Assembly: GCA_026397315.1 (NCBI GenBank)
Contig: JAPLVC010000001.1
Coordinates: forward strand, 1 to 64,000
Length of the DNA: 64,000 nucleotides
Reading direction: 5' to 3'
Source: Candidatus Aenigmatarchaeota archaeon
GTDB lineage: Archaea > Aenigmatarchaeota > Aenigmatarchaeia > QMZP01 > QMZT01
The notes under the pieces were generated by a model that was not told the DNA's origin, searched no databases, and saw only the letters and a program-made list of their open reading frames with translations. Shown in pieces: positions 1 to 64,000 of the stretch; within the stretch, counting starts at the first letter, position 1; every line of letters begins with the position of its first letter. The position numbers and the translations under genes were made by a program.

Positions 1-179
1 GCAGGCTTTTGCAAACTTTATTAATACGTTAGAATCAGATTTCACTGGGGACCCCCTCCTGTTTTTTCTCAACAATTAACAGTTGGGGACCATCCCCTCT
101 TATAAAAAATAGAAAGGATTTCTACACGGGTGTTTAAACATGAACTATGATAAAATCCAAGAAACGATGGCTATTGCCG

Positions 180-245
180 CTATTTGTGCGGCTCTATGAT
201 AATTTTGAGCGACTCTTTGCCGCTCATGACCAGCTCAAAGCCTTT
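180..245 (-). pseudogene. 22-codon C-terminal remnant of a Zn-alcohol dehydrogenase (KGFELVMSGKESLKIIIEPHK*)
   Basis: In-frame direct repeat of the 3' end of the ADH gene at 2998-3063; 58/66 nt identical by hand count. Confidence 0.75.
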
Positions 246-2963
246 TCAGAGATGCTTCAGCGTGCCTGTGAAATGCAGGACAAGCAAAACCCCGATAATG
301 GATGCAAAGGCGATAATCCCTCCCAGGAAAACGAAATTGTAAATATGTTGCCCCCGGGGTTCTTCGGTGGTGGTAATATTCGCTTCAGAAAGCTGCTCAT
401 CGGCGATTTCCTCTTCATATGCAACGCATTTGTGTCCTTCGCATTTTTGGTTTCCATGGCAGTCGCTGTCTTCGCAGCATTCATATTCAATGCAGGCGTG
501 GTTATCCAAATAACCGCAAACACATTTTATCCTCAGGCATTCGCCATCTGAGCAGTATTCGTTGTCGCTGCAATTGGAATCGTGGCTGCACCCTTCATCA
601 GCCGGGGCTGGCGGGTAATATGTCCTAGAATGTGAAGCCCCTCCCGGGCAGGAACCGCAGTCCTGAGAGCATGCGTTGCAGGTCTCGCCTGTGTCGCAGT
701 AGCTGTCGCCGCAGTAGGTCGAAGTCGAGCGGCAGAAGCTGTGGACGCAATAATCGACTGAGCACTCGATAGCAACGGTGCACGGAAGGCCTTCTGCCTT
801 TATGTCTCCCATCTTAACAGTGTGCTCCGAGCCCAGGTTAACGCTTATGTTTACCTCGGTTCCGTTCATTGTATAATTGCAATCGGGAGAGAGGCTGCAG
901 TTTGCACCGTCGAAGGTGACGAAGTAGCTGGTGGAATTCAGCTGGCCCGGCATTATAATCGTGAGGTTGGTTGCCCCCTCCCCATCGAGCACTATCTCGG
1001 TCTCGTTTCTCCCGTCAGCCGGCATGGTCGCCGAGAGTATGTCGATGTCCTCGTTGGATATGTTCTTTATCGCGGGCGTTGCTGAATAGGAGTAGGTGAT
1101 GTTGGCGTAAGATATGTCGGTGGAATTGGTGTATATGTATGGGTTGGCCGAACTCCCATTAAGTTTTATTGACATCTCGTACCACATCCAGCTGTAATCG
1201 GCGGGCCAGTCAACGCTAAAATTGAAGTTCCTCCTCGATTCAACGCCCCCTGTCTGTAAAGCAAATGTATTTACATCCGTGTCTCTGCCATAGGTGACAT
1301 ACCTTTCCGTTCCCGTTGTCCCGTTTACGCTCAACCTGTATCTTATGGAATAATTGACCTGCTCGTATATGCCGAAAATATAGTCAGGGAGTATATCGAC
1401 AGAAAACTGAATCCAGTCACCGCAATACCTGTATTCATCGGATGTCGGGGCTTCTCTCAGCAGGGATCCTGCATCAATGAATTTTTCTGACACCGGCTGG
1501 TAATGCGTCGGGAGCTGGGACCTGAAATAGTAAGTAACCGAACTTTCGGTGCCGTTGATTAAATAGATGTGTTTCCTTGCCTCGGAATTGCCCTGTGGGT
1601 CGGTTACGGTTAATAACAACGAATAGATGCCCTTTCTTGCCGGGGTAAAGCTTCCTGACACAAACGATCCCGCAGGTGAGCTCTGAAGGGAAGATTCTGA
1701 TGGGTTTAATTCCAGCTGATAGGAGCATGCGGGGCATTCGCTTCCATTCACGTAAACCATGGTGAAGTTGAAGTTAACAGCTGACCCGACAACGCCCTTC
1801 TGGGAAGATGTTGAAAAGTTGAAGAACGTTTTCATGTTCTTTGAGAGCGTGTTTGATGTGAAGGAGTTCAAATAACCGCTCGAATAAACTGCTTTCAAAT
1901 TCTTTTCAAGTGTGTTTGATACGACGGTATTATTCTCGCTTAAACCCAGTCCGTATGCGTTTGAGATTGCAGTGTTGTTGATAAGTGTATTGTTACTCGA
2001 TCCTATAGAAAATCCATCCCCAGCATTGGAGATGGCCGTGTTGTTCACTATCGTATTGTTTGATGAAATGATCCAAAAACCGTTACCTAAATTCGAATTG
2101 ATTGTGTTGTTGATTATTGTGGTGTTATCTGAGGCAGAAGTAAGCAATCCTGCTCTGCGATTCGAGCTAATTGTATTGCCCGCAATTATGATGTTGTCCG
2201 ATGAATCAATATACATGCCATCGGCTGTTGAGGCTCCGCAGCCACTGCCACTGCCAATGCATGAAGCATTGTTCAGGCTTGCAGTGTTGCTAAGAATGTT
2301 GTTATTCGGAGAAGACATCAAATATATACCGTAACTTCTGGTCATACAGCTAACTGTACACCTGGAATTGCTGTGGCTGGCATTATTGTTAACAAGCGTG
2401 TTGTTGGATGATGATTCCAGATATATCCCGTAGGAGTAGGCACCACAAAAGTTGACGCTTCCATAACTGTTGGATTGCAGGGTGTTGTTTGAGAGGAGAG
2501 AATAGGAAGATGAACTGAGATAGATTCCATAGGTTTTGGTGGGATCTCCGAAAGCCACATTGCAAACAGGCCCATACGAATTTATCGTGTTGTTTGCAAT
2601 GGTCGTGTTGTCTGATGAATTCACAGACACTCCCCGGCTGAAGTTCAGCAAAATGCAGTTGTTTATCGTGTTGTTGTCCTTTCCATCAAGATATATACCA
2701 TAGCCGCTCGTGTTGCCCGTCATGCTGTATGACTGGCAGTCAAATATCTTACTGGTGAAGTTCTCGGGGTTATTGATGCAAGTATCATTTACGGGCGTTG
2801 ATGCGTTGAGATAAACCGTATTGTAAGTGTTGTTGTTCAAAGCATTGGTGCAGTCGGTGCAGTTTGCGCAATAGAAAGCATTGCCTGATTCTGTGTAAGC
2901 ATCAACGGGATGGAAAAACAAGAGGAATATACATGCAACTAAAGCCCAATGCAAGCCCCTCAT
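246..2963 (-). CDS. Secreted right-handed beta-helix (NosD-like) surface protein with Cys-rich juxtamembrane region and C-terminal TM
   Basis: N-terminal signal peptide; repeated NNTIxNNTxxxN / SSNNTLxNN rungs; Cys-rich CxxxxxC modules; C-terminal hydrophobic helix FVFLGGIIAFASIIGVLLVL. Confidence 0.85.
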   Translation of the reverse strand: MRGLHWALVACIFLLFFHPVDAYTESGNAFYCANCTDCTNALNNNTYNTVYLNASTPVNDTCINNPENFTSKIFDCQSYSMTGNTSGYGIYLDGKDNNTINNCILLNFSRGVSVNSSDNTTIANNTINSYGPVCNVAFGDPTKTYGIYLSSSSYSLLSNNTLQSNSYGSVNFCGAYSYGIYLESSSNNTLVNNNASHSNSRCTVSCMTRSYGIYLMSSPNNNILSNTASLNNASCIGSGSGCGASTADGMYIDSSDNIIIAGNTISSNRRAGLLTSASDNTTIINNTINSNLGNGFWIISSNNTIVNNTAISNAGDGFSIGSSNNTLINNTAISNAYGLGLSENNTVVSNTLEKNLKAVYSSGYLNSFTSNTLSKNMKTFFNFSTSSQKGVVGSAVNFNFTMVYVNGSECPACSYQLELNPSESSLQSSPAGSFVSGSFTPARKGIYSLLLTVTDPQGNSEARKHIYLINGTESSVTYYFRSQLPTHYQPVSEKFIDAGSLLREAPTSDEYRYCGDWIQFSVDILPDYIFGIYEQVNYSIRYRLSVNGTTGTERYVTYGRDTDVNTFALQTGGVESRRNFNFSVDWPADYSWMWYEMSIKLNGSSANPYIYTNSTDISYANITYSYSATPAIKNISNEDIDILSATMPADGRNETEIVLDGEGATNLTIIMPGQLNSTSYFVTFDGANCSLSPDCNYTMNGTEVNISVNLGSEHTVKMGDIKAEGLPCTVAIECSVDYCVHSFCRSTSTYCGDSYCDTGETCNACSQDCGSCPGGASHSRTYYPPAPADEGCSHDSNCSDNEYCSDGECLRIKCVCGYLDNHACIEYECCEDSDCHGNQKCEGHKCVAYEEEIADEQLSEANITTTEEPRGQHIYNFVFLGGIIAFASIIGVLLVLHFTGTLKHL

Positions 2964-2997
2964 ATAAAATCATTTGGTTTCCAGAATAAATATATAA

Positions 2998-4068
2998 CTA
3001 TTTGTGCGGCTCTATGATAACCTTTACCGACGCCGCGCCGCTCATGACCAGCTCAAAGCCTTTCTGCGTTTGAGCGAGCGGGAGTCGATGAGTGACCATC
3101 GGCTTCACCTTGATCTTCTTCGTCTTTATCAGCTTTATCGCTTCTGTCAGGTCGCAGCGCGCCGCTGCGTATGTAGTGACGATGCTCGCCGACTTGAACC
3201 AGATGTCGTTGAACGGCAGCGGCACATCGGCTCCGGGGTCTGTGGGCGCGAAGAATAGAATCGTTCCTCCCGCATCGAGACAAGAGAACGCCTGCTTTAT
3301 CGCAGGCATGGCACCTGTCGAAACTATGACTCTGTCCGCGAGCTTGCCTGCAAGCTCCTTTATCTTGGATGGGACGTCTTCGCGCGCGTCTATGACGTAA
3401 TCCGCGCCCATCTTCTTGGCCATTTTCAGGCGGTATTCGCTCACATCGGTCGCGACGACTGTTGCGCCTTTCGCCTTCGCCAGCTGTATGTGGAGCAGGC
3501 CGGTCATGCCCGAGCCGAGGACCGCGACGACGTGGCCTTTACGCACGTTCGCGACGCGCTGGCCGCGGACAACGCAAGCGACGGGCTCGACGAACGTTCC
3601 TTCGTCGAAAGTCATTCCCTTGGGTAGTCGGAGCGTGCCTTTCTTCACGTTTATTTCGGGGACGCGTATGTACTGGGAGAAGCCGCCTGGATGGAAGTTG
3701 GTCGTCTTTAACGTGTGGCACGCGGTCTCGTTGCCGTCCCTGCAGTATGAGCAGCTGTCGCAGGGCACGTGATGAGTGACGAATATGCGGTCGCCTTTCT
3801 TGAAGCTTTTGACCTTTTTGCCTGTCTTGTGCACGACACCAGCAACCTCATGGCCGAGGACTAGCGGCGCCTTCTTTATGCGGTACCATTCCATGATGTC
3901 TGAGCCGCAGATGCCGGAAGACATGACTTTCAGAAGTATTTCCTTGTCGCCTATGTCCGGCACCGGCATTTCCTGAAGACGGATGTCATGGTTGTTGTAA
4001 TACATGGCGACTTTCATAGTATCACGTTTTCGGTTTTCTTTCGGCTTTCGATTTTCAACAGCTTTCAC
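2998..4068 (-). CDS. Zinc-dependent alcohol/sorbitol/threonine dehydrogenase family (MDR); true start possibly at 4017
   Basis: GHEVAGVVHKTGKKVKSFKKGDRI, CDSCSYCRDGNETAC structural Zn motif, Rossmann VAVLGSGMTGLL. Confidence 0.9.
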   Translation of the reverse strand: MKAVENRKPKENRKRDTMKVAMYYNNHDIRLQEMPVPDIGDKEILLKVMSSGICGSDIMEWYRIKKAPLVLGHEVAGVVHKTGKKVKSFKKGDRIFVTHHVPCDSCSYCRDGNETACHTLKTTNFHPGGFSQYIRVPEINVKKGTLRLPKGMTFDEGTFVEPVACVVRGQRVANVRKGHVVAVLGSGMTGLLHIQLAKAKGATVVATDVSEYRLKMAKKMGADYVIDAREDVPSKIKELAGKLADRVIVSTGAMPAIKQAFSCLDAGGTILFFAPTDPGADVPLPFNDIWFKSASIVTTYAAARCDLTEAIKLIKTKKIKVKPMVTHRLPLAQTQKGFELVMSGAASVKVIIEPHK

Positions 4069-4379
4069 TTCAGAATTCCCGTTATCCTGCTGAGCGGCCT
4101 GAGCGCCTCGAATATCCTGTCTTTATGCGTTACGGTGCCCCAGCTCACGAACACTGCCGCGGTTATGGCCGTGCCGAGCGCGAGATCCGAAACGAGGTTC
4201 GGGCCGATCATCATTAGTTCGCCGTTCCACGCGTGGTCGACGACTCCGAAGACTGACGCGCCCGCGAACATGAGGCTGAGCCAGACGCCCTCTTTATCCT
4301 TCTTGTGCATGACCTTTCGCCTCGCGGCTGTTATAATGCCAGTCGCCAGCGGAATTATATAACACACCATACCCATCAC
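4065..4379 (-). CDS. Small predicted membrane protein
   Basis: About 3 hydrophobic segments; 4-nt overlap with downstream ADH ORF. Confidence 0.6.
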
Positions 4380-4391
4380 CCAACCTTTCGA

Positions 4392-5198
4392 TTATTTCTT
4401 CTTTCTGGAATTCGCTTTCAGAATATTATACGCTTCCCTAGGGGTTGCCTTCTCGTGGACTATCGCCCTGACGGCTTTTATCATCGCTACCGGGTTGTCC
4501 GCCTGGAAGATGTTGCGGCCCATGTCGACGCCTGCTGCGCCTGCTTCTATCGCCTTGTATGCCATCTCCAGCGCTTCCATTTCCGGCAGCTTCTTGCCTC
4601 CGGCGATCACGACGGGCACCGTGCACGTATCGACGACTCGCTCGAAGCGGTCACAATAATAAGTCTTGACTATGCTCGCGCCGTGTTCGGCAGCGATGCG
4701 CGACGCCAGCGCAAAATACCTGTCGTCGCGAGCCATGTCCTTCCCGACGGCTGTCACAGCGACGACCGGGATTCCATACTCCTCGGCCTGATCCACGACC
4801 TGCGAAAGCCCTAGTATCGTGTCTCGCTCGTATTCCGAGCCGACCATTATCGAGAAAGCGACGCCGGCGACGTTGAGCCTGACTGCGTCCTTCATCGAGA
4901 CGGTTATGCCTTCGTGCAGAATCTCTTTGCCAATCACGCTGGTCCCGCCCGAGACCCGAAGTACGACGGGAATGTCGATGTTAGTGTCCACGCAGTTGCG
5001 CAGCACTCCCCTCGTCGGCATCAGGCAGTCCGCGTAAGGCGCTAGCTGCATTATCATCTTCCTCGGCTTCTCGAGGCCGCTCGTCGGTCCTAGGAAATAG
5101 CCGTGGTCGACGGCGAGCATAAGCGTGTGGCCGTCGGGCCTTATGATCCTGTCCATGCGATTTTTCTTGCCCCAATCCATAACATCACCCCAAACCAA
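4392..5198 (-). CDS. DeoC/LacD/LsrF-family class I aldolase (LsrF-like 3-hydroxy-5-phosphonooxypentane-2,4-dione thiolase homolog)
   Basis: [77 protein letters not shown] motifs. Confidence 0.8.
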
Positions 5199-5243
5199 AA
5201 TATGATGATATAAAAGACATTTTTGGAAATATAAAAGTTATTT

Positions 5244-6275
5244 TCATTTTCTGAAAGCGCGGACTATCGCACGTGGCTTTATGATGCCCAGCGGCGTGAT
5301 GAAGCCTGTGACGTACTTCGCTGGTGTGACATCGAACGCAGGATTCCTCGCCTTCGCGCCTTTTGGCGTGACCCTGCACTGGCCCACGAAATGAATTTCG
5401 CCTTCGTCCCGCTCCTCGATTACTATCTGGCTGCCGGACTTGCAGCCGAGGTCGAAAGTGCTCCTGGGCGCGGCGACGTAGAACGGAATTTTGTTTTCCT
5501 TTGCGAGGACGGCTTTCTCATACGTGCCTATCTTGTTCGCGAAGTCTCCGTTCGCAGCGATCCTGTCCGCGCCGACTATCATCATGTCGACTTCTCCGCG
5601 TCGCATATAGTGGCCGAGCGCGTTGTCCGCTATGACCGCATGAGCGACTCCTTCGTTGAGCAGCTCCCATGACGTGAGTTTCGCTCCCTGTAAACGGGGG
5701 CGTGTCTCATCGACCCATACGAATATGTTCTTGTTTTGCCGCTTGGCGAAATATATGGGCGACAGAGCGGTGCCCCAGTCCACGCAGGCTATCCAGCCGG
5801 CGTTGCAGTGCGTTGCTATCCTGTAGTTGTTTTTTATCAGTTTCGAGCCGTGTTCCCCGATTTTCTCGCACGCCTTTGCTGATGCGTTCGCATACGCCTC
5901 CGCGGCTTTGATTGCCAGCCGTTTTTTCTGCTCCGGAGTTTTCGCGCTTTTGATTGAGTCAAGAATGAAGTCCACTCCGTGGAATAAGTCGTAAGCCGTA
6001 GGCCGCGCAGCCTTGATTTTTTTGGCCGTCTGCGCTATCTGGGCATCGAAGTTCTTTTTGGACGCGCTAGCGACGCCGAGCGCCATACCATACGCAGCCG
6101 TAGCTCCGATTGCCGGCGCGCCGCGCACGACCATTGTTTTAATCGCTTTCACTATCTCGTCCGTCGTCCTCAGGCTGACGATTTCGAACGCGTGCGGTAG
6201 AAGCAACTGGTTTATCATTTTCATTTTGTTTTTTTCCAGCCAGACCGTGCGGTAATGCCTGCCATTGACTAACAT
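5244..6275 (-). CDS. mtnA: S-methyl-5-thioribose-1-phosphate isomerase family (aIF-2B-like)
   Basis: VVRGAPAIGATAAYGMALG, THCNAGWIACVDWGTALSPIYFA, VDETRPRLQGAKLTSWEL, VGADRIAANGDFANKIGTY. Confidence 0.88.
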   Translation of the reverse strand: MLVNGRHYRTVWLEKNKMKMINQLLLPHAFEIVSLRTTDEIVKAIKTMVVRGAPAIGATAAYGMALGVASASKKNFDAQIAQTAKKIKAARPTAYDLFHGVDFILDSIKSAKTPEQKKRLAIKAAEAYANASAKACEKIGEHGSKLIKNNYRIATHCNAGWIACVDWGTALSPIYFAKRQNKNIFVWVDETRPRLQGAKLTSWELLNEGVAHAVIADNALGHYMRRGEVDMMIVGADRIAANGDFANKIGTYEKAVLAKENKIPFYVAAPRSTFDLGCKSGSQIVIEERDEGEIHFVGQCRVTPKGAKARNPAFDVTPAKYVTGFITPLGIIKPRAIVRAFRK

Positions 6276-6307
6276 AGAATAAAATTAAGGGAAAGGGGTT
6301 AAAAAGT

Positions 6308-8299
6308 TTAGAAGAGCAGCGGAGCGAATAAGAGCGCGACTATGCTCATCAGCTTTATCAGGATGTTCATGCTAGGACCGGCCGTGTCTTTGAATGGGTC
6401 GCCGACAGTATCGCCGACGACCGCGGCTTTATGAGTGTCGCTGCCCTTGCCACCGAAGTTGCCGTCCTCTATGAACTTCTTCGCGTTGTCCCACGCGCCT
6501 CCCGCGTTGGCCATCATGACAGCCAGCAGGAAGCCTGTCGCCGTCGCACCCGCCAGCAGCCCGCCCAGCGCAGCGGGGCCGAGCAGCAATCCCGTCGCAA
6601 GCGGAGCGATTATCGCCAACGAACCGGGAACTATCATTTCGCGCAGCGAAGCCTGCGTCGATATCTCGATGCAGCGCGTGTAGTCCGGCTTCTTCTTGCC
6701 GCTCATTATGCCGTTGTCCTTGAACTGCCTGCGGACTTCGTTCACAATCTTGTAAGCGGTTTTGCCTACGGACGCCATTGCGAACGAGGAGAACAGGAAC
6801 GGCAGCAGAGCGCCTAAGAAAAGGCCTGTGACGACGAATGGGTTTGTCAGAGACATGTTCTCAAGGCCAAACGTTTGAGCGTACGTGACGAAAAGCGCCA
6901 GCGCCGTGAGCGCGGCCGAAGCGATGGCGAAGCCCTTGCCCATCGCGGCCGTCGTGTTGCCGACTGCATCGAGATTCTCTGCTCGTTCACGCACTTCGCC
7001 GTGAAGCCCCGCCATTTCTGCGATGCCTGCGGAGTTGTCCGCGACCGGGCCGTACGTATCAGTCGCCAGCGTAATGCCCAGAGTGGAAAGCATGCCCACC
7101 GCGGCAATCGCTATCCCGTACATGCCCGCGAACTGGTATGCAATCAATATGGAAGCGCCTACTGCAAGAACCGGAATGAGTGTGCTTTTCATGCCGACAG
7201 CGAGGCCGATTATTATGGTCGTGCCCGCGCCCGTCTGCGACGCCTCAGCGATGCTCTGCGCGGGTCTCTTGTCTTTCGAAGTATAATATTCGGTAGCGAG
7301 GCCTATCACCACGCCCGCGACGAGGCCGGCGACTGTCGCGTACCAGACTCCTATCTGCGCGCCGGCATAGATTATGATGAAATACGAGAACACGAACATT
7401 ATTGCTGAAGACGCGTAGATGCCGCGGTTGAAAGCGGATATTGCGCCTTTGACCTGAGTCTTCTCGTTAGTGCGCACGAGGAACGTGCCTATGACCGAAG
7501 CGACGATGCCCAAGCCGGCCAGCGCGAGCGGCAGGATTGCTCCCTGAAAGGACGAGAATATCACGCCCAGCGCCATGGCGGCGATTATCGAGTTGACGTA
7601 GCTTTCGAAGAGGTCGGCTCCCATGCCGGCTATGTCGCCGACGTTGTCACCGACGTTGTCCGCGATGACGGCCGGGTTTCTCGGGTCGTCCTCCGGGATG
7701 CCTTTCTCGACCTTGCCCACTAAATCAGCTCCGACGTCCGCGGCTTTGGTGAATATGCCTCCGCCGACCCTGGCGAAAAGAGCGATGGATGACGCACCGA
7801 AACCGAAGCCGTAGATTATCTGCGGGTCGCCGAAAACAATGTAAAGGAACGCCACTCCGAGCAGGCCGAGTCCGACCACCGACATGCCCATGACCGTGCC
7901 GGAAGAGAATGCGATGCGCAGCCCTTCGTTAAGGCTTTTCCTGCAGCCTTCCGTCGTTTTTGCGTTCGACCTCGTGGCGATGCGCATGCCGATGTTGCCT
8001 GTGAGGGCGGAGAACACCGCGCCGAGCACGAACGATGCAGCAGTCTCCTTGTTGATGAGGACGAGTAGAATTATCGCCATCACGACAACGAAGACTGACA
8101 GGATTTTGTATTGCTTGTTCAGGTAGGTAAGCGCGCCCTTGTGGATGATGCCGCTTATCTCTCTCATCTTCTCGTTGCCTTCCGGTTTTTTCTTCAGCGT
8201 CCAGGCAAGATAGCCCGCGAAAACAAGAGCTATTACGACCGATATCCAGACGAAAAACTCAAGGAACATCATGCCTACCCCTCCCCGAATAACCCTCAA
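6308..8299 (-). CDS. hppA: Membrane-bound ion-translocating pyrophosphatase, K+-dependent signature (GNTTAAMG)
   Basis: [49 protein letters not shown]; multiple TM. Confidence 0.95.
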
Positions 8300-8352
8300 T
8301 ATAAATAATTAGGTTGGCTGCTCCCTTTATACTTTGTTGTCTGATTGTGCGT

Positions 8353-10332
8353 CTATATGAACAGCGTCGCGAATATCAGTGCGAGCGTGCTGAGCAGCTT
8401 TATCAGCACGTGCAGGCTGGGACCGGCCGTGTCCTTGAACGGGTCGCCCAGCGTGTCGCCGACCACCGATGCTTTATGCGCGTCCGTGCCGTGACGGCCT
8501 TCGGATTCAATGCGCTTCTTCGCGTTGTCCCACGCGCCTCCGCCCGTGTTCATCATCATCGCGAGCAGTATGCCTGAGATGGTCGCGCCTATGAGAAACG
8601 CGCCAGCAGCTTCGGCCCTGAGCAATATGCCCACCGCTATCGGAGCGATGATAACGAGCATGCCCGGCAGTATCATCTGGCGCAGCGACGCCTTAACGCT
8701 TATGTCCACGCACTTAGCGTAGTCCGGCTTGGCCGTGCCTTTCATGATGCCAGGCGTCGCCTTGAACTGCCTGCGGACTTCGTTTATCATATCCTGCGCA
8801 GCTTTGCCGACGGCCCTTATGGCGAAAGAAGAGAACAAAAACGGCAACAACGCCCCGAGGAACGCGCCCACGAAAACGACGGGTTTCGCCACGTCTATGC
8901 TTGTAAGACCGGCGACCTTGAAGTATGCAGAGAACAAAAGGAACGCGGACAGAGCAGCGACTCCCATCGCATACCCTTTGGTCAGCGCTTTGGTAGTGTT
9001 GCCTACGGAGTCTAGGCTGTCCGTCCTGTAGCGCGTCTTCTTGTCGAGCTTCGACATTTCCGCAATGCCGCCTGCGTTGTCGGTGATCGGTCCGAAGACG
9101 TCCATCGCGAGTATCATGCCAGTCGTAGCGAGCATGCCCATCGTAGCGACCGCCGTCCCGTAAAGCCCGCCGAGCGTGAACGACGCGAGCAGCGCGACGC
9201 AGATGACGACGACCGGAAGCGCAGCCGCTTCGAGAGCGATGGCGAAACCGGTTATTATGTTGGTCGCCGCTCCTGTATGCGAAGACCTGGATATGTTCCT
9301 GACTGGCCTGTAATGCTTGGACGTGTAGTACTCGGTTATTATGGCTATCAGCAGGCTCGAAACAATGCCTATCAGAGATATATAATAATAGTTTATGCTG
9401 CCGAGAGTGTTCATGACGAGCGGATAGAACGCTATGCCCGCGACTACCGCCGTGACTGCCAATCCCTTCCACAATGCGCGCATCGGGTTGTTGCCCTCTT
9501 TCGTGGAGACGAAGAATGATCCGATCATGGTGGCGTAAATTCCGACTGTCCTTGCAAGCAGCGGGAAGATGATGCCGTAGATGCCGAACACCGGCATGAA
9601 CGCGACGCCCAAAATCATGGCGCCGATGTTCTCCGCGGTTATCGATTCGAACAGGTCTGCTCCGCGCCCTGCGCAGTCGCCGACGTTGTCGCCGACAAGG
9701 TCAGCTATCACCGCAGGGTTCCTGGCGTCGTCCTCGGGGATGCCTTTTTCAATCTTGCCCACGAGGTCAGCGCCTATGTCCGCGGCTTTCGTGTAGATGC
9801 CGCCGCCGAGCTGCGCGAACAGCGCGGCAAGCGAAGCGCCGAAAGCGAAACCCGTTATCATTTGCGGGTCGCCGAAAAGCATGTATAACGAAGTGACGCC
9901 TATAAGGCTAAGGCCCATGACGGCAAGGCCCATGACAAGGCCGCCCCTGAAAGAGACTCTTATCGCCCTGTTGATGCCGGTCCGAGCCGCGTTGGCCGTG
10001 CGTATGTTGGCGCGCGTCGCGACGTCCATGCCCAGGAAGCCCGCGAACAGCGATGCGGCGACGCCGAGTATGAATGAGAAGCCGGTCTGCCATGAGAAAA
10101 AAATCCCTAGCAGAACAGCGACTACGACTCCTATTATGGCGATGGTCTTGTACTGGCGCCTGAGGAAGGCGTAGGCGCCGGTCCTTATGTAATCGGCGAT
10201 CTCGTTCATCTTGTCTGTGCCTTTGTCCTGCTTGTTGACCCACCATGCTATGAGCAGTGCGACAAGAATCGAGAATACTCCGCTTCCCAAGGCGAAATAC
10301 AAAAGTTCGTTGACCATCAGCACACCTATCAT
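8353..10332 (-). CDS. hppA: Membrane-bound ion-translocating pyrophosphatase, K+-independent signature (GNTTKALT)
   Basis: [48 protein letters not shown]; multiple TM. Confidence 0.95.
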   Translation of the reverse strand: MIGVLMVNELLYFALGSGVFSILVALLIAWWVNKQDKGTDKMNEIADYIRTGAYAFLRRQYKTIAIIGVVVAVLLGIFFSWQTGFSFILGVAASLFAGFLGMDVATRANIRTANAARTGINRAIRVSFRGGLVMGLAVMGLSLIGVTSLYMLFGDPQMITGFAFGASLAALFAQLGGGIYTKAADIGADLVGKIEKGIPEDDARNPAVIADLVGDNVGDCAGRGADLFESITAENIGAMILGVAFMPVFGIYGIIFPLLARTVGIYATMIGSFFVSTKEGNNPMRALWKGLAVTAVVAGIAFYPLVMNTLGSINYYYISLIGIVSSLLIAIITEYYTSKHYRPVRNISRSSHTGAATNIITGFAIALEAAALPVVVICVALLASFTLGGLYGTAVATMGMLATTGMILAMDVFGPITDNAGGIAEMSKLDKKTRYRTDSLDSVGNTTKALTKGYAMGVAALSAFLLFSAYFKVAGLTSIDVAKPVVFVGAFLGALLPFLFSSFAIRAVGKAAQDMINEVRRQFKATPGIMKGTAKPDYAKCVDISVKASLRQMILPGMLVIIAPIAVGILLRAEAAGAFLIGATISGILLAMMMNTGGGAWDNAKKRIESEGRHGTDAHKASVVGDTLGDPFKDTAGPSLHVLIKLLSTLALIFATLFI

Positions 10333-10458
10333 GATAAATTTCTTAATATTGCCGCGGTAGCTTTTAAAGTTTTCCTATTCCACGGACAATCACGAACAAT
10401 ATATGATATTATTTAATTTGTCTGTGGCTTGCTAAAAATGCGATTCAAACCATGCAAG

Positions 10459-11130
10459 TCAGATGTGCTTCAGAATCTCGCGCATGTCCTTCTTCTCTAT
10501 GACCACGTCCGCTACCGCCTTCAGCTTGTCGGACTTGGGATCGAAGGCTATCGCCAGGCCGGCGATTTTCGAGGCGCTCACGTCGTTGCTGTGGTCGCCG
10601 ACGAACACACATTCTTCCAGCGGGATGCGCTCGGCCGCACAGATTTCGCGGAGGGCGATGTCCTTGTTCCACGCGTCGTGGCAGGTATCAATCCCTTTTA
10701 CGCTGCCTTTGCCGTCGAAAAATATTTTCAGTATGTACACGTAATCGAAAAGTTTTTTGTAATCAGGTATGATCTTTTCAAGGACCACGTCCATGCTTCC
10801 CGAGACGATAGCGAGCTTCATGCCCTTCGCCTTAAGCGCATCCAGCGTCTCGCGCGCGCCTTTCATCAGCTTTACGCGGTCTAACGCCTTCAGCACCTTG
10901 TCCCTGTTGACGCCGTATTCCACCATGAGCTTCATGTCGCCCTCCGCCCACTCCCGGTAGCCTATCTCGCCGGTCCTGAACTTGTCGCGCAGTTCTATCC
11001 TTCTCGGATGCTCGTTTATGCCCAGCGATTCGAGTATGGTCCTCCATATCGACGCTGTGCCGTCGGCGAGCGTGCCGTCTAAGTCAAAGACGACTATCTT
11101 GTATTTTGGACGGGTCTGCTTTGTTGACAT
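10459..11130 (-). CDS. HAD-superfamily phosphatase, phosphoserine-phosphatase-like
   Basis: VFDLDGTLADG (DxDGT), AIVSGSMDVVLEKI, FVGDHSNDVSASKIAGLAIAF. Confidence 0.85.
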   Translation of the reverse strand: MSTKQTRPKYKIVVFDLDGTLADGTASIWRTILESLGINEHPRRIELRDKFRTGEIGYREWAEGDMKLMVEYGVNRDKVLKALDRVKLMKGARETLDALKAKGMKLAIVSGSMDVVLEKIIPDYKKLFDYVYILKIFFDGKGSVKGIDTCHDAWNKDIALREICAAERIPLEECVFVGDHSNDVSASKIAGLAIAFDPKSDKLKAVADVVIEKKDMREILKHI

Positions 11131-11192
11131 AGAAACAGAATTGTTTTCATTTCTTAAATAAAGTTTTAAATAAAATTTGCGCGCGGCCTGCG

Positions 11193-11621
11193 CTAGTAAT
11201 CGCCTGTTTCCACCAGGTATCTTTTCTGGTGGAGCGTGATGCAGCGGATGCCCGCGGCCTTCGCGCTGTTAAGGAGTGCCTGGTCCTGGGTGCAGACGGC
11301 ATAGTTCTTCGTCTTGGCGAGGCGCAGTATCTCGTCGTCCACTCGTTTCAAATCGCCTTTCGTCTGGAGAACCGTGACGCCGGAATTCCTGACTATCTGG
11401 AGCGCGACGCGCGAGGCTTTCGCTATCTTCCCGCCTTTAGTCGAAAATTTCTCCAGCTCCGCGACGACGAGATCGAGCGTGAATATCTCGATGTAGCCGA
11501 GGCTCATCAGCCCTGAAATGATGTCGACCTTGAATTCGACCGGTATCATGAGAAAGTTCGTGTCGAGAAGCGCTTTCATGACGAGATGATGGGATTTAGA
11601 AATAAATAAGTTGCGCCACAA
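11193..11621 (-). CDS. PIN-domain protein, Fcf1/Utp24-like; likely start 11579
   Basis: MKALLDTNFLMIP, VVAELEKF, DDEILRLAKTKNYAVCTQDQALLNSAKAAGI. Confidence 0.8.
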   Translation of the reverse strand: MWRNLFISKSHHLVMKALLDTNFLMIPVEFKVDIISGLMSLGYIEIFTLDLVVAELEKFSTKGGKIAKASRVALQIVRNSGVTVLQTKGDLKRVDDEILRLAKTKNYAVCTQDQALLNSAKAAGIRCITLHQKRYLVETGDY

Positions 11622-11715
11622 TTATTATATTAATTGGTATTATAATTACAGCAACAATCTCCAGCGACTACAACGGCCAATAGCGGATTGTGGGTTTTGA
11701 GCGGTTGGTAAGGCT

Positions 11716-14250
11716 ATGATAAGGCTCGAAAAGATAGTTGTCCAGGGCTTCAAGTCGTTCAAGCGCCCGGTGACGATGCAGTTCCCCATGAACTTCGTCG
11801 TCGTGACGGGACCGAACGGCTGCGGAAAATCGAATGTAGGCGATTCCATAGCCTTCGTGCTCGGCCGCTCGTCCTCAAGGCATTTGCGCGCGAAGAAGGC
11901 GCAGGACCTGATTTTCCACGGCAGCAAGGGCAGGACGGCCGCGGATTTCGCAAAAGTCAACCTCGTTTTCTCCAACGAAAAGAAAGTGCTCCCGGTCGAG
12001 GAAGGGAATGTCACAGTCACGAGGACTCTGAACAAGGAAGGCGTGTCGTCGTATCGCATGAACGGCAAGGTCACGACGCGCCAGCAGATAATAGACATCT
12101 TCATGCAGGCCAGGCTCAATCCTGGCGGCCACAACCTGATAAAGCAGGGCGACGTGTCGAAGATTATAGACATGAACCCGCTCGAGCGAAGGGAAATAAT
12201 AGACGAGATATCCGGCATAAGCGAATACGACGAGAAGCGCGACCGTGCCATGAAAGAACTCGATAAAGTCGACGCGAAGGTCAAGGAAGCCGAAATCATT
12301 CTGCAGCAGAAGGAGCAGATCGTGGACAAGCTGAAGCGCGACCATGACTCCGCCCTGGAATACCAGAAGCTCAACAACGAACTGGAGCTTGTCAAGTCCA
12401 CCATAATCTGGAAAGAGTTCACTTCCGCCGAGAAGAACATGGGCAGCATCGGCGACGAGATAGGCAGTCGCGAGAAAGCGCTCGTCGTTCTGGACGCTGA
12501 AGTGAAGAAGATAGACGTCCAGATGGACGCGAAGGAAAAGGAAATGGAAAACCTCATGAAAGAGGTCATGAGGAAGGACCAGATAGACGCCGTCTCGAAG
12601 GTCTCGAGGCTCGAGGCGTCTATCGAGAGTAAAGAGAACCTCATCGATTCGAACGGCCGTGAAATCGGCCGCCTGAACGAGATGATAAAAAGTCTCACCA
12701 TGCTTAACCGCGACGTTTCGCCGAACCTCAAGCCCGTCCTGCAGATGGGCGGCGTGCGAGGTTTCGTGCGCGACCTCGTGGTCGTGCCTGATCAGTATCG
12801 CGTGGCGGCCGACGTCGCAGCTGGCGCGCACATGAACGACATAGTCGTCGATAACGTGAATACTGCGATTAACTGCGTGCGCTACCTGAAGGAGAATCGC
12901 GTCGGTCGCGCGAGGTTCCTGCCGCTCGACAAGATTCACGCGTCGTCGAAGACGCAACTCCCCGACGGCACGCTGGGCTGGCTTTCGGACCTGGTGCACC
13001 ATGAGAGGGAATATACTAATGTTGTAGAGTATGTCTTCGGCAGCACGGCCTGCGTCAACGATTTGGACAAGGCGAAGAAGATCACGGAAAAATCGCGCTC
13101 GCGAATGGTCACGCTGGACGGCGATCTCTTCGAGACGTCCGGAGCGGTTTTTGGCGGCTTCTACTCGAAACAGGGAAAATCGTCATCGCTGCCCGAGACG
13201 AAGAAATACGCTTCAGACATCACCAAGCTCGAGGAGGAGAACCGGATCCTTAAGCTGGAGATAGAAGAGATCGAGAAACAGCTCGGCCAGTTCAGGAAGC
13301 AGTTAAAGGACACGAAGAGCTTCGATTACGAAACGCGCATGAACAAGATAAAAGGCGAGATAGCCGGCCTCAGCGGGAGGCGCAGGGAAGCGTATGACAG
13401 AAAAGCGACGACACAGGAAGAGATAAACAGGCTCAGGATAAACATGGCGAGATACGAGGCGAACTTCGAGAACCTCAACGTCCAATGGGAAGGCAGCAAG
13501 AAGAAATGGGATGCGCTTTCCGAAAAGGAGGAATACCAGAAAAAGGGCCTGCAAACGCTGAAGGACGCGGAAAGGGAGGCGCTTTCTAAAATCGCTTCCC
13601 TCGGCCCGGTAAACATGAAGGCGATAGACGAGTTCGACGTGCTCTTCGAGGAGTTCGGGGAGTTCAAGGGCAAGGTAGACCAGATAGTCAGGGAGAAAAA
13701 CAGCATCATGTCCACGCTGGAGGAGATAGACAACAGGAAACGCGAGGTCTTCACCATCACGATGACGGAGATGTCAAGGCTCTTCAAGGAGATTTACATG
13801 GAGCTGACCAGCGGCGAAGCCGATTTAACGCTAGAAACGCCGAACGACATAAACTCGGGCCTGCTCATACTGGCGCAGCCGCCCGGCAAGAAGCTGCTCT
13901 ACATAGACTCGATGTCCGGAGGCGAGAAGGCGCTGACAGCGCTGGCGTTCCTGTTCACGATACAGAAGTTCAAGCCGTCGCCGTTCTACATATTAGACGA
14001 AGTGGATGCGCCGCTCGACAAGATAAACACCAAGCGCGTCATAGACATGGTCAAGAAGCAGTCGAAGAAAGTCCAGTTCATAATCATCTCGCACAACACG
14101 GAGATGGTGAAGGCCGCGGATATCGTGTACGGCGTCTCGATGGAGGACGGCGAGTCGAAGCTCATCGGCATAAAGATGCCGGACGACAGCAAAAAAGCGG
14201 GGGAGAACATCGAGGGGCTTGAAGACGTCCCGGACGCGGGCAACAATTAG
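11716..14250 (+). CDS. smc: SMC-family chromosome segregation ATPase with shortened coiled-coil arms
   Basis: Walker A GPNGCGKSN, hinge GGVRGFVRDLV...AAHMNDIVVDN, signature SGGEKALTALAFLF, Walker B FYILDEVDAPLD; 844 aa. Confidence 0.92.
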   Translation: MIRLEKIVVQGFKSFKRPVTMQFPMNFVVVTGPNGCGKSNVGDSIAFVLGRSSSRHLRAKKAQDLIFHGSKGRTAADFAKVNLVFSNEKKVLPVEEGNVTVTRTLNKEGVSSYRMNGKVTTRQQIIDIFMQARLNPGGHNLIKQGDVSKIIDMNPLERREIIDEISGISEYDEKRDRAMKELDKVDAKVKEAEIILQQKEQIVDKLKRDHDSALEYQKLNNELELVKSTIIWKEFTSAEKNMGSIGDEIGSREKALVVLDAEVKKIDVQMDAKEKEMENLMKEVMRKDQIDAVSKVSRLEASIESKENLIDSNGREIGRLNEMIKSLTMLNRDVSPNLKPVLQMGGVRGFVRDLVVVPDQYRVAADVAAGAHMNDIVVDNVNTAINCVRYLKENRVGRARFLPLDKIHASSKTQLPDGTLGWLSDLVHHEREYTNVVEYVFGSTACVNDLDKAKKITEKSRSRMVTLDGDLFETSGAVFGGFYSKQGKSSSLPETKKYASDITKLEEENRILKLEIEEIEKQLGQFRKQLKDTKSFDYETRMNKIKGEIAGLSGRRREAYDRKATTQEEINRLRINMARYEANFENLNVQWEGSKKKWDALSEKEEYQKKGLQTLKDAEREALSKIASLGPVNMKAIDEFDVLFEEFGEFKGKVDQIVREKNSIMSTLEEIDNRKREVFTITMTEMSRLFKEIYMELTSGEADLTLETPNDINSGLLILAQPPGKKLLYIDSMSGGEKALTALAFLFTIQKFKPSPFYILDEVDAPLDKINTKRVIDMVKKQSKKVQFIIISHNTEMVKAADIVYGVSMEDGESKLIGIKMPDDSKKAGENIEGLEDVPDAGNN

Positions 14251-14256
14251 AAAACA

Positions 14257-14628
14257 TCAGAACCTGAGTTCATCGCCGATTTTTGTTTTAGTTTCCCTTG
14301 CGCGGCCGGCGCTTACCTCGATGACCCATTTGCATTTCGCTTTCGGCACGTAGATTCTCCACGTTTTCGGATGTCTCGAAATGGGAAGCACTTTTTCCTT
14401 CATGTCCACGACCTTCTTTTCTGCCGATATGAAAATTATGTCAATGGGGAAGCGCATGAAAGGCATCCATATGCCGGGCTTCGTCTCGCCGGGGAATTTC
14501 ATGAGCAAACCAGCGTTTTTTGCGAGCGAGTCGCGGAACATCAGGCCCTTTGTTTTCTGCCACTCCGATTTGGCCACTTCTGTTCTTTCAGCCACGACGG
14601 TCTTTTTAGTGGCGTTGATAATTTTCAT
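14257..14628 (-). CDS. DUF192 family protein
   Basis: GLMFRDSLAKNAGLLMKFPGETKPGIWMPFMRFPIDIIFI. Confidence 0.85.
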   Translation of the reverse strand: MKIINATKKTVVAERTEVAKSEWQKTKGLMFRDSLAKNAGLLMKFPGETKPGIWMPFMRFPIDIIFISAEKKVVDMKEKVLPISRHPKTWRIYVPKAKCKWVIEVSAGRARETKTKIGDELRF

Positions 14629-14653
14629 AAGAAGAATATGGTTCCGGTTATAA

Positions 14654-15142
14654 TTATTTCTTCCTGAAGGGCACGAGCTCGATTTTCGTATGTTTCAGTA
14701 TCTCGATGCCTTCATCATCGGGGTAAATCTCGACGTATACGATCTTCGCTATCCCTGAGTTGGCTATCATCTTGGCGCATATCTTGCACGGCTTCGCGTT
14801 GACATACATGGTAGCTCCGTCCATCCTGAGCGGGTCGCCGCGGATTATCGCGTTCTGCTCGGCATGGACGCCCCTGCATACTTCATGGCGCGTCCCGGAC
14901 GGGATTTTCAATTCGTCACGTAAGCAGCCGATCTCAAGGCAGTGCGGCAGGCCGCGTGGCGCGCCGTTGAAGCCGGTCGAGACTATTATGTTGTCTTTGA
15001 CTATGACCGCGCCGATGTTCCTGCGGAGGCATGTGGAACGCTTGCCCACCTGCTCGACGATGTTCATCCAGTATTCGTCCCAAGTCGGGCGGCTCGTTCG
15101 CGCCTCATGTTTTTTTGCTTCCATGGAATTCGCCTGAGTCAT
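14654..15142 (-). CDS. dCMP deaminase-like zinc deaminase
   Basis: HAEQNAI ... AKPCKICAKMI; CLRRNIGAVIVKDNIIVSTGFNGAPRG. Confidence 0.88.
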   Translation of the reverse strand: MTQANSMEAKKHEARTSRPTWDEYWMNIVEQVGKRSTCLRRNIGAVIVKDNIIVSTGFNGAPRGLPHCLEIGCLRDELKIPSGTRHEVCRGVHAEQNAIIRGDPLRMDGATMYVNAKPCKICAKMIANSGIAKIVYVEIYPDDEGIEILKHTKIELVPFRKK

Positions 15143-15166
15143 ATTATATATTGAAATATATTAAGT

Positions 15167-15796
15167 TTAGGCCACGGGCAGGCCCGGCTCCGTGGGCGTC
15201 TTTTCGTGCGCGTATTTGTAGTCGGTCTTTTTCACGATCTTCGCGCCCTTTGTCTCGAGCTGGAAAAGGATGAAACAGCTCGCGAGCGCCATGACACCGA
15301 CGAACAGGAACGTATATTTGAAGCCGATGAATTCTGCTATGGCCGCGCCTATGGCAGCCGTCGCTGCCGTGCCGACTCCAGTGAGCGTCGAATAAAGGCT
15401 CCACTCGTAGCTCTCGTGGCCTTTGTCGAGGTTCGTGCTCCACAGGCCGAGCCATGTCGGGAAAGAGAATCCCGCTCCTATGCCTGCTACGATTTCAGCA
15501 ACGTAAACGTAAATTATGTTGTCGGCGAAGATGTATATGAACGGAACAGTCGAAGCCACGACGGTCCCAATTACGAGCAGCCTCACTTTGTCGTCGCTCT
15601 TGTCCACGTACTTTGAGAACGGCAGCTGTATGGCGCTTTTCGTGACCAGGAACAACGCGCTGGCGAGCCCGGCGGTGAAAATCGTCCCGCCTGCTAGATT
15701 GTCCTTTATGTAAATCGCCAGTATCGGGCTGATGAGGCCGAAGCCTGTCAGGAAAAATATGTCGGCAATCATCAGGAGCTTTATAGTGCGGTTCAT
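15167..15796 (-). CDS. Half-length (about 6-TM) major facilitator superfamily protein
   Basis: MFS N-half features (SKYVDKSDDKVRLLVIG motif-A-like); only 209 aa. Confidence 0.7.
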   Translation of the reverse strand: MNRTIKLLMIADIFFLTGFGLISPILAIYIKDNLAGGTIFTAGLASALFLVTKSAIQLPFSKYVDKSDDKVRLLVIGTVVASTVPFIYIFADNIIYVYVAEIVAGIGAGFSFPTWLGLWSTNLDKGHESYEWSLYSTLTGVGTAATAAIGAAIAEFIGFKYTFLFVGVMALASCFILFQLETKGAKIVKKTDYKYAHEKTPTEPGLPVA

Positions 15797-15852
15797 ACCC
15801 TTTCTTCACTTCAGTCTATAAAAATTTTTATCTAAAGCATGCGCACACACAT

Positions 15853-18060
15853 CTACAGAATCGTCTGGTCGTCTTTTAACTGGTTCAGCTGGTCCTTTAT
15901 GTCTTTCGCGACTTTCGGGCCGATAATCCTTGAAAGGCTTTCCAGCGGCACTTTTCTCAGGTCCGCTAGCGAACGCAGATTCGAGTTGAACAGCATTCTC
16001 GCCCTCGCGCGTCCCACGCCCTTCAGCATGACCAACGCTAGCAACTCTTCGCGAATGCCGTATTTCACGCGGATGCGCGCCTTCTTTATGTGTTTTAACA
16101 AGTCTTTCTTGCCCGACAGTTGCGCGAGCTCGTGCGTCGAATAGAGGAGCCAGTCCGCGTTCGACAGGCGGACGTGAAGCTCCCCCGGCGCGACGCCGAA
16201 GTTCTCGAATATCATGTCCTCTCCGAGCTCGTCCGTCCACTCGAGGAAGAACCACGCCGTCTTTACCGAGCGCACGTAGTCCTCGTATTCGACGTCCCAC
16301 GGATTCGGCGGCTTCTCGACGAGCGTTTTCTCGTTCTGGACCAGTATGTCGTTTATCTTTTCCATGTCCCTCTTGCGTATCGATAACGCTGGTCTCATTT
16401 CCATAGTGCGCGAAATGAGCTGGAAGAGCGCGAACGGATGTATGTAATCCCCGGCTTTTGCGAGATTCTTTATCAGGTAGTTGGCAGTGAGCGGGTCTAT
16501 GTATAATTCGGAGACGCGCTTGCCTATTGCAGTCGCCTCGAGCTTGCCGCTGCCCTTTGTCATTTCCAGCGCGGAGCGGAAAGGGTTGGGACCAGCGGCT
16601 TTGCTGCCATCGCCTTTCACGAAGCCGAAGTCCTTCAGCATTTCCAGGACCGCATCGAGCTTGCTGTTGAGCTGCGACATGTCGCCGTACTGTTTTGCGT
16701 AGAAAGTCTTCGAGAAGAATTCGGATAGCCGTTGTTTTGAGAAAGCGAGTCCGCTCGCAATCAGAGCGAGCGAATGCATGCGGAGGACGGGTTCGACGCC
16801 GAGCTTCGACTGTATCTTCTCCGGCTCGCCGTTTATGTAGTTGTCGAAAACGTATTCTGCCTCGCCCTCGCTTTTCGCGATGAGTATCGCTTCGCCCTCC
16901 TGGTCGTATTTCGGGCGGCCTGCGCGGCCCATCATCTGCTGGACTTCGAGAGCGGGAATGTAATCGCTGCCATACCCGGATGAGAAGCGCTTGAGATCGC
17001 GTATCACGACTCGATACGCCGGGAGGTTAACGCCCCACGCGAGCGTCGGAGTCGCTGTGATGAATTTTATCGCGCCTTCCTTGAAGCCGTCCTCTATCGC
17101 CTTCCTCTGCTCGTTGGTAAGGCCTGCGTGGTGGAAGGCGACGCCGTTGAGAACCTGGTTGGCGAGTTTCTCGCACTGCATGGTCGGGCGCTCGATTGCA
17201 CCGCGCACTTTCTGCGAAATGCGCTTCAGCTTCTCTTTGTCCGCGGCGCTTATCGACTCGCCGATGACCTTGCCGAGATTTCCGGAAAGCGCTTCGGTGC
17301 TGCTGCGCGTCGATACGAATATGAGCGCCTGCTTGTTCAGACGCAGTGTGTCTTTAGCGATTTCGAAGTCGGGCGGCAGCTCATTCGCTAGCGACGTCTC
17401 CTGCTTCTTCGGCTCGTAATGAATCTTGCTGTCGAAGCACACGCCCTTGTAGAGTTTCACGGGCCTGTATTCTGAATATACGGGAACGGCGTCCAGCCAT
17501 TCGGCGATTTCCTCGTAATTTTTTATCGTCGCCGAGAGCGCGAGTATCTGAGGATGCGCGAGCTGCCGGAGCTTGGTTATCGTCACTTCGAGTGTAGGCC
17601 CCCTGGACGGGTCGTTGAGGAGGTGAATCTCGTCGACGACGACAAGGCCGATCTGCCCTATCCACGGGATTCCGTGCCGTAACAGCGAATCGAACTTTTC
17701 CGACGTTACGATTATGATGTCCGAACGGGAGAGCCACGGGTCATTCGAATCCAGATCGCCCATGCTGAGCGAAATCTTTATGCCAAGTTTCTCATACTTG
17801 CTGACGAAATCATGATACTTCTCGCTTGCCAGCGCGCGCAGCGGGACTATGTAAACGACTTTCATGCCTTTCTTTATGACGTTTAGCGCGGCGAATTCCG
17901 CAACCAGCGTTTTTCCGCTCGCAGTCGGCGCTGCTACGACCATGTTCTTCCCGTCGAGCAGCCCGGCCTTGAGAGCTGCCTCCTGGACGGGATTCAGCTG
18001 CGTGATGCCTGACTTCTCGAGAACCAGCTTCACTGACGGATTCGCTTCCGAAAGGCTCAT
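15853..18060 (-). CDS. hel308: Ski2-like ATP-dependent DNA helicase Hel308
   Basis: APTASGKTLVAEFA, VVDEIHLL, MGRAGRPKYDQEGEAI, C-terminal HhH domain. Confidence 0.92.
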   Translation of the reverse strand: MSLSEANPSVKLVLEKSGITQLNPVQEAALKAGLLDGKNMVVAAPTASGKTLVAEFAALNVIKKGMKVVYIVPLRALASEKYHDFVSKYEKLGIKISLSMGDLDSNDPWLSRSDIIIVTSEKFDSLLRHGIPWIGQIGLVVVDEIHLLNDPSRGPTLEVTITKLRQLAHPQILALSATIKNYEEIAEWLDAVPVYSEYRPVKLYKGVCFDSKIHYEPKKQETSLANELPPDFEIAKDTLRLNKQALIFVSTRSSTEALSGNLGKVIGESISAADKEKLKRISQKVRGAIERPTMQCEKLANQVLNGVAFHHAGLTNEQRKAIEDGFKEGAIKFITATPTLAWGVNLPAYRVVIRDLKRFSSGYGSDYIPALEVQQMMGRAGRPKYDQEGEAILIAKSEGEAEYVFDNYINGEPEKIQSKLGVEPVLRMHSLALIASGLAFSKQRLSEFFSKTFYAKQYGDMSQLNSKLDAVLEMLKDFGFVKGDGSKAAGPNPFRSALEMTKGSGKLEATAIGKRVSELYIDPLTANYLIKNLAKAGDYIHPFALFQLISRTMEMRPALSIRKRDMEKINDILVQNEKTLVEKPPNPWDVEYEDYVRSVKTAWFFLEWTDELGEDMIFENFGVAPGELHVRLSNADWLLYSTHELAQLSGKKDLLKHIKKARIRVKYGIREELLALVMLKGVGRARARMLFNSNLRSLADLRKVPLESLSRIIGPKVAKDIKDQLNQLKDDQTIL

Positions 18061-18090
18061 AGATATAAGATATCCCCATTAAAATTAAAT

Positions 18091-18384
18091 ATGGTTATGG
18101 CTGAGCGCATGAACGCGCGCGTGCATCTGCTGATATCCGGCGAGGTTCAGGGCGTCTTTTTCAGGGCGAGCACGCGGAAGTTCGCCAGCGACCTCGGCGT
18201 GACGGGATGGATCAGGAATCTTTCGTCTGGCATGGTCGAGGTCGTCGCTGAAGGACGAAAGCCGCTGCTTGACAGGCTCATCGAATACTGCAAACAGGGC
18301 CCGCAGGGAGCGAAAGTGGACGAGATGGAAATAGATTGGGAGAAGTTCAAAGGGGATTTGCAGGGCTTCGCGGTCAAGTCTTAG
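18091..18384 (+). CDS. Acylphosphatase
   Basis: LLISGEVQGVFFRASTRKFASDLGVTGWIRNLSSGMVEVVAEG. Confidence 0.92.
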   Translation: MVMAERMNARVHLLISGEVQGVFFRASTRKFASDLGVTGWIRNLSSGMVEVVAEGRKPLLDRLIEYCKQGPQGAKVDEMEIDWEKFKGDLQGFAVKS

Positions 18385-18977
18385 ACTTTATAGCGTGACC
18401 CGAGCTGTCGGTGAGCCGTTCCATCGCGTGGCCGCCGTGAAGTATTTGTCCTATGTCATCACCGATGTGGATAAGATTGTTGAACCTGTTCCTCAGTTCC
18501 TGGGCCTTTGATTTTTTATTTTTCGGGCTTATTTTCACGTATTCTCCCAGGCTTGAACGGCGGATTGCTGAAACCGTCTCGAATATGCTTCCGTATATTA
18601 TGTCGTGCGCCAGTTCCGGTATTTCTGCGGGCTTCAGATGCTTGTTGCGGTATGAAACGTCGCGAAGTTCGTTATGAAGCTCGAAGGCGGATCTGAGCAT
18701 GTGCAATATTTTTTTGTCGTTTTCGTAAAGGATTGGCTCGTTTTCCCTTAAGGTCGTTATTCTTACGCCGCTACTCCTGAAAAGCTCGCGGGCGTATGAC
18801 GTGTCGCCGGTGGCCCAGCGCGTTTATCGCGGCCCCGGAAATCACGTATTTGGCTTTTGTGGATGCATCGTGATATTTCTCTTTAACAAGATCGATCAAC
18901 TCTGCGGCGCTGTAATCCTCCCTGAAAAGGTTGTATCCGAACTGCAGCTTTTCACCGAGAGGAATCCTGTGAGGCAT
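18374..18977 (-). pseudogene. About 200-aa uncharacterised protein gene split by a +1-nt frameshift (ORFs 18771-18977 and 18374-18706)
   Basis: Removing one C from CCC at 18814-18816 gives a continuous ORF: ...VISGAAINALATGDTSYARELFRSSGVRITTLRENEPILYENDKKILHMLRSAFELHN... Confidence 0.75.
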
Positions 18978-19070
18978 GCCGTCACCAAAATACAGAAGTT
19001 TATTTTGAATCTTGATTCTAACACATTTAAAAGGCTCGTGTTCAGAAAAAGAGAGGCCGGAGAATTTGCT

Positions 19071-21041
19071 TTATTGCGAAAGCTGGCCCTTCGCTGCTGG
19101 AATGAACTTCTGGAACTCGTCCAGCGGGATTTTCTCCAGAGTCTCCCTTGCGTCTGGAGCGGCTTTTATGAGAATCGCATTTCTTATTCTTCTCGCGAGC
19201 TGCTTTGCTTCTTCGTCGCCGGGCCTTATGACGGCGAAGGCCTGCGTTTGCTTGCTGACGGTTGCGACCGGACCTGCGACGATCTCTGGCGGCGTGTCCT
19301 TTTCCAGCTTAACGCCTATCGCCATCTTCAGCTCCGTGCCCCGGAACCATTCGCGCTCGCCGTAAATCATGAAACTTCCCTTGGGCAGATATTCGCCGGG
19401 CTGCGCCTGCTTCGAGACCTGCTCGGGCTTTATGCAGTAAACATCGATGGTCCCGACGCCCGCCTGCCATGCCTTCGAATAAGATGCCGTGAATTCTGCG
19501 GCTTCTTTTTTCGCAACGTCTGTGATGGCCTTGCCTTCAGAACGAATGACGACGAAAGGCGAGCCCTGTATGTCCGAGTGCAGGACCAGGTCGCTCTTGC
19601 CAGCGTATTTTTTCACCAGAACTTCGTTCGACGTCGCGTCCTTGCCGCCGACTATGAGAAATCCGTCGCTAGAAACGAACCACCTGAACTTCTCGAACCA
19701 TTTCTTGTCTTTCTTTTCGACTTTCGCTAGCCTGCCTTTCGTTTCGATTTCCGGAACCTCTTCCATTTTTTTCTTCGTTTTTTTCATCGCCTCGCTCACG
19801 CCCGCGATTTTCTTCTTCGCGAACTTGGAGCGCTCGTAATAGGCCTGCGCGTTCTCCATGACTGTCCTGCGGAAATCGATTTCCAGCCTGCTGCCTTCTA
19901 TCTCTAGTATGACGAGCGCCTTGCTCTCCTTTATTTCCTTGACCATCTTGCCGTCCGGCAGCTCTTTGATGACCGCCTTGATCTCGTCCCAGGAAAGGCC
20001 GGAAGCCTTCATCTTGTTTATCCAGTCGATGATGCCCTCGACCTGAGCGTAATTGTTGTAAATAAGGTCTGCCATCGACTTCTTCTCTTCTCGGGCGACT
20101 TCCCATTTCTGCAGAGACGACGATTGCTCGTTAAGCATGCGGCCGTATTTATCGCGATGCGTTGCGACTACGTCTTTCCCGTAGTTCTCGGCCTGCACTA
20201 TCTGCTGCTCCATGTAGAACTCGTCCAGCGCGGAGTAGAACGTTTCCGTCTGTTTTAGCGCGCTGCCTGCATCGGGATTCTGCAGCTCGAACGGCGCTAC
20301 AGCATTCTCGTATATGGTGGGCTTTACCGTGAAATTGTCAATCTCCCTTATGGTGTTGAAAAGCGATACGCAAAGGCCAGGACTCATGCGCTCCGCCGGC
20401 GTGTCTGCATCTATCTTCGCTAGTAAGCATATCTCTTTCGCGTAAAGCGGGCCGAAGCCCATGCCTGCGGCGATGACTGCGATTATCTTCTTGTTTATTT
20501 GAGAAAGGTATTCGCGCATGTATTCGAAGCTCACCGCGAAAGGGTTTATGCGCGTCGGCGGATAAGCGTAAGCGACTTTTGGCCTGAGGATGCGGTCCTT
20601 CCAGTCCTGCGTGTAGAGCGGCATTAATATTTTGCGCTCGGTGTCGCAGAGGATGAGGTTGCCATCTGCGAAAAGCTCGATCACCAGCACGTTGTTAGCA
20701 GTCTCTATCTCGACTATCCTGTCGAAGCCGTGCTGGCGGACGTCGAGTATTTTCGTCGCTTCCATTCGCTTTCGTAACAGCTGGCAGAAGCCCGGCGGCT
20801 CGGACGGCGATGGCTTCCTGTAAGTGGTTATGAAAATCCTGTTCTTGTCCGCGTAGAGCCAGAGCTGACCCTTCCCGGGCGCGAATACCTCGAAGAGGAA
20901 CTGGTGCGTCTTCTCGTTCGGTTTGCCCGGAACCGGGATTTCATACTGGTAGATTTTCCTGATATACCCGTTCGCTAACGATGACTTCAGCTCTTTAGCC
21001 AGAAAGCGCAGGTCGAGCGACGACATCTCGTAGTTTTCCAT
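19071..21041 (-). CDS. NFACT/Rqc2/RqcH-family ribosome quality control protein
   Basis: N-terminal MSSLDLRFLAKELKSSLANGYIRKIYQ; NFACT-R FVSSDGFLIVGGKDATSNEVLVKKY...LHSDIQGSPFVVI. Confidence 0.92.
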   Translation of the reverse strand: MENYEMSSLDLRFLAKELKSSLANGYIRKIYQYEIPVPGKPNEKTHQFLFEVFAPGKGQLWLYADKNRIFITTYRKPSPSEPPGFCQLLRKRMEATKILDVRQHGFDRIVEIETANNVLVIELFADGNLILCDTERKILMPLYTQDWKDRILRPKVAYAYPPTRINPFAVSFEYMREYLSQINKKIIAVIAAGMGFGPLYAKEICLLAKIDADTPAERMSPGLCVSLFNTIREIDNFTVKPTIYENAVAPFELQNPDAGSALKQTETFYSALDEFYMEQQIVQAENYGKDVVATHRDKYGRMLNEQSSSLQKWEVAREEKKSMADLIYNNYAQVEGIIDWINKMKASGLSWDEIKAVIKELPDGKMVKEIKESKALVILEIEGSRLEIDFRRTVMENAQAYYERSKFAKKKIAGVSEAMKKTKKKMEEVPEIETKGRLAKVEKKDKKWFEKFRWFVSSDGFLIVGGKDATSNEVLVKKYAGKSDLVLHSDIQGSPFVVIRSEGKAITDVAKKEAAEFTASYSKAWQAGVGTIDVYCIKPEQVSKQAQPGEYLPKGSFMIYGEREWFRGTELKMAIGVKLEKDTPPEIVAGPVATVSKQTQAFAVIRPGDEEAKQLARRIRNAILIKAAPDARETLEKIPLDEFQKFIPAAKGQLSQ

Positions 21042-21076
21042 GATAATTAATTCGCCGGCGGGTTATTTAATCTGTC

Positions 21077-22270
21077 TCATTTGGATTGCCTGAGAACAAA
21101 AGGTATGAGGTCGTTGCCCTTTATCATGAAGCCGCACTCGCACGACTTTTCGTCGAACTTCCTGGCGATGCCGGGTTTTATGCCGTCACCTGCGACGAGA
21201 ACCGGGACCGGGTCACCGGTGTGCCTGTAAAGCTTGTAAGCCGGGTCGCTCGCCGTCCGGTGGTCGGACGTTATGACAATCGCAGTGTTTTTCATGTCCA
21301 CCGCTTTCATCAGCCCGCCAAGCTGCCCGTCTATTTTCTCTATGAATCCCGTCTTTTCGTCACGCTTCGCGTCGTGGGAAAGTATGTCGGTGCCGTTGAT
21401 GTGCAAAAGGACGAAATCATACGCTTTCATCGCTTCCGCGGCTTTTTCGAACTTGCCTTTCAGGTTCGTGTCGGGATAGCCTGTCGCTCCGGGGACTGTG
21501 ATGATGTCCATGCCCAGGAACGCAGCGACGCCTTTGATTATGGGGATGCCGCCTATGCAGCAGGAGCGCATGCCATACTTTTTTTTGAATGGCTCAACTG
21601 CCGTCTTCCTCGAGAAGCCGCGCATCAGGATAACGTTGGCCGGGAATTTCCTCTCTTTGTTTACGCTTTCCGTGGAAAGCATTTTGCCTGTCTTGAATAC
21701 GAATTTGTTCAATACGCTGGACGTGAATTTCGCTTCCGCGTTTTTCGCCTTGAACTGGAGCACGGGCACGCCTTCCTCTTCCGGGTCGTTGGATTCGACG
21801 TTTTCGGAAAGCTTGACATTCTCATCAAGCGGCCTCATGACTATTACCACCCTGTGACCAGCGGACTTTTTCAGGAAGAAATGGACGCCGTCTATCTCGA
21901 TGCCGTCGAGCCTTTCAGTGAGCTCTTCGAGCCCGGTTTCGTCGCGTCCCGCGCGGCGGTCGAGGATGTTGCCGTTAGCCCCGAGCGTCGCAAAGTTGCC
22001 GCGGATGCAGACATCGCTTTCTCGTATGTCTTCCATGCCGAGGCCCAGCGCCTCGAGGTAGCCGCGGCCCGGGTATGTTTCTTTGGAGTAGAAACCCAGA
22101 AGGCTGAGATACCCGAAATCCGACTGCGGCGTTCCTTTATAGCATATGTCGAGAAGCCCGCACGCCCCTTTCGCTGCCAGCGCCGACATGTTGGGTTTCC
22201 TGGCAATTTCATAGGGAGTCTTCTTGCCTACGTCGCCACCGCCGTCGAGCACCAGCATCAGAATTTTCAT
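21077..22270 (-). CDS. apgM: 2,3-bisphosphoglycerate-independent phosphoglycerate mutase, archaeal type
   Basis: MLVLDGGGDVG, SDFGYLSLLGF, HINGTDILSHD, VITSDHRTAS. Confidence 0.9.
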   Translation of the reverse strand: MKILMLVLDGGGDVGKKTPYEIARKPNMSALAAKGACGLLDICYKGTPQSDFGYLSLLGFYSKETYPGRGYLEALGLGMEDIRESDVCIRGNFATLGANGNILDRRAGRDETGLEELTERLDGIEIDGVHFFLKKSAGHRVVIVMRPLDENVKLSENVESNDPEEEGVPVLQFKAKNAEAKFTSSVLNKFVFKTGKMLSTESVNKERKFPANVILMRGFSRKTAVEPFKKKYGMRSCCIGGIPIIKGVAAFLGMDIITVPGATGYPDTNLKGKFEKAAEAMKAYDFVLLHINGTDILSHDAKRDEKTGFIEKIDGQLGGLMKAVDMKNTAIVITSDHRTASDPAYKLYRHTGDPVPVLVAGDGIKPGIARKFDEKSCECGFMIKGNDLIPFVLRQSK

Positions 22271-22440
22271 GGTTTTTTCACCATTAATTCTTATACAAAA
22301 CTACTATAAAAGCCGTTCCCAGCGTAGCCCACCCCCCATTCCGGAACATTAACCGTTTGTTATGCCGGGAAAAAATTCTCTAAAAAATTTATACTAATAT
22401 ACTATTACAGAAAAGAGGAATGAAAGAAGAGGAAAGCTGC

Positions 22441-23979
22441 TCATCTCTCGAGGATGAAATACCTGTCTTCCTCGGCGTGCGGGACTTCGTCCAGCAGCAT
22501 GCCGCGCTCTTTCCCGACGCCTATCACGTCGAGCTTGCGGACATTCTCTATGGCACGGCTGAGCTTATTGTTTTTCTCGGCGTATATCTCGAAAAGCACT
22601 TCGCCTTTCCTGACCTTGTCGCCGAGCTTTTTCTTGAAATATATTCCAGCCCCCTTGTCCCTTGGGGCGCCGGCGTCCCTTGCGATTATGTCTATACCCT
22701 TATTGCTTATCCACAGCACCTTGCCTGACTTGCTGGATTTGAACTCGGCAACATATTTGCCGGAATGAAGGTCCTCGGGCTTTATGTCCGGGTTGCCTCC
22801 CTGCGCCTCGATTATTTCCCTGAGTTTCTTGTATGCCTTACCGGATTTCAGGATTTCAAGTGCGGCCTGCTTGCCGTCTTTCGCCCCTGCGAATCCGAGC
22901 AGCACGCCCGCGAGCGTCGTGGCCTTGTCGACCAGGTCGGGCGGGCCGTGGCCGTGCATGACGGTGCTGAGAGCCTCTCTCGCTTCCATCATCGGCCCGA
23001 CGGCGTGGCCGATCGGTTGGTCGGCGAAAGTCGAGATGCAATCTACCTTTATGCCTAATTTTTTTCCCAGCTGTATGAATTCGCATGCAAGATTTTCGAA
23101 TTCTTCCTTGGTTCTGATTTTCGTTTCCCTCCCGGTCGGAATATCGATGACAAGATACTTCGCGTTGACGCATTTCTTCTTGGACATGACGGACGGCAGC
23201 AAGAACGGGTCTATCGAAAGCGGGTATTCTATCTTTATGAAAATATCATCCGCCGGCGCTAAATCGACCGCTCCGCCCCATACCATGCAGGCATTGGTCT
23301 TGTTGACCACCCTGCGCACTTCATCCAGCGAGAGATTGACAGGCATGATGCATTCGACCCTGTCCGCGCTGCCCGCAGGCGACGTGATGGCTCGCGAAGA
23401 AGTCTTGGGAATTGTGAGGCCCGCTGCCGCGACAATCGGGACGACCACGATGGTCGTCTTGTCCCCGGGACAGCCGCCGATGGAGTGCTTGTCGTAAACC
23501 GCCTTGGTCCTGAGGTTGAGCGAGCGGCCCGTCTTGGTCATGGATTCCGAGAGGCTGGCGATCTCGCCCATGGTCATGCCCTTGTTGTAAAGCGACGTGA
23601 CGAACGCCGTCAGCTCTATGTCGGAAAGCCTGTGGTGCACGGTATCGACTATTATGGCATGTATTTCCTTGGGTGTGAGCGTGTGGCCGAGAAGTTTTCT
23701 TTTTATGAACGCCATCGACTTGGGCGGCGGCGCGGTCTGGACGTGCACTTTCTCGTCCGGCTTGACGTCGAGATGCTCCTGTATCTCCTCGTAAAGGCCT
23801 ATCTCGCCCTCGCGCACTATCTTCTTCGCGATGTTCACTATGGCGACTACCTTGTCCTTGCCAAAAGAAAGCTCCACCCTGTCGAGCGGCTTTATGCCCA
23901 GCTCGGCCGCGTCCTCGATGTTGAAAATGGCGACCGGCTTATCAGCTTCAAGCTGCAGGAACTTCGCGCGCAAAAACAT
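22441..23979 (-). CDS. deoA: AMP phosphorylase (thymidine phosphorylase superfamily)
   Basis: DKHSIGGCPGDKTTIVVVPIVAAAGLTIPKTSSRAITSPAGSADRVE. Confidence 0.92.
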   Translation of the reverse strand: MFLRAKFLQLEADKPVAIFNIEDAAELGIKPLDRVELSFGKDKVVAIVNIAKKIVREGEIGLYEEIQEHLDVKPDEKVHVQTAPPPKSMAFIKRKLLGHTLTPKEIHAIIVDTVHHRLSDIELTAFVTSLYNKGMTMGEIASLSESMTKTGRSLNLRTKAVYDKHSIGGCPGDKTTIVVVPIVAAAGLTIPKTSSRAITSPAGSADRVECIMPVNLSLDEVRRVVNKTNACMVWGGAVDLAPADDIFIKIEYPLSIDPFLLPSVMSKKKCVNAKYLVIDIPTGRETKIRTKEEFENLACEFIQLGKKLGIKVDCISTFADQPIGHAVGPMMEAREALSTVMHGHGPPDLVDKATTLAGVLLGFAGAKDGKQAALEILKSGKAYKKLREIIEAQGGNPDIKPEDLHSGKYVAEFKSSKSGKVLWISNKGIDIIARDAGAPRDKGAGIYFKKKLGDKVRKGEVLFEIYAEKNNKLSRAIENVRKLDVIGVGKERGMLLDEVPHAEEDRYFILER

Positions 23980-24021
23980 ATTGCAAACCCCAACATCAAC
24001 CCAATTTCAAATATAGTATTA

Positions 24022-25302
24022 TTATCTTTTGACGCCCCACTTTTTTATTGCTATTGCCAGTTCCTCGTTTTTCAGGGAGTATTCATCCAGCGAGACGCCT
24101 TTCATGTAAGCCTCGAGGGCCTGGCGCATCGCTTTCGCTCCAGCCTCGCTGCCCCACGGGTGGCCGTGCACGCCTCCGCCGGCCTGGATTATGACATTGT
24201 TGCCCATTATCTTCAGCAGTTTGGGCAGGCTGCCCGGGTAAAGGCCGCCCGATGCGACGGCGAAGACCGGCTTGACGTTGTACCAGAACTGCTCCAGCGA
24301 ATGGCCACTTCTCAGCTCAGTGACGAACTTGCTCTCAATCTCGTCCTCTATCTCGCTCGTCTCGTCACCGGACATTTTTCCGACGTTCGCGGTCCCGACG
24401 TGTATCTGGTCGACGCCGATCAGCCTCGCCAGTTTCGCTATGACCAGCATCGAAATGCCGTGCTTATTGCTCTTGGTGAAGGCCGCATGCCCTGCGCGGT
24501 GCGCGTGCAGTATCAGGTTCATCTCGTTATTGTAATTGCGCACAGTTTGCAAGCCCGACCAGCCTATCGACACGATATCGACCATCGCGTACTCGCAGCC
24601 GTGGTCCTTGACAAACTTCATCCTGCGCAGCATTTCGCTCGTCTCGGCCGTGATGTTGGGCATGTAGAATTTTCCTTCGCCCGTTTCTTCCTCGGCGCGG
24701 TCGCGCATCTTGAGCGTTTCGACGACGCGCTTTTCGAAGCGGTTGAAGCCCATGCTCGTGAGGTTCTCGTCGTCCTTCACTATGTCCAGGCCGCCGACCC
24801 ATGATTCGAAGGCGGATTTCGCATGCTCGCTTTCGCTGAGGCCGAGCTTCGGCTTCACTATCGTCCCTAGCAACGGACGTCTTTTGACGCGCAACTTCTG
24901 GCGTATGCCGGGAATGCCGAACTTCGGCCCTGAGAAGGACTTTATGTATCTTTCCGGCAGGCGGATGTCGAGAAGACGCAGGTTCTCTAATGTCTTCATG
25001 CCGAAAACGTTTCCGGCGATAGAGCTCATGAGCTGCGGCACGTTGCCCGGCTCGAACAGAGCTAGCGGATAAGAGATGCGGGCTATCTTTTCCTTCTTGT
25101 TGATAGAAAATACGGTCGGCCTGAGGTCGCGCCATATGCGCGCCTTCATCGTGCTCACTTCTGTCCACGTGCCTATGGAGCTCTCGCCTGTCAGATCGTT
25201 GCACGCCTTCTCGAATGACGTCTTGTTCGGCTCGAGATAGAATTCGGCGATAACGTCGTCCCTTGAAGGGACGTGATCAAGATCGATATACTCGTTTCTC
25301 AT
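24022..25302 (-). CDS. rbcL: Archaeal type III RuBisCO large subunit
   Basis: GTIVKPKLGL, GGLDIVKDDEN, LHAHRAGHAAFT, IHVGTANVGKMSGD, FAVASGGLYPG; catalytic residues present. Confidence 0.93.
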   Translation of the reverse strand: MRNEYIDLDHVPSRDDVIAEFYLEPNKTSFEKACNDLTGESSIGTWTEVSTMKARIWRDLRPTVFSINKKEKIARISYPLALFEPGNVPQLMSSIAGNVFGMKTLENLRLLDIRLPERYIKSFSGPKFGIPGIRQKLRVKRRPLLGTIVKPKLGLSESEHAKSAFESWVGGLDIVKDDENLTSMGFNRFEKRVVETLKMRDRAEEETGEGKFYMPNITAETSEMLRRMKFVKDHGCEYAMVDIVSIGWSGLQTVRNYNNEMNLILHAHRAGHAAFTKSNKHGISMLVIAKLARLIGVDQIHVGTANVGKMSGDETSEIEDEIESKFVTELRSGHSLEQFWYNVKPVFAVASGGLYPGSLPKLLKIMGNNVIIQAGGGVHGHPWGSEAGAKAMRQALEAYMKGVSLDEYSLKNEELAIAIKKWGVKR

Positions 25303-25385
25303 GGCAACGCACCCGCATGACCCGCAATATATATAATTTGAATTCCAGCATAAAAGTATTTTAGCTTCAAAGACAAGCTAGAAGC

Positions 25386-25463
25386 ATGGCATCAAAAATA
25401 AGCGTTAGCAGGAAAGGCAAAATTAAAACGACCAAAAAAGCTAGCCAACATGGTACTATATAA
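25386..25463 (+). CDS. Candidate 25-aa basic small protein MASKISVSRKGKIKTTKKASQHGTI
   Basis: Small ORF with upstream TATA-like tatatataat and downstream T-rich tract; not in supplied ORF list. Confidence 0.25.
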   Translation: MASKISVSRKGKIKTTKKASQHGTI

Positions 25464-25502
25464 TTTTTTGTAAGCGTTTTTTATTTTTCTTTCTGAGTTG
25501 TT

Positions 25503-26723
25503 TTAGCTTCTGCTATGCTTTGGCTTTCTTATTTTTCTTCTGAAATGGCCCCTCATGACAGCGTAGCCGAGCAGCCCGTATTCAGCGCCGAAGATGAGGA
25601 GAAAAGCCATGCTGTCAAGAATCTTCTGCGGATCGGAAGACACGAACAGGTTCGTCATGGAAGTCGTGAAGACTTGGTAGATGATGGGTATGTCAAAAAC
25701 AAGGAAGCTCACGACGGCTATCGACGTCCCCGCGAGGAAGAAAACGGAGAATATTTCGGTTACAGTGTACTCCCTCCCGCCGGCCCGGGGTCTGCCGCCC
25801 TTGCCAAGCATTCCCATGAACTCCGCCCTGATGAACTTAAGCGACTTTTCGTACAGGCCTTCAGTCTTCAGGAGCGTCTCGAAGATGAGATAGACATCCG
25901 TCTTCATGAAAAACATGAACTGCCAGACTAGCCCGAGTATTTCCATCATGACAAGATAACGCAGCACGAGATAGACGTGATAAGGCAGGGGCAGCGCGCC
26001 CGTGTCGGAAAGAAACATGGCGAAAATGAAGAGCGAGATGAAAAGGACGTCGCTCGCCATGCCGGCGAAATATATCCTGAGCCTCTTTATTCTCGGCAGC
26101 CTCCACACGTTAGTGACGTCGGTGACGGCGACCAGGTAATACAGCCTGTAGTCTATGCCGAAATCCGCCTTTATCCCGCAGGATATCGCGGCTAGGAAAT
26201 GGGAGAACTCGTGCCTCGTGACCATGATTATGCTGAGCAGGAAAGAAACCGCCGCTATGAACGTGTAGCTTTGACTGAAAAAGAAATCCTCGTATCTCGG
26301 CACGTAGTCGGGGTTTGCGATGACGAGGAAGAGGGCGAAAGTGACGAACATGACATAAGCGAAGTAGGCAGGCTTGGAGAAAATCCAGGACACGTGCCCT
26401 GGCTTCAGCCACGGGAAAAGATAATGCGCCTTCTTCCTCTTCTTCAGCTTCCTGCCGCCTATGCTCCTGACGAAGCCGTCCTGGGCGAGCTCGCGGACGA
26501 AGCCTTTAACATCGAAATCTTTGCCGTATTTTTTACGGGCTTCCTTCCCGGCCTGCTCCACGGTCCTGCCGGACTTGAGGAGCCGGATTATATCGAGGCC
26601 CGCGTCAGGTATGCCGATATAGTCCTCCGTCTCCTGCCTTCCTATTATGTATTCATTGCCTTCTTTCCTGGAGGAAATCCTGAAGAAATGAATCTCGTCC
26701 GTGTCGCTTATCCTCAGCACCAT
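25503..26723 (-). CDS. Multi-TM M50-like zinc metalloprotease with N-terminal PqqD-like winged-helix domain
   Basis: VTRHEFSHFLAAISCG (HExxH); N-terminal IGIPDAGLDIIRLLKSGRTVEQAGKEARKKYGKDFDVKGFVRELAQDGFV resembles PqqD fold. Confidence 0.7.
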   Translation of the reverse strand: MVLRISDTDEIHFFRISSRKEGNEYIIGRQETEDYIGIPDAGLDIIRLLKSGRTVEQAGKEARKKYGKDFDVKGFVRELAQDGFVRSIGGRKLKKRKKAHYLFPWLKPGHVSWIFSKPAYFAYVMFVTFALFLVIANPDYVPRYEDFFFSQSYTFIAAVSFLLSIIMVTRHEFSHFLAAISCGIKADFGIDYRLYYLVAVTDVTNVWRLPRIKRLRIYFAGMASDVLFISLFIFAMFLSDTGALPLPYHVYLVLRYLVMMEILGLVWQFMFFMKTDVYLIFETLLKTEGLYEKSLKFIRAEFMGMLGKGGRPRAGGREYTVTEIFSVFFLAGTSIAVVSFLVFDIPIIYQVFTTSMTNLFVSSDPQKILDSMAFLLIFGAEYGLLGYAVMRGHFRRKIRKPKHSRS

Positions 26724-26787
26724 GTTAATACTTTCGGCGAGGATATTGAAAAATCAGTAATTCATATCCTGCTGGTATTTTTATTTT

Positions 26788-28053
26788 TCACTGGCCGTAG
26801 TCCTTCTTGCTGGAATACGTCGACTCGCCCATGTACTCGCTCTTCACCGTGTAAAACCTGTCCTCGCTTTTAGCGCCCAAGTTTATCTCGTATTTGTCAT
26901 CTTTCTCGTGCGTCTCCTCGAACGACTTTTTCACGACCATCTCAAAGATCTTGTATGGCGGGTCGATCTTCGAAATGCCTCGGTCGCTGGAGGCGAAGCG
27001 CCAGATCTCTTTGCCGTCGAGGTCGATGCAATATAAATGGCAATCCCAAGAGCCATCGTAAAGCCTGTCCTTCCATACGGCAGGCGGGCTCCATACCGGG
27101 CCGCCCGTCTTGAATCTCCAGATTTCCTTGCCCTCATTATTCAGGCAGTAAATGTTGCCGTTTTCGCTGCCGAAGTAAACCCTGTCTTTGTGGCAGGTTA
27201 TGCCGACGGCCACAAGCGCGCCGGCGTTGAAGCGCCACAGCTCCTTGCCTTTCATTGAAATGGCATAGAGTATTCCGTCCCTGGAATTGATGTATATGAC
27301 ATTGTCTTGGACGGAAGGCACGCAGCAAATGCCATACTTGCCGGTCCTGAACCTCCAGAGCTCCTTCCCGCTTCCAGCGTCGAGCGCATAGAGGTTGTTG
27401 TCCATGCAGCCGAAATACACAACGCCTTTGTAAAGCAACACGGGCAACTCGTTTATGATCTCATCGCCTGCCCTGAAGCGCCAGACTTCCTTGCCATCCG
27501 GAGTGATGCAGTAAAAGTTGCAGTCGCCCGAGCCAAAATAGATTTTTCCGTCATATGCGCTCGGGCCGCAATAGACGTAATCGCCTGTTTTGAATCTCCA
27601 CATCTCCCTGCCTTCCGCGTTAAGGCAGTAAAGGTTGCCGTCCAGCGAACTGAAATAAACCCGTCCGTCATGAAACAGCGGCTTTGTAGTCACGCCGCCG
27701 CCTGCCTTGAACCTCCAAACCAGTTTTCCCGTCTTGGCTTCCAGCGCGTATAGTGAGCCTGACATCGCCCCGATGTAGATTGTCTTGCCGTCGGACTCGG
27801 CCGAGTTGCAAGCCAGCTGGCCTTCGGCCTTGTATTTCCACACGAGCTTTCCGGTTTCGCATTCCACAGCGTAAACGTAACGGTCCATTGACCCGAAATA
27901 AACCGCACTGTCGACTATTTTCGGCAGGCAGAATATGCTGCCTCCGGGACCCACGCTGGTGGCGCGCGTCAGAAGGGATTCCCTTTTCTTGACCTCGAAG
28001 TCCTCGAGCTCCAGCTCGAAGCCGGAAAAACCGTCGTTCAGATTCGCATTCAT
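26788..28053 (-). CDS. PQQ-binding-like beta-propeller protein (8 repeats), no signal peptide
   Basis: Eight repeats of (V/I)YFGSxDGxLYCLxxxGKExWRFKTG. Confidence 0.88.
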   Translation of the reverse strand: MNANLNDGFSGFELELEDFEVKKRESLLTRATSVGPGGSIFCLPKIVDSAVYFGSMDRYVYAVECETGKLVWKYKAEGQLACNSAESDGKTIYIGAMSGSLYALEAKTGKLVWRFKAGGGVTTKPLFHDGRVYFSSLDGNLYCLNAEGREMWRFKTGDYVYCGPSAYDGKIYFGSGDCNFYCITPDGKEVWRFRAGDEIINELPVLLYKGVVYFGCMDNNLYALDAGSGKELWRFRTGKYGICCVPSVQDNVIYINSRDGILYAISMKGKELWRFNAGALVAVGITCHKDRVYFGSENGNIYCLNNEGKEIWRFKTGGPVWSPPAVWKDRLYDGSWDCHLYCIDLDGKEIWRFASSDRGISKIDPPYKIFEMVVKKSFEETHEKDDKYEINLGAKSEDRFYTVKSEYMGESTYSSKKDYGQ

Positions 28054-28113
28054 GTCTATATGTATAAATTAGGAATTTAACAATATTATTATAGGTTGGG
28101 TTTGTGATTTGGC

Positions 28114-30369
28114 ATGGCTGTTTGTGAATACACGTATGACGAGGATTCGAGACGACTGAAAATCGACTGCCTCGGCTGCGTATACGGCGCGTCCGTTGAA
28201 GACTACGACTCGTGCATGTCCCTCGTCATAGACAAGCTGCTATCGAACAAGAATGTCGGCTCCATCGTCCTCGCAAAAGAGAGGGAATACGAATACAGCG
28301 GCGAGCAGGTAAAAATGCTTCTCGAGATAGCCAGGATAATCGAGGACATAGTAAGGGAGAAGACAATATCGTATTCAACTCTCAAGCCGGAGACCTGCGG
28401 GCGCTGCTATCCCGACTTCTCGCAGCGCATGCAATACATAGCCATCAATCTGCTCCGCCGCGACCCGGTCGGGGCTTATGTCGAGCTGATACGCGAGGCA
28501 CGAGAACTTTTGGTGAAAAGCGAGAGACGCGACGGCTGCAGCAAGTGCTACAGGTATTACAAGGAAGAGATAATAGACATGCTCAAGAAGAAGCTCGAGG
28601 CGACGAAGATGATACAGCTCGCCAAGCCGCATCTGTCAGGGTATCACGTCGGCTCGCGCGAAATTTACAGGCAGATATTCACGCCGAGTGTCAGGCCGAA
28701 CTTCATGCTCACGCGCTATATGATTACGCCGCCGGAAGGGGGCACGTCAGTCGACCGTTATTCTGTCGGCGATATACAAGTCGAGATATACAAGGTACCG
28801 CAGCACGCTCATTACGTCTACCACGTCGTGCCGCCGGAATTCAACCTGTCCGAGGAGAAATACGCGGTCATGGACGCGGCGAGGCGCTACATGGCGTCGC
28901 ACAGGCCTAAGACCGCGGAGTTCGTCCGTTCCGAAAAGGTTCGAGAAATCTTCTACAACATCGGCCGCGACATGCTGCGCGAGGTCGCCGACAAGATGGG
29001 CGTATACCTCACCGCTAAGGACGTCGACCAGCTCGCCAACATACTCACAAGATACACGGCCGGCCTGGGTGTGCTGGAAGTCCTGCTCGCGGACGAGAAG
29101 ATACAGGACATTTACATAAACTCGCCGGTTGAGAGCCAGCCTGTCATGATATTCCATCAGACATATCAGGAATGCCTGACCAACCTCATTCCCACGCGCG
29201 AGGATGCGGAATCCTGGGCCACTCGCCTTAGAATCCAGTCAGGCAGGCCGCTCGACGAGGCCAACCCTGTTTTAGACACGGACATCGCAGTCCCGGGAGG
29301 GAAAGCCAGGTTCGCAGTCATAACAAAGGGGTTGTCACCAGAAGGGTTCGGCTTCGCCATAAGAAGGCACAGGGACAAGCCATGGACACTGCCGTTATTC
29401 ATAAAGTCCGGCATGATGAGCCCGCTCTCGGCCGGGTTGCTGTCATTTCTTGTGGACGGCTCCGTCTCGCTCCTGGTCGCAGGAGGCAGAGGCGCCGGAA
29501 AGACAAGCGTTCTGGGAGCGCTGATGTTAGAACTGCTGCCGAAAGTCAGAATAGTCACGATAGAGGATACGCTCGAGCTTCCCATTGACCAGCTGAGGGA
29601 CTTGGGATACAACATCGAGTCGCTCAAGTCGCGCTCTGTCATAACCCACGTCGAGTCAGAAATGCCGGCAGAAGAGGCGCTGAGAACCGCGCTGAGGCTT
29701 GGTGATTCGGCGCTGATTATAGGCGAGATACGTTCGAAAGAAGCGTCAGCCCTCTACGAAGCCATGAGAGTCGGGGCGCTCTCGAACGTCGTGGCTGGTA
29801 CGATACACGGCGAGTCGCCTTACGGCGTATACGACAGGGTCGTCAACGATTTAGGCGTCCCTCCGACGAGTTTCAAGGCGACAGACATTATCATGATATG
29901 CAAATCGCTGCGCACCGCAGATGGTCTGAAGCGCTTCAGGCGCATGACCGAAGTCACGGAAGTGCGCAAGCACTGGGAGACGAACCCGCAGAAGGAAGGC
30001 GGCTTCGTCAACCTCCTGGAATATTCGGGCAAGGAAGACATGCTCAAGCCGACGGACACGCTGACGAACGGTGAATCAGAAGTTCTGAACAGAGTGGCGT
30101 CATACGTCAAGGAATGGCACGGCAACTGGGAAACCGTCTGGAGCAACATACAGCTGCGCGCCAAGATGAAAGAGTCGCTAGTTAAATACTCCGACAAGCT
30201 CAACATGCCCGAGCTCATGGAAGCTGAATGGATAACGAGTTCCAACTCGCAATACCACATACTGGCCGAAAAGTCCAGGGAAGAAACAGGCACTACGGCT
30301 CCCAAGATGATTTACGACGAGTGGGAGAAGTGGCTCAGGCTGAAAATAAAGTCAGGAAGCAAAGTCTGA
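28114..30369 (+). CDS. Type II/IV secretion (archaeal pilus, GspE/TadA-like) ATPase with Cys-rich N-terminal domain
   Basis: Walker A VAGGRGAGKTSVLGAL, IVTIEDTLELP, ALIIGEIRSKEASALYEAMRVG; N-terminal CLGC, CGRC, CSKC. Confidence 0.92.
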   Translation: MAVCEYTYDEDSRRLKIDCLGCVYGASVEDYDSCMSLVIDKLLSNKNVGSIVLAKEREYEYSGEQVKMLLEIARIIEDIVREKTISYSTLKPETCGRCYPDFSQRMQYIAINLLRRDPVGAYVELIREARELLVKSERRDGCSKCYRYYKEEIIDMLKKKLEATKMIQLAKPHLSGYHVGSREIYRQIFTPSVRPNFMLTRYMITPPEGGTSVDRYSVGDIQVEIYKVPQHAHYVYHVVPPEFNLSEEKYAVMDAARRYMASHRPKTAEFVRSEKVREIFYNIGRDMLREVADKMGVYLTAKDVDQLANILTRYTAGLGVLEVLLADEKIQDIYINSPVESQPVMIFHQTYQECLTNLIPTREDAESWATRLRIQSGRPLDEANPVLDTDIAVPGGKARFAVITKGLSPEGFGFAIRRHRDKPWTLPLFIKSGMMSPLSAGLLSFLVDGSVSLLVAGGRGAGKTSVLGALMLELLPKVRIVTIEDTLELPIDQLRDLGYNIESLKSRSVITHVESEMPAEEALRTALRLGDSALIIGEIRSKEASALYEAMRVGALSNVVAGTIHGESPYGVYDRVVNDLGVPPTSFKATDIIMICKSLRTADGLKRFRRMTEVTEVRKHWETNPQKEGGFVNLLEYSGKEDMLKPTDTLTNGESEVLNRVASYVKEWHGNWETVWSNIQLRAKMKESLVKYSDKLNMPELMEAEWITSSNSQYHILAEKSREETGTTAPKMIYDEWEKWLRLKIKSGSKV

Positions 30370-30437
30370 TTTTGCGCGGTTTGGTTTTTATGAATTTCGC
30401 GGCGTTTATTAATAAATGAAATATATTAAACACGAGT

Positions 30438-33400
30438 ATGTTGCCGTGGAGAAAGTTGTTTTTTGCATTGCTTCTGCTCTGTTTATTGCTGGCAACAGCC
30501 ACTTATGCGGATGCTAGTATCGAGTGCGACACATGCGCCCCGTGCATTAGCAGCTGCGATAATAAGTGTTATGTGGAAGGATGCTACGGTACTGCGAATA
30601 ATTGCGCGGCTTGTTATGACTGGGGGGAATACCGTTGTGACACGAGTTACTGCGGCGCGACCTGCGACGTTGTCAGCGGCTGCCCGGATACGTGCGTAAG
30701 CAGCACGCTTTACACGGGCAGGACGTGCAACACGGCATGTTCCAGCTGCTCATGCACCACTGGCTCGGCAACCGACTGCCTGACGCAGTGCGGTGGCCCC
30801 TGCACAGCGCGCACCGGATGCACTTCAGGTGCCTGCAGCGGCTTATCAGACTGTGGAGACAACACTTGCGCAGACGGGATAGGATGCACGTCAACGTGCA
30901 GTCATGCTTGCGGAGCCGAGTGCGACGTGGATGGTGAATGCACTACTGACTATTGCGCAGGCACGTGCGGCACCGGGGCGGACAGCTGCGCGTGGAGGGA
31001 TTATTATTGTACGTCTGGCTGCGCATGCACGTATGACGCATATGACGCCGACACGACTTCGGGAAGGTGCACGGGATGCAGCCAGAACTGGAACACCGGC
31101 GGCAGCGGCGACTGCACGGGCGAGTCGGGATGCACGACGGCCTGCTGCGGCGACGACTCGGGCGAGAATTACAGGACTTTCGTGGAATATGCAGGGAATG
31201 CTCACGGAGTCATGGACTGGGGAGCCAGCCAGAAAACGTGCTGCGATGCAGCCGACCAGATAAATTATAATTCACAGTGTGTTACGTCAGGCTCAGGCGG
31301 CAACGCTGTTGACACGGGATATACAGGTCATGACAAATACGGCTATCCTTACACAACAGGCTGGCTTGACCTTGACGGCCATTCCACATGGCCGGCTGTT
31401 TATGGAGCAAATGTCTGCGGTGGTGGCTGGATATACATGCTTTACGGTGATTCTACTGGAGAAAGATGCGGAACAGCCGGCGGGGACGCATGCGATGAAG
31501 ACGAAAACTATGGCTGCTGCGGCGATGATGCCGGCGAATACTATCTCTATAGACAAAATTATAATTATCCTGGCGGTGATCAAGTTGGAGGAATTACAGC
31601 AACTGCTACAGGCGATTATGCGTGTTGCGATACATCAACCGACTGCGTGTACAATAATGTTTGTTATGCTCTTTCAAGTGATTTTACTACCACTGCTTAT
31701 GATTTAGATGGCAATGGTGTTAAAGATTCATACTGCTATAATAATGGCGGTACAGGACAATGGCTAAACGTTGATAGACACCAAAGCTATTGTGATGCTT
31801 CTCCTCTTGGAAGTGGGCATTGGAATATTGGCGGAGATGCAGATGCGGAAACTAGTTACTACCAAGCCGGTGGAGGCGGCGTCTATTGCGATATAGGTTT
31901 AGCTGGTTATCCATCAAGGCAATGCTGCTGCGGCGATGATGCCGGCGAGTATTATAATACTTGTACCGACAGTTCCGCGAACGGCGACTGCGGAGCAGAT
32001 ACAACAGCGTGCTGCAGTGCAAACACAAAATGCATAGACCACACTGGCGCATGCCAATCAACAGACTCGTGTTATACATTCGGGTCAGGCGGCTTAATGT
32101 CATGGTGCAACTCCGGAACATGGGAAGACCCTGACGAAGCATCTGGCTATTGCACGGCAACTGGCTGTGCTTATAGCTGGATGTCCAATGTTCCTACCTC
32201 GGGAACTCGCTGCTGCGGTGACGACACGGGCAGCGACAACTCTTATTATTATTCGGCTAATCCTACGACTGCAACATCGCTTTCCTGCGAGCGCTGCAAC
32301 GCGGGCACTTATGCTTCCGCGAATACGTATTACGGCAACGGGTACATGCCGGGAAGCTCGACGACGAGGACTTGTTATTATGGTGACATAACGTGCAGCG
32401 CCGCGTCCGGGGCGAACGGCACTTCTATCAGTGTATATGGGTGGGGGTGGTATAATTCAAGTCTAACGACAACGCCTGCTGTAATATGCCTGAGCGGAGC
32501 GGCGACTTGTTCTGACGGCAGCGCTGCTAACGACAGCGCGAGCACTCTGTATGGCAATGGCCGTTGGTCAGGCACGGACAAGACAACCGATACGAGCGGC
32601 ACATGTTATTACGGCGACATAACATGTTCTGACGGTTCCGAAGGCAACGGCGCGTCGGCGAGCCTCATAGGCAACGGCAACTCGAACGGCTGTTCGCTTA
32701 CGACGGCGACTGGCTGCACATGCTATTATGGCGATCTAACATGCGCCGACAATAGCGCGGCCAACGGCACTTCGACAGGTATCATCGGAAACGGTAATTT
32801 GCAGGGCTCGGGAACTTCAAGGACATGCTACTATGGCGACATGGGATGCTCAGACAACTCGGCGACCAACGGGACCACGCAAACAGTTTTTGGTTGGGGC
32901 TGGTATAACGCAAGCCTGACAACTACACCGGCCGTGCTGTGTATGAGCGATGCGGCAACATGCACCAATGGCAATGCGGCAAACGATACTATAAGCATAT
33001 TGTTCGGCAACGGTTACCTTTACGGCAGCGGGACTTCCAGGGTGTGCTTTTACAACGACATAACATGTGCATCGGGCAGCGAAAACAACGGAACGTCAGC
33101 AACCGTTTACGGCTGGGGGTGGTACAACAGCTCGCTCACGACGACGCCTGCGGTAATATGCAGAAGTAACGCCGGATCATGTTCGGACGGGAGCTATGCC
33201 AACGATTCCGCCACGACGCTATGCGGCAACGGCTACTTCTCCAGTTCGGCCGCGTCGTGCAGCTCGGCCGACGCTACGTCCGCGACAAGCGGCTATTGCT
33301 ATTACGGTGACATAACTTGCTCATCCGGGAGCGAGGCGAACGGCGCGGTGAGCAGCCTCCTTTTAGGTAACGGCTACACCACCGACACTCCGGCAAGCGA

Positions 33401-36290
33401 CGCTTCAGGCACATGTTTCTACGACGACATCACCTGCGCCAACGGCAACAGCGCGAACGGGACACAGGCGACCGTTTACGGCAACGGATACGATTTCGGC
33501 GCCACATGCTATCATGGCGACTGGTCCTGCGGCGACGGGACGTATGCTAACGGCAGCAGCTGTACGATGGCGTGCAGCGGAGCTAGCGAATGTTGCACAA
33601 GCCAGAACATCTACACCGACGCTGTCGGTTGCTCCGACACTGGATGCGCGCAAACCAATCATGAAAGAGACAGCGGCTCGAGCTATTGCACGGCCACCGC
33701 TAGCGGATGCACGGCATACGACTGGAATATAGGCGGCGAGATTAACGCTAGCGTATGCTGCGGCGACGATGCTGGTGAGAACATCCTGGTAAGGTTCTGC
33801 GGTTCGTGGTGCACTTCGAACTCGAGCGACGACGCATGCTGCGACGCGGGCAGCAAGTGTGTTTATGAAAATTCATGCTACGATTCTGCTTCATGTTATT
33901 CGAACGACGCTTACTGCGACGCTGGCACCTGGCGCGACTCGGACGGAGGGCAGACATACTGCGAGGCCTGCGCCGGCGCGGGCAGGTGGAACGCGGGCGG
34001 TGAAATCTCGCCTACGACATGCTGCAGCGACGACACTGGCGAGAATTATGCGTACAGGCTTGCGGACGGAGGGATGGACAACAGCTGGGCCACGAATTCC
34101 AGCGATAACGCATGCTGCAACGCCGCGGACAAATGCGTCGCGGAAAGCGTATGCTATGCGAGCGGCTCGCGCAACGATACGGACAGCGACGGGGACGACG
34201 ACTACTGCAACGCTGGCACGTGGTATGACTGCAACACCCAGTCTGACTGTCCTGCCGGTTACGACTGCTACGGCGGCGACTGCGTCGACGTGATAGACCT
34301 TTCATATGTTTTGCCCACGCCATCGCACGACTCGGTCAACACTGACAACTCGGTCACCATAAACGTCACGGCCAACGATACTCAGGGCAACGGCATAGAC
34401 ACGTGCACGCTTGAATGGAACGGCGTGAACGAAACGATGACCAAGCACGGCAGCGGGACGTATGTCACCTGCCATTCGGACAAAGCCACGATGGCTGGCC
34501 AGAGCTACACTTTCCGCGTCTACGCGAACGACAGCGCGGGCGTGATAGAACTCGAGAACGAGAGGACGTTCGCTGAGAACACCGTACCGTCGATGATGTC
34601 GGTTTACATGAATGTCAGCTACGCCAAGAACGGCGACACCGTGATCATCGCCAGCTCAGGCGCGTCGGACGGTGATGGCGATACTTATTGCATGCGCTGC
34701 GGCAATACCAGCGGCGATGAAAACGTCTGCAATTCGACGCTCGGCTCCGGCGAAATGAACTGCACGTTCGCCAGTGCATGGAGCGGCAATTCACAGCATC
34801 CTGTTTACTGCCGCCTTTACGACGGTTATGAATATTCTTCCGAAAGCAACGCTAGTCTGACAGCGGACAACACGCCTCCGACGCCGGAACCTGCGCAGGT
34901 TTCGTCGCTAGCTCTGGGCTCGACGACAGCATCAGTGACTTCCGTTGTGGCTAGCGACAGCGGTTCCGGACTGCATGCGACTGCATACAGGTTTTATGAT
35001 GCAGGCGTATGGAGCGATTGGCAGGCTTCAAATGTTTACGTTAACTCGTCGCTAGCGCCGAACACGCAATACTGTTTCCGCGCGCAATGCAGGGACAACG
35101 TGAGCAACGTGGGAACGCAGAGCAATGAAACATGCAATTACACCCTTGCGGACCAACCGTCGATAACAAGGGTCGCATGCTATTACGGCGGCACGCACAT
35201 CTGTGTCGTAAATTTCTCCATGGCGTTGAATCCGACGGGAGTTGATTATTACATAGAAGAGACCAGCGGCAACGCCGGAGGCAGCGACGAGAACTGGACC
35301 ACGTGGTCCGGCGAGCCGTCGTATAGCGACGTGGTCTCGATGCCGCACACCCAGTATTGTTACAGGATAAAGGCGAGGAACCAGAACGATGAGGAAACCT
35401 CTTACTCCTCCGCAGTTTGCAATACCACGTATAACAACCTGCCTTCCGCTTCGAACGTGAAGACTTACGATTCCACGATGACGCAGAAGAGCTTGCTCCG
35501 CGCGGGAAGGATGATATACATAAGAGCCGACGCGACCGACGGCGACGGAGCGGGTGATATAGAAAGCGTGAAGATAAGGATACGCAACAACAACAGCGAC
35601 ATAATGGTCAACAATGCCGACATGACAGCTATTGCATCGATAACGGACGGCTACACGTACCAGTATCAATACACAATCCCGTCGAACGCCGACGGGGTAT
35701 GGCAGATCGAAATCACCGCCACGGACCTGGGCGCGGCTGAGAACGTGACTTACGCGTCTTTCACCGTAGTCTCGCTGAAGCTCAACATAAAACTCGTGCT
35801 TAACGAGACGCAAGCCAGCACCTATGTCCCGGGAGCAGGCGAAAAGAGCTTCGCTGACTTGGCTTACGCGTATTACGCCATACCGCAGAACTATTACATA
35901 ACATCGTATTATGCGGGCGCGCTTTACGGTCTCGTGTTCCAGAACCAGCAGCCGCTGGGCGTCCTGGTCGACAAAGGCGTCGATAGCGTGACGCTGGGCC
36001 TGGACCTGAAATACCCGAATTCGATAGCGTTCGTCGTGAGCTCGAAAGGCGACTGGAAGAACATGCAGAACAGGATTGGCCTGATAAACAGCGGCTCTTT
36101 CCTGCAGTTTTCGGAACCGACGTTCTCGTTCGGCCTCGGAGACAAATATCCCATGGCGATAGTGCTTAATTACGATAACATGGACATACTCGGCAGGAGA
36201 ATGGACGTCGGCAAGGGAAGCAACAATATTGCCATAAGACACGAGGGCCTTTTCGACGAGGACATAGGCCTCAACATATCGAGAAAGTGA
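30438..36290 (+). CDS. Giant (1950 aa) Cys-rich repetitive secreted surface protein with C-terminal Fn3-like segments
   Basis: Signal peptide; many repeats CYYGDITCSDGSxANGxxxxxxGNG, CCGDDAGEYY, YGWGWYNSSLTTTPAVIC; C-terminal beta-rich domains. Confidence 0.88.
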   Translation: MLPWRKLFFALLLLCLLLATATYADASIECDTCAPCISSCDNKCYVEGCYGTANNCAACYDWGEYRCDTSYCGATCDVVSGCPDTCVSSTLYTGRTCNTACSSCSCTTGSATDCLTQCGGPCTARTGCTSGACSGLSDCGDNTCADGIGCTSTCSHACGAECDVDGECTTDYCAGTCGTGADSCAWRDYYCTSGCACTYDAYDADTTSGRCTGCSQNWNTGGSGDCTGESGCTTACCGDDSGENYRTFVEYAGNAHGVMDWGASQKTCCDAADQINYNSQCVTSGSGGNAVDTGYTGHDKYGYPYTTGWLDLDGHSTWPAVYGANVCGGGWIYMLYGDSTGERCGTAGGDACDEDENYGCCGDDAGEYYLYRQNYNYPGGDQVGGITATATGDYACCDTSTDCVYNNVCYALSSDFTTTAYDLDGNGVKDSYCYNNGGTGQWLNVDRHQSYCDASPLGSGHWNIGGDADAETSYYQAGGGGVYCDIGLAGYPSRQCCCGDDAGEYYNTCTDSSANGDCGADTTACCSANTKCIDHTGACQSTDSCYTFGSGGLMSWCNSGTWEDPDEASGYCTATGCAYSWMSNVPTSGTRCCGDDTGSDNSYYYSANPTTATSLSCERCNAGTYASANTYYGNGYMPGSSTTRTCYYGDITCSAASGANGTSISVYGWGWYNSSLTTTPAVICLSGAATCSDGSAANDSASTLYGNGRWSGTDKTTDTSGTCYYGDITCSDGSEGNGASASLIGNGNSNGCSLTTATGCTCYYGDLTCADNSAANGTSTGIIGNGNLQGSGTSRTCYYGDMGCSDNSATNGTTQTVFGWGWYNASLTTTPAVLCMSDAATCTNGNAANDTISILFGNGYLYGSGTSRVCFYNDITCASGSENNGTSATVYGWGWYNSSLTTTPAVICRSNAGSCSDGSYANDSATTLCGNGYFSSSAASCSSADATSATSGYCYYGDITCSSGSEANGAVSSLLLGNGYTTDTPASDASGTCFYDDITCANGNSANGTQATVYGNGYDFGATCYHGDWSCGDGTYANGSSCTMACSGASECCTSQNIYTDAVGCSDTGCAQTNHERDSGSSYCTATASGCTAYDWNIGGEINASVCCGDDAGENILVRFCGSWCTSNSSDDACCDAGSKCVYENSCYDSASCYSNDAYCDAGTWRDSDGGQTYCEACAGAGRWNAGGEISPTTCCSDDTGENYAYRLADGGMDNSWATNSSDNACCNAADKCVAESVCYASGSRNDTDSDGDDDYCNAGTWYDCNTQSDCPAGYDCYGGDCVDVIDLSYVLPTPSHDSVNTDNSVTINVTANDTQGNGIDTCTLEWNGVNETMTKHGSGTYVTCHSDKATMAGQSYTFRVYANDSAGVIELENERTFAENTVPSMMSVYMNVSYAKNGDTVIIASSGASDGDGDTYCMRCGNTSGDENVCNSTLGSGEMNCTFASAWSGNSQHPVYCRLYDGYEYSSESNASLTADNTPPTPEPAQVSSLALGSTTASVTSVVASDSGSGLHATAYRFYDAGVWSDWQASNVYVNSSLAPNTQYCFRAQCRDNVSNVGTQSNETCNYTLADQPSITRVACYYGGTHICVVNFSMALNPTGVDYYIEETSGNAGGSDENWTTWSGEPSYSDVVSMPHTQYCYRIKARNQNDEETSYSSAVCNTTYNNLPSASNVKTYDSTMTQKSLLRAGRMIYIRADATDGDGAGDIESVKIRIRNNNSDIMVNNADMTAIASITDGYTYQYQYTIPSNADGVWQIEITATDLGAAENVTYASFTVVSLKLNIKLVLNETQASTYVPGAGEKSFADLAYAYYAIPQNYYITSYYAGALYGLVFQNQQPLGVLVDKGVDSVTLGLDLKYPNSIAFVVSSKGDWKNMQNRIGLINSGSFLQFSEPTFSFGLGDKYPMAIVLNYDNMDILGRRMDVGKGSNNIAIRHEGLFDEDIGLNISRK

Positions 36291-36345
36291 ATCGTTTCTG
36301 CGTCAAGAGTCTTGAAATATAAGCGGACTAGGACAATTAATAAAC

Positions 36346-38460
36346 ATGGTCAGCCTCTTCAAAAAAAAGAAGAACGACAGGGCAAAGGAAGAAGCATCTG
36401 AAGGCGTCCCGGACAGCATAATAAAAAGCTACCAGACGCTGCGCTTCCCGGAAGACAGGAAAGTAACGGTCACGTCGAGGGAATTCCAGCTGTTCAAGAA
36501 AAAGGAAGACATCCCGCTCACGTGGTTCGAAAGGCTCGCCGGCATTGCGGGAAAGATAATTTCCGTTAACCCGCCGGACGCGAAGACGAAAGCGGACATC
36601 GACAGCGCCATAAACTTCACCGGCATGCGCATCACGTCCAAGGACGTCACGGCGCTCGTTTATCTGACGATAATGTTTTTCGTGATTTCATCCATCATAC
36701 TCGTGGCGCTGGCTCTCATTCCTTTAATGGGCATACTGTTCATATCAGCCGCCGGAGTCGCCTTGGCGTTCTATTTCCTGAAATATCCGATCAACCAGAT
36801 GAAGATGTACAGGATCGAAGCCTCGTCGCAAGTCGTGCTGGCCATCCTTTACATGGTCGTGTCGATGCGCGTCACTCCCAATCTCGAGCAGGCGCTGCGC
36901 TTCTCAGCGGCGAACGTCACTGGTCCGCTCGCATGGGACATGCGCAAGCTGCTGTGGGACATAGAGATGGGCAAGTATTATTCCGCGTCACAAGCCATGA
37001 CAGATTACATTGCCAAATGGAAATCCGAGAACGAGGAGTTTTCTGAAGCGCTGCGGCTTATCCGCGACTCGCGCACGCACAGTTCCGAGAAGGCGGAGAT
37101 AATCCTCGACGAGGCGCTCGACGTCATACTCAGCGGCACCAAGACGCGCATGAAGCACTACGCCCAGGATCTCACGCTGCCTGTCAGCATAATACACATG
37201 ATGGGCATCGTGCTTCCGATACTCGGCAGCATCATGGCGCCGCTAGCGGCCGTCTTCCTTTCCGACATCGCGAAGCCGGAATATTTCTTCGCGCTTTACG
37301 ACGTCATCCTGCCGATATTCATCATATGGTTCATCAACTCCATCCTGAAGAAGCGCCCGACTACATTCTCGCAGGTCGACACTTCCATGCATCCCGACCT
37401 CCCGCCGCAGGGCAGCTTCAGCGTGAGGATTGGCAAGAAGAAAGTAAATCTTCCAGCCATGCCGTTCGCCTTAATCGTGGGCCTCGCCTTCATCCTGCCG
37501 GCGCTGCTTTTCTTCGCGGCGAACCCGGAATCCATAATCTCGGCGAAAGGGACGCACGACATAGTGTCCATGGTCATGTCCATGATGCTGATATTGGGAG
37601 GGGCCTTCGGCATCGCGACTTATTGCATACTTTCCAATTTCCAGCGCATAAGCATACAGGACGACGTGCTGAAGACGGAGAGCGAGTTCGAGATGGCGCT
37701 GTTCCAGCTGGGCAACAGGATTTCCGGCGGCATACCGCCCGAGCTGGCCATAGAGAAATCCGCCGACGACGTGAAAGACCTGAGCATTTCCGGCCTCTTC
37801 ACGATAACGATAAGGAACATGAGAAACCTCGGCATGACATTCAGGGAGGCGCTGCTCGACGAGAAATACGGCGCGATACGCTACTACCCGAGCAACCTGA
37901 TAAGGAACATCATGTTCATGGTCGTGGACATAGCCAGAAAAGGCGTCAAATACGCCGCCGAGGGCATGCTCACCGTCTCGAAATACCTGCGCAACATCCG
38001 CGAGACGCAGGAATACATCCGCGACCTGTTACAAGAATCGGTGTCGTCGATGAAGTTCCAGGCCTACATGCTCACCCCGATGGTAACGGGGCTCATAGTC
38101 TCGATGGCCCAGATAATCATAAAGGTGCTTGCCATCCTCAGCTCCAAGCTGAGCAGCCTGAGCGCGGGCACCGACATGCCCATAAACATCAGCGGCGGCC
38201 TGATGGGAGGCGGCGACATGTCCAGCACAGTCTCGCCGGAGATATTCCAGATAATCATAGGCATCTACCTGATAGAAATAATAATAATCCTCGCCATGTT
38301 CATGACCAAGATATCACAGGGAGAGAACAAGGTCTACATGTGGTACACTGCTGGCAAGATGTTAATCGTAGCGGTGGTCATGTACTTCCTGGTCGCGCTC
38401 GGAGCTTCGACGATGTTCGGCGAGCTCATAGCCAGCGCGGTCGAGGGCATAACAGGATGA
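36346..38460 (+). CDS. Type II/IV secretion system platform (GspF/TadC-like) membrane protein
   Basis: Duplicated T2SSF-like halves with multiple TM; located downstream of pilus ATPase. Confidence 0.88.
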   Translation: MVSLFKKKKNDRAKEEASEGVPDSIIKSYQTLRFPEDRKVTVTSREFQLFKKKEDIPLTWFERLAGIAGKIISVNPPDAKTKADIDSAINFTGMRITSKDVTALVYLTIMFFVISSIILVALALIPLMGILFISAAGVALAFYFLKYPINQMKMYRIEASSQVVLAILYMVVSMRVTPNLEQALRFSAANVTGPLAWDMRKLLWDIEMGKYYSASQAMTDYIAKWKSENEEFSEALRLIRDSRTHSSEKAEIILDEALDVILSGTKTRMKHYAQDLTLPVSIIHMMGIVLPILGSIMAPLAAVFLSDIAKPEYFFALYDVILPIFIIWFINSILKKRPTTFSQVDTSMHPDLPPQGSFSVRIGKKKVNLPAMPFALIVGLAFILPALLFFAANPESIISAKGTHDIVSMVMSMMLILGGAFGIATYCILSNFQRISIQDDVLKTESEFEMALFQLGNRISGGIPPELAIEKSADDVKDLSISGLFTITIRNMRNLGMTFREALLDEKYGAIRYYPSNLIRNIMFMVVDIARKGVKYAAEGMLTVSKYLRNIRETQEYIRDLLQESVSSMKFQAYMLTPMVTGLIVSMAQIIIKVLAILSSKLSSLSAGTDMPINISGGLMGGGDMSSTVSPEIFQIIIGIYLIEIIIILAMFMTKISQGENKVYMWYTAGKMLIVAVVMYFLVALGASTMFGELIASAVEGITG

Positions 38461-38529
38461 CGATTTCGAATGACGACCTGAACTATAAATCCAAGTCGTC
38501 TATCGCTTTCTTTTTCTGAAAGAAAAAGG

Positions 38530-38604
38530 GGCCACGGCCGAGATTTGAACTCGGGCTAAGAGATCCACAGTCTCTTGTGCTGACCAGGCTACACCACCGC
38601 GGCC
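38530..38604 (-). tRNA. tRNA-His (anticodon GTG), with G-1:C73
   Basis: gccgcgg/ccgtggc acceptor, anticodon loop CTGTGGA, T-arm GTTCAAATC; CCA not encoded. Confidence 0.93.
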
Positions 38605-38657
38605 ATAGTAATATAATGAATCATCGATGCTTTAAAAATTTAAAAGCGGCGGGCCGT

Positions 38658-40250
38658 TTATTTTTCTTCCTTTTTTTCGTGGTGTTTTTCCTGCGGCTTG
38701 TCCTGCGGTTTCGCTTCCATCTCCGGCCTCATGAACGGGAACAGAATCACGTCGCGGATCGAGACCGAGTCTGTGAGCAGCATGGTCAGGCGGTCAATCC
38801 CGACTCCAAGACCCGACGTGGGCGGCATCCCGTATTCGAGCGCCTCGATGAAGTCCTCGTCCATGCGCTGGCTCTCGTCGTCGCCGCGCTTGAACTCTTT
38901 TTCGGCCTCCTGCCAGTACTCTCGAAGGCGGTTTGGGTCGTTCTCCTCGCAGTATGAAAGCCCCATTTCCCAGCCATTTATTATTATCTCGAATGCCTCG
39001 TTGAGCCTCGGGTCGTCCTTATTTATTTTCGCAAGTCCCGCCGCCTCGAACGGATAATCGTGAACCAGCGTGGGCTGGATGAGCTTCGGCTGGGCCAGCT
39101 CCTCGAACGTCGCTAACACTATCTGGCCCCACGTCTCGCATTTCTCCAGCTTGACTGCATCGACTCCAGCTTTGTGCGCCGCCTTTTTCGCTTCGCTAAA
39201 ATCGAGACTGTCGTAGTCGACGTGCGCGTGCTCCTTTATCGCGTCGAGCAAACGCACGCGCCTCCACGGCGTTTTCATGTCGAGCTCAGTGCCCTGGTAA
39301 TTCATCTTCGCGTGACCATGAACTTTCTTGGCGATGAAGCTGAACATCTCCTCGGCGAAAGTCATGTTGTCCTTGTAGTCGGCGTAGGCCCACATGGTCT
39401 CGACCTGCGTGAACTCGGGATTGTGCAGCTTGTCTATCCCTTCGTTGCGGAAGTCGCGCGAGAACTCGAATATCTTCTCGTAACCGCCCACGATGAGCCG
39501 CTTGAGATAGAGTTCATTAGAGATTCGCATGTAGACTTTCATGTCGAGCGCGTGCAGCTTCGACTCGAAAGGCCTTGCGGCCGCGCCGCCGTATATCGGC
39601 TGGAGTATCGGCGTTTCGACTTCGGTAAATCCTCGTTCAGTCATGAAGTCGCGGATGGCCTGCATGATTTTTGAGCGGTTGTCAAACGTCTTGCGCACGT
39701 CCGGGTTCAGTATTAGGTCGACGTATCGTTTTCGATAGCGCAACTCCTTGTCCTTGAGGCCGTACCAGTCCTTTGGAAGGGGGAGCAGTGATTTTGTCAG
39801 CAGTTCAAAGTCGTCCACGTGCACGCTCAGCTCTCCTCGTTGTGTGCGCAGCACGCTTCCATGCGCGCCGACAATGTCGTTGGTATTTATCATCGCATCG
39901 AAGAACGCGAACTTCTCGGGTCCCACACCTTTCTCGTCTATGAAAAGCTGTATTTTGCCAGTCCCGTCCTGCAAATCGGCGAATATGAGCTTGCCGTGCT
40001 TTCTTATCGACTTGAGGCGGCCGGCTATCGACGTTTTCGCTCCATGAAGATGCTCGCCGTTCTTGAGCTCTTTCGCTTTTTCTGCGATCGCTTCTATCAT
40101 GTGCGTCTTCTCGAAGCGCCTCTTGTATGGATCATTCGCTTTTCGCAGCTCTGCCAGCTTCGCTTTCCTCTCCTCGATTTCAGAAGCGGAAGCATCCTGC
40201 CCAGGCTGATCTGGGATTTTATGCTGGGAACTTTCATCTTTACTACTCAT
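38658..40250 (-). CDS. lysS: Lysyl-tRNA synthetase, class II
   Basis: OB-fold N-terminus; motif 2 EFSRDFRNEGID; motif 3 GLGVGIDRLTMLLTD. Confidence 0.93.
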   Translation of the reverse strand: MSSKDESSQHKIPDQPGQDASASEIEERKAKLAELRKANDPYKRRFEKTHMIEAIAEKAKELKNGEHLHGAKTSIAGRLKSIRKHGKLIFADLQDGTGKIQLFIDEKGVGPEKFAFFDAMINTNDIVGAHGSVLRTQRGELSVHVDDFELLTKSLLPLPKDWYGLKDKELRYRKRYVDLILNPDVRKTFDNRSKIMQAIRDFMTERGFTEVETPILQPIYGGAAARPFESKLHALDMKVYMRISNELYLKRLIVGGYEKIFEFSRDFRNEGIDKLHNPEFTQVETMWAYADYKDNMTFAEEMFSFIAKKVHGHAKMNYQGTELDMKTPWRRVRLLDAIKEHAHVDYDSLDFSEAKKAAHKAGVDAVKLEKCETWGQIVLATFEELAQPKLIQPTLVHDYPFEAAGLAKINKDDPRLNEAFEIIINGWEMGLSYCEENDPNRLREYWQEAEKEFKRGDDESQRMDEDFIEALEYGMPPTSGLGVGIDRLTMLLTDSVSIRDVILFPFMRPEMEAKPQDKPQEKHHEKKEEK

Positions 40251-40839
40251 ATTCCACCCATGCTTTTTCGAAATACGTCTCCATCTGGCGCGCCAGCGCC
40301 TCGGAGTATATTATGACGTTGGCCTCGCGGTTCGCTTCGAATGAATAATGTTCCAGATGCGACGAGCCTATTATAACAATTTTCGAGTCTATTATTATAA
40401 AGTTAGCGCCGGATGTTGTGTTGGTCGAATCGTATCGTATGCTCATGTTCCTCGCGTCTATCGTCACCAGGACGTCCCTGGACGTGGCCTTTCTCGAAGT
40501 TATTATCTTAACATCAACGCCTCTTCCGAGCGCGCCTTCCATGCTTTCGACGACGCGGTTGACGCTGCTCTTCGGGTAGGAAAAGTAGAATCTCATGTCG
40601 TACATCATCATGCGAACGCTGGTATTGGCCGAGTTTATCAGGCCCGTCACCGCCGGGAAATAATCCCTGTCAGTGACCAGACGGACCTGGTTCCCGCCGA
40701 TGTCAAAAGGGCCGTGCGATGACAGCGTGAAAGCGAAATACGCGTAAGTCAGAAGCGAGCCGAGCAGCGCAGCGGCCGCCAGCCATATACAAAAAGCCCT
40801 GAAATCGATTTTCCCGCAAGGCATATGCTTCGCGCACAT
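40243..40839 (-). CDS. Membrane-anchored PLD-like protein with degenerate HKD motif
   Basis: N-terminal TM; NSANTSVRMMMYDMRFYF...GANFIIIDSKIVIIGSSHLEHYSFEANREANVIIYS. Confidence 0.75.
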   Translation of the reverse strand: MCAKHMPCGKIDFRAFCIWLAAAALLGSLLTYAYFAFTLSSHGPFDIGGNQVRLVTDRDYFPAVTGLINSANTSVRMMMYDMRFYFSYPKSSVNRVVESMEGALGRGVDVKIITSRKATSRDVLVTIDARNMSIRYDSTNTTSGANFIIIDSKIVIIGSSHLEHYSFEANREANVIIYSEALARQMETYFEKAWVEYE

Positions 40840-40895
40840 AGCTATACTATATAAGTTAATTATAATAATAAATAGAAATAGAGGCAGCCATAATT

Positions 40896-43800
40896 TTGGT
40901 GGGTATGATGCGTAATTTGAGAAATCTATTGTTCGCTTCAGCGTTAGTTTTGTTTGTTTTTTTGTTTTCGTTATACCAGGGCTCTGCTGTGAACAGCAGT
41001 CTCGGCAATTTCACGGTAACGCCGGACACACTGTATGTCAACTGGACCAGCGGCGTGATAAACATAACATCCATAGCCGCTAACGATACTTTCTACCACA
41101 TTCAGAACACGACAGAAGCGCTCTCATCCCAATACTTCAGCAGCAGCATATATCCGCAAAATTCTTACACTGGATATAATGGAACTAACACTTCCTATTG
41201 TTTTACCAGCGGTGCCAGCGGCATGAAATTCTATGTCCAGAACGCCAGCTCAGGCGCTTACACAAATTTAACCGACTTTATTAACATCAGCATTCCGACT
41301 CTTTATAATATAATTGCATATCAGTTCTGTCCGCCGGGCCTTTACAACGGCACGTTCAATGTCACAAGAAACAGCACGTTTATCGATTACGCAATCATCA
41401 ATGCCTCAATAATAATACCCGTCAGCACGTCGAACACTTTTTCCGAGGCCAGCAGTTACGGCTTCGTGAGAGGCACGGTGACGACCGGCTCCAACCTCAT
41501 TCATAAATTCTACTTCAACACGAGTATCGCGCAGAACCTGACCGGCGTGTTCATCAATCTGACCGACACGACCGACCAGACTGAAGACATAGACGCTTAC
41601 CTTTTCGATTCTTCCGGAACGCTTCTTGTGCGCTCCGCCGAGAACGGCACGACCATGGATAATATTTACAGGGAACTGCCATCTACGAGCGACATGTGGC
41701 AGCTGTGGGTGCTCGGCAACGTCTCGTCTTCGCATAGCTATCATGTCAACATATCTTTCTCGACGCTGAACGCCACCAACGCTAACGACGGGCTCCAGCA
41801 AATCACGTCGCTGGATTTCGGCGAGTTCACACCAGTGAACAACCAGTCATCTCAGATAAACGTGACGCTCAGGAACATCGACACGACTGAATGGAGCAGC
41901 GTGATGCAGAGGAGCGAGATTTACCGCACCGAGACATGGACCATGAAAAACACGACCGGCGACTATTACTTCATCGTTCCGTCATTCGCAACCAAGGTCA
42001 AAATCAAAATAGAATGGAAAGGCCAGACGCGCTGGACAGTCGCGCTTAACAAGACCGACACTTTTGTGGGCAACAGCTCAAGGAAATACCAGACGGGCAA
42101 CCTGACCAGCACGACTCAGGAGGAAAACGTCATTTACACTGGTGCAATAAGCGAGAGCAACGACGGCCTGTGGAAAATAAGCGTCGGTAACATATCTGCC
42201 ATAGGCGACGACAAATACAACGTGACTGCGCAGGTCTGGTATAACTCATCATACTGGCTCAGTTCCGACTACCCTGCTTCGGGGTTCAATTTCAACTCGT
42301 CACTTGGCTTGGACAACTCGACCAAGAACGTTTCATTGAGGATCACGCTTCCGCCGGCAAACATAAACAATGGCAACTACAGCGGTTTCGTGGAATACTA
42401 CAGAGACGGCAGTTGGGCCAAGAGAATCCCGCTGTCATTCTCTGTCAGAGCCGGAACACTTATAATCAACAACACGCTGAGCACCGTGACCGAAACAAGG
42501 CACGACAACATCGGCTTCAACAGAGCAGGGGACGGCGCGCTTTGGGTGAACCTCACGCTCAACAACACGGGCGGCTCGGACATATACTTTGTTAACACCA
42601 CGTCGAACTACACGCTCTTGAACTCTGGCTACAACATAAGTTTCGACGTGCAGTGGCCTTCCAGTCCGATAGCCGCAGGCACACAGAAGACCATGAACAT
42701 AAGCATAACCATAAACACAAACAACACACAAAACACACAGGGCCTTTATTACGGCGAGATAATCCTGAACACTACCAATTCGACAAATTCATCTTCAGTC
42801 TCGTACCCGTTCAACGTATACTATGTGTACCTTTACGTCAACCTCACGGATGTCGTGATTGTTAACGTCACTGACGTGAGCCCGACTTTCATCGCGCTGC
42901 CGAACATCAGCAATAACATGACGTTCAATGTGACGGCGATGCTGGCAAACGGAAGCGTAATCTCACAGATGGATTTGATAAACGAAAACCATTTCACAAA
43001 CATAAGACTCATTGAAGGTAACTTATCGGCAAACAACATCACAACGCTCGGTAGTTACGGCAAATCGAACATAAGTGCTCCGTGGGATAAAGTTTGCCCG
43101 ACATCCGGAGGGTATACATATTGCAGAATAAATGCAACTCAGCCAAACGGGGCGCCGCCGGGCGGAACTTACTATGGTTATGTCACCGTCAATTTCAACA
43201 CATTACAACTCGGCGGAACCGGAGAACGCAACATAAGCGGCACAGGAAGGACTGCCGTGCCCGTGACAATAAACGACTCCGGCCTCAAGTTGCATCCAGA
43301 CATATTCAACGACGACAACGGGTTCTACGAAAACAAAATCGCTTATTTCTCGGCAAACATTTCAAATTACGGCCCGCTGGGCGTGACCAACGCATTCGTG
43401 ATTTTCAAGAAGAGTTCATCTACTGATTGCACAAATGCCATATACAGTGTCATAAGAACTAATGCCACATGCAGCGTCGGGACAGTGGTTGCAGGATCGG
43501 GCAACGATATATGGAACGTGACACTTCCCGGATTCATGATCGGTGCCACAAACTGCACGCTGAGATGGAGAGTGACTGCCAATGCAGTCAACGCCAATAC
43601 TGACTGCAATATGATATTGGGCATAGCCAACAATTATTCAAATTTCGGCAACTACACGCAACTCTACATAACAGTGCTGGACAATACGACGACAACGACC
43701 GATGAGGATGAAGGCGGGGGCGGCCAGACGACGACTTGTTCGTCCAACATAACATGCGGCGACACGCAATACTGCAAGAGCGGAACATGCACGAATCTCG

Positions 43801-44825
43801 TGTGCCAGTCCGGGTACGTCGCGTCAGCCCACAAGTGCGTGCAGAAAGCCGGCAAGCTCGAGGTGACCGATTACACTTCAAAGGTTTACGTGGTGCAGGG
43901 AGCGACGAACGCGACCAAAGTCACGGTCAAGAACACGGGCGGATATTTGTACACGACGAAGATGACCGCGACGTCACCCATAAGCGAACTCACTGCGACC
44001 GTCACACCAGCCAGTTATTCATTAGGCATCAGCAACTCGGGCATATTCACCGTGACTTTCACCACTACCGAAGCGACCGAAGTGGGCTATCATACCGTGA
44101 CGGTGAAGGCTTACGCCTCGGAGAACGGGAGCGTTTACGTCACCAAGGACATAATAGTCGGGGTCCAGCCCGCGGAGGGAGGAAAGACCGTGATAAACAC
44201 GACCCGCGACGATTTGAAAGCGTTGTTCGCGTCGGTGACGACGCTGTTCAACCAGCTGCCGCCAAGCGCGGAACAGAATTACACGCTGGCGAACAGGACC
44301 TACACGCGCATCCTCAACATGTTCCAGGAAGTGGAGAGCAACATACAGGCGGGCAATTATCTCGAAGCGAACAGCCTTCTCACGGAGCTTAACGCTTCCA
44401 TCGCGGAGTTCAGGAGCCAGGTGAGCGGTGTAGGAGCCGCCGGCATAGGCTCGCTTTTCGGCGGCGACATGAGCGGCACGCTCATGCTGGTCGCGATACT
44501 CGTGGTGATAGTCGTCATAGGCGCGTTCCTGGCGTACCTGCTCATGCCATCGAAGAAAGGGTATCATCCGGTCCTTGGCTACCTGCCGAAAGAGAAGACT
44601 TCGATAATGGGCAAGATAACGCACGCCTTCTCGAAGCTGAAGTTCGGCGGCAGGCAGAAGAGCCTCGGCGATTTCGGGGCAAGATCCGCCGCTCCGTCGG
44701 TTCAGCCCACGCCCGTCCAGCAGGCCAGACCGGACAACAAAACGTATGCGGATGGTTACCACAGGCTCGACCAGTTCGGCCTGACCTACGACAAGACGAA
44801 ATTCAAGGACAGGGAAAAGAAGTAG
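40896..44825 (+). CDS. Large (1309 aa) secreted surface protein with Cys module, C-terminal TM and long basic cytoplasmic tail
   Basis: Signal peptide; N-glycosylation-rich beta domains; CSSNITCGDTQYCKSGTCTNLVC module; TM LMLVAILVVIVVIGAFLAYLL then basic tail. Confidence 0.85.
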   Translation: MVGMMRNLRNLLFASALVLFVFLFSLYQGSAVNSSLGNFTVTPDTLYVNWTSGVINITSIAANDTFYHIQNTTEALSSQYFSSSIYPQNSYTGYNGTNTSYCFTSGASGMKFYVQNASSGAYTNLTDFINISIPTLYNIIAYQFCPPGLYNGTFNVTRNSTFIDYAIINASIIIPVSTSNTFSEASSYGFVRGTVTTGSNLIHKFYFNTSIAQNLTGVFINLTDTTDQTEDIDAYLFDSSGTLLVRSAENGTTMDNIYRELPSTSDMWQLWVLGNVSSSHSYHVNISFSTLNATNANDGLQQITSLDFGEFTPVNNQSSQINVTLRNIDTTEWSSVMQRSEIYRTETWTMKNTTGDYYFIVPSFATKVKIKIEWKGQTRWTVALNKTDTFVGNSSRKYQTGNLTSTTQEENVIYTGAISESNDGLWKISVGNISAIGDDKYNVTAQVWYNSSYWLSSDYPASGFNFNSSLGLDNSTKNVSLRITLPPANINNGNYSGFVEYYRDGSWAKRIPLSFSVRAGTLIINNTLSTVTETRHDNIGFNRAGDGALWVNLTLNNTGGSDIYFVNTTSNYTLLNSGYNISFDVQWPSSPIAAGTQKTMNISITINTNNTQNTQGLYYGEIILNTTNSTNSSSVSYPFNVYYVYLYVNLTDVVIVNVTDVSPTFIALPNISNNMTFNVTAMLANGSVISQMDLINENHFTNIRLIEGNLSANNITTLGSYGKSNISAPWDKVCPTSGGYTYCRINATQPNGAPPGGTYYGYVTVNFNTLQLGGTGERNISGTGRTAVPVTINDSGLKLHPDIFNDDNGFYENKIAYFSANISNYGPLGVTNAFVIFKKSSSTDCTNAIYSVIRTNATCSVGTVVAGSGNDIWNVTLPGFMIGATNCTLRWRVTANAVNANTDCNMILGIANNYSNFGNYTQLYITVLDNTTTTTDEDEGGGGQTTTCSSNITCGDTQYCKSGTCTNLVCQSGYVASAHKCVQKAGKLEVTDYTSKVYVVQGATNATKVTVKNTGGYLYTTKMTATSPISELTATVTPASYSLGISNSGIFTVTFTTTEATEVGYHTVTVKAYASENGSVYVTKDIIVGVQPAEGGKTVINTTRDDLKALFASVTTLFNQLPPSAEQNYTLANRTYTRILNMFQEVESNIQAGNYLEANSLLTELNASIAEFRSQVSGVGAAGIGSLFGGDMSGTLMLVAILVVIVVIGAFLAYLLMPSKKGYHPVLGYLPKEKTSIMGKITHAFSKLKFGGRQKSLGDFGARSAAPSVQPTPVQQARPDNKTYADGYHRLDQFGLTYDKTKFKDREKK

Positions 44826-44895
44826 CGCTTCCGTGCTTTTTATTTTTAACGCCATAATACCATAATAGTTTCATATATCAGCGGAAGGTGTTGAC

Positions 44896-45711
44896 GTGCT
44901 CAGGGTAATCGGAGTATCTTTGTTTTTCATCGCGCTGTTCACTCTCACTGGCTTTGTAATCGGCGCGGCCGGCGTCTTCTTCGGCTTGTGGAGCATGCGG
45001 ATTCTGACCATCGTCTCCATGATATTCGCCATGGTTTCGATTCTGCTCATAGCCGCGGCATATCATTACGCTCCTTCCGTCATACTGAAAAAATACAAGG
45101 CAAAAACAAGTGATAAAAAAGAGATTAACGCGATAGTGGACAAGATGGCCATAAACGCCAAGATCCCGACGCCGAAAGTCTGCGTCCTTCCAATCGACGT
45201 GCCGAATTCGTTCATCGTGGGCAGAAACAGGAATGACACAACCATATGCGTCACGGAAGGCGTGCTGAGCATGAACAAGGGCGAAATAGAGAACATAGTC
45301 GCCCACGAGATGTGGCACGTATACAACGGCGACTACAAGATACAGCAGTTCGTCTCGGTCGTCGCGGCCGTGCTGAGGAAGACGGGCATTTTCATACCGC
45401 TCGCCATGCTGACCGTGAGGCTCGGCCTTTCGGAGCGCGTGGAATACAGGGCGGATTATTACGCCACGAGGTTCTCCGGCAAGCCGCGCGACCTTGCGTC
45501 GGCGCTGAACAAGATGAGCGAGACGGCGAGGCAGAATCCCATGCACGGCTCTCCCACTTACGAGAGCATATGGATAGTCAATCCATTCAAGCGCGAAGGC
45601 CATCGGCGATGGTACTACACTCATCCTCCCACTGTCAGGAGGGCCAAGAGAGTCGAAGAGATGACGCACGAGGGCATGTCTGAGATACCCGAGGCGACGG
45701 AGGTGGACTAA
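44896..45711 (+). CDS. M48-family (HtpX-like) membrane metalloprotease
   Basis: VAHEMWHVYNGD (HExxH), VEYRADYYA, N-terminal TM helices. Confidence 0.88.
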   Translation: MLRVIGVSLFFIALFTLTGFVIGAAGVFFGLWSMRILTIVSMIFAMVSILLIAAAYHYAPSVILKKYKAKTSDKKEINAIVDKMAINAKIPTPKVCVLPIDVPNSFIVGRNRNDTTICVTEGVLSMNKGEIENIVAHEMWHVYNGDYKIQQFVSVVAAVLRKTGIFIPLAMLTVRLGLSERVEYRADYYATRFSGKPRDLASALNKMSETARQNPMHGSPTYESIWIVNPFKREGHRRWYYTHPPTVRRAKRVEEMTHEGMSEIPEATEVD

Positions 45712-45959
45712 TGGCAAAGAAAATCACGGACAGCATAGACAAGGAGCTGAAGCTGCTGCATACAAGGATTGAATCAGGCGGCTCCGGCATGGACGCCTTA
45801 TGCGCTACGCTGGAGAAAGTCATGCGCGACCTTAAAGTCTACGACCAGAGGCGCCACCACCACGAGCAGATGGAAGACGATTTGAACAGGCGCTTTGAAG
45901 CGCTGGTCCTCTCGCTCGAGAAGATAACGAAAACTCTCAGGGAAAACGGCATGCTCTGA
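45711..45959 (+). CDS. Small coiled-coil hypothetical protein
   Basis: Overlaps stop of M48 gene by 1 nt; heptad-like sequence. Confidence 0.6.
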   Translation: MAKKITDSIDKELKLLHTRIESGGSGMDALCATLEKVMRDLKVYDQRRHHHEQMEDDLNRRFEALVLSLEKITKTLRENGML

Positions 45960-45971
45960 GCGACTAAAGAA

Positions 45972-46460
45972 TTAAGACGGTTTCTGTTCCTTTTTCTTCT
46001 TTACAGGGGCGGCTGCAGGCTTCTGTGCCGGCTTTACTTCAGGCTTTACAAACGTCTCGTATTCCTTCTTGAAGACCACGAGCCTGTTGTCAAGCTCCTT
46101 CCTTTCCTTGTTGTACATGTTCTTGTCTATGAGGTTGTCCTTGGAGACGATCTTCAGCGCGCCCATGTCCCTGTATATCTTCATCATGTCGGCCTTCACG
46201 TCTTTGGACGTGCGCGGGTGGGGCTTGGCTACTCCAGGCTTTACGCCTGCATCTATCTCCTTCTTGAGCTCCATGAACCTGAAAAGCATGATGGCAATCG
46301 TTATGAGAATCGCTATGAAGACACCGGTCAGGATGGTCTTTTCGAGTATGACCGTCACGCTTGGCGCGTTGAGGACTGACACTATGTAATATATGGAGAT
46401 TATCACGCCCAGAAGGAATATCGTCACGACGGTGTATTCGTTGTCTTTCATCGCGCACAT
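45972..46460 (-). CDS. Predicted membrane protein (2 TM) with Lys/Pro-rich tail
   Basis: ORF trimmed to ATG at 46460 (MCAMKDNEYTVVTIFLLGVIISIYYIV) because longer ORF overlaps 46508-47059. Confidence 0.65.
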   Translation of the reverse strand: MCAMKDNEYTVVTIFLLGVIISIYYIVSVLNAPSVTVILEKTILTGVFIAILITIAIMLFRFMELKKEIDAGVKPGVAKPHPRTSKDVKADMMKIYRDMGALKIVSKDNLIDKNMYNKERKELDNRLVVFKKEYETFVKPEVKPAQKPAAAPVKKKKEQKPS

Positions 46461-46507
46461 AATATATTTTTTACGCAGCTTGCTTATTAAGTTGGAATCG
46501 AGACGGC

Positions 46508-47059
46508 TTACGGCACCAGCTTTCTGTTCTCGGACGCGCGTTTCACGAGCTCTGCTATTCGTCTCCGCCGGGTCTCCGGCCTCCTGGAGCTTATTACCCA
46601 CCATAAGAAGTGCTTCCTGTGGCTCGGGGGGAAATTGCGGAAATTCTCCCAGGCCTTCTTGTCCGCCTTTAGCGCTTTCTCAACGTCGTTTGGCATTCCC
46701 ACCAAAGACGGGACTCTCGTTTTCTCGTGGCAGGCGAATTTCTCCAGTCCCGCAGGCGTCATTTTGCCGAGCTTTATCATCTTCTTCACACGGTTTATGT
46801 TGCTCTCGGCCCACACGCTGCGCTTCCTCCGCGGGCAGAAGCGCTGCATGAACCTCTCAGTATCGAGTCTCTTGATCTGTCCGTCTATCCAGCCGAAGCA
46901 TAGGGCTTCCTCGACCGCGTCATCGTAAGGGATTCTGGCCTTTCCCGTGCCCTTCTTGTAATAAATCAGCCATACCTCCTTCCTTCGCGCATGGTTCGCC
47001 TCCAGCCACTTCCTCCACGCGCGCCTGTCGCTGGCGTAGAACGTGCCTTTCGTCTCCAT
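46508..47059 (-). CDS. YdeI/OmpD-associated family protein
   Basis: RRAWRKWLEANHARRKEVWLIYYKKGTGKARIPYDDAVEEALCFGWIDGQIKRLD. Confidence 0.85.
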   Translation of the reverse strand: METKGTFYASDRRAWRKWLEANHARRKEVWLIYYKKGTGKARIPYDDAVEEALCFGWIDGQIKRLDTERFMQRFCPRRKRSVWAESNINRVKKMIKLGKMTPAGLEKFACHEKTRVPSLVGMPNDVEKALKADKKAWENFRNFPPSHRKHFLWWVISSRRPETRRRRIAELVKRASENRKLVP

Positions 47060-47137
47060 ATGAATCCTATGCCTCCGCGAATAATATTGACGTGGCAGGG
47101 CTTCGCCCGCGCACGCTTACCTCGCTTGCCTGGCCTG

Positions 47138-47198
47138 AAAAGCTTTATATATATATAATATAGTATAAGGATACAAAACCCAATACGGAGGGATAAAT
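47138..47198 (+). promoter_or_regulatory. Strong archaeal promoter (TATA box plus SD) for the 47199 gene
   Basis: gaaaagctttatatatatataatat TATA element; ggaggg SD upstream of ATG. Confidence 0.6.
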
Positions 47199-47432
47199 AT
47201 GGCAAACGTAACATTCGAAACTGTGAAAGCAGAGGAAATAAAATTCGGTAGGAACAACTTCCTGGAAGTTGCCCGCAAAAAGGCGACCACAGAACAGGGA
47301 GAGAACGAGTTCATAGCAATTTCTCGTGGATTCTTCCTTCCAGACGGAACGAAGAAGTTCAAGAGATCCATTGCAATACCGGACGAGCAGGAAATAAAGG
47401 ACTTCATAGCCAAGAACATAGCGGAGTTCTAA
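47199..47432 (+). CDS. Small 77-aa hypothetical protein, possibly PC4-like fold
   Basis: MANVTFETVKAEEIKFGRNNFLEVARKKATTEQGENEFIAISRGFF...; strong upstream promoter. Confidence 0.7.
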   Translation: MANVTFETVKAEEIKFGRNNFLEVARKKATTEQGENEFIAISRGFFLPDGTKKFKRSIAIPDEQEIKDFIAKNIAEF

Positions 47433-47547
47433 TCGGGAGCTCGTGCGATTAAAAACGCAAAACAAACTGTTTATTTTTAATTTTTCTTTCTTATCATCTA
47501 GCGACTTAGACCCGAGTCTGGGGCTTTAAAATAAAATACGAAGAGAA

Positions 47548-47928
47548 TCAGCCTATGTAGCCTTCTTCCTTGCCCGAGATTATCTCAGTGTCGGCTTTCA
47601 CTACCTTTTTCTGAATCTTGGGCAGCTTTATCACGCCGTGCTTCTTCTCGTAACCATCGACGGATTTCTTGAGCGTCTCAAGGAATATCTTTGCGAATTT
47701 TATGTCGAGGATTATGACGTTGTGCTTCACGGCGATGGTCTGCTGCTGCTTGTCCTGTATCTGGTCGATCCTCGGCGTGCTCTGCTTGAAGTCAAGTATG
47801 AATTTCGATGGATTGTAGATTATGCTTATGGAATCCGAGTAGAAACCCGCATCCCTGTGGTCTATCTGGACGTTAATGCTTTTCTCTTCCATAATGACAC
47901 CTCCGGTCGTGCTCACATGAGAATGCAA
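47548..47928 (-). CDS. DUF3467-like protein; likely start 47893
   Basis: DSISIIYNPSKFILDFKQSTPRID...KHNVIILDIKFAKIFLETLKKSVDGYEKKHG. Confidence 0.75.
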   Translation of the reverse strand: MHSHVSTTGGVIMEEKSINVQIDHRDAGFYSDSISIIYNPSKFILDFKQSTPRIDQIQDKQQQTIAVKHNVIILDIKFAKIFLETLKKSVDGYEKKHGVIKLPKIQKKVVKADTEIISGKEEGYIG

Positions 47929-47985
47929 ACATGCGACAATTGTCTGATTATTGGCGCGCTTCTTAATAACTTTTCGTGACCAGCG

Positions 47986-49536
47986 TTACCTGAAGAAGTT
48001 GAGCAGTAGCGGCGAGGCGTTGAGCAGGATGAGAACGAGTATTATGGCTATCATTATTTTTATTATGAGCTCCTTGTGGCGCTTCCTTATGCGGAACTCC
48101 GCCATCACTTCCTCGAACATCTTGCCGCCGTCGAAAGGCGAGATGGGCAGCAGATTGACCAGTGCGATGTTGAAGCTCAGGAAGAATATCCAGAACAGCG
48201 TCGGCCCCAGAAAGAATACCGCCTCCGTCTGCAGCGCGTATTTGGTGCGGAATTCCTCGCGTATGTCGTACGCTTGCTGCAAGTCGATGCCTATGTAGCC
48301 GCGGCTCGCGTTGTCGGGTCTCGGGGAGAGCGTCAGGTTGAACGTGCCGTTCGACGTGGCGAATGCGACGGTCTGGTTGGGCTTAAGGCCGACAACATAA
48401 TTGTTGAAATCATCTGTCGTGTTTATTTTCTTGCCGTTTATCTCCTTTATTATCATGCCTTTCTGCAGGACGCCGTAGGAAGGCGTGCCGTTAAGGGCGG
48501 CCGTTATCTGCATGCCCGTAGGCTCTGTTATCGCATCCAGCATGGGCGACAGGACGGTCACTATCAGCAAAATGGAAAGCAGCGCCACTATCAGGTTCGT
48601 GAACGAGCCGACCGCGTATATCCTCATCTTCTCCCTGCTTCTGCGCAATCGCAGTATGCGTTCGTCAGGCTCGACAAAAGCGCCTATGGGAATGACGCTC
48701 GCCGTCAGCACGCCCGCCGATTTCAGGCGTATCCTGTGCGCGCGCGTCAGTATGCCGTGCGCCAGTTCGTGCGGCACGAGCAGGCATATCATGGCTATGA
48801 GCGCCTGCCAGAACGGGATGAATATGCCGGTTCCGGGGAAGAAGAAGCCCGGTCCCTCGTCACTCACGGTAGGCAGCAGCGGCGAAACGCCTGGGACGTT
48901 GGACTGGCCAAGCGTTATTTTCGCGGCCTGAGAGAACATCAGGCTGACCAGCAAAGCGGGTATGCCCAAAACGCCGACCAGCAGCGCGACAAAGGACCGC
49001 ATTATGGCCACGTCGGAAAATCCGGGGAAGATGGCGAACATTATAGTTCCCAGGACCGCGACGCCCGCGCAGAAATGGAAAATGGGTTTCGGGTATTTCT
49101 TCAGCAGAATCGCGCCTGCGGTCAGCATCACTAACCCGGCAGCAGCGGCTTCAAGGCCGACTGTGGTGTAAACCAGCGCGAGCGCGAATGTCCCTAGAAG
49201 CGCGTTTATGAGCCACGTGTTGCGGTATCTCGAAACATAGTATGAGCCTAAGCCGCCGAACGAGACGACAATCGCCATGTCACCGAAAAACTTCCAGAAT
49301 TCAGGAGCGAGCCTTGCAATTTTGTCCACGAAGTTAAGGCCGTGCCTCGTCTGTATGAGGAAGAATATGTAGTAGCGCTTGACTCCGAGCCTGTAAAGCA
49401 GCAGGAATCCAGCTATGAAAACGACCAGCCCGGCAATCAGATAGTTGCCAGCGACTATCGCTAGAACTGTGATTGGTCCTCCTACGGCAAGCAGCAGGAT
49501 TGTCAGAAGGACTGGAGAAATATCATTGAATTCCAT
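47986..49536 (-). CDS. Site-2-protease-like M50 metalloprotease with PDZ domain
   Basis: LLVPHELAHGILTRAHRIRLKSAGV; PDZ GVLQKGMIIKEINGKKINTTDDF; NLLPISPFDGGKMFEEV. Confidence 0.9.
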   Translation of the reverse strand: MEFNDISPVLLTILLLAVGGPITVLAIVAGNYLIAGLVVFIAGFLLLYRLGVKRYYIFFLIQTRHGLNFVDKIARLAPEFWKFFGDMAIVVSFGGLGSYYVSRYRNTWLINALLGTFALALVYTTVGLEAAAAGLVMLTAGAILLKKYPKPIFHFCAGVAVLGTIMFAIFPGFSDVAIMRSFVALLVGVLGIPALLVSLMFSQAAKITLGQSNVPGVSPLLPTVSDEGPGFFFPGTGIFIPFWQALIAMICLLVPHELAHGILTRAHRIRLKSAGVLTASVIPIGAFVEPDERILRLRRSREKMRIYAVGSFTNLIVALLSILLIVTVLSPMLDAITEPTGMQITAALNGTPSYGVLQKGMIIKEINGKKINTTDDFNNYVVGLKPNQTVAFATSNGTFNLTLSPRPDNASRGYIGIDLQQAYDIREEFRTKYALQTEAVFFLGPTLFWIFFLSFNIALVNLLPISPFDGGKMFEEVMAEFRIRKRHKELIIKIMIAIILVLILLNASPLLLNFFR

Positions 49537-49559
49537 AGTGTTATTTTGGTAGCATACGG

Positions 49560-50141
49560 TTAAATAGCATCCCGGTTTTTTTCGGAAATATGCTTAAAAT
49601 CGGCGCGGACCTTCGAGAAAGCCGCCCTTATTTCCGGCGTCGCGATGTTCTGCTCCCCGTCCTCGAAAAACTCGGCGAATTTCTTTTTGTTTTTATCCTT
49701 CCTGGCATATTCCAAAGCCTGCATGCACATCTCCAGCTTGTCCAGGTCCTTGACTAGCTGCGCTTCTTTCGTTTTGCGTGCCACGAATTCCTTCCAGAGG
49801 CCGCGCATTTCCTTCGCTTGCGCTAGCGGCAGGCGAGAAAGCGTCTTGCGCATGCCCGCTGCTTCGCGTTTTCTTTTTTCCTCACGCGGCATCGTCCTGT
49901 CGCGGTCGTTTATCCTGTCCGGTATGTCGCCAGAGAACGCCTCGCCAAGGTCATGCACCAGCGCCATTTTGACGCACCTGTCCGCATTGAGGTTCAGCTT
50001 TTTCGCATATAAGTAAGACATGACGGCCAGCATGAAAGAATGGTCGGCAACGCTCTCAGGCGCCGCGACGTTTTTGAGAACCCACCCCGTCCGCTTGAGG
50101 CGCTTGAGCTCCCGCGCCTTATTCAAAAAAGAAAAAAACAT
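49560..50141 (-). CDS. HD-domain phosphohydrolase (YfbR/HDDC2-like)
   Basis: VADHSFMLAVMSYLYA, MALVHDLGEAFSGDIPD. Confidence 0.88.
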   Translation of the reverse strand: MFFSFLNKARELKRLKRTGWVLKNVAAPESVADHSFMLAVMSYLYAKKLNLNADRCVKMALVHDLGEAFSGDIPDRINDRDRTMPREEKRKREAAGMRKTLSRLPLAQAKEMRGLWKEFVARKTKEAQLVKDLDKLEMCMQALEYARKDKNKKKFAEFFEDGEQNIATPEIRAAFSKVRADFKHISEKNRDAI

Positions 50142-50142
50142 A

Positions 50143-50282
50143 TGCGGGAGCAGGGATTCGAACCCTGGAAGGCACTAAGCCACTGGGTATCTAATCATAG
50201 AGGCCAAGCCTCTCTTCGGGCTAGATTTCGGACAAAGCCGTGAACCTTAGCCCAGCCCCGTTGACCGCTTGGGTACCCCCGC
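50143..50282 (-). tRNA. tRNA-Leu with 56-nt BHB intron at 37/38 (intron 50189-50244); apparent anticodon AAG
   Basis: Acceptor GCGGGGG/CTCCCGC, A73, long variable arm, stem CTGGG/CCCAG, BHB core CTAA/TTAG. Confidence 0.8.
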
Positions 50283-50381
50283 GTGCTTTGATTTTTTACT
50301 CTTTGCTAAAGTTTATAAGCTTTAAAGTTTTTATATCCTTAATTGCTTTAATTATAGTTATTATTTAATAAAGGTGATATT

Positions 50382-51161
50382 TTGAAGATAAAAATCCTCA
50401 GCAAGAAAGGTGAAAACCTGAAGTTCGTCCTTGAAGGGGCGACTCCCGCATTCGCGAATTCGATGCGCAGGATAATGATAGCTGAAGTCCCTAACCTCAC
50501 GATAGACACGGTCGAGTTCCACGACAACACGTCCGCGCTGTTCGACGAGATAGTCGCGCACAGGCTCGGCATGATTCCCCTCGAGTTTGACCCGGAAAAG
50601 TTCAACATGCAGAACGACTGCAAGTGTGACGGCAAAGGCTGTCCGTCCTGCCAGGTGTTCTTCGCGCTTGAAAAGACCGGACCGGCGATGGCATACTCTT
50701 CTGACCTGAAATCTTCCAACAAGAGTGTCAAGCCCACATCACCGGATTTCCCGATAGTCAAGCTGCTCAAGGAACAGCACATCAAGGTCGAGGCGACCGC
50801 GAGGCTCGGCACGGGCAGGGAGCACTCGAAGTTCCAGACCTCCAACGCGACCTACACTTATGTTATTTCCGTGGAATGCTCAAAGACAGACGACGCGAAG
50901 AGGATAGTCAACGCATGCCCCAAGAACATTCTCGAAGTCAAGGGCACGAAAGTCGTCCTGGCAGACCCATACGAGTGCAACGAGTGCAAGGCCTGCGAAG
51001 AGGCGAGCGGCGGGGACGTGAAGGTCGTAGGCGACCCGAGCAAGTTCGTCTTCACCGTCGAGAGCATTTCCGGCCTCGACCCCGAATACATAGTCGGGAA
51101 GGCCGCAGAGATACTTGAAGGGAAAGCCAAGGAATTCAAGGATTTGCTGAAGGATGTTTAA
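50382..51161 (+). CDS. rpoD: RNA polymerase subunit D (Rpb3 homolog) with ferredoxin-like Cys cluster; TTG start
   Basis: GATPAFANSMRRIMIAEVPNLTIDTVEFHDNTSALFDEIVAHRLGMIPL; ACPKNIL...CNECKACEEAS. Confidence 0.93.
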   Translation: MKIKILSKKGENLKFVLEGATPAFANSMRRIMIAEVPNLTIDTVEFHDNTSALFDEIVAHRLGMIPLEFDPEKFNMQNDCKCDGKGCPSCQVFFALEKTGPAMAYSSDLKSSNKSVKPTSPDFPIVKLLKEQHIKVEATARLGTGREHSKFQTSNATYTYVISVECSKTDDAKRIVNACPKNILEVKGTKVVLADPYECNECKACEEASGGDVKVVGDPSKFVFTVESISGLDPEYIVGKAAEILEGKAKEFKDLLKDV

Positions 51162-51369
51162 AGGGAACGGCATGACTACCAAGCTCATAGCCTCCTGGAT
51201 TTTTGGCGGCATTCTTTTATCCATAGGAGCATGGATAATGGGCCACGTCGAAGTGAATGTCGGGGTTTCTGATATCGCCTACGCCATGGCGATTATAGGC
51301 GCTTTCATACTGATTCTGCTGGGCGGGCTGGTCTGGATAAGCGTCGCTACCGCAACTTCGAAGAACTGA
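51154..51369 (+). CDS. Small membrane protein (2 TM)
   Basis: Two hydrophobic helices; overlaps rpoD stop. Confidence 0.55.
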   Translation: MFKGNGMTTKLIASWIFGGILLSIGAWIMGHVEVNVGVSDIAYAMAIIGAFILILLGGLVWISVATATSKN

Positions 51370-51415
51370 TTTTCAGCAGAAACGAATAAAAGGGAAACCC
51401 GACCAATAATAAAAC

Positions 51416-51634
51416 ATGTTAAGCGAAAGCGAAAAACAAGTTCTTGGGGTCTTCGGCAAGTTTCAGCTCATCAGAAAAGACGAGCTCAGGCGAGTGCTCA
51501 CCGAGAGCGGAGTCGACGAAGGCATCGTCACCGTCAACAAGCTCAGCGGCATGGGTTACCTGAAGTTCATAGAGGCTGTAGGCTCGCCGTGCTACACCAT
51601 AACGCAAGAGGGTATCAGGGTCCTTAAGACATAA
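51416..51634 (+). CDS. Small winged-helix-like protein
   Basis: LSESEKQVLGVFGKFQLIRKDELRRVLTESGVDEGIVTVNKLSGMGYLKFI. Confidence 0.55.
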   Translation: MLSESEKQVLGVFGKFQLIRKDELRRVLTESGVDEGIVTVNKLSGMGYLKFIEAVGSPCYTITQEGIRVLKT

Positions 51635-51703
51635 AAACCCTCGCGCTTCTTTTTTATTAAAACCATAACAACAGTTAATAGACGGCAGACCGTCTTGCAT
51701 TTT

Positions 51704-51827
51704 AGCCCCGTAGTCTAGTGGCCAAGGATCCCAGGCTTTGGATTCACGAAGTCCAAAACTTCGAGCAGGTTTCGCCTGCGGTGAGAGAAGAAACCTGGTG
51801 ACGGCGGTTCGAATCCGCCCGGGGCTA
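51704..51827 (+). tRNA. tRNA-Gln (TTG) with 51-nt BHB intron (51742-51792)
   Basis: Acceptor AGCCCCG/CGGGGCT, mature loop CTTTGGA, stem CCAGG/CCTGG, T-arm GGCGGTTCGAATCCGCC. Confidence 0.88.
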
Positions 51828-51835
51828 TTCGCTTT

Positions 51836-52390
51836 TCAGCAAAAATAATCATAAAAAAATTCGTCATCAGCGACCAGTTCTTTCAGCCTTTTCTCGGTGG
51901 ATTCAACTTCTCCCGGGGCAATGGGTTCCCAATGCTCGAGGTCGAACCAGTAGCCCATGCCCCTTTTCGTGTCGAACATGAAACCATCCCCGCTGCGTTG
52001 CAGAATAGGCTTTATGCCACCTTCGGTGAAGATTTGGTGCATTTCTTTCATGAACGCGGCGATAGCTCTGTCAGCATCGGCGCCTTTCAGACAGCGGACT
52101 TTTTTGGCCAGGTCGCCGATATCCATCATAACCACAAAATAACCGGTTTCGTTTCCGGTATCCGCTGGTAGGACGCCAGGTCTTGTTATGACGGGCGTTT
52201 GCTTGCCGATTTCCTTAAGCTTTAGAGAATAAAAGACCTCGTTGCGGGCATTGTCAATCTGGCCTTCGCTGAACTCTTTGGCTATATAACCGTTGCCCAG
52301 GTCATAAATGACGTGCCTGCCACCGCTATAGCTCCTGTTGTTTCGCCTGACGGAAGACTCTATTGAACGGATAATCTGCCCTGTATCCAT
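51836..52390 (-). CDS. Small protein-kinase-like fold protein (putative, degenerate)
   Basis: VIYDLGNGYIAKEFSEGQIDNARNEVFYSLKLKEIG ... DGFMFDTKRGMGYWFDLEHWE. Confidence 0.4.
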   Translation of the reverse strand: MDTGQIIRSIESSVRRNNRSYSGGRHVIYDLGNGYIAKEFSEGQIDNARNEVFYSLKLKEIGKQTPVITRPGVLPADTGNETGYFVVMMDIGDLAKKVRCLKGADADRAIAAFMKEMHQIFTEGGIKPILQRSGDGFMFDTKRGMGYWFDLEHWEPIAPGEVESTEKRLKELVADDEFFYDYFC

Positions 52391-52454
52391 GGAGAATTAT
52401 TGGTTTTCATATTTAAAAATTTATCACTCAAACGTTGTAATAATTTTTTGCTTT

Positions 52455-52862
52455 TCAAGCCGCATGATACAAGTTGAACGTGCCCCTCGTGTTGCGTCCC
52501 TGGGACGTGAGGCTCACGCTCAGCCAGAGCGGCGCTGGCGGCGACGTCGCGAGCCAGCGCGTGCAGTTGAGGTTGTAGTTAATTTCGATGGAGTACTCCC
52601 TGCCGTGCTCCTCAAGGAACGATGTCTTAATGTCTTCCATACGCATGCCGAAGCTGTCCTTGGTCTCGTTGCAGTAATACGTCTCCGCAATCGTCCTGTT
52701 GACCACGCCGACTATGTTGCCGAAAAGTTCGGCGTCCTTGTTAGCGAAGGGCTTCGACATCTCTATGGTCGAATACTGGAAAAGCGATTGCTGGACTATG
52801 AAAATCATGCCTATCAGGAAAACGATGGATACCAAAAAAAGCTGGCCCTTTCTCGCGCTCAT
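52455..52862 (-). CDS. Type IV pilin-like/class III signal peptide secreted protein
   Basis: MSARKGQLFLVSIVFLIGMIFIVQQSLF N-terminus (KGQ plus hydrophobic helix). Confidence 0.55.
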   Translation of the reverse strand: MSARKGQLFLVSIVFLIGMIFIVQQSLFQYSTIEMSKPFANKDAELFGNIVGVVNRTIAETYYCNETKDSFGMRMEDIKTSFLEEHGREYSIEINYNLNCTRWLATSPPAPLWLSVSLTSQGRNTRGTFNLYHAA

Positions 52863-53003
52863 GAAAATACTTTGAAAGGATTAAATAAAAAGCAAGAGGC
52901 AGGCTAATTGAAGGAGGGGTGAGTCTCAATCGTCATAGCCTACTCTCTTTTGATTCTGAATACTGGACTCTGGCGTATCGCAACCGCCTTTACGCGAGCG
53001 CCT

Positions 53004-54176
53004 TTATGCTAGCAGCGGTATGCCCAGTTCCCTGTGGACAAGCGCGTGCACGTCCGGAATGTCTTTCATGTGGGAATGCGCGTCCAGCTTGCCCAGGATG
53101 TAAGGCGACTTGACTCCAGTGACGATTGTTATGACCTTTATCTTGTTCTTGAACGAGGGATCGATTCTCGCGCCCCAGATGACCTGAGCATCAGGATCCA
53201 GCTGTTTCGAAACGTATTCTCCTATCCTGCTCACTTCGTCGAGCCTCATGTCAGGTCCGCCGGTTATGTGGATTAACGCCCCGCTTCCGCCGTGGTAATC
53301 GACGTCTAACAACGGGTTGGACATGGCCCTTATGATGCATTCCTCGGCGCGCTCGTTCGAGCAGGCCTCGCCGAACCCTACGGTAGCTACGCCTCCCGAG
53401 TGCATTATAGCCTTCACGTCTGCGTAGTCCAGATTCACCAGCGACGGGGTCGATATCGTCTCGGTTATGCCCTTTATCATGCTGGCCACCAGGTCATCCG
53501 CCACTGAAAACGCTTGCTTCAGCGGCAGGTTGCCCGCTATCTTGAGCAGGCGGTCGTTCTCTATGGCTATGACCGTGTCGCAATACTGGCGCAGGTCGAA
53601 AAGGCCGTCTTCCGCCTTCCCCATGCGCGCGCCCTCGACCTTGAAAGGCATGGTCACGTTCGCTATAACAATAGCTCCGGCTTCCTTGGCTATCCTCGCC
53701 ACTACAGGTGCGGCTCCCGTTCCCGTTCCGCCGCCCATGCCGGCCACCAAAAACAACATGTCTATGCCTTCAAGCATCTTCTTGAGCTCGCGCTCGCTCT
53801 CTTCAGCGGCCTTCTTGCCCGTTGCCGGGTAACCGCCCGCACCAAGCCCACGAGTGACGTCTTTGCCTATGAGGAACTTCTCGTGTGCCCTCGAAGCCGT
53901 CAGATGCCTCGCGTCCGTGTTTACCGCTACCGTCTTCGCTCCAGTTATGCCTATGTCCGTCAATCTGCTTATCGTATTGCTGCCGCCGCCTCCGATGCCC
54001 ATGACCATTATCTTGGCTCCCATGAGCTCGAAGCCCAGCTCGTCTTTCACCCTTTGCTCATAGGAGGTGTCGGCCACGCCCTGGCCCGGTATCTTTACGG
54101 CTGCCTGGACTGGCGCCACGCTAGCGAGCGCGTCCGCTCCTACCTCCACATTCACTATCTCTCCCATATGCCTCAC
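53004..54176 (-). CDS. ftsZ: Cell division GTPase FtsZ
   Basis: MGIGGGGSNTISRL, VAGMGGGTGTGAAPVVA, NLDYADVKAIMHSGGVATVGFGEA. Confidence 0.95.
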   Translation of the reverse strand: MRHMGEIVNVEVGADALASVAPVQAAVKIPGQGVADTSYEQRVKDELGFELMGAKIMVMGIGGGGSNTISRLTDIGITGAKTVAVNTDARHLTASRAHEKFLIGKDVTRGLGAGGYPATGKKAAEESERELKKMLEGIDMLFLVAGMGGGTGTGAAPVVARIAKEAGAIVIANVTMPFKVEGARMGKAEDGLFDLRQYCDTVIAIENDRLLKIAGNLPLKQAFSVADDLVASMIKGITETISTPSLVNLDYADVKAIMHSGGVATVGFGEACSNERAEECIIRAMSNPLLDVDYHGGSGALIHITGGPDMRLDEVSRIGEYVSKQLDPDAQVIWGARIDPSFKNKIKVITIVTGVKSPYILGKLDAHSHMKDIPDVHALVHRELGIPLLA

Positions 54177-54590
54177 CCCTTAATTCAAAGCATCCCGCCG
54201 CGAGACAACGATGCATTCACTGCATCATATATTTCCGGTTTGTTGTTTTCGAGCAGCGAAATGTATTTAAGTTCTTTTCTCAATTATTCTCAGAAAACTA
54301 GCTTATACTCAAGGGTGACACAAAAGAACCAGATTCAACGAATCCTCTTCGTCGCCAAACGAATTGGATCCGCATCGAGGCAACTTCGCCAAAAGTTGCC
54401 TGTTAATCCCCTATTTCTGATGTCGTTTCTAACAGTTTGAATAATTTACAGTAAATAGTTCCTTTTTTGCTATATAAGCTTTTCCCGCCCGTTTTGGACG
54501 AAAGGGGGATTTTTAGGCCCTTTTTACCGCCTTCCGGGAGGCTTTCTCTCATTAAGAATAGAGGCGACGTATATCGAATTTCGCCATAAG

Positions 54591-54650
54591 TAAGCTTTAT
54601 AAGTCTTCGAATTAATTACTTAGCAGAGATAACACATATGGAGGGTAAAT
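54591..54650 (+). promoter_or_regulatory. TATA box plus SD for the 54651 gene
   Basis: gtaagctttataag TATA; ggaggg 5 nt before GTG start. Confidence 0.5.
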
Positions 54651-55163
54651 GTGATATCTCGGATTTATACAAAAACACAAAACAAAACAGACGAAAAGAA
54701 AAGGGTGCTTGAGATGAAAAAGAATCCGTTCAAAAACTACACGGGAAAAGAAGGCGGACTTGGCCAGACGGAGTCGCAGTTCAAGGAGTACCTTAGACTG
54801 GGTCTTAGTGGTCTGGGCACGGCTTACGATTTGTTAGTCAACGGTACGAATTTTGCAAAACCCAAGCGTGAAGTTTACGGCAAAACCGTGATAGACGGCG
54901 AGCCGGTCACACTTGCGGACAGCGACTACATAGGCTGGGTCCTGGACACGAACGGCGGCAGGAGTGACAAAGTCAACCTTGGTGCTTGCGTTTCCGACAC
55001 GGGCGAGATTTTCGTGAACCCTGATTCCATAAGATGGGGTTATCATCCTCTTGAAATATTCGGCCACGAACTTGCTCACAAAAATGGTATTCTTGATGAG
55101 GGGCAGGCTGACGCGGCAGGGGCAATATTTTACAAGGGCAAAGTGAGCAAGCTTAGTAACTAA
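54651..55163 (+). CDS. Minimal zincin-like putative metallopeptidase
   Basis: IFGHELAHKNGILDEGQADAAGAIFYKG (HExxH plus DExxAD). Confidence 0.55.
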   Translation: MISRIYTKTQNKTDEKKRVLEMKKNPFKNYTGKEGGLGQTESQFKEYLRLGLSGLGTAYDLLVNGTNFAKPKREVYGKTVIDGEPVTLADSDYIGWVLDTNGGRSDKVNLGACVSDTGEIFVNPDSIRWGYHPLEIFGHELAHKNGILDEGQADAAGAIFYKGKVSKLSN

Positions 55164-55176
55164 TCTGGTGAAATAA

Positions 55177-56217
55177 ATGGCAGGAAAAGCGTCTCTGGGA
55201 AGAATGACAAATGGTCTTTATCCAGATGAAGCTGCGCTTGCGCAAGTTCTCAAATCGGCCGCGCACGGCAACGGAGGTAATAATGCAGCAACTGAACCCC
55301 CAAAAGACTCTTTTGATGCTATCGACGAAAGATTCGGGGCAATGTTCTGGGAATTACCAAAAGCGGCTATTATTGAGAAAATTTTTGGTCAACTCCCCAT
55401 ACCTAAAAGTGAAGGTTTGTTAGCTACATTTTACACAAACATTGTTAATGGTATAAAAAACAGATATAACACACAGAAGCACATCAAAGGTCAAATAGCT
55501 TTTGAAAATCCCTTTAAAATACCGTTTTTAAGACAATTTCCATTCCAGAATGGATGGTCGGCTTATAAATTTTCACAAGGCTGCACCACAATCAATGAAA
55601 TTTATACAGTAGTTGACAGTCAAGGCGCAGAAACTATATTTTATATTGGTTTAAAAGGCGGAAAAACACCTGGCAATGCAGAAATAGAAAATGCTGCCAG
55701 AGATTTGATGGCAAAGGATACAAAAGAGATAGCTATGCTTTCACAAAACATGTTACAAACAGTATTACAACGCGCGGAAAACGGTGAATTTACCTACGGA
55801 GGGTGTTATGACGAATTAACAGACAGAGAACTTGGCGTACTGAAAGGTAAATACGCCGATCCGTCAAGAATAAAACCAATTTTCATGCAGAATGAAATTT
55901 CACTTTACATGAGCGGTCCTAAACAAGTTGTTTCGAACAAACAAGGCGTTAAAATCATAAAATACTCGGATCCTGGGTCAATCAAAAAATTAGCATATTA
56001 CACATTAGCTAGCAACATTTTTACTCTGATGGACATAGTTTACGAACCTGCAGAAAAAATGCTTAGCGGAAGCGGCTTTGAACTCCAGAGAATGAGGGCT
56101 TACGATAAGGAAATAAAGGGTACGTTTAATGTAGCTAATTCGGCTTTCAATGTACAAAACAGGTTTGGTTACGTAAATAACAATAACGGACAAGGTGGCA
56201 GCCATGGCGGCCATTAA
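55177..56217 (+). CDS. Uncharacterised AT-rich 346-aa protein
   Basis: Long ORF, 14 nt after preceding gene; no recognisable motif. Confidence 0.65.
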   Translation: MAGKASLGRMTNGLYPDEAALAQVLKSAAHGNGGNNAATEPPKDSFDAIDERFGAMFWELPKAAIIEKIFGQLPIPKSEGLLATFYTNIVNGIKNRYNTQKHIKGQIAFENPFKIPFLRQFPFQNGWSAYKFSQGCTTINEIYTVVDSQGAETIFYIGLKGGKTPGNAEIENAARDLMAKDTKEIAMLSQNMLQTVLQRAENGEFTYGGCYDELTDRELGVLKGKYADPSRIKPIFMQNEISLYMSGPKQVVSNKQGVKIIKYSDPGSIKKLAYYTLASNIFTLMDIVYEPAEKMLSGSGFELQRMRAYDKEIKGTFNVANSAFNVQNRFGYVNNNNGQGGSHGGH

Positions 56218-56265
56218 CTGTCTCGAATGCCGTCTTATTTAAATTTGGCCGCTCAATAGATTAAC

Positions 56266-56940
56266 ATGGCAGTCGACATATTCGAGATGCTGATTGACAT
56301 ACTCAAGATAAACCAGAACCAGGTCGCTGAATACGCGGCGCAGGGGCCGCTTTACCAGCTTTTCTACCTGATTTTCTTCCCCACGATTTTCATCGTCATT
56401 TTTGTATGGATATTAACACACGCGATAATAGGCAGGGAAGGCCAGCATAAGGCCATGAGACTACTGCTAGCGATTGCTGTTTATGCTTTCATAGTGTTGC
56501 AGGGCTTATACAACTGGTTCGTCATGCTCAGCAAGTTCTGGCTTTTCGGCCTGATGTTCCTGGGCTTCATCTACTTCATCACGTATCGCGGCGGCCGCGG
56601 AGGCGGCGGAGGTGGGGCGCACGGCAAGACGATTGGAGGAGTAGGAAGCGGCGGAGGGGTTGTAGGCTATATCGAAGGTATCACCGGAAAGAAGCTGAAC
56701 CCGCTGAAGTCCGTCGAATACGGCCAGAAAATAAAAAGGGACATAGTCATATTAGAAAATAACAAGCGAGCGCTCCAGAGAGAGGCAGACAAGCTAAAGA
56801 AAGACCCGAAAGCGGCAGAACAGATATTCGATCAGATAGCGCACGTGGATGTGGCCTTAACAACACTGCAGAGTTTCCTGCAGACCGGCGATTTCGCCGA
56901 TTATGAGAAATGGAGAAACGGCAGCCGATTGTTCAAGTGA
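56266..56940 (+). CDS. Membrane protein with Gly-rich linker and C-terminal coiled coil
   Basis: About 3 TM then GGRGGGGGGAHGKTIGGVGSGGG and helical EnxKRALQREADKLKK. Confidence 0.65.
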   Translation: MAVDIFEMLIDILKINQNQVAEYAAQGPLYQLFYLIFFPTIFIVIFVWILTHAIIGREGQHKAMRLLLAIAVYAFIVLQGLYNWFVMLSKFWLFGLMFLGFIYFITYRGGRGGGGGGAHGKTIGGVGSGGGVVGYIEGITGKKLNPLKSVEYGQKIKRDIVILENNKRALQREADKLKKDPKAAEQIFDQIAHVDVALTTLQSFLQTGDFADYEKWRNGSRLFK

Positions 56941-56944
56941 TATC

Positions 56945-57436
56945 ATGGCGGACATATTCAGTTCTTTTGGAGGCGGCATGTTCTCGATGGAGATACTGCT
57001 GCCCTTCTTCCTCGTGCTGGCAATTGTCTATGGCGCGCTCGAGGTCTCGAAAGTCTTTTCCAACAAGGGCGTCAAGGCGATAATAGCGGTCGTCTTCGCC
57101 TTCTTCGCGATAATGAACTCGCAGGTTGTCACGTTCATAAACTCGATCCTGCCCTACGCCGCGATGATATTTGTCGTGATATTCATAGCGTGGATACTGC
57201 TAAAGCCTTTGAGGGGCGAAAATAAAGACGGCAAGAAAAAAGATCCTGTCCTGATAATAGTCATCCTCGTTCTGGTTATGGTCCTGCTGGCAAGGATGCA
57301 GGCTACCGATTATCTGCCGGAAAACAGCATATTGTCGAACACGAATCTCATATGGGTAGTGGGCATCCTGGTGATAGGCGTTATTCTCTGGAAAATATAC
57401 AAAATGTCTCAAAACGAAGGCGGCGGGCATCCCTGA
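56945..57436 (+). CDS. Small multi-TM protein (paralog of 58218 gene)
   Basis: MADIFSSFGGGMFSMEILLPFFLVLAIVYGALEV; about 4-5 TM; start trimmed from 56903. Confidence 0.65.
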   Translation: MADIFSSFGGGMFSMEILLPFFLVLAIVYGALEVSKVFSNKGVKAIIAVVFAFFAIMNSQVVTFINSILPYAAMIFVVIFIAWILLKPLRGENKDGKKKDPVLIIVILVLVMVLLARMQATDYLPENSILSNTNLIWVVGILVIGVILWKIYKMSQNEGGGHP

Positions 57437-57475
57437 CAATTATTGGAATACAATGCTCATTGATAAAATAAAGCG

Positions 57476-58024
57476 TCAAGCTGCCAGAGGCATTTCCGAC
57501 CCTTGCGCGGATGCCGCCTCTCCTTTGATTTTAGCTATCATTTCGTCGCCAAGAAAGTAATCTTTCAGTATTTTGCAGCCTTTCGTGAAAATACTACTGG
57601 GTACACCGCCTTTGATAGCATAAATTTTGACAATATCCTGCGTTATCTGAGGATCAATAAGACTATAAAATTGGGCTGAACTGTTGATTATTGTTCCGTA
57701 TGTTTTCTGAAGTTCCCTATTGACGCCTTCCACGTCTTTTATCTTGCCGGATTTCGCTTGCTCAACTAACTGGTCTATATAGCCGAGTGACTGCCCCATC
57801 TGGCCGGATAGTTTTGAAAGAGCTGATTTGTAACTATCATTATATTTTTTTATCTTACCGAAGTCAGCGTTTTCTCCTGCAACTACGGATAATCTGTCCA
57901 TGTGAAGGTCCAGCTCGTAAAAAAGTTCTTTCTCGTATTCCTGCAGAGCGCCCATCCCTTCATGCATTGCACTAATAGTTTTGGCACCATCAACCTGTTT
58001 TGTCATAATCACACCATCAATCAC
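57476..58024 (-). CDS. Uncharacterised helical protein
   Basis: 182-aa ORF, divergent from 58218; helical KYNDSYKSALSKLSGQMGQSLGYIDQLVEQAKSGK. Confidence 0.55.
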   Translation of the reverse strand: MIDGVIMTKQVDGAKTISAMHEGMGALQEYEKELFYELDLHMDRLSVVAGENADFGKIKKYNDSYKSALSKLSGQMGQSLGYIDQLVEQAKSGKIKDVEGVNRELQKTYGTIINSSAQFYSLIDPQITQDIVKIYAIKGGVPSSIFTKGCKILKDYFLGDEMIAKIKGEAASAQGSEMPLAA

Positions 58025-58217
58025 GAAGCTCGGAAAAGTTAAACATTCTGTTGTTACTTATTAGTAGTTTTTATTACTTATAAAGCTTTTTGAGGCTATC
58101 ATTTAGCACTGGAACGGCGTGGGAGCGGGCCCGGACGGCATGGCAAAGGCCGGTGATAAAAAGCGATATCTGCCGTTGAAGATAATACTTATAAAGGTTG
58201 TATTCTAATACTTTAAC

Positions 58218-58766
58218 ATGGCAGGAATATTCGACCAACTGGTCCAAAACATGTCGAGAATGGGTTTCTTCCAGTTCTTATTTCCGTTCCTGCTCGCTTT
58301 GGCGATAGTCTACGGACTCCTGACATGGGCACTTGAAAAACAGATACCCAAGTCTGCTAGGGCGTTGGTTTCACTGATAGCGGCATTCTTCGTGATGCTG
58401 TACTCCAGCTGGAACGTCATGGTTGTGCAGTTCTTTGCCAACCTTTTCGGTCCATTCTTGGCGGTGGCCACGGGCATACTAGTGATAGTAATGCTGTTCG
58501 CTCTGGTCGGCTTCAAGGTTGAAACGCTCACCCAGGGGAAGTACAGCAAATGGGTACTAGTCTTGCTGATGGTATTCATTGGCATCGTGCTTTTCTTCGG
58601 AGCAGGCGCATCATACCTTATAGACGTGCCAGGATTTGCCATGAACTCTGACTTCTTTACAGTGATATTCTTCATCATAATACTCGCTGTAGTGATGTTC
58701 TGGCTATCGAAAGAAGGCGAGGGTGGCGGAAGCGCAGCGACGCCTACGACTGGAGGAAAGTCGTAA
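58218..58766 (+). CDS. Small multi-TM protein (paralog of 56945 gene)
   Basis: MAGIFDQLVQNMSRMGFFQFLFPFLLALAIVYGLL; TATA-like acttataaagg upstream. Confidence 0.65.
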   Translation: MAGIFDQLVQNMSRMGFFQFLFPFLLALAIVYGLLTWALEKQIPKSARALVSLIAAFFVMLYSSWNVMVVQFFANLFGPFLAVATGILVIVMLFALVGFKVETLTQGKYSKWVLVLLMVFIGIVLFFGAGASYLIDVPGFAMNSDFFTVIFFIIILAVVMFWLSKEGEGGGSAATPTTGGKS

Positions 58767-58851
58767 AGTTTTTTCTTTTTTGCTTTTGCTTTATTTTGCA
58801 TGCTCAGCGGCAGCAATATTTATTGCGGCCCGCCAAGACATTCATGAGAAC

Positions 58852-59190
58852 ATGAACAGGAAAAAGCCCGAGGCCTGGACCAAGCTCGCCAGAGAGCGCA
58901 TGCAGATATTGCTAGCGCTGGCTGAGGTCGAGGCTGGAGCGCATCCTAAACGCTCGAAGCGATACATAGAGCTTGCGAAAAAGATAGGCATGCGCTACAA
59001 CGTGCGGCTGAAAGCTACGAAGCGTTTCTGCCGCAAATGTTCATCGCCGCTGGTTCCGGGCGTGACATGCAGGATCCGCTCGAGAAAGGACAGGCAAGCC
59101 ATGGTAACGACATGCCTCAAATGCGGCGCTATATCGCGACACCCTTATATACGCGAGAAGAAAATTATTAAGCAAAGGAGAACTGCATGA
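58852..59190 (+). CDS. rnp4: RNase P protein component 4 (Rpp21)
   Basis: FCRKCSSPLVPGVTCRIR...TTCLKCGAISRHPY zinc ribbon; start trimmed to MNRKKPEAW. Confidence 0.9.
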   Translation: MNRKKPEAWTKLARERMQILLALAEVEAGAHPKRSKRYIELAKKIGMRYNVRLKATKRFCRKCSSPLVPGVTCRIRSRKDRQAMVTTCLKCGAISRHPYIREKKIIKQRRTA

Positions 59191-59450
59191 AACTCGTCAT
59201 TTTCCTCAGCACGCTCGTCATTTTCATCTCGTGCTTTTTCATATTCTTCACTTTCGACTCCATGATAAAGACGAAGATGGTCTGCGACTACAAGGAAACG
59301 TTCAAGTGCAACGTCGTCGAGCTCAACTCGACCATCATATTCGGCATCCTGATAGTGGGCATGTTCCTTTTCGTGGACTGCATCGTGATGTACATAATGG
59401 TAAAGACATGGGTGCCGAACCTGTTCATGTACAGCTTTAGCCGAAGATAA
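59187..59450 (+). CDS. Small membrane protein (2 TM)
   Basis: ATGA overlap with rnp4; two hydrophobic helices. Confidence 0.5.
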   Translation: MKLVIFLSTLVIFISCFFIFFTFDSMIKTKMVCDYKETFKCNVVELNSTIIFGILIVGMFLFVDCIVMYIMVKTWVPNLFMYSFSRR

Positions 59451-59454
59451 CGCC

Positions 59455-60126
59455 TTATTCTACGCCCAGCAGCTTCCTGAACAACAGCGACGCTCCCATC
59501 AGGAAAATCAGTATATACCACGCCAGCCAGTTCAGGTAAGTCCATCCGACCAGCGGTACAGTGAACGGCAGCTTTACGGCGGTCTCCATCTTCGTCGAAT
59601 TGAGGTCGAGCGGGTTCACATCCCAGACGACGCTGCCGAACCTCACGAGCTCGCCCTTCGCATACGTCTTGTCGTCCGAGAAATCCCCGTTGTCGTTGGC
59701 GTCTATCGTCACCTTGTATTCCAGATCGCTTATCTTATCCGTCCTTATGGTGTGGTTAAAGTCCGCGAAAACGAAATGGCCCGTCGCCGAATTTTCGCTA
59801 GCGGACGCAGTCTGGACGATCACGCTGCCGTACGTCTGGCTCAGGAAGCCGAACGCCAGCAGGACTATGCCAAGGCTTATGAACATGGGCAGCATGTTCA
59901 TGCGCATCTGCTTCTGGCTCAGCTTCATCATCTCGCTGACGTATTCATTCGCTTTTTTGACGTCCTTTTCCTTCTGCGCTTCCTTGGACTTCTCCCTGTA
60001 GAACTTCATGTCTTCTTTTATCTTGCGCATCTCTGCCGGTTTGTTGAAGATTCGATAGACTAAGCTGGATACGAATGAGAGCAAGAGCGTCCACAGGAGG
60101 ATATCCTGGTAAGGAAGGAATATCAT
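59455..60126 (-). CDS. EMC3/TMCO1-like DUF106 membrane insertase homolog
   Basis: TM plus charged coiled coil KIKEDMKFYREKSKEAQKEKDVKKANEYVSEMMKLSQKQMRMNMLPMFISLGIV. Confidence 0.88.
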   Translation of the reverse strand: MIFLPYQDILLWTLLLSFVSSLVYRIFNKPAEMRKIKEDMKFYREKSKEAQKEKDVKKANEYVSEMMKLSQKQMRMNMLPMFISLGIVLLAFGFLSQTYGSVIVQTASASENSATGHFVFADFNHTIRTDKISDLEYKVTIDANDNGDFSDDKTYAKGELVRFGSVVWDVNPLDLNSTKMETAVKLPFTVPLVGWTYLNWLAWYILIFLMGASLLFRKLLGVE

Positions 60127-60135
60127 AAAAACCGC

Positions 60136-60654
60136 CTACTGTTTGAGCATCTCCCCGAGCTCTTTCATCGAGTCCATCATCTTCTTCTCGTGGAACTTTA
60201 TTATCTTGAGCGCGGAGCCGGAAGCGGAAGAATAGATCGAAGCGTAATAGCGGTTTATGCGCTGGTGCTCGTTCGTCTTGTCGTCGCCTGGCGTGTCTCC
60301 CGCTTTTTCAAAAACGACTATAGAGTCCGGTCTGAACGAGCGGAAAAATTCATCAGGTATGGCCCTCACGTAGCCGTATCTGGTGAGGAACGTGAGATAA
60401 CCGCTGACTATTATGTTGCCTTTCTGATCCTTCAGTTTGGTGATCATTATCTTCTGCAACTTGTCGTAGAACTTGGCGGCGACCTTCCTGATCGCGTCTA
60501 TGTCCGGGATTTCCCCGATCTCCTCGGCCAAGTTCTCTATCTTGTCGAAGTCGACGACCGTGAAATCGTTCTTTCTCCCCGCGTGCTGGAGCGCCAAGTC
60601 TACGAGAGTCGCCTTGTCTATGCCGTAAACGCCTGAGATGAAAATCAGCTTCAT
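60136..60654 (-). CDS. Archaeal adenylate kinase (AdkA)-like protein with degenerate P-loop
   Basis: ISGVYGIDKATLVDLALQHAG...FTVVDFDKIENL; next to DUF106 as in archaeal secY-adk-DUF106 order. Confidence 0.65.
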   Translation of the reverse strand: MKLIFISGVYGIDKATLVDLALQHAGRKNDFTVVDFDKIENLAEEIGEIPDIDAIRKVAAKFYDKLQKIMITKLKDQKGNIIVSGYLTFLTRYGYVRAIPDEFFRSFRPDSIVVFEKAGDTPGDDKTNEHQRINRYYASIYSSASGSALKIIKFHEKKMMDSMKELGEMLKQ

Positions 60655-60683
60655 AACACACCCTCCCGGATTGTATATTATTG

Positions 60684-61724
60684 CTATTGCTCTTTTAAAA
60701 TAGTTTTCAGCTTGGATATCAGGCTGTCGTCGCCCGGGTCCTTGCCGCGCAGCATGCCCAGGTATATGCTCACGAAGTCGAGCACGTACATGGTCGACAG
60801 CGCGCGAGAAAGCTCGTACGGGTAGACGGACCAGACCTCTATGACCGAGCGCGCCGACCTCTTTAGTAGTTCCTTGGTGAAGTTTATCCTCCTGCGCATG
60901 CGCTCATTCTCGCTGTTGTCGCGTATGATTATGACTGAAAAATTTCTCGAAAGCGCCGTGTCCTCCCACCCGAGGATCGAGTTGTGGTTGAGCTCGGGAT
61001 ACGTCTCGCACATGGCCACGACCTTCGAGTTCTCGTTGAACTGCGTTCTAGCGCGGTAGACGACGGGCTCGTATATGCCGAAACCATGGATGACAGGAAC
61101 CGAGTTGATCAGCTTGTAGGCGATGCGCTTCGCTGGATTGTCCTTCATGAGCTTCGATGACTTTATTTCGTCCCTCGTTTCCTTGAGATTCTTGATGACG
61201 AGGTCAAGGTTCTGCTTCTCCAGAAACTTCGCTTTTTCCAGAATCGCTATGATGGGGAAAAGCATGTGGCCTATCGCGAAGCGCGGCTTGAGCCCCTTCG
61301 GGACGCGCATGCACGCCAGGCCGCGCCTGCAGCACTCGCGTTCGAGCTCGCCTCCCGAGGTTATGGCGAATATCTCACACTTCCTTTTGACGGCTTCTCT
61401 GAAGGCGGAAAGCGTCTCTTCAGTATCGCCGGAATAGCTGACGAAGAAAACCATGTCGCCGTTCTTCACGTATGCGGGCAGGCCATACCCTTTGAGAACG
61501 CGTATTTCATTGTTGGGGAAAACGCCCGCGAGCATGTCGCCCACTATACCCGAGCCGCCCATGCCGCACACGAAGACGCGCTCAGGCTTCTTCAGCTTAA
61601 GGTCTCCCGCGAATTTCTTCCCTGACGCAATCGCCTCCTCGCACTGCTCGGGGAATTTCTCGAGAGAAGCGACCACTTTGGAAAGGTCAAGCTTTTCCAT
61701 TTCCTTCTGGTCGTCAAGAATCAT
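60684..61724 (-). CDS. Bifunctional phosphoglucose/phosphomannose isomerase
   Basis: VCGMGGSGIVGDMLAG (SIS domain), FVSYSGDTEETLSAF, ELNHNSILGWE. Confidence 0.9.
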   Translation of the reverse strand: MILDDQKEMEKLDLSKVVASLEKFPEQCEEAIASGKKFAGDLKLKKPERVFVCGMGGSGIVGDMLAGVFPNNEIRVLKGYGLPAYVKNGDMVFFVSYSGDTEETLSAFREAVKRKCEIFAITSGGELERECCRRGLACMRVPKGLKPRFAIGHMLFPIIAILEKAKFLEKQNLDLVIKNLKETRDEIKSSKLMKDNPAKRIAYKLINSVPVIHGFGIYEPVVYRARTQFNENSKVVAMCETYPELNHNSILGWEDTALSRNFSVIIIRDNSENERMRRRINFTKELLKRSARSVIEVWSVYPYELSRALSTMYVLDFVSIYLGMLRGKDPGDDSLISKLKTILKEQ

Positions 61725-61741
61725 GTTTTCCTCAAATCCAA

Positions 61742-63115
61742 TTATTTGTGTTTTTTTGTGTGTTTTTCCTCTTTTGCCACAGGTTTTTTCGGGGCTATCT
61801 CGCTGAAGCCCGTATATTTTACCAGCGCCTTGGGAATTTTTATCGTACCATCTCTCGTCTGGCAGTTCTCGAGTATCGCCGTTATCGCGCGCTCAGTCGC
61901 GATGGCAGTCGAGTTTAGAGTATGGACAACTTCTGTTTCTCCGTGTTTGTTCATGAACCTTATACCCAGCTTCCTGGGCTGGTAGTCCGTGCAGTTGGAG
62001 CACGACACCATCTCGCGGAAAGCGCCCTGCGCGGGCATCCACGCCTCGAGGTCGTATTTTATCGCTGCGTTGTCGTTCATCTCGCCAGAGCAGACGGATA
62101 TCACCCTGTAAGGGATGCCCAGCTTCTGGTAAATCGCTTCGGCATTGCCTATGAGCTTCTCGAACCATTTCTCCGATTCGCATGGCTTGCAGAAGACGAA
62201 CTGCTCGACCTTGTCGAACTGATGGACGCGGAATATGCCTTTCGTGTCCTTGCCGTGCGACCCTGCCTCGCGCCTGAAGTTCGTGGAGAAACCGGCGTAT
62301 GTTTTAGGCAGGTCTTTCTCCTGGAATATTTCTCCCATGTGATACGCGGCCAGCGTCTGTTCGGCGGTTGCTATCAGGTAAAGGTCCTCGCCTTCGATCT
62401 TGTAGAGCTGGCTCTCGAAGTCCGCCAGCTCGGCCGCGGCGGAAATCGCCGCCTTCTGCAGCATGAAAGGGGTCCACATCGGAGTGAATCCTTGTTCTAT
62501 AAGGAAGTCAAAAGCGAATCTTATGAGAGCGAGGTTGAGAATGACCAGCTCGTTTTTCAGGTAGTAAAACCTCGCTCCAGCGAGCTTCGCCGCCTTGTCC
62601 GTGTCGGCCAGGTCGAGGCTCTGCAGAAGTTCCGTATGGCCTTTCGGCTCGAAATGCATCGGCTCGAATTCCAGCTTGCCGCGCGTGTCGCGCTTGAAGC
62701 TTTCCATGTCCTTGAGAAGCACGAGAGGCTTGCCCCACGCGCGTATGAACTTGTTCTCCTGGTCGCCATTGCCAACATTGACGTCCTTGTGCAGGATGTT
62801 GCCTATCTTATACCTGTAAATGTCGCGCTCGGCGAGAAGCGCTTCGGCCTTCTTGTCGCTGTGTTCTATCTCCTCGTTTATCTTCCTCATCTCGTGGATT
62901 TTTTCATCCGCTTTCTTGCCCGCCTTCTTCATCTCGGCAATCTCGCGGGAAACAGTGTTCCTCTTGCATTTCAGCGCCTCGACGTGCTTCAGTACGTCAC
63001 GCCATTCCTTGTCAAGCTCCACGACCTTCTCGACGACGGCCGGGTTCTTGTACCTTTTCTTTTCCGAGTCTATGACTGCCTCCGGATTTGTCCTGAAAAT
63101 CTGTATGTCAAGCAT
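61742..63115 (-). CDS. serS: Seryl-tRNA synthetase
   Basis: MLDIQIFRTNPEAV; motif 2 FSTNFRREAGSHGKDTKGIFRVHQFDKVEQ; GEMNDNAAIKYDLEAWMP. Confidence 0.95.
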   Translation of the reverse strand: MLDIQIFRTNPEAVIDSEKKRYKNPAVVEKVVELDKEWRDVLKHVEALKCKRNTVSREIAEMKKAGKKADEKIHEMRKINEEIEHSDKKAEALLAERDIYRYKIGNILHKDVNVGNGDQENKFIRAWGKPLVLLKDMESFKRDTRGKLEFEPMHFEPKGHTELLQSLDLADTDKAAKLAGARFYYLKNELVILNLALIRFAFDFLIEQGFTPMWTPFMLQKAAISAAAELADFESQLYKIEGEDLYLIATAEQTLAAYHMGEIFQEKDLPKTYAGFSTNFRREAGSHGKDTKGIFRVHQFDKVEQFVFCKPCESEKWFEKLIGNAEAIYQKLGIPYRVISVCSGEMNDNAAIKYDLEAWMPAQGAFREMVSCSNCTDYQPRKLGIRFMNKHGETEVVHTLNSTAIATERAITAILENCQTRDGTIKIPKALVKYTGFSEIAPKKPVAKEEKHTKKHK

Positions 63116-63123
63116 GTTAGCAC

Positions 63124-63660
63124 CTACTCTTCGGCGTCGTAATTGACTACGCTGAAAACATCATAACCCTTAAGCTTCTCCCGCCCCTTGAGGAAGCTCA
63201 GCTCTATCAGTATCGATATGCCTACAACGTTGCCACCGAGCCTTTCGACGAGTTTCGTCGCCGCTTCCAGCGTCCCTCCGGTCGCCAGCAAATCGTCGAC
63301 TATGAGAACCGTTTCGCCTTTCTTTATCGCGTCCTCGTGTATTTCGAACGCGTCTTTCGAATATTCCGTATCGAACTCCTCGCGCAGCTTTTTCCACGGC
63401 AGTTTGCCCGGCTTGCGCAAAGGCACGAAGCCCGCGCCAAGCTCGTAAGCTATCGCTGAACCCAGGATGAAGCCGCGGCTCTCGGCGGAAACGACTTTAT
63501 CTATGCGTCTGCCATCGAAATGCGACATCATCTGCTTCACGGAACTGCGGAAAGCATTCGCGTCCTGCAGGAGCGTGGTGATGTCCTTGAACATTATGCC
63601 TTTCTTCGGAAAATCAGGCACGGTGCGTATCTTTGACCTCAAATCAACCTTGTTCTCCAT
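63124..63660 (-). CDS. apt: Adenine phosphoribosyltransferase
   Basis: IRTVPDFPKKGIMFKDITTLL, ESRGFILGSAIAYELGAGFVPLRKPGKLP, VLIVDDLLATGGTLEAA. Confidence 0.95.
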   Translation of the reverse strand: MENKVDLRSKIRTVPDFPKKGIMFKDITTLLQDANAFRSSVKQMMSHFDGRRIDKVVSAESRGFILGSAIAYELGAGFVPLRKPGKLPWKKLREEFDTEYSKDAFEIHEDAIKKGETVLIVDDLLATGGTLEAATKLVERLGGNVVGISILIELSFLKGREKLKGYDVFSVVNYDAEE

Positions 63661-63769
63661 GTTATCAATATTGTTTCAGCGGTTTTAAATAAAATATAGC
63701 GTCCTTGGGTTAAACTTTTTTTAGACCTATTTACTTACAACGCTACCTTATAGAAACGAGAGTGGTGGT

Positions 63770-64000
63770 ATGAAAGAGGGAGACGAAATTTGGGCTAGAA
63801 TGGAAAAAATAAAAAATATGGACGTAAACGCAGAAAACATAAAGACTGTGGTTGAGTTCGACAAGTTGAATGAAATAAACGGACTAACGCCGGGAACAAG
63901 AGTCGGTCACCTAACAATGCTGAGGCATCTTCTGACATATTGTGGCGGCAAACCATTTACCGAGTTGACTGGCTCAGACATAAGGGAGTTCATGGGATTG
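63770..64000 (+). CDS. Tyrosine recombinase/integrase N-terminal SAM-like domain (truncated by window end)
   Basis: MKEGDEIWARMEKIKNM...TRVGHLTMLRHLLTYCGGKPFTELTGSDIREFMGL. Confidence 0.6.
   Translation, partial: MKEGDEIWARMEKIKNMDVNAENIKTVVEFDKLNEINGLTPGTRVGHLTMLRHLLTYCGGKPFTELTGSDIREFMGL

Follow-up and report, generated by a model that had tools for sequence, protein, structure and literature searches.

A cysteine-rich secreted protein encoded between pilus-type ATPase and platform genes of an Aenigmatarchaeota archaeon: a candidate exchangeable adhesin

The locus and the encoded protein

The gene occupies positions 30438..36290 of the + strand of the window, which is the whole 64,000-nucleotide stretch of DNA that was analysed. 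It is a single open reading frame (ORF), from ATG to stop, and encodes a protein of 1950 amino acids. The N-terminus is MLPWRKLFFALLLLCLLLATATYADA, a signal-peptide-like hydrophobic segment. The predicted signal peptide comprises residues 1-26 (30438..30515, with an approximate cleavage site) and is the sole hydrophobic peak of the protein; no transmembrane anchor was found after it (maximum Kyte-Doolittle value 1.34 in 19-residue windows). Residues 27-1300 (30516..34337) are arrays of Cys-rich modules that recur in other genomes and elsewhere in the same genome, and within them lies a repeat array of the CYYGDITC...GNG / GWGWYNSSLTTTPAVIC type (residues 646-1040, 32373..33557). Ig/FN3-like beta modules follow at residues 1301-1775 (34338..35762). 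They were assigned from a match to PF09294 at residues 1531-1569 and from an AlphaFold2 model of residues 1675-1950; this weak FN3-type match is the only Pfam match above cut-off in the protein. The last segment, residues 1776-1950 (35763..36287), is a conserved C-terminal domain, termed CTD here, which is delimited by alignments. All of these features lie on the + strand.

The protein contains 145 Cys residues. Of these, 131 fall within residues 1-1310, where they make up 10.0%, and the final 640 residues hold the other 14. Among 116 sampled proteins of at least 100 aa from the same genome, the median Cys content is 0.88% and the 95th percentile is 4.0%, and this protein is the most Cys-rich above 400 aa. 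The CYYGDITC-type motif is present seven times, C-x-DG-S-x-(A)N(G/D) 11 times, C(C)[GS]DD[AST]GE five times, and GWGWYN[SA]SLTTTPAV[IL]C three times. DNA repeat searches detected neither tandem arrays nor direct repeats of at least 40 bp in the gene, so the motif repeats have diverged in DNA and are kept at the protein level. The first-pass annotation of this DNA had described a single ORF with a signal peptide, very high Cys density, repeat families, and C-terminal beta domains. The ORF, signal peptide, and Cys density agree with that description, the Ig/FN3-like modules and the beta-rich CTD correspond to its beta domains, and its repeat families are found as protein motifs, with the correction that no DNA repeat of the above size underlies them.

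The Cys-rich modules are shuffled extracellular modules. A 72% identical copy of the N-terminal module is present in the same genome in a subtilisin fusion (PF00082, 2.8e-38) with a hydrophobic N-terminal segment (contig C6:162006-165533, L066:12007-15534), and an approximately 52% identical copy is present in a membrane-anchored protein (C3:135403-139524). Cys modules of the 1950-aa protein also occur in G034, G033, G036, G038, and other genomes. The sole match in public genome contigs is a contig labelled Nanohaloarchaea (L007) that, at 3.5 kb, is too short to show the gene neighbourhood. Viral contigs contained no relative of the module. As to disulfide oxidoreductases, for which a search had been suggested, DsbA-like thioredoxin-fold genes (PF13462) are present in eight of the nine genomes of the family, including this one, and VKOR is present in none of the nine and was rejected as a disulfide partner. 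Given the roughly 10% Cys and the DsbA-like genes, the formation of many disulfides in the Cys-rich part is plausible.

Two further ORFs of this kind were observed. One, at window 246-2963 (- strand), encodes a 905-aa protein of the beta-helix/NosD type that starts with a signal-peptide-like segment, contains 4.4% Cys, and ends in a hydrophobic C-terminus; it is another candidate Cys-rich surface protein. In addition to the 6286-aa protein described below, the genome G036 contains a giant ORF of at least 9000 aa (G036:C7:102957-129998; L152, L153) that is masked as N in part and includes Ig-like modules and a Cys-rich stretch.

The upstream neighbour is a 751-aa secretion/pilus ATPase of the TadA/FlaI type (28114..30369, + strand; PF00437, 1.6e-18), separated from the Cys gene by 68 bp. 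It is TadA-like (1.8e-37), yet it scores under every NCBIfam family cut-off, far below those of the equivalogs, which places it on a separate branch of its own. Every one of the 41 searched genomes of the order has an ATPase homolog, and full-length orthologs are 54-83% identical. The downstream neighbour, after 55 bp, is a 704-aa platform protein of the TadC/GspF type that is double-T2SSF-like and has approximately nine predicted transmembrane segments (36346..38460, + strand). It has no Pfam match of its own; its close orthologs match T2SSF with values of about 1e-4, which do not pass the curated cut-off, and orthologs are present in 9/9 family genomes. A T2SSE ATPase is thus paired with a T2SSF platform, as in type IV pilus (T4P)/T2SS-like systems.

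Two TATA-box-like stretches, which are weak evidence for promoters, were noted on the + strand: TATTAATAAA at 30407..30416 and AAATATAAGC at 36315..36324. Each lies at -31..-22, approximately 27 bases ahead of the start codon, of the Cys gene and of TadC, respectively. AT content at -31..-22 is mildly raised across 76 starts of this genome. Both genes may therefore have leaderless promoters and separate transcripts of their own, and co-transcription is not assured. The earlier proposal of a pilus ATPase and a TadC gene on either side is confirmed. Its T2S/T4P operon is partly supported: the arrangement with these flanks is conserved, and an operon as such cannot be claimed in the window.

Several other features of the ATPase and its surroundings were recorded. 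In G037, G017, G016, and G022 (L061, L063, L060, L075), the ATPase contains an in-frame insertion of approximately 500 aa near residue 487, just past the Walker A region, with one insertion near residue 542 instead; it looks like an intein. In G026, the ATPase gene looks split. A PQQ/BamB-type beta-propeller gene (window 26788-28053, - strand) is divergent from the ATPase gene, and a 54-56% identical copy is found at the matching position in G039 and G033. A 182-aa membrane protein (window 58218-58766, + strand) is encoded 28 kb from the ATPase in this genome. In other families of the order, its homologs (50-56% identical in family f5) precede the ATPase by two or three genes, and it is possibly a further part of the machine. 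At window 22441-25302 (- strand), an AMP phosphorylase gene adjoins a RuBisCO-like large subunit gene, both named by eye from the sequence. This AMP-salvage type arrangement is also adjacent in L068, L136, and L146.

The slot between ATPase and platform genes in relatives

The interval between the ATPase and TadC genes, referred to here as the slot, is filled outright by a CTD-bearing secreted protein in three genomes of the family: this genome (G000), G036, and G040. The occupant is the 1950-aa protein in G000 and a 201-aa CTD protein in G040. In G036, it is a 6286-aa protein with 6.4% Cys and the CTD at its end, whose gene has a 4-bp overlap with the ATPase stop and ends 51 bp ahead of TadC.

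Contig evidence fills the slot in three more genomes, where contig breaks at the slot genes limit full reading. In G034, a 51-55% identical homolog immediately precedes TadC; it is at least 954 aa long and truncated by the contig end. The G034 ATPase lies at the end of another contig, and the CTD-TadC half is what is seen. G038 has a CTD protein of at least 978 aa before TadC, with the ATPase at a contig end. G037 has, on one contig, the ATPase, a 202-aa CTD protein, and an ORF of at least 1698 aa that runs off the contig and contains subtilisin and laminin-G modules, and, on another contig, a CTD protein of at least 2837 aa before TadC. The two G037 pieces are probably one gene. The G035 contig ends upstream of TadC.

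Two genomes have an empty slot, with the ATPase directly beside TadC: G039, where the gap is 30 bp, and G033, where the genes overlap. G039 is the sister of this genome on the ATPase+TadC tree, on which the slot content is most simply explained by a single gain at the family's base followed by two losses; some nodes of this tree have support of 56-65. In families f3 and f4, ATPase and TadC are adjacent and CTD genes are located elsewhere. The slot is conserved, and its contents are variable and dispensable. The empty slots and the f3/f4 arrangement indicate that the Cys protein is an accessory and not a core part. The first-pass annotation had pointed to synteny in relatives and had named adjacent ATPase and TadC genes, with this gene elsewhere, as evidence against its view. 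CTD proteins in the slot are found in relatives, and half of the opposing pattern is found as well, since the two genes of G039 and G033 are adjacent without the insert.

The C-terminal domain and its link to pilin-like genes

The CTD is the last ~175 residues and is common to the slot proteins (alignments A1/A2/A5). Its consensus is ...VYIPGxGE...YLASY...GLVF...FLVFTxGDW...FL...PSFxxGLG.... Of the 41 genomes of the order, 37 contain the domain, as do 84 of the 158 genomes of the class, which is equivalent to the phylum here. It is located at the extreme C-terminus in all 66 extracted ORFs, with a tail of 0-29 aa. The proteins can be sorted into short copies (37, or approximately 40%), which consist of a signal peptide and the CTD and are about 195 aa in length, and long copies (49), in which the CTD is preceded by Cys arrays, laminin-G, laminin-G/sialidase-N, FG-GAP with beta-helix, or Ig modules. 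A short and a long CTD gene are paired on one contig in eight genomes, and in several of these a small pilin-like gene adjoins the pair or separates its members.

AlphaFold2 modelled the CTD with a pLDDT of 86.6 alone and 86.0 together with the preceding Ig-like module (residues 1675-1950). The predicted fold is beta-rich, with about a dozen strands and one main helix. A profile search against PDB sequences gave no match. Pfam gave none for the copy in this protein and none common to the family (37 members), in which matches are weak, scattered, and mostly of Ig type (for example, MG2 and Big_7). A fold search of the PDB with the CTD alone returned nothing at E <= 0.001 (best E 0.034). Five matches at E <= 0.001 to the Ig+CTD model were rejected as generic beta-sandwich pairing, with TM to the query of at most 0.27 and rmsd of at least 12 A. 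A search of a limited literature collection found no description of the CTD or of an ATPase-CTD protein-platform locus.

In distant families, CTD genes lie beside genes for small proteins with class-III-like signal sequences. One such pilin-like family, A3, is present in 112 of 158 genomes, mostly as one strong match. Of the 55 genomes that have both, 27 carry an A3 gene no more than 5 kb from a CTD gene, against approximately 1.1 expected by chance under uniform placement in an assumed 0.85 Mb genome. These 27 genomes belong to seven families, the safer count as genomes within a family are not independent. The two are not close in 28/55, in some cases owing to short contigs.

In this genome, the A3 gene belongs to a pilin-like gene cluster on contig C5 (L193:8347-11208), and in family f1 it is clustered with further pilin-like genes. 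For the last pilin-like member of the C5 cluster, the match to PF07790 (Archaeal Type IV pilin) exceeds the cut-off in G039 and falls short of it in this genome. A second CTD protein of this genome is encoded in a surface-protein cluster on contig C7 (G000:C7:163000-177600, L067), together with small pilin-like proteins and, approximately 2 kb from the CTD gene, a 938-aa DUF2341 + laminin-G protein. Another ATPase, two T2SSF platform proteins, and pilin-like genes of their own are also found on C7. The CTD is tied to motor and platform in this family and, in other families, to pilins, so motor, platform, pilins, and CTD proteins are likely to form one machine.

Interpretation and comparison with known systems

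The Cys-rich protein is proposed to be a disulfide-stabilised, exchangeable adhesin that docks through its CTD to a T4P-like machine, a reading to which a probability of roughly 0.5 is assigned. The protein would be exported via Sec, as its signal peptide suggests, and stiffened by many disulfides. It would be retained at the cell surface by the CTD and not by a membrane anchor. The CTD would dock to the machine composed of the adjacent ATPase and double T2SSF platform, with pilins from the separate C5 cluster. The N-terminal ~1600 residues would be the variable working part, probably a long and rigid stalk that is rich in Cys and carries ligand-binding modules, and the CTD would be the constant connector, which would also be made as a stand-alone secreted subunit. 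Physical docking, a location at the tip, adhesion, and a host as target are all inferred from gene neighbourhood and predicted structure.

This reading is drawn from the CTD being C-terminal in 66/66 ORFs with everything before it interchangeable, from the family slot that holds CTD proteins, from the A3 linkage in 27/55 genomes outside the family, from the short and long gene pairs in eight genomes, and from the lack of a transmembrane anchor together with DsbA-like PF13462 genes in 8/9 family genomes. Several points count against this reading. Neighbourhood is not contact, and the evidence is genomic and from predicted structure. Docking lacks a structural precedent, since the fold of the CTD was not matched. 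G039 and G033 have nothing in the slot, and the CTD and A3 genes are apart in 28/55 genomes. VKOR is missing from all nine family genomes, and the TATA-like stretches leave co-transcription uncertain. Finally, the second ATPase-platform set on C7 has its own pilin-like genes, and the pairing of motor and pilins is ambiguous. The first-pass annotation had placed the protein as cargo, adhesin, or distal part of a pilus or secretion apparatus and had suggested a possible role in host-cell contact in an episymbiont. The slot and the pilin linkage make the placement reasonable, with the qualification that the protein is accessory and absent from two relatives.

Of the other explanations, the one that survives best, though it is judged unlikely, is a general surface protein (sheath or S-layer-like) with the CTD as a wall or S-layer anchor, in which proximity to pilus genes reflects a shared surface neighbourhood. 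CTD copies do occur among other surface genes without a nearby A3 (L129, L130, L135, L162), stand-alone CTD genes lie near housekeeping genes (L136, L146), and the Cys modules are reused in the membrane-anchored protein and the subtilisin fusion of the same genome. However, this view has difficulty with the linkage to the mostly single-copy A3 in about half of the genomes with both and with the exact insertion, in several genera, between motor and platform. Improbable by comparison is T2SS-like cargo, with a pseudopilus driven by the ATPase and platform pushing CTD-tagged proteins out and the CTD acting as a sorting signal, as in type IX secretion. The constant C-terminal position, the fully exchangeable passengers, and the giant size of some (up to 6286 aa) would fit, but stand-alone CTD proteins without a passenger are frequent, the linked genes are pilin-like, and no type IX C-terminal sorting domain matched in Pfam or NCBIfam. 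Neither an outer membrane nor a secretin is generally expected in an archaeon, which also counts against such export. Very improbable is the accidental insertion, between ATPase and TadC, of a gene that encodes an unrelated secreted protein and has a promoter of its own. The two empty slots and the TATA-like stretches would allow this, but it is largely refuted by the recurrence of the occupied slot (three genomes outright and three by contig evidence), the 4-bp overlap in G036, and the one gain and two losses that are simplest on the tree, some nodes of which have support of 56-65.

If the docked adhesin is taken as the preferred reading, the CTD may, more tentatively, be a new pilus-docking domain used across the phylum, often in the form of two subunits, one short and one long, so that one machine displays exchangeable adhesins ranging from a bare cap to a 6286-aa Cys-rich fibre. 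It is still to be explained how DPANN-type archaea, to which this lineage probably belongs as judged from its genome size (approximately 1 Mb), relatives, and gene content, recognise other cells and hold on to them; earlier candidate adhesins were called mainly by size or domain content. The CTD is an easily recognised marker for finding giant, Cys-rich surface proteins tied to a pilus-like machine. Its proposed role predicts binding to the linked pilins or the platform, which is testable in vitro, and one family offers a natural series of slots that are empty or hold 201, 1950, or 6286 aa.

The two flanking genes are a motor-platform pair like TadA/TadC and FlaI/FlaJ, with the difference that the ATPase is below the NCBIfam cut-offs and the 704-aa platform is below the Pfam threshold. 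SPEARE proteins of Nanohaloarchaeota (PMC6642349) are giant surface proteins of DPANN archaea that combine several domains, among them adhesion and serine-protease modules, with a transmembrane segment and a restriction-enzyme-like end in the cytoplasm. Giant size and some modules are shared, as in the G037 ORF with subtilisin and laminin-G that follows the short CTD gene. The 1950-aa protein differs in being tied to a pilus locus; it has no transmembrane segment past the signal peptide and no restriction-like Pfam match, and was not assigned to the SPEAREs. Large DUF2341 "PilY-like" proteins of archaeal T4P loci have been proposed as tip adhesins (Makarova et al. 2016, PMC4858521). They are likewise large secreted proteins in archaeal pilus loci; DUF2341 (PF10102) is absent from the 1950-aa protein, which was therefore not placed among them.

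The closest parallel is to PilY1/PilC, the soluble secreted tip adhesins of bacterial type IVa pili, which have an ordinary signal peptide, a variable N-terminal region, and a well-conserved C-terminal domain that in PilY1 is a modified beta-propeller, and which are often encoded with minor pilins (PMC7541494). The CTD proteins are similarly soluble and secreted, with a constant C-terminus and a variable N-terminus, whose exchangeability is proposed here, and they cluster with pilin genes, although this linkage is seen elsewhere and not in this window. A position at the pilus tip and the priming of assembly, as in PilY1, would be further parallels. Membership in PilY1 was rejected, as Pfam found no Neisseria_PilC beta-propeller in the full protein or in 37 CTD family members and no propeller was matched in the PDB. 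The CTD is instead a ~175-aa domain of beta-strands and a helix without a Pfam or confident PDB match, and the part N-terminal to it can exceed 6000 aa. Tentatively, the CTD proteins could be a structurally unrelated archaeal counterpart of PilY1.
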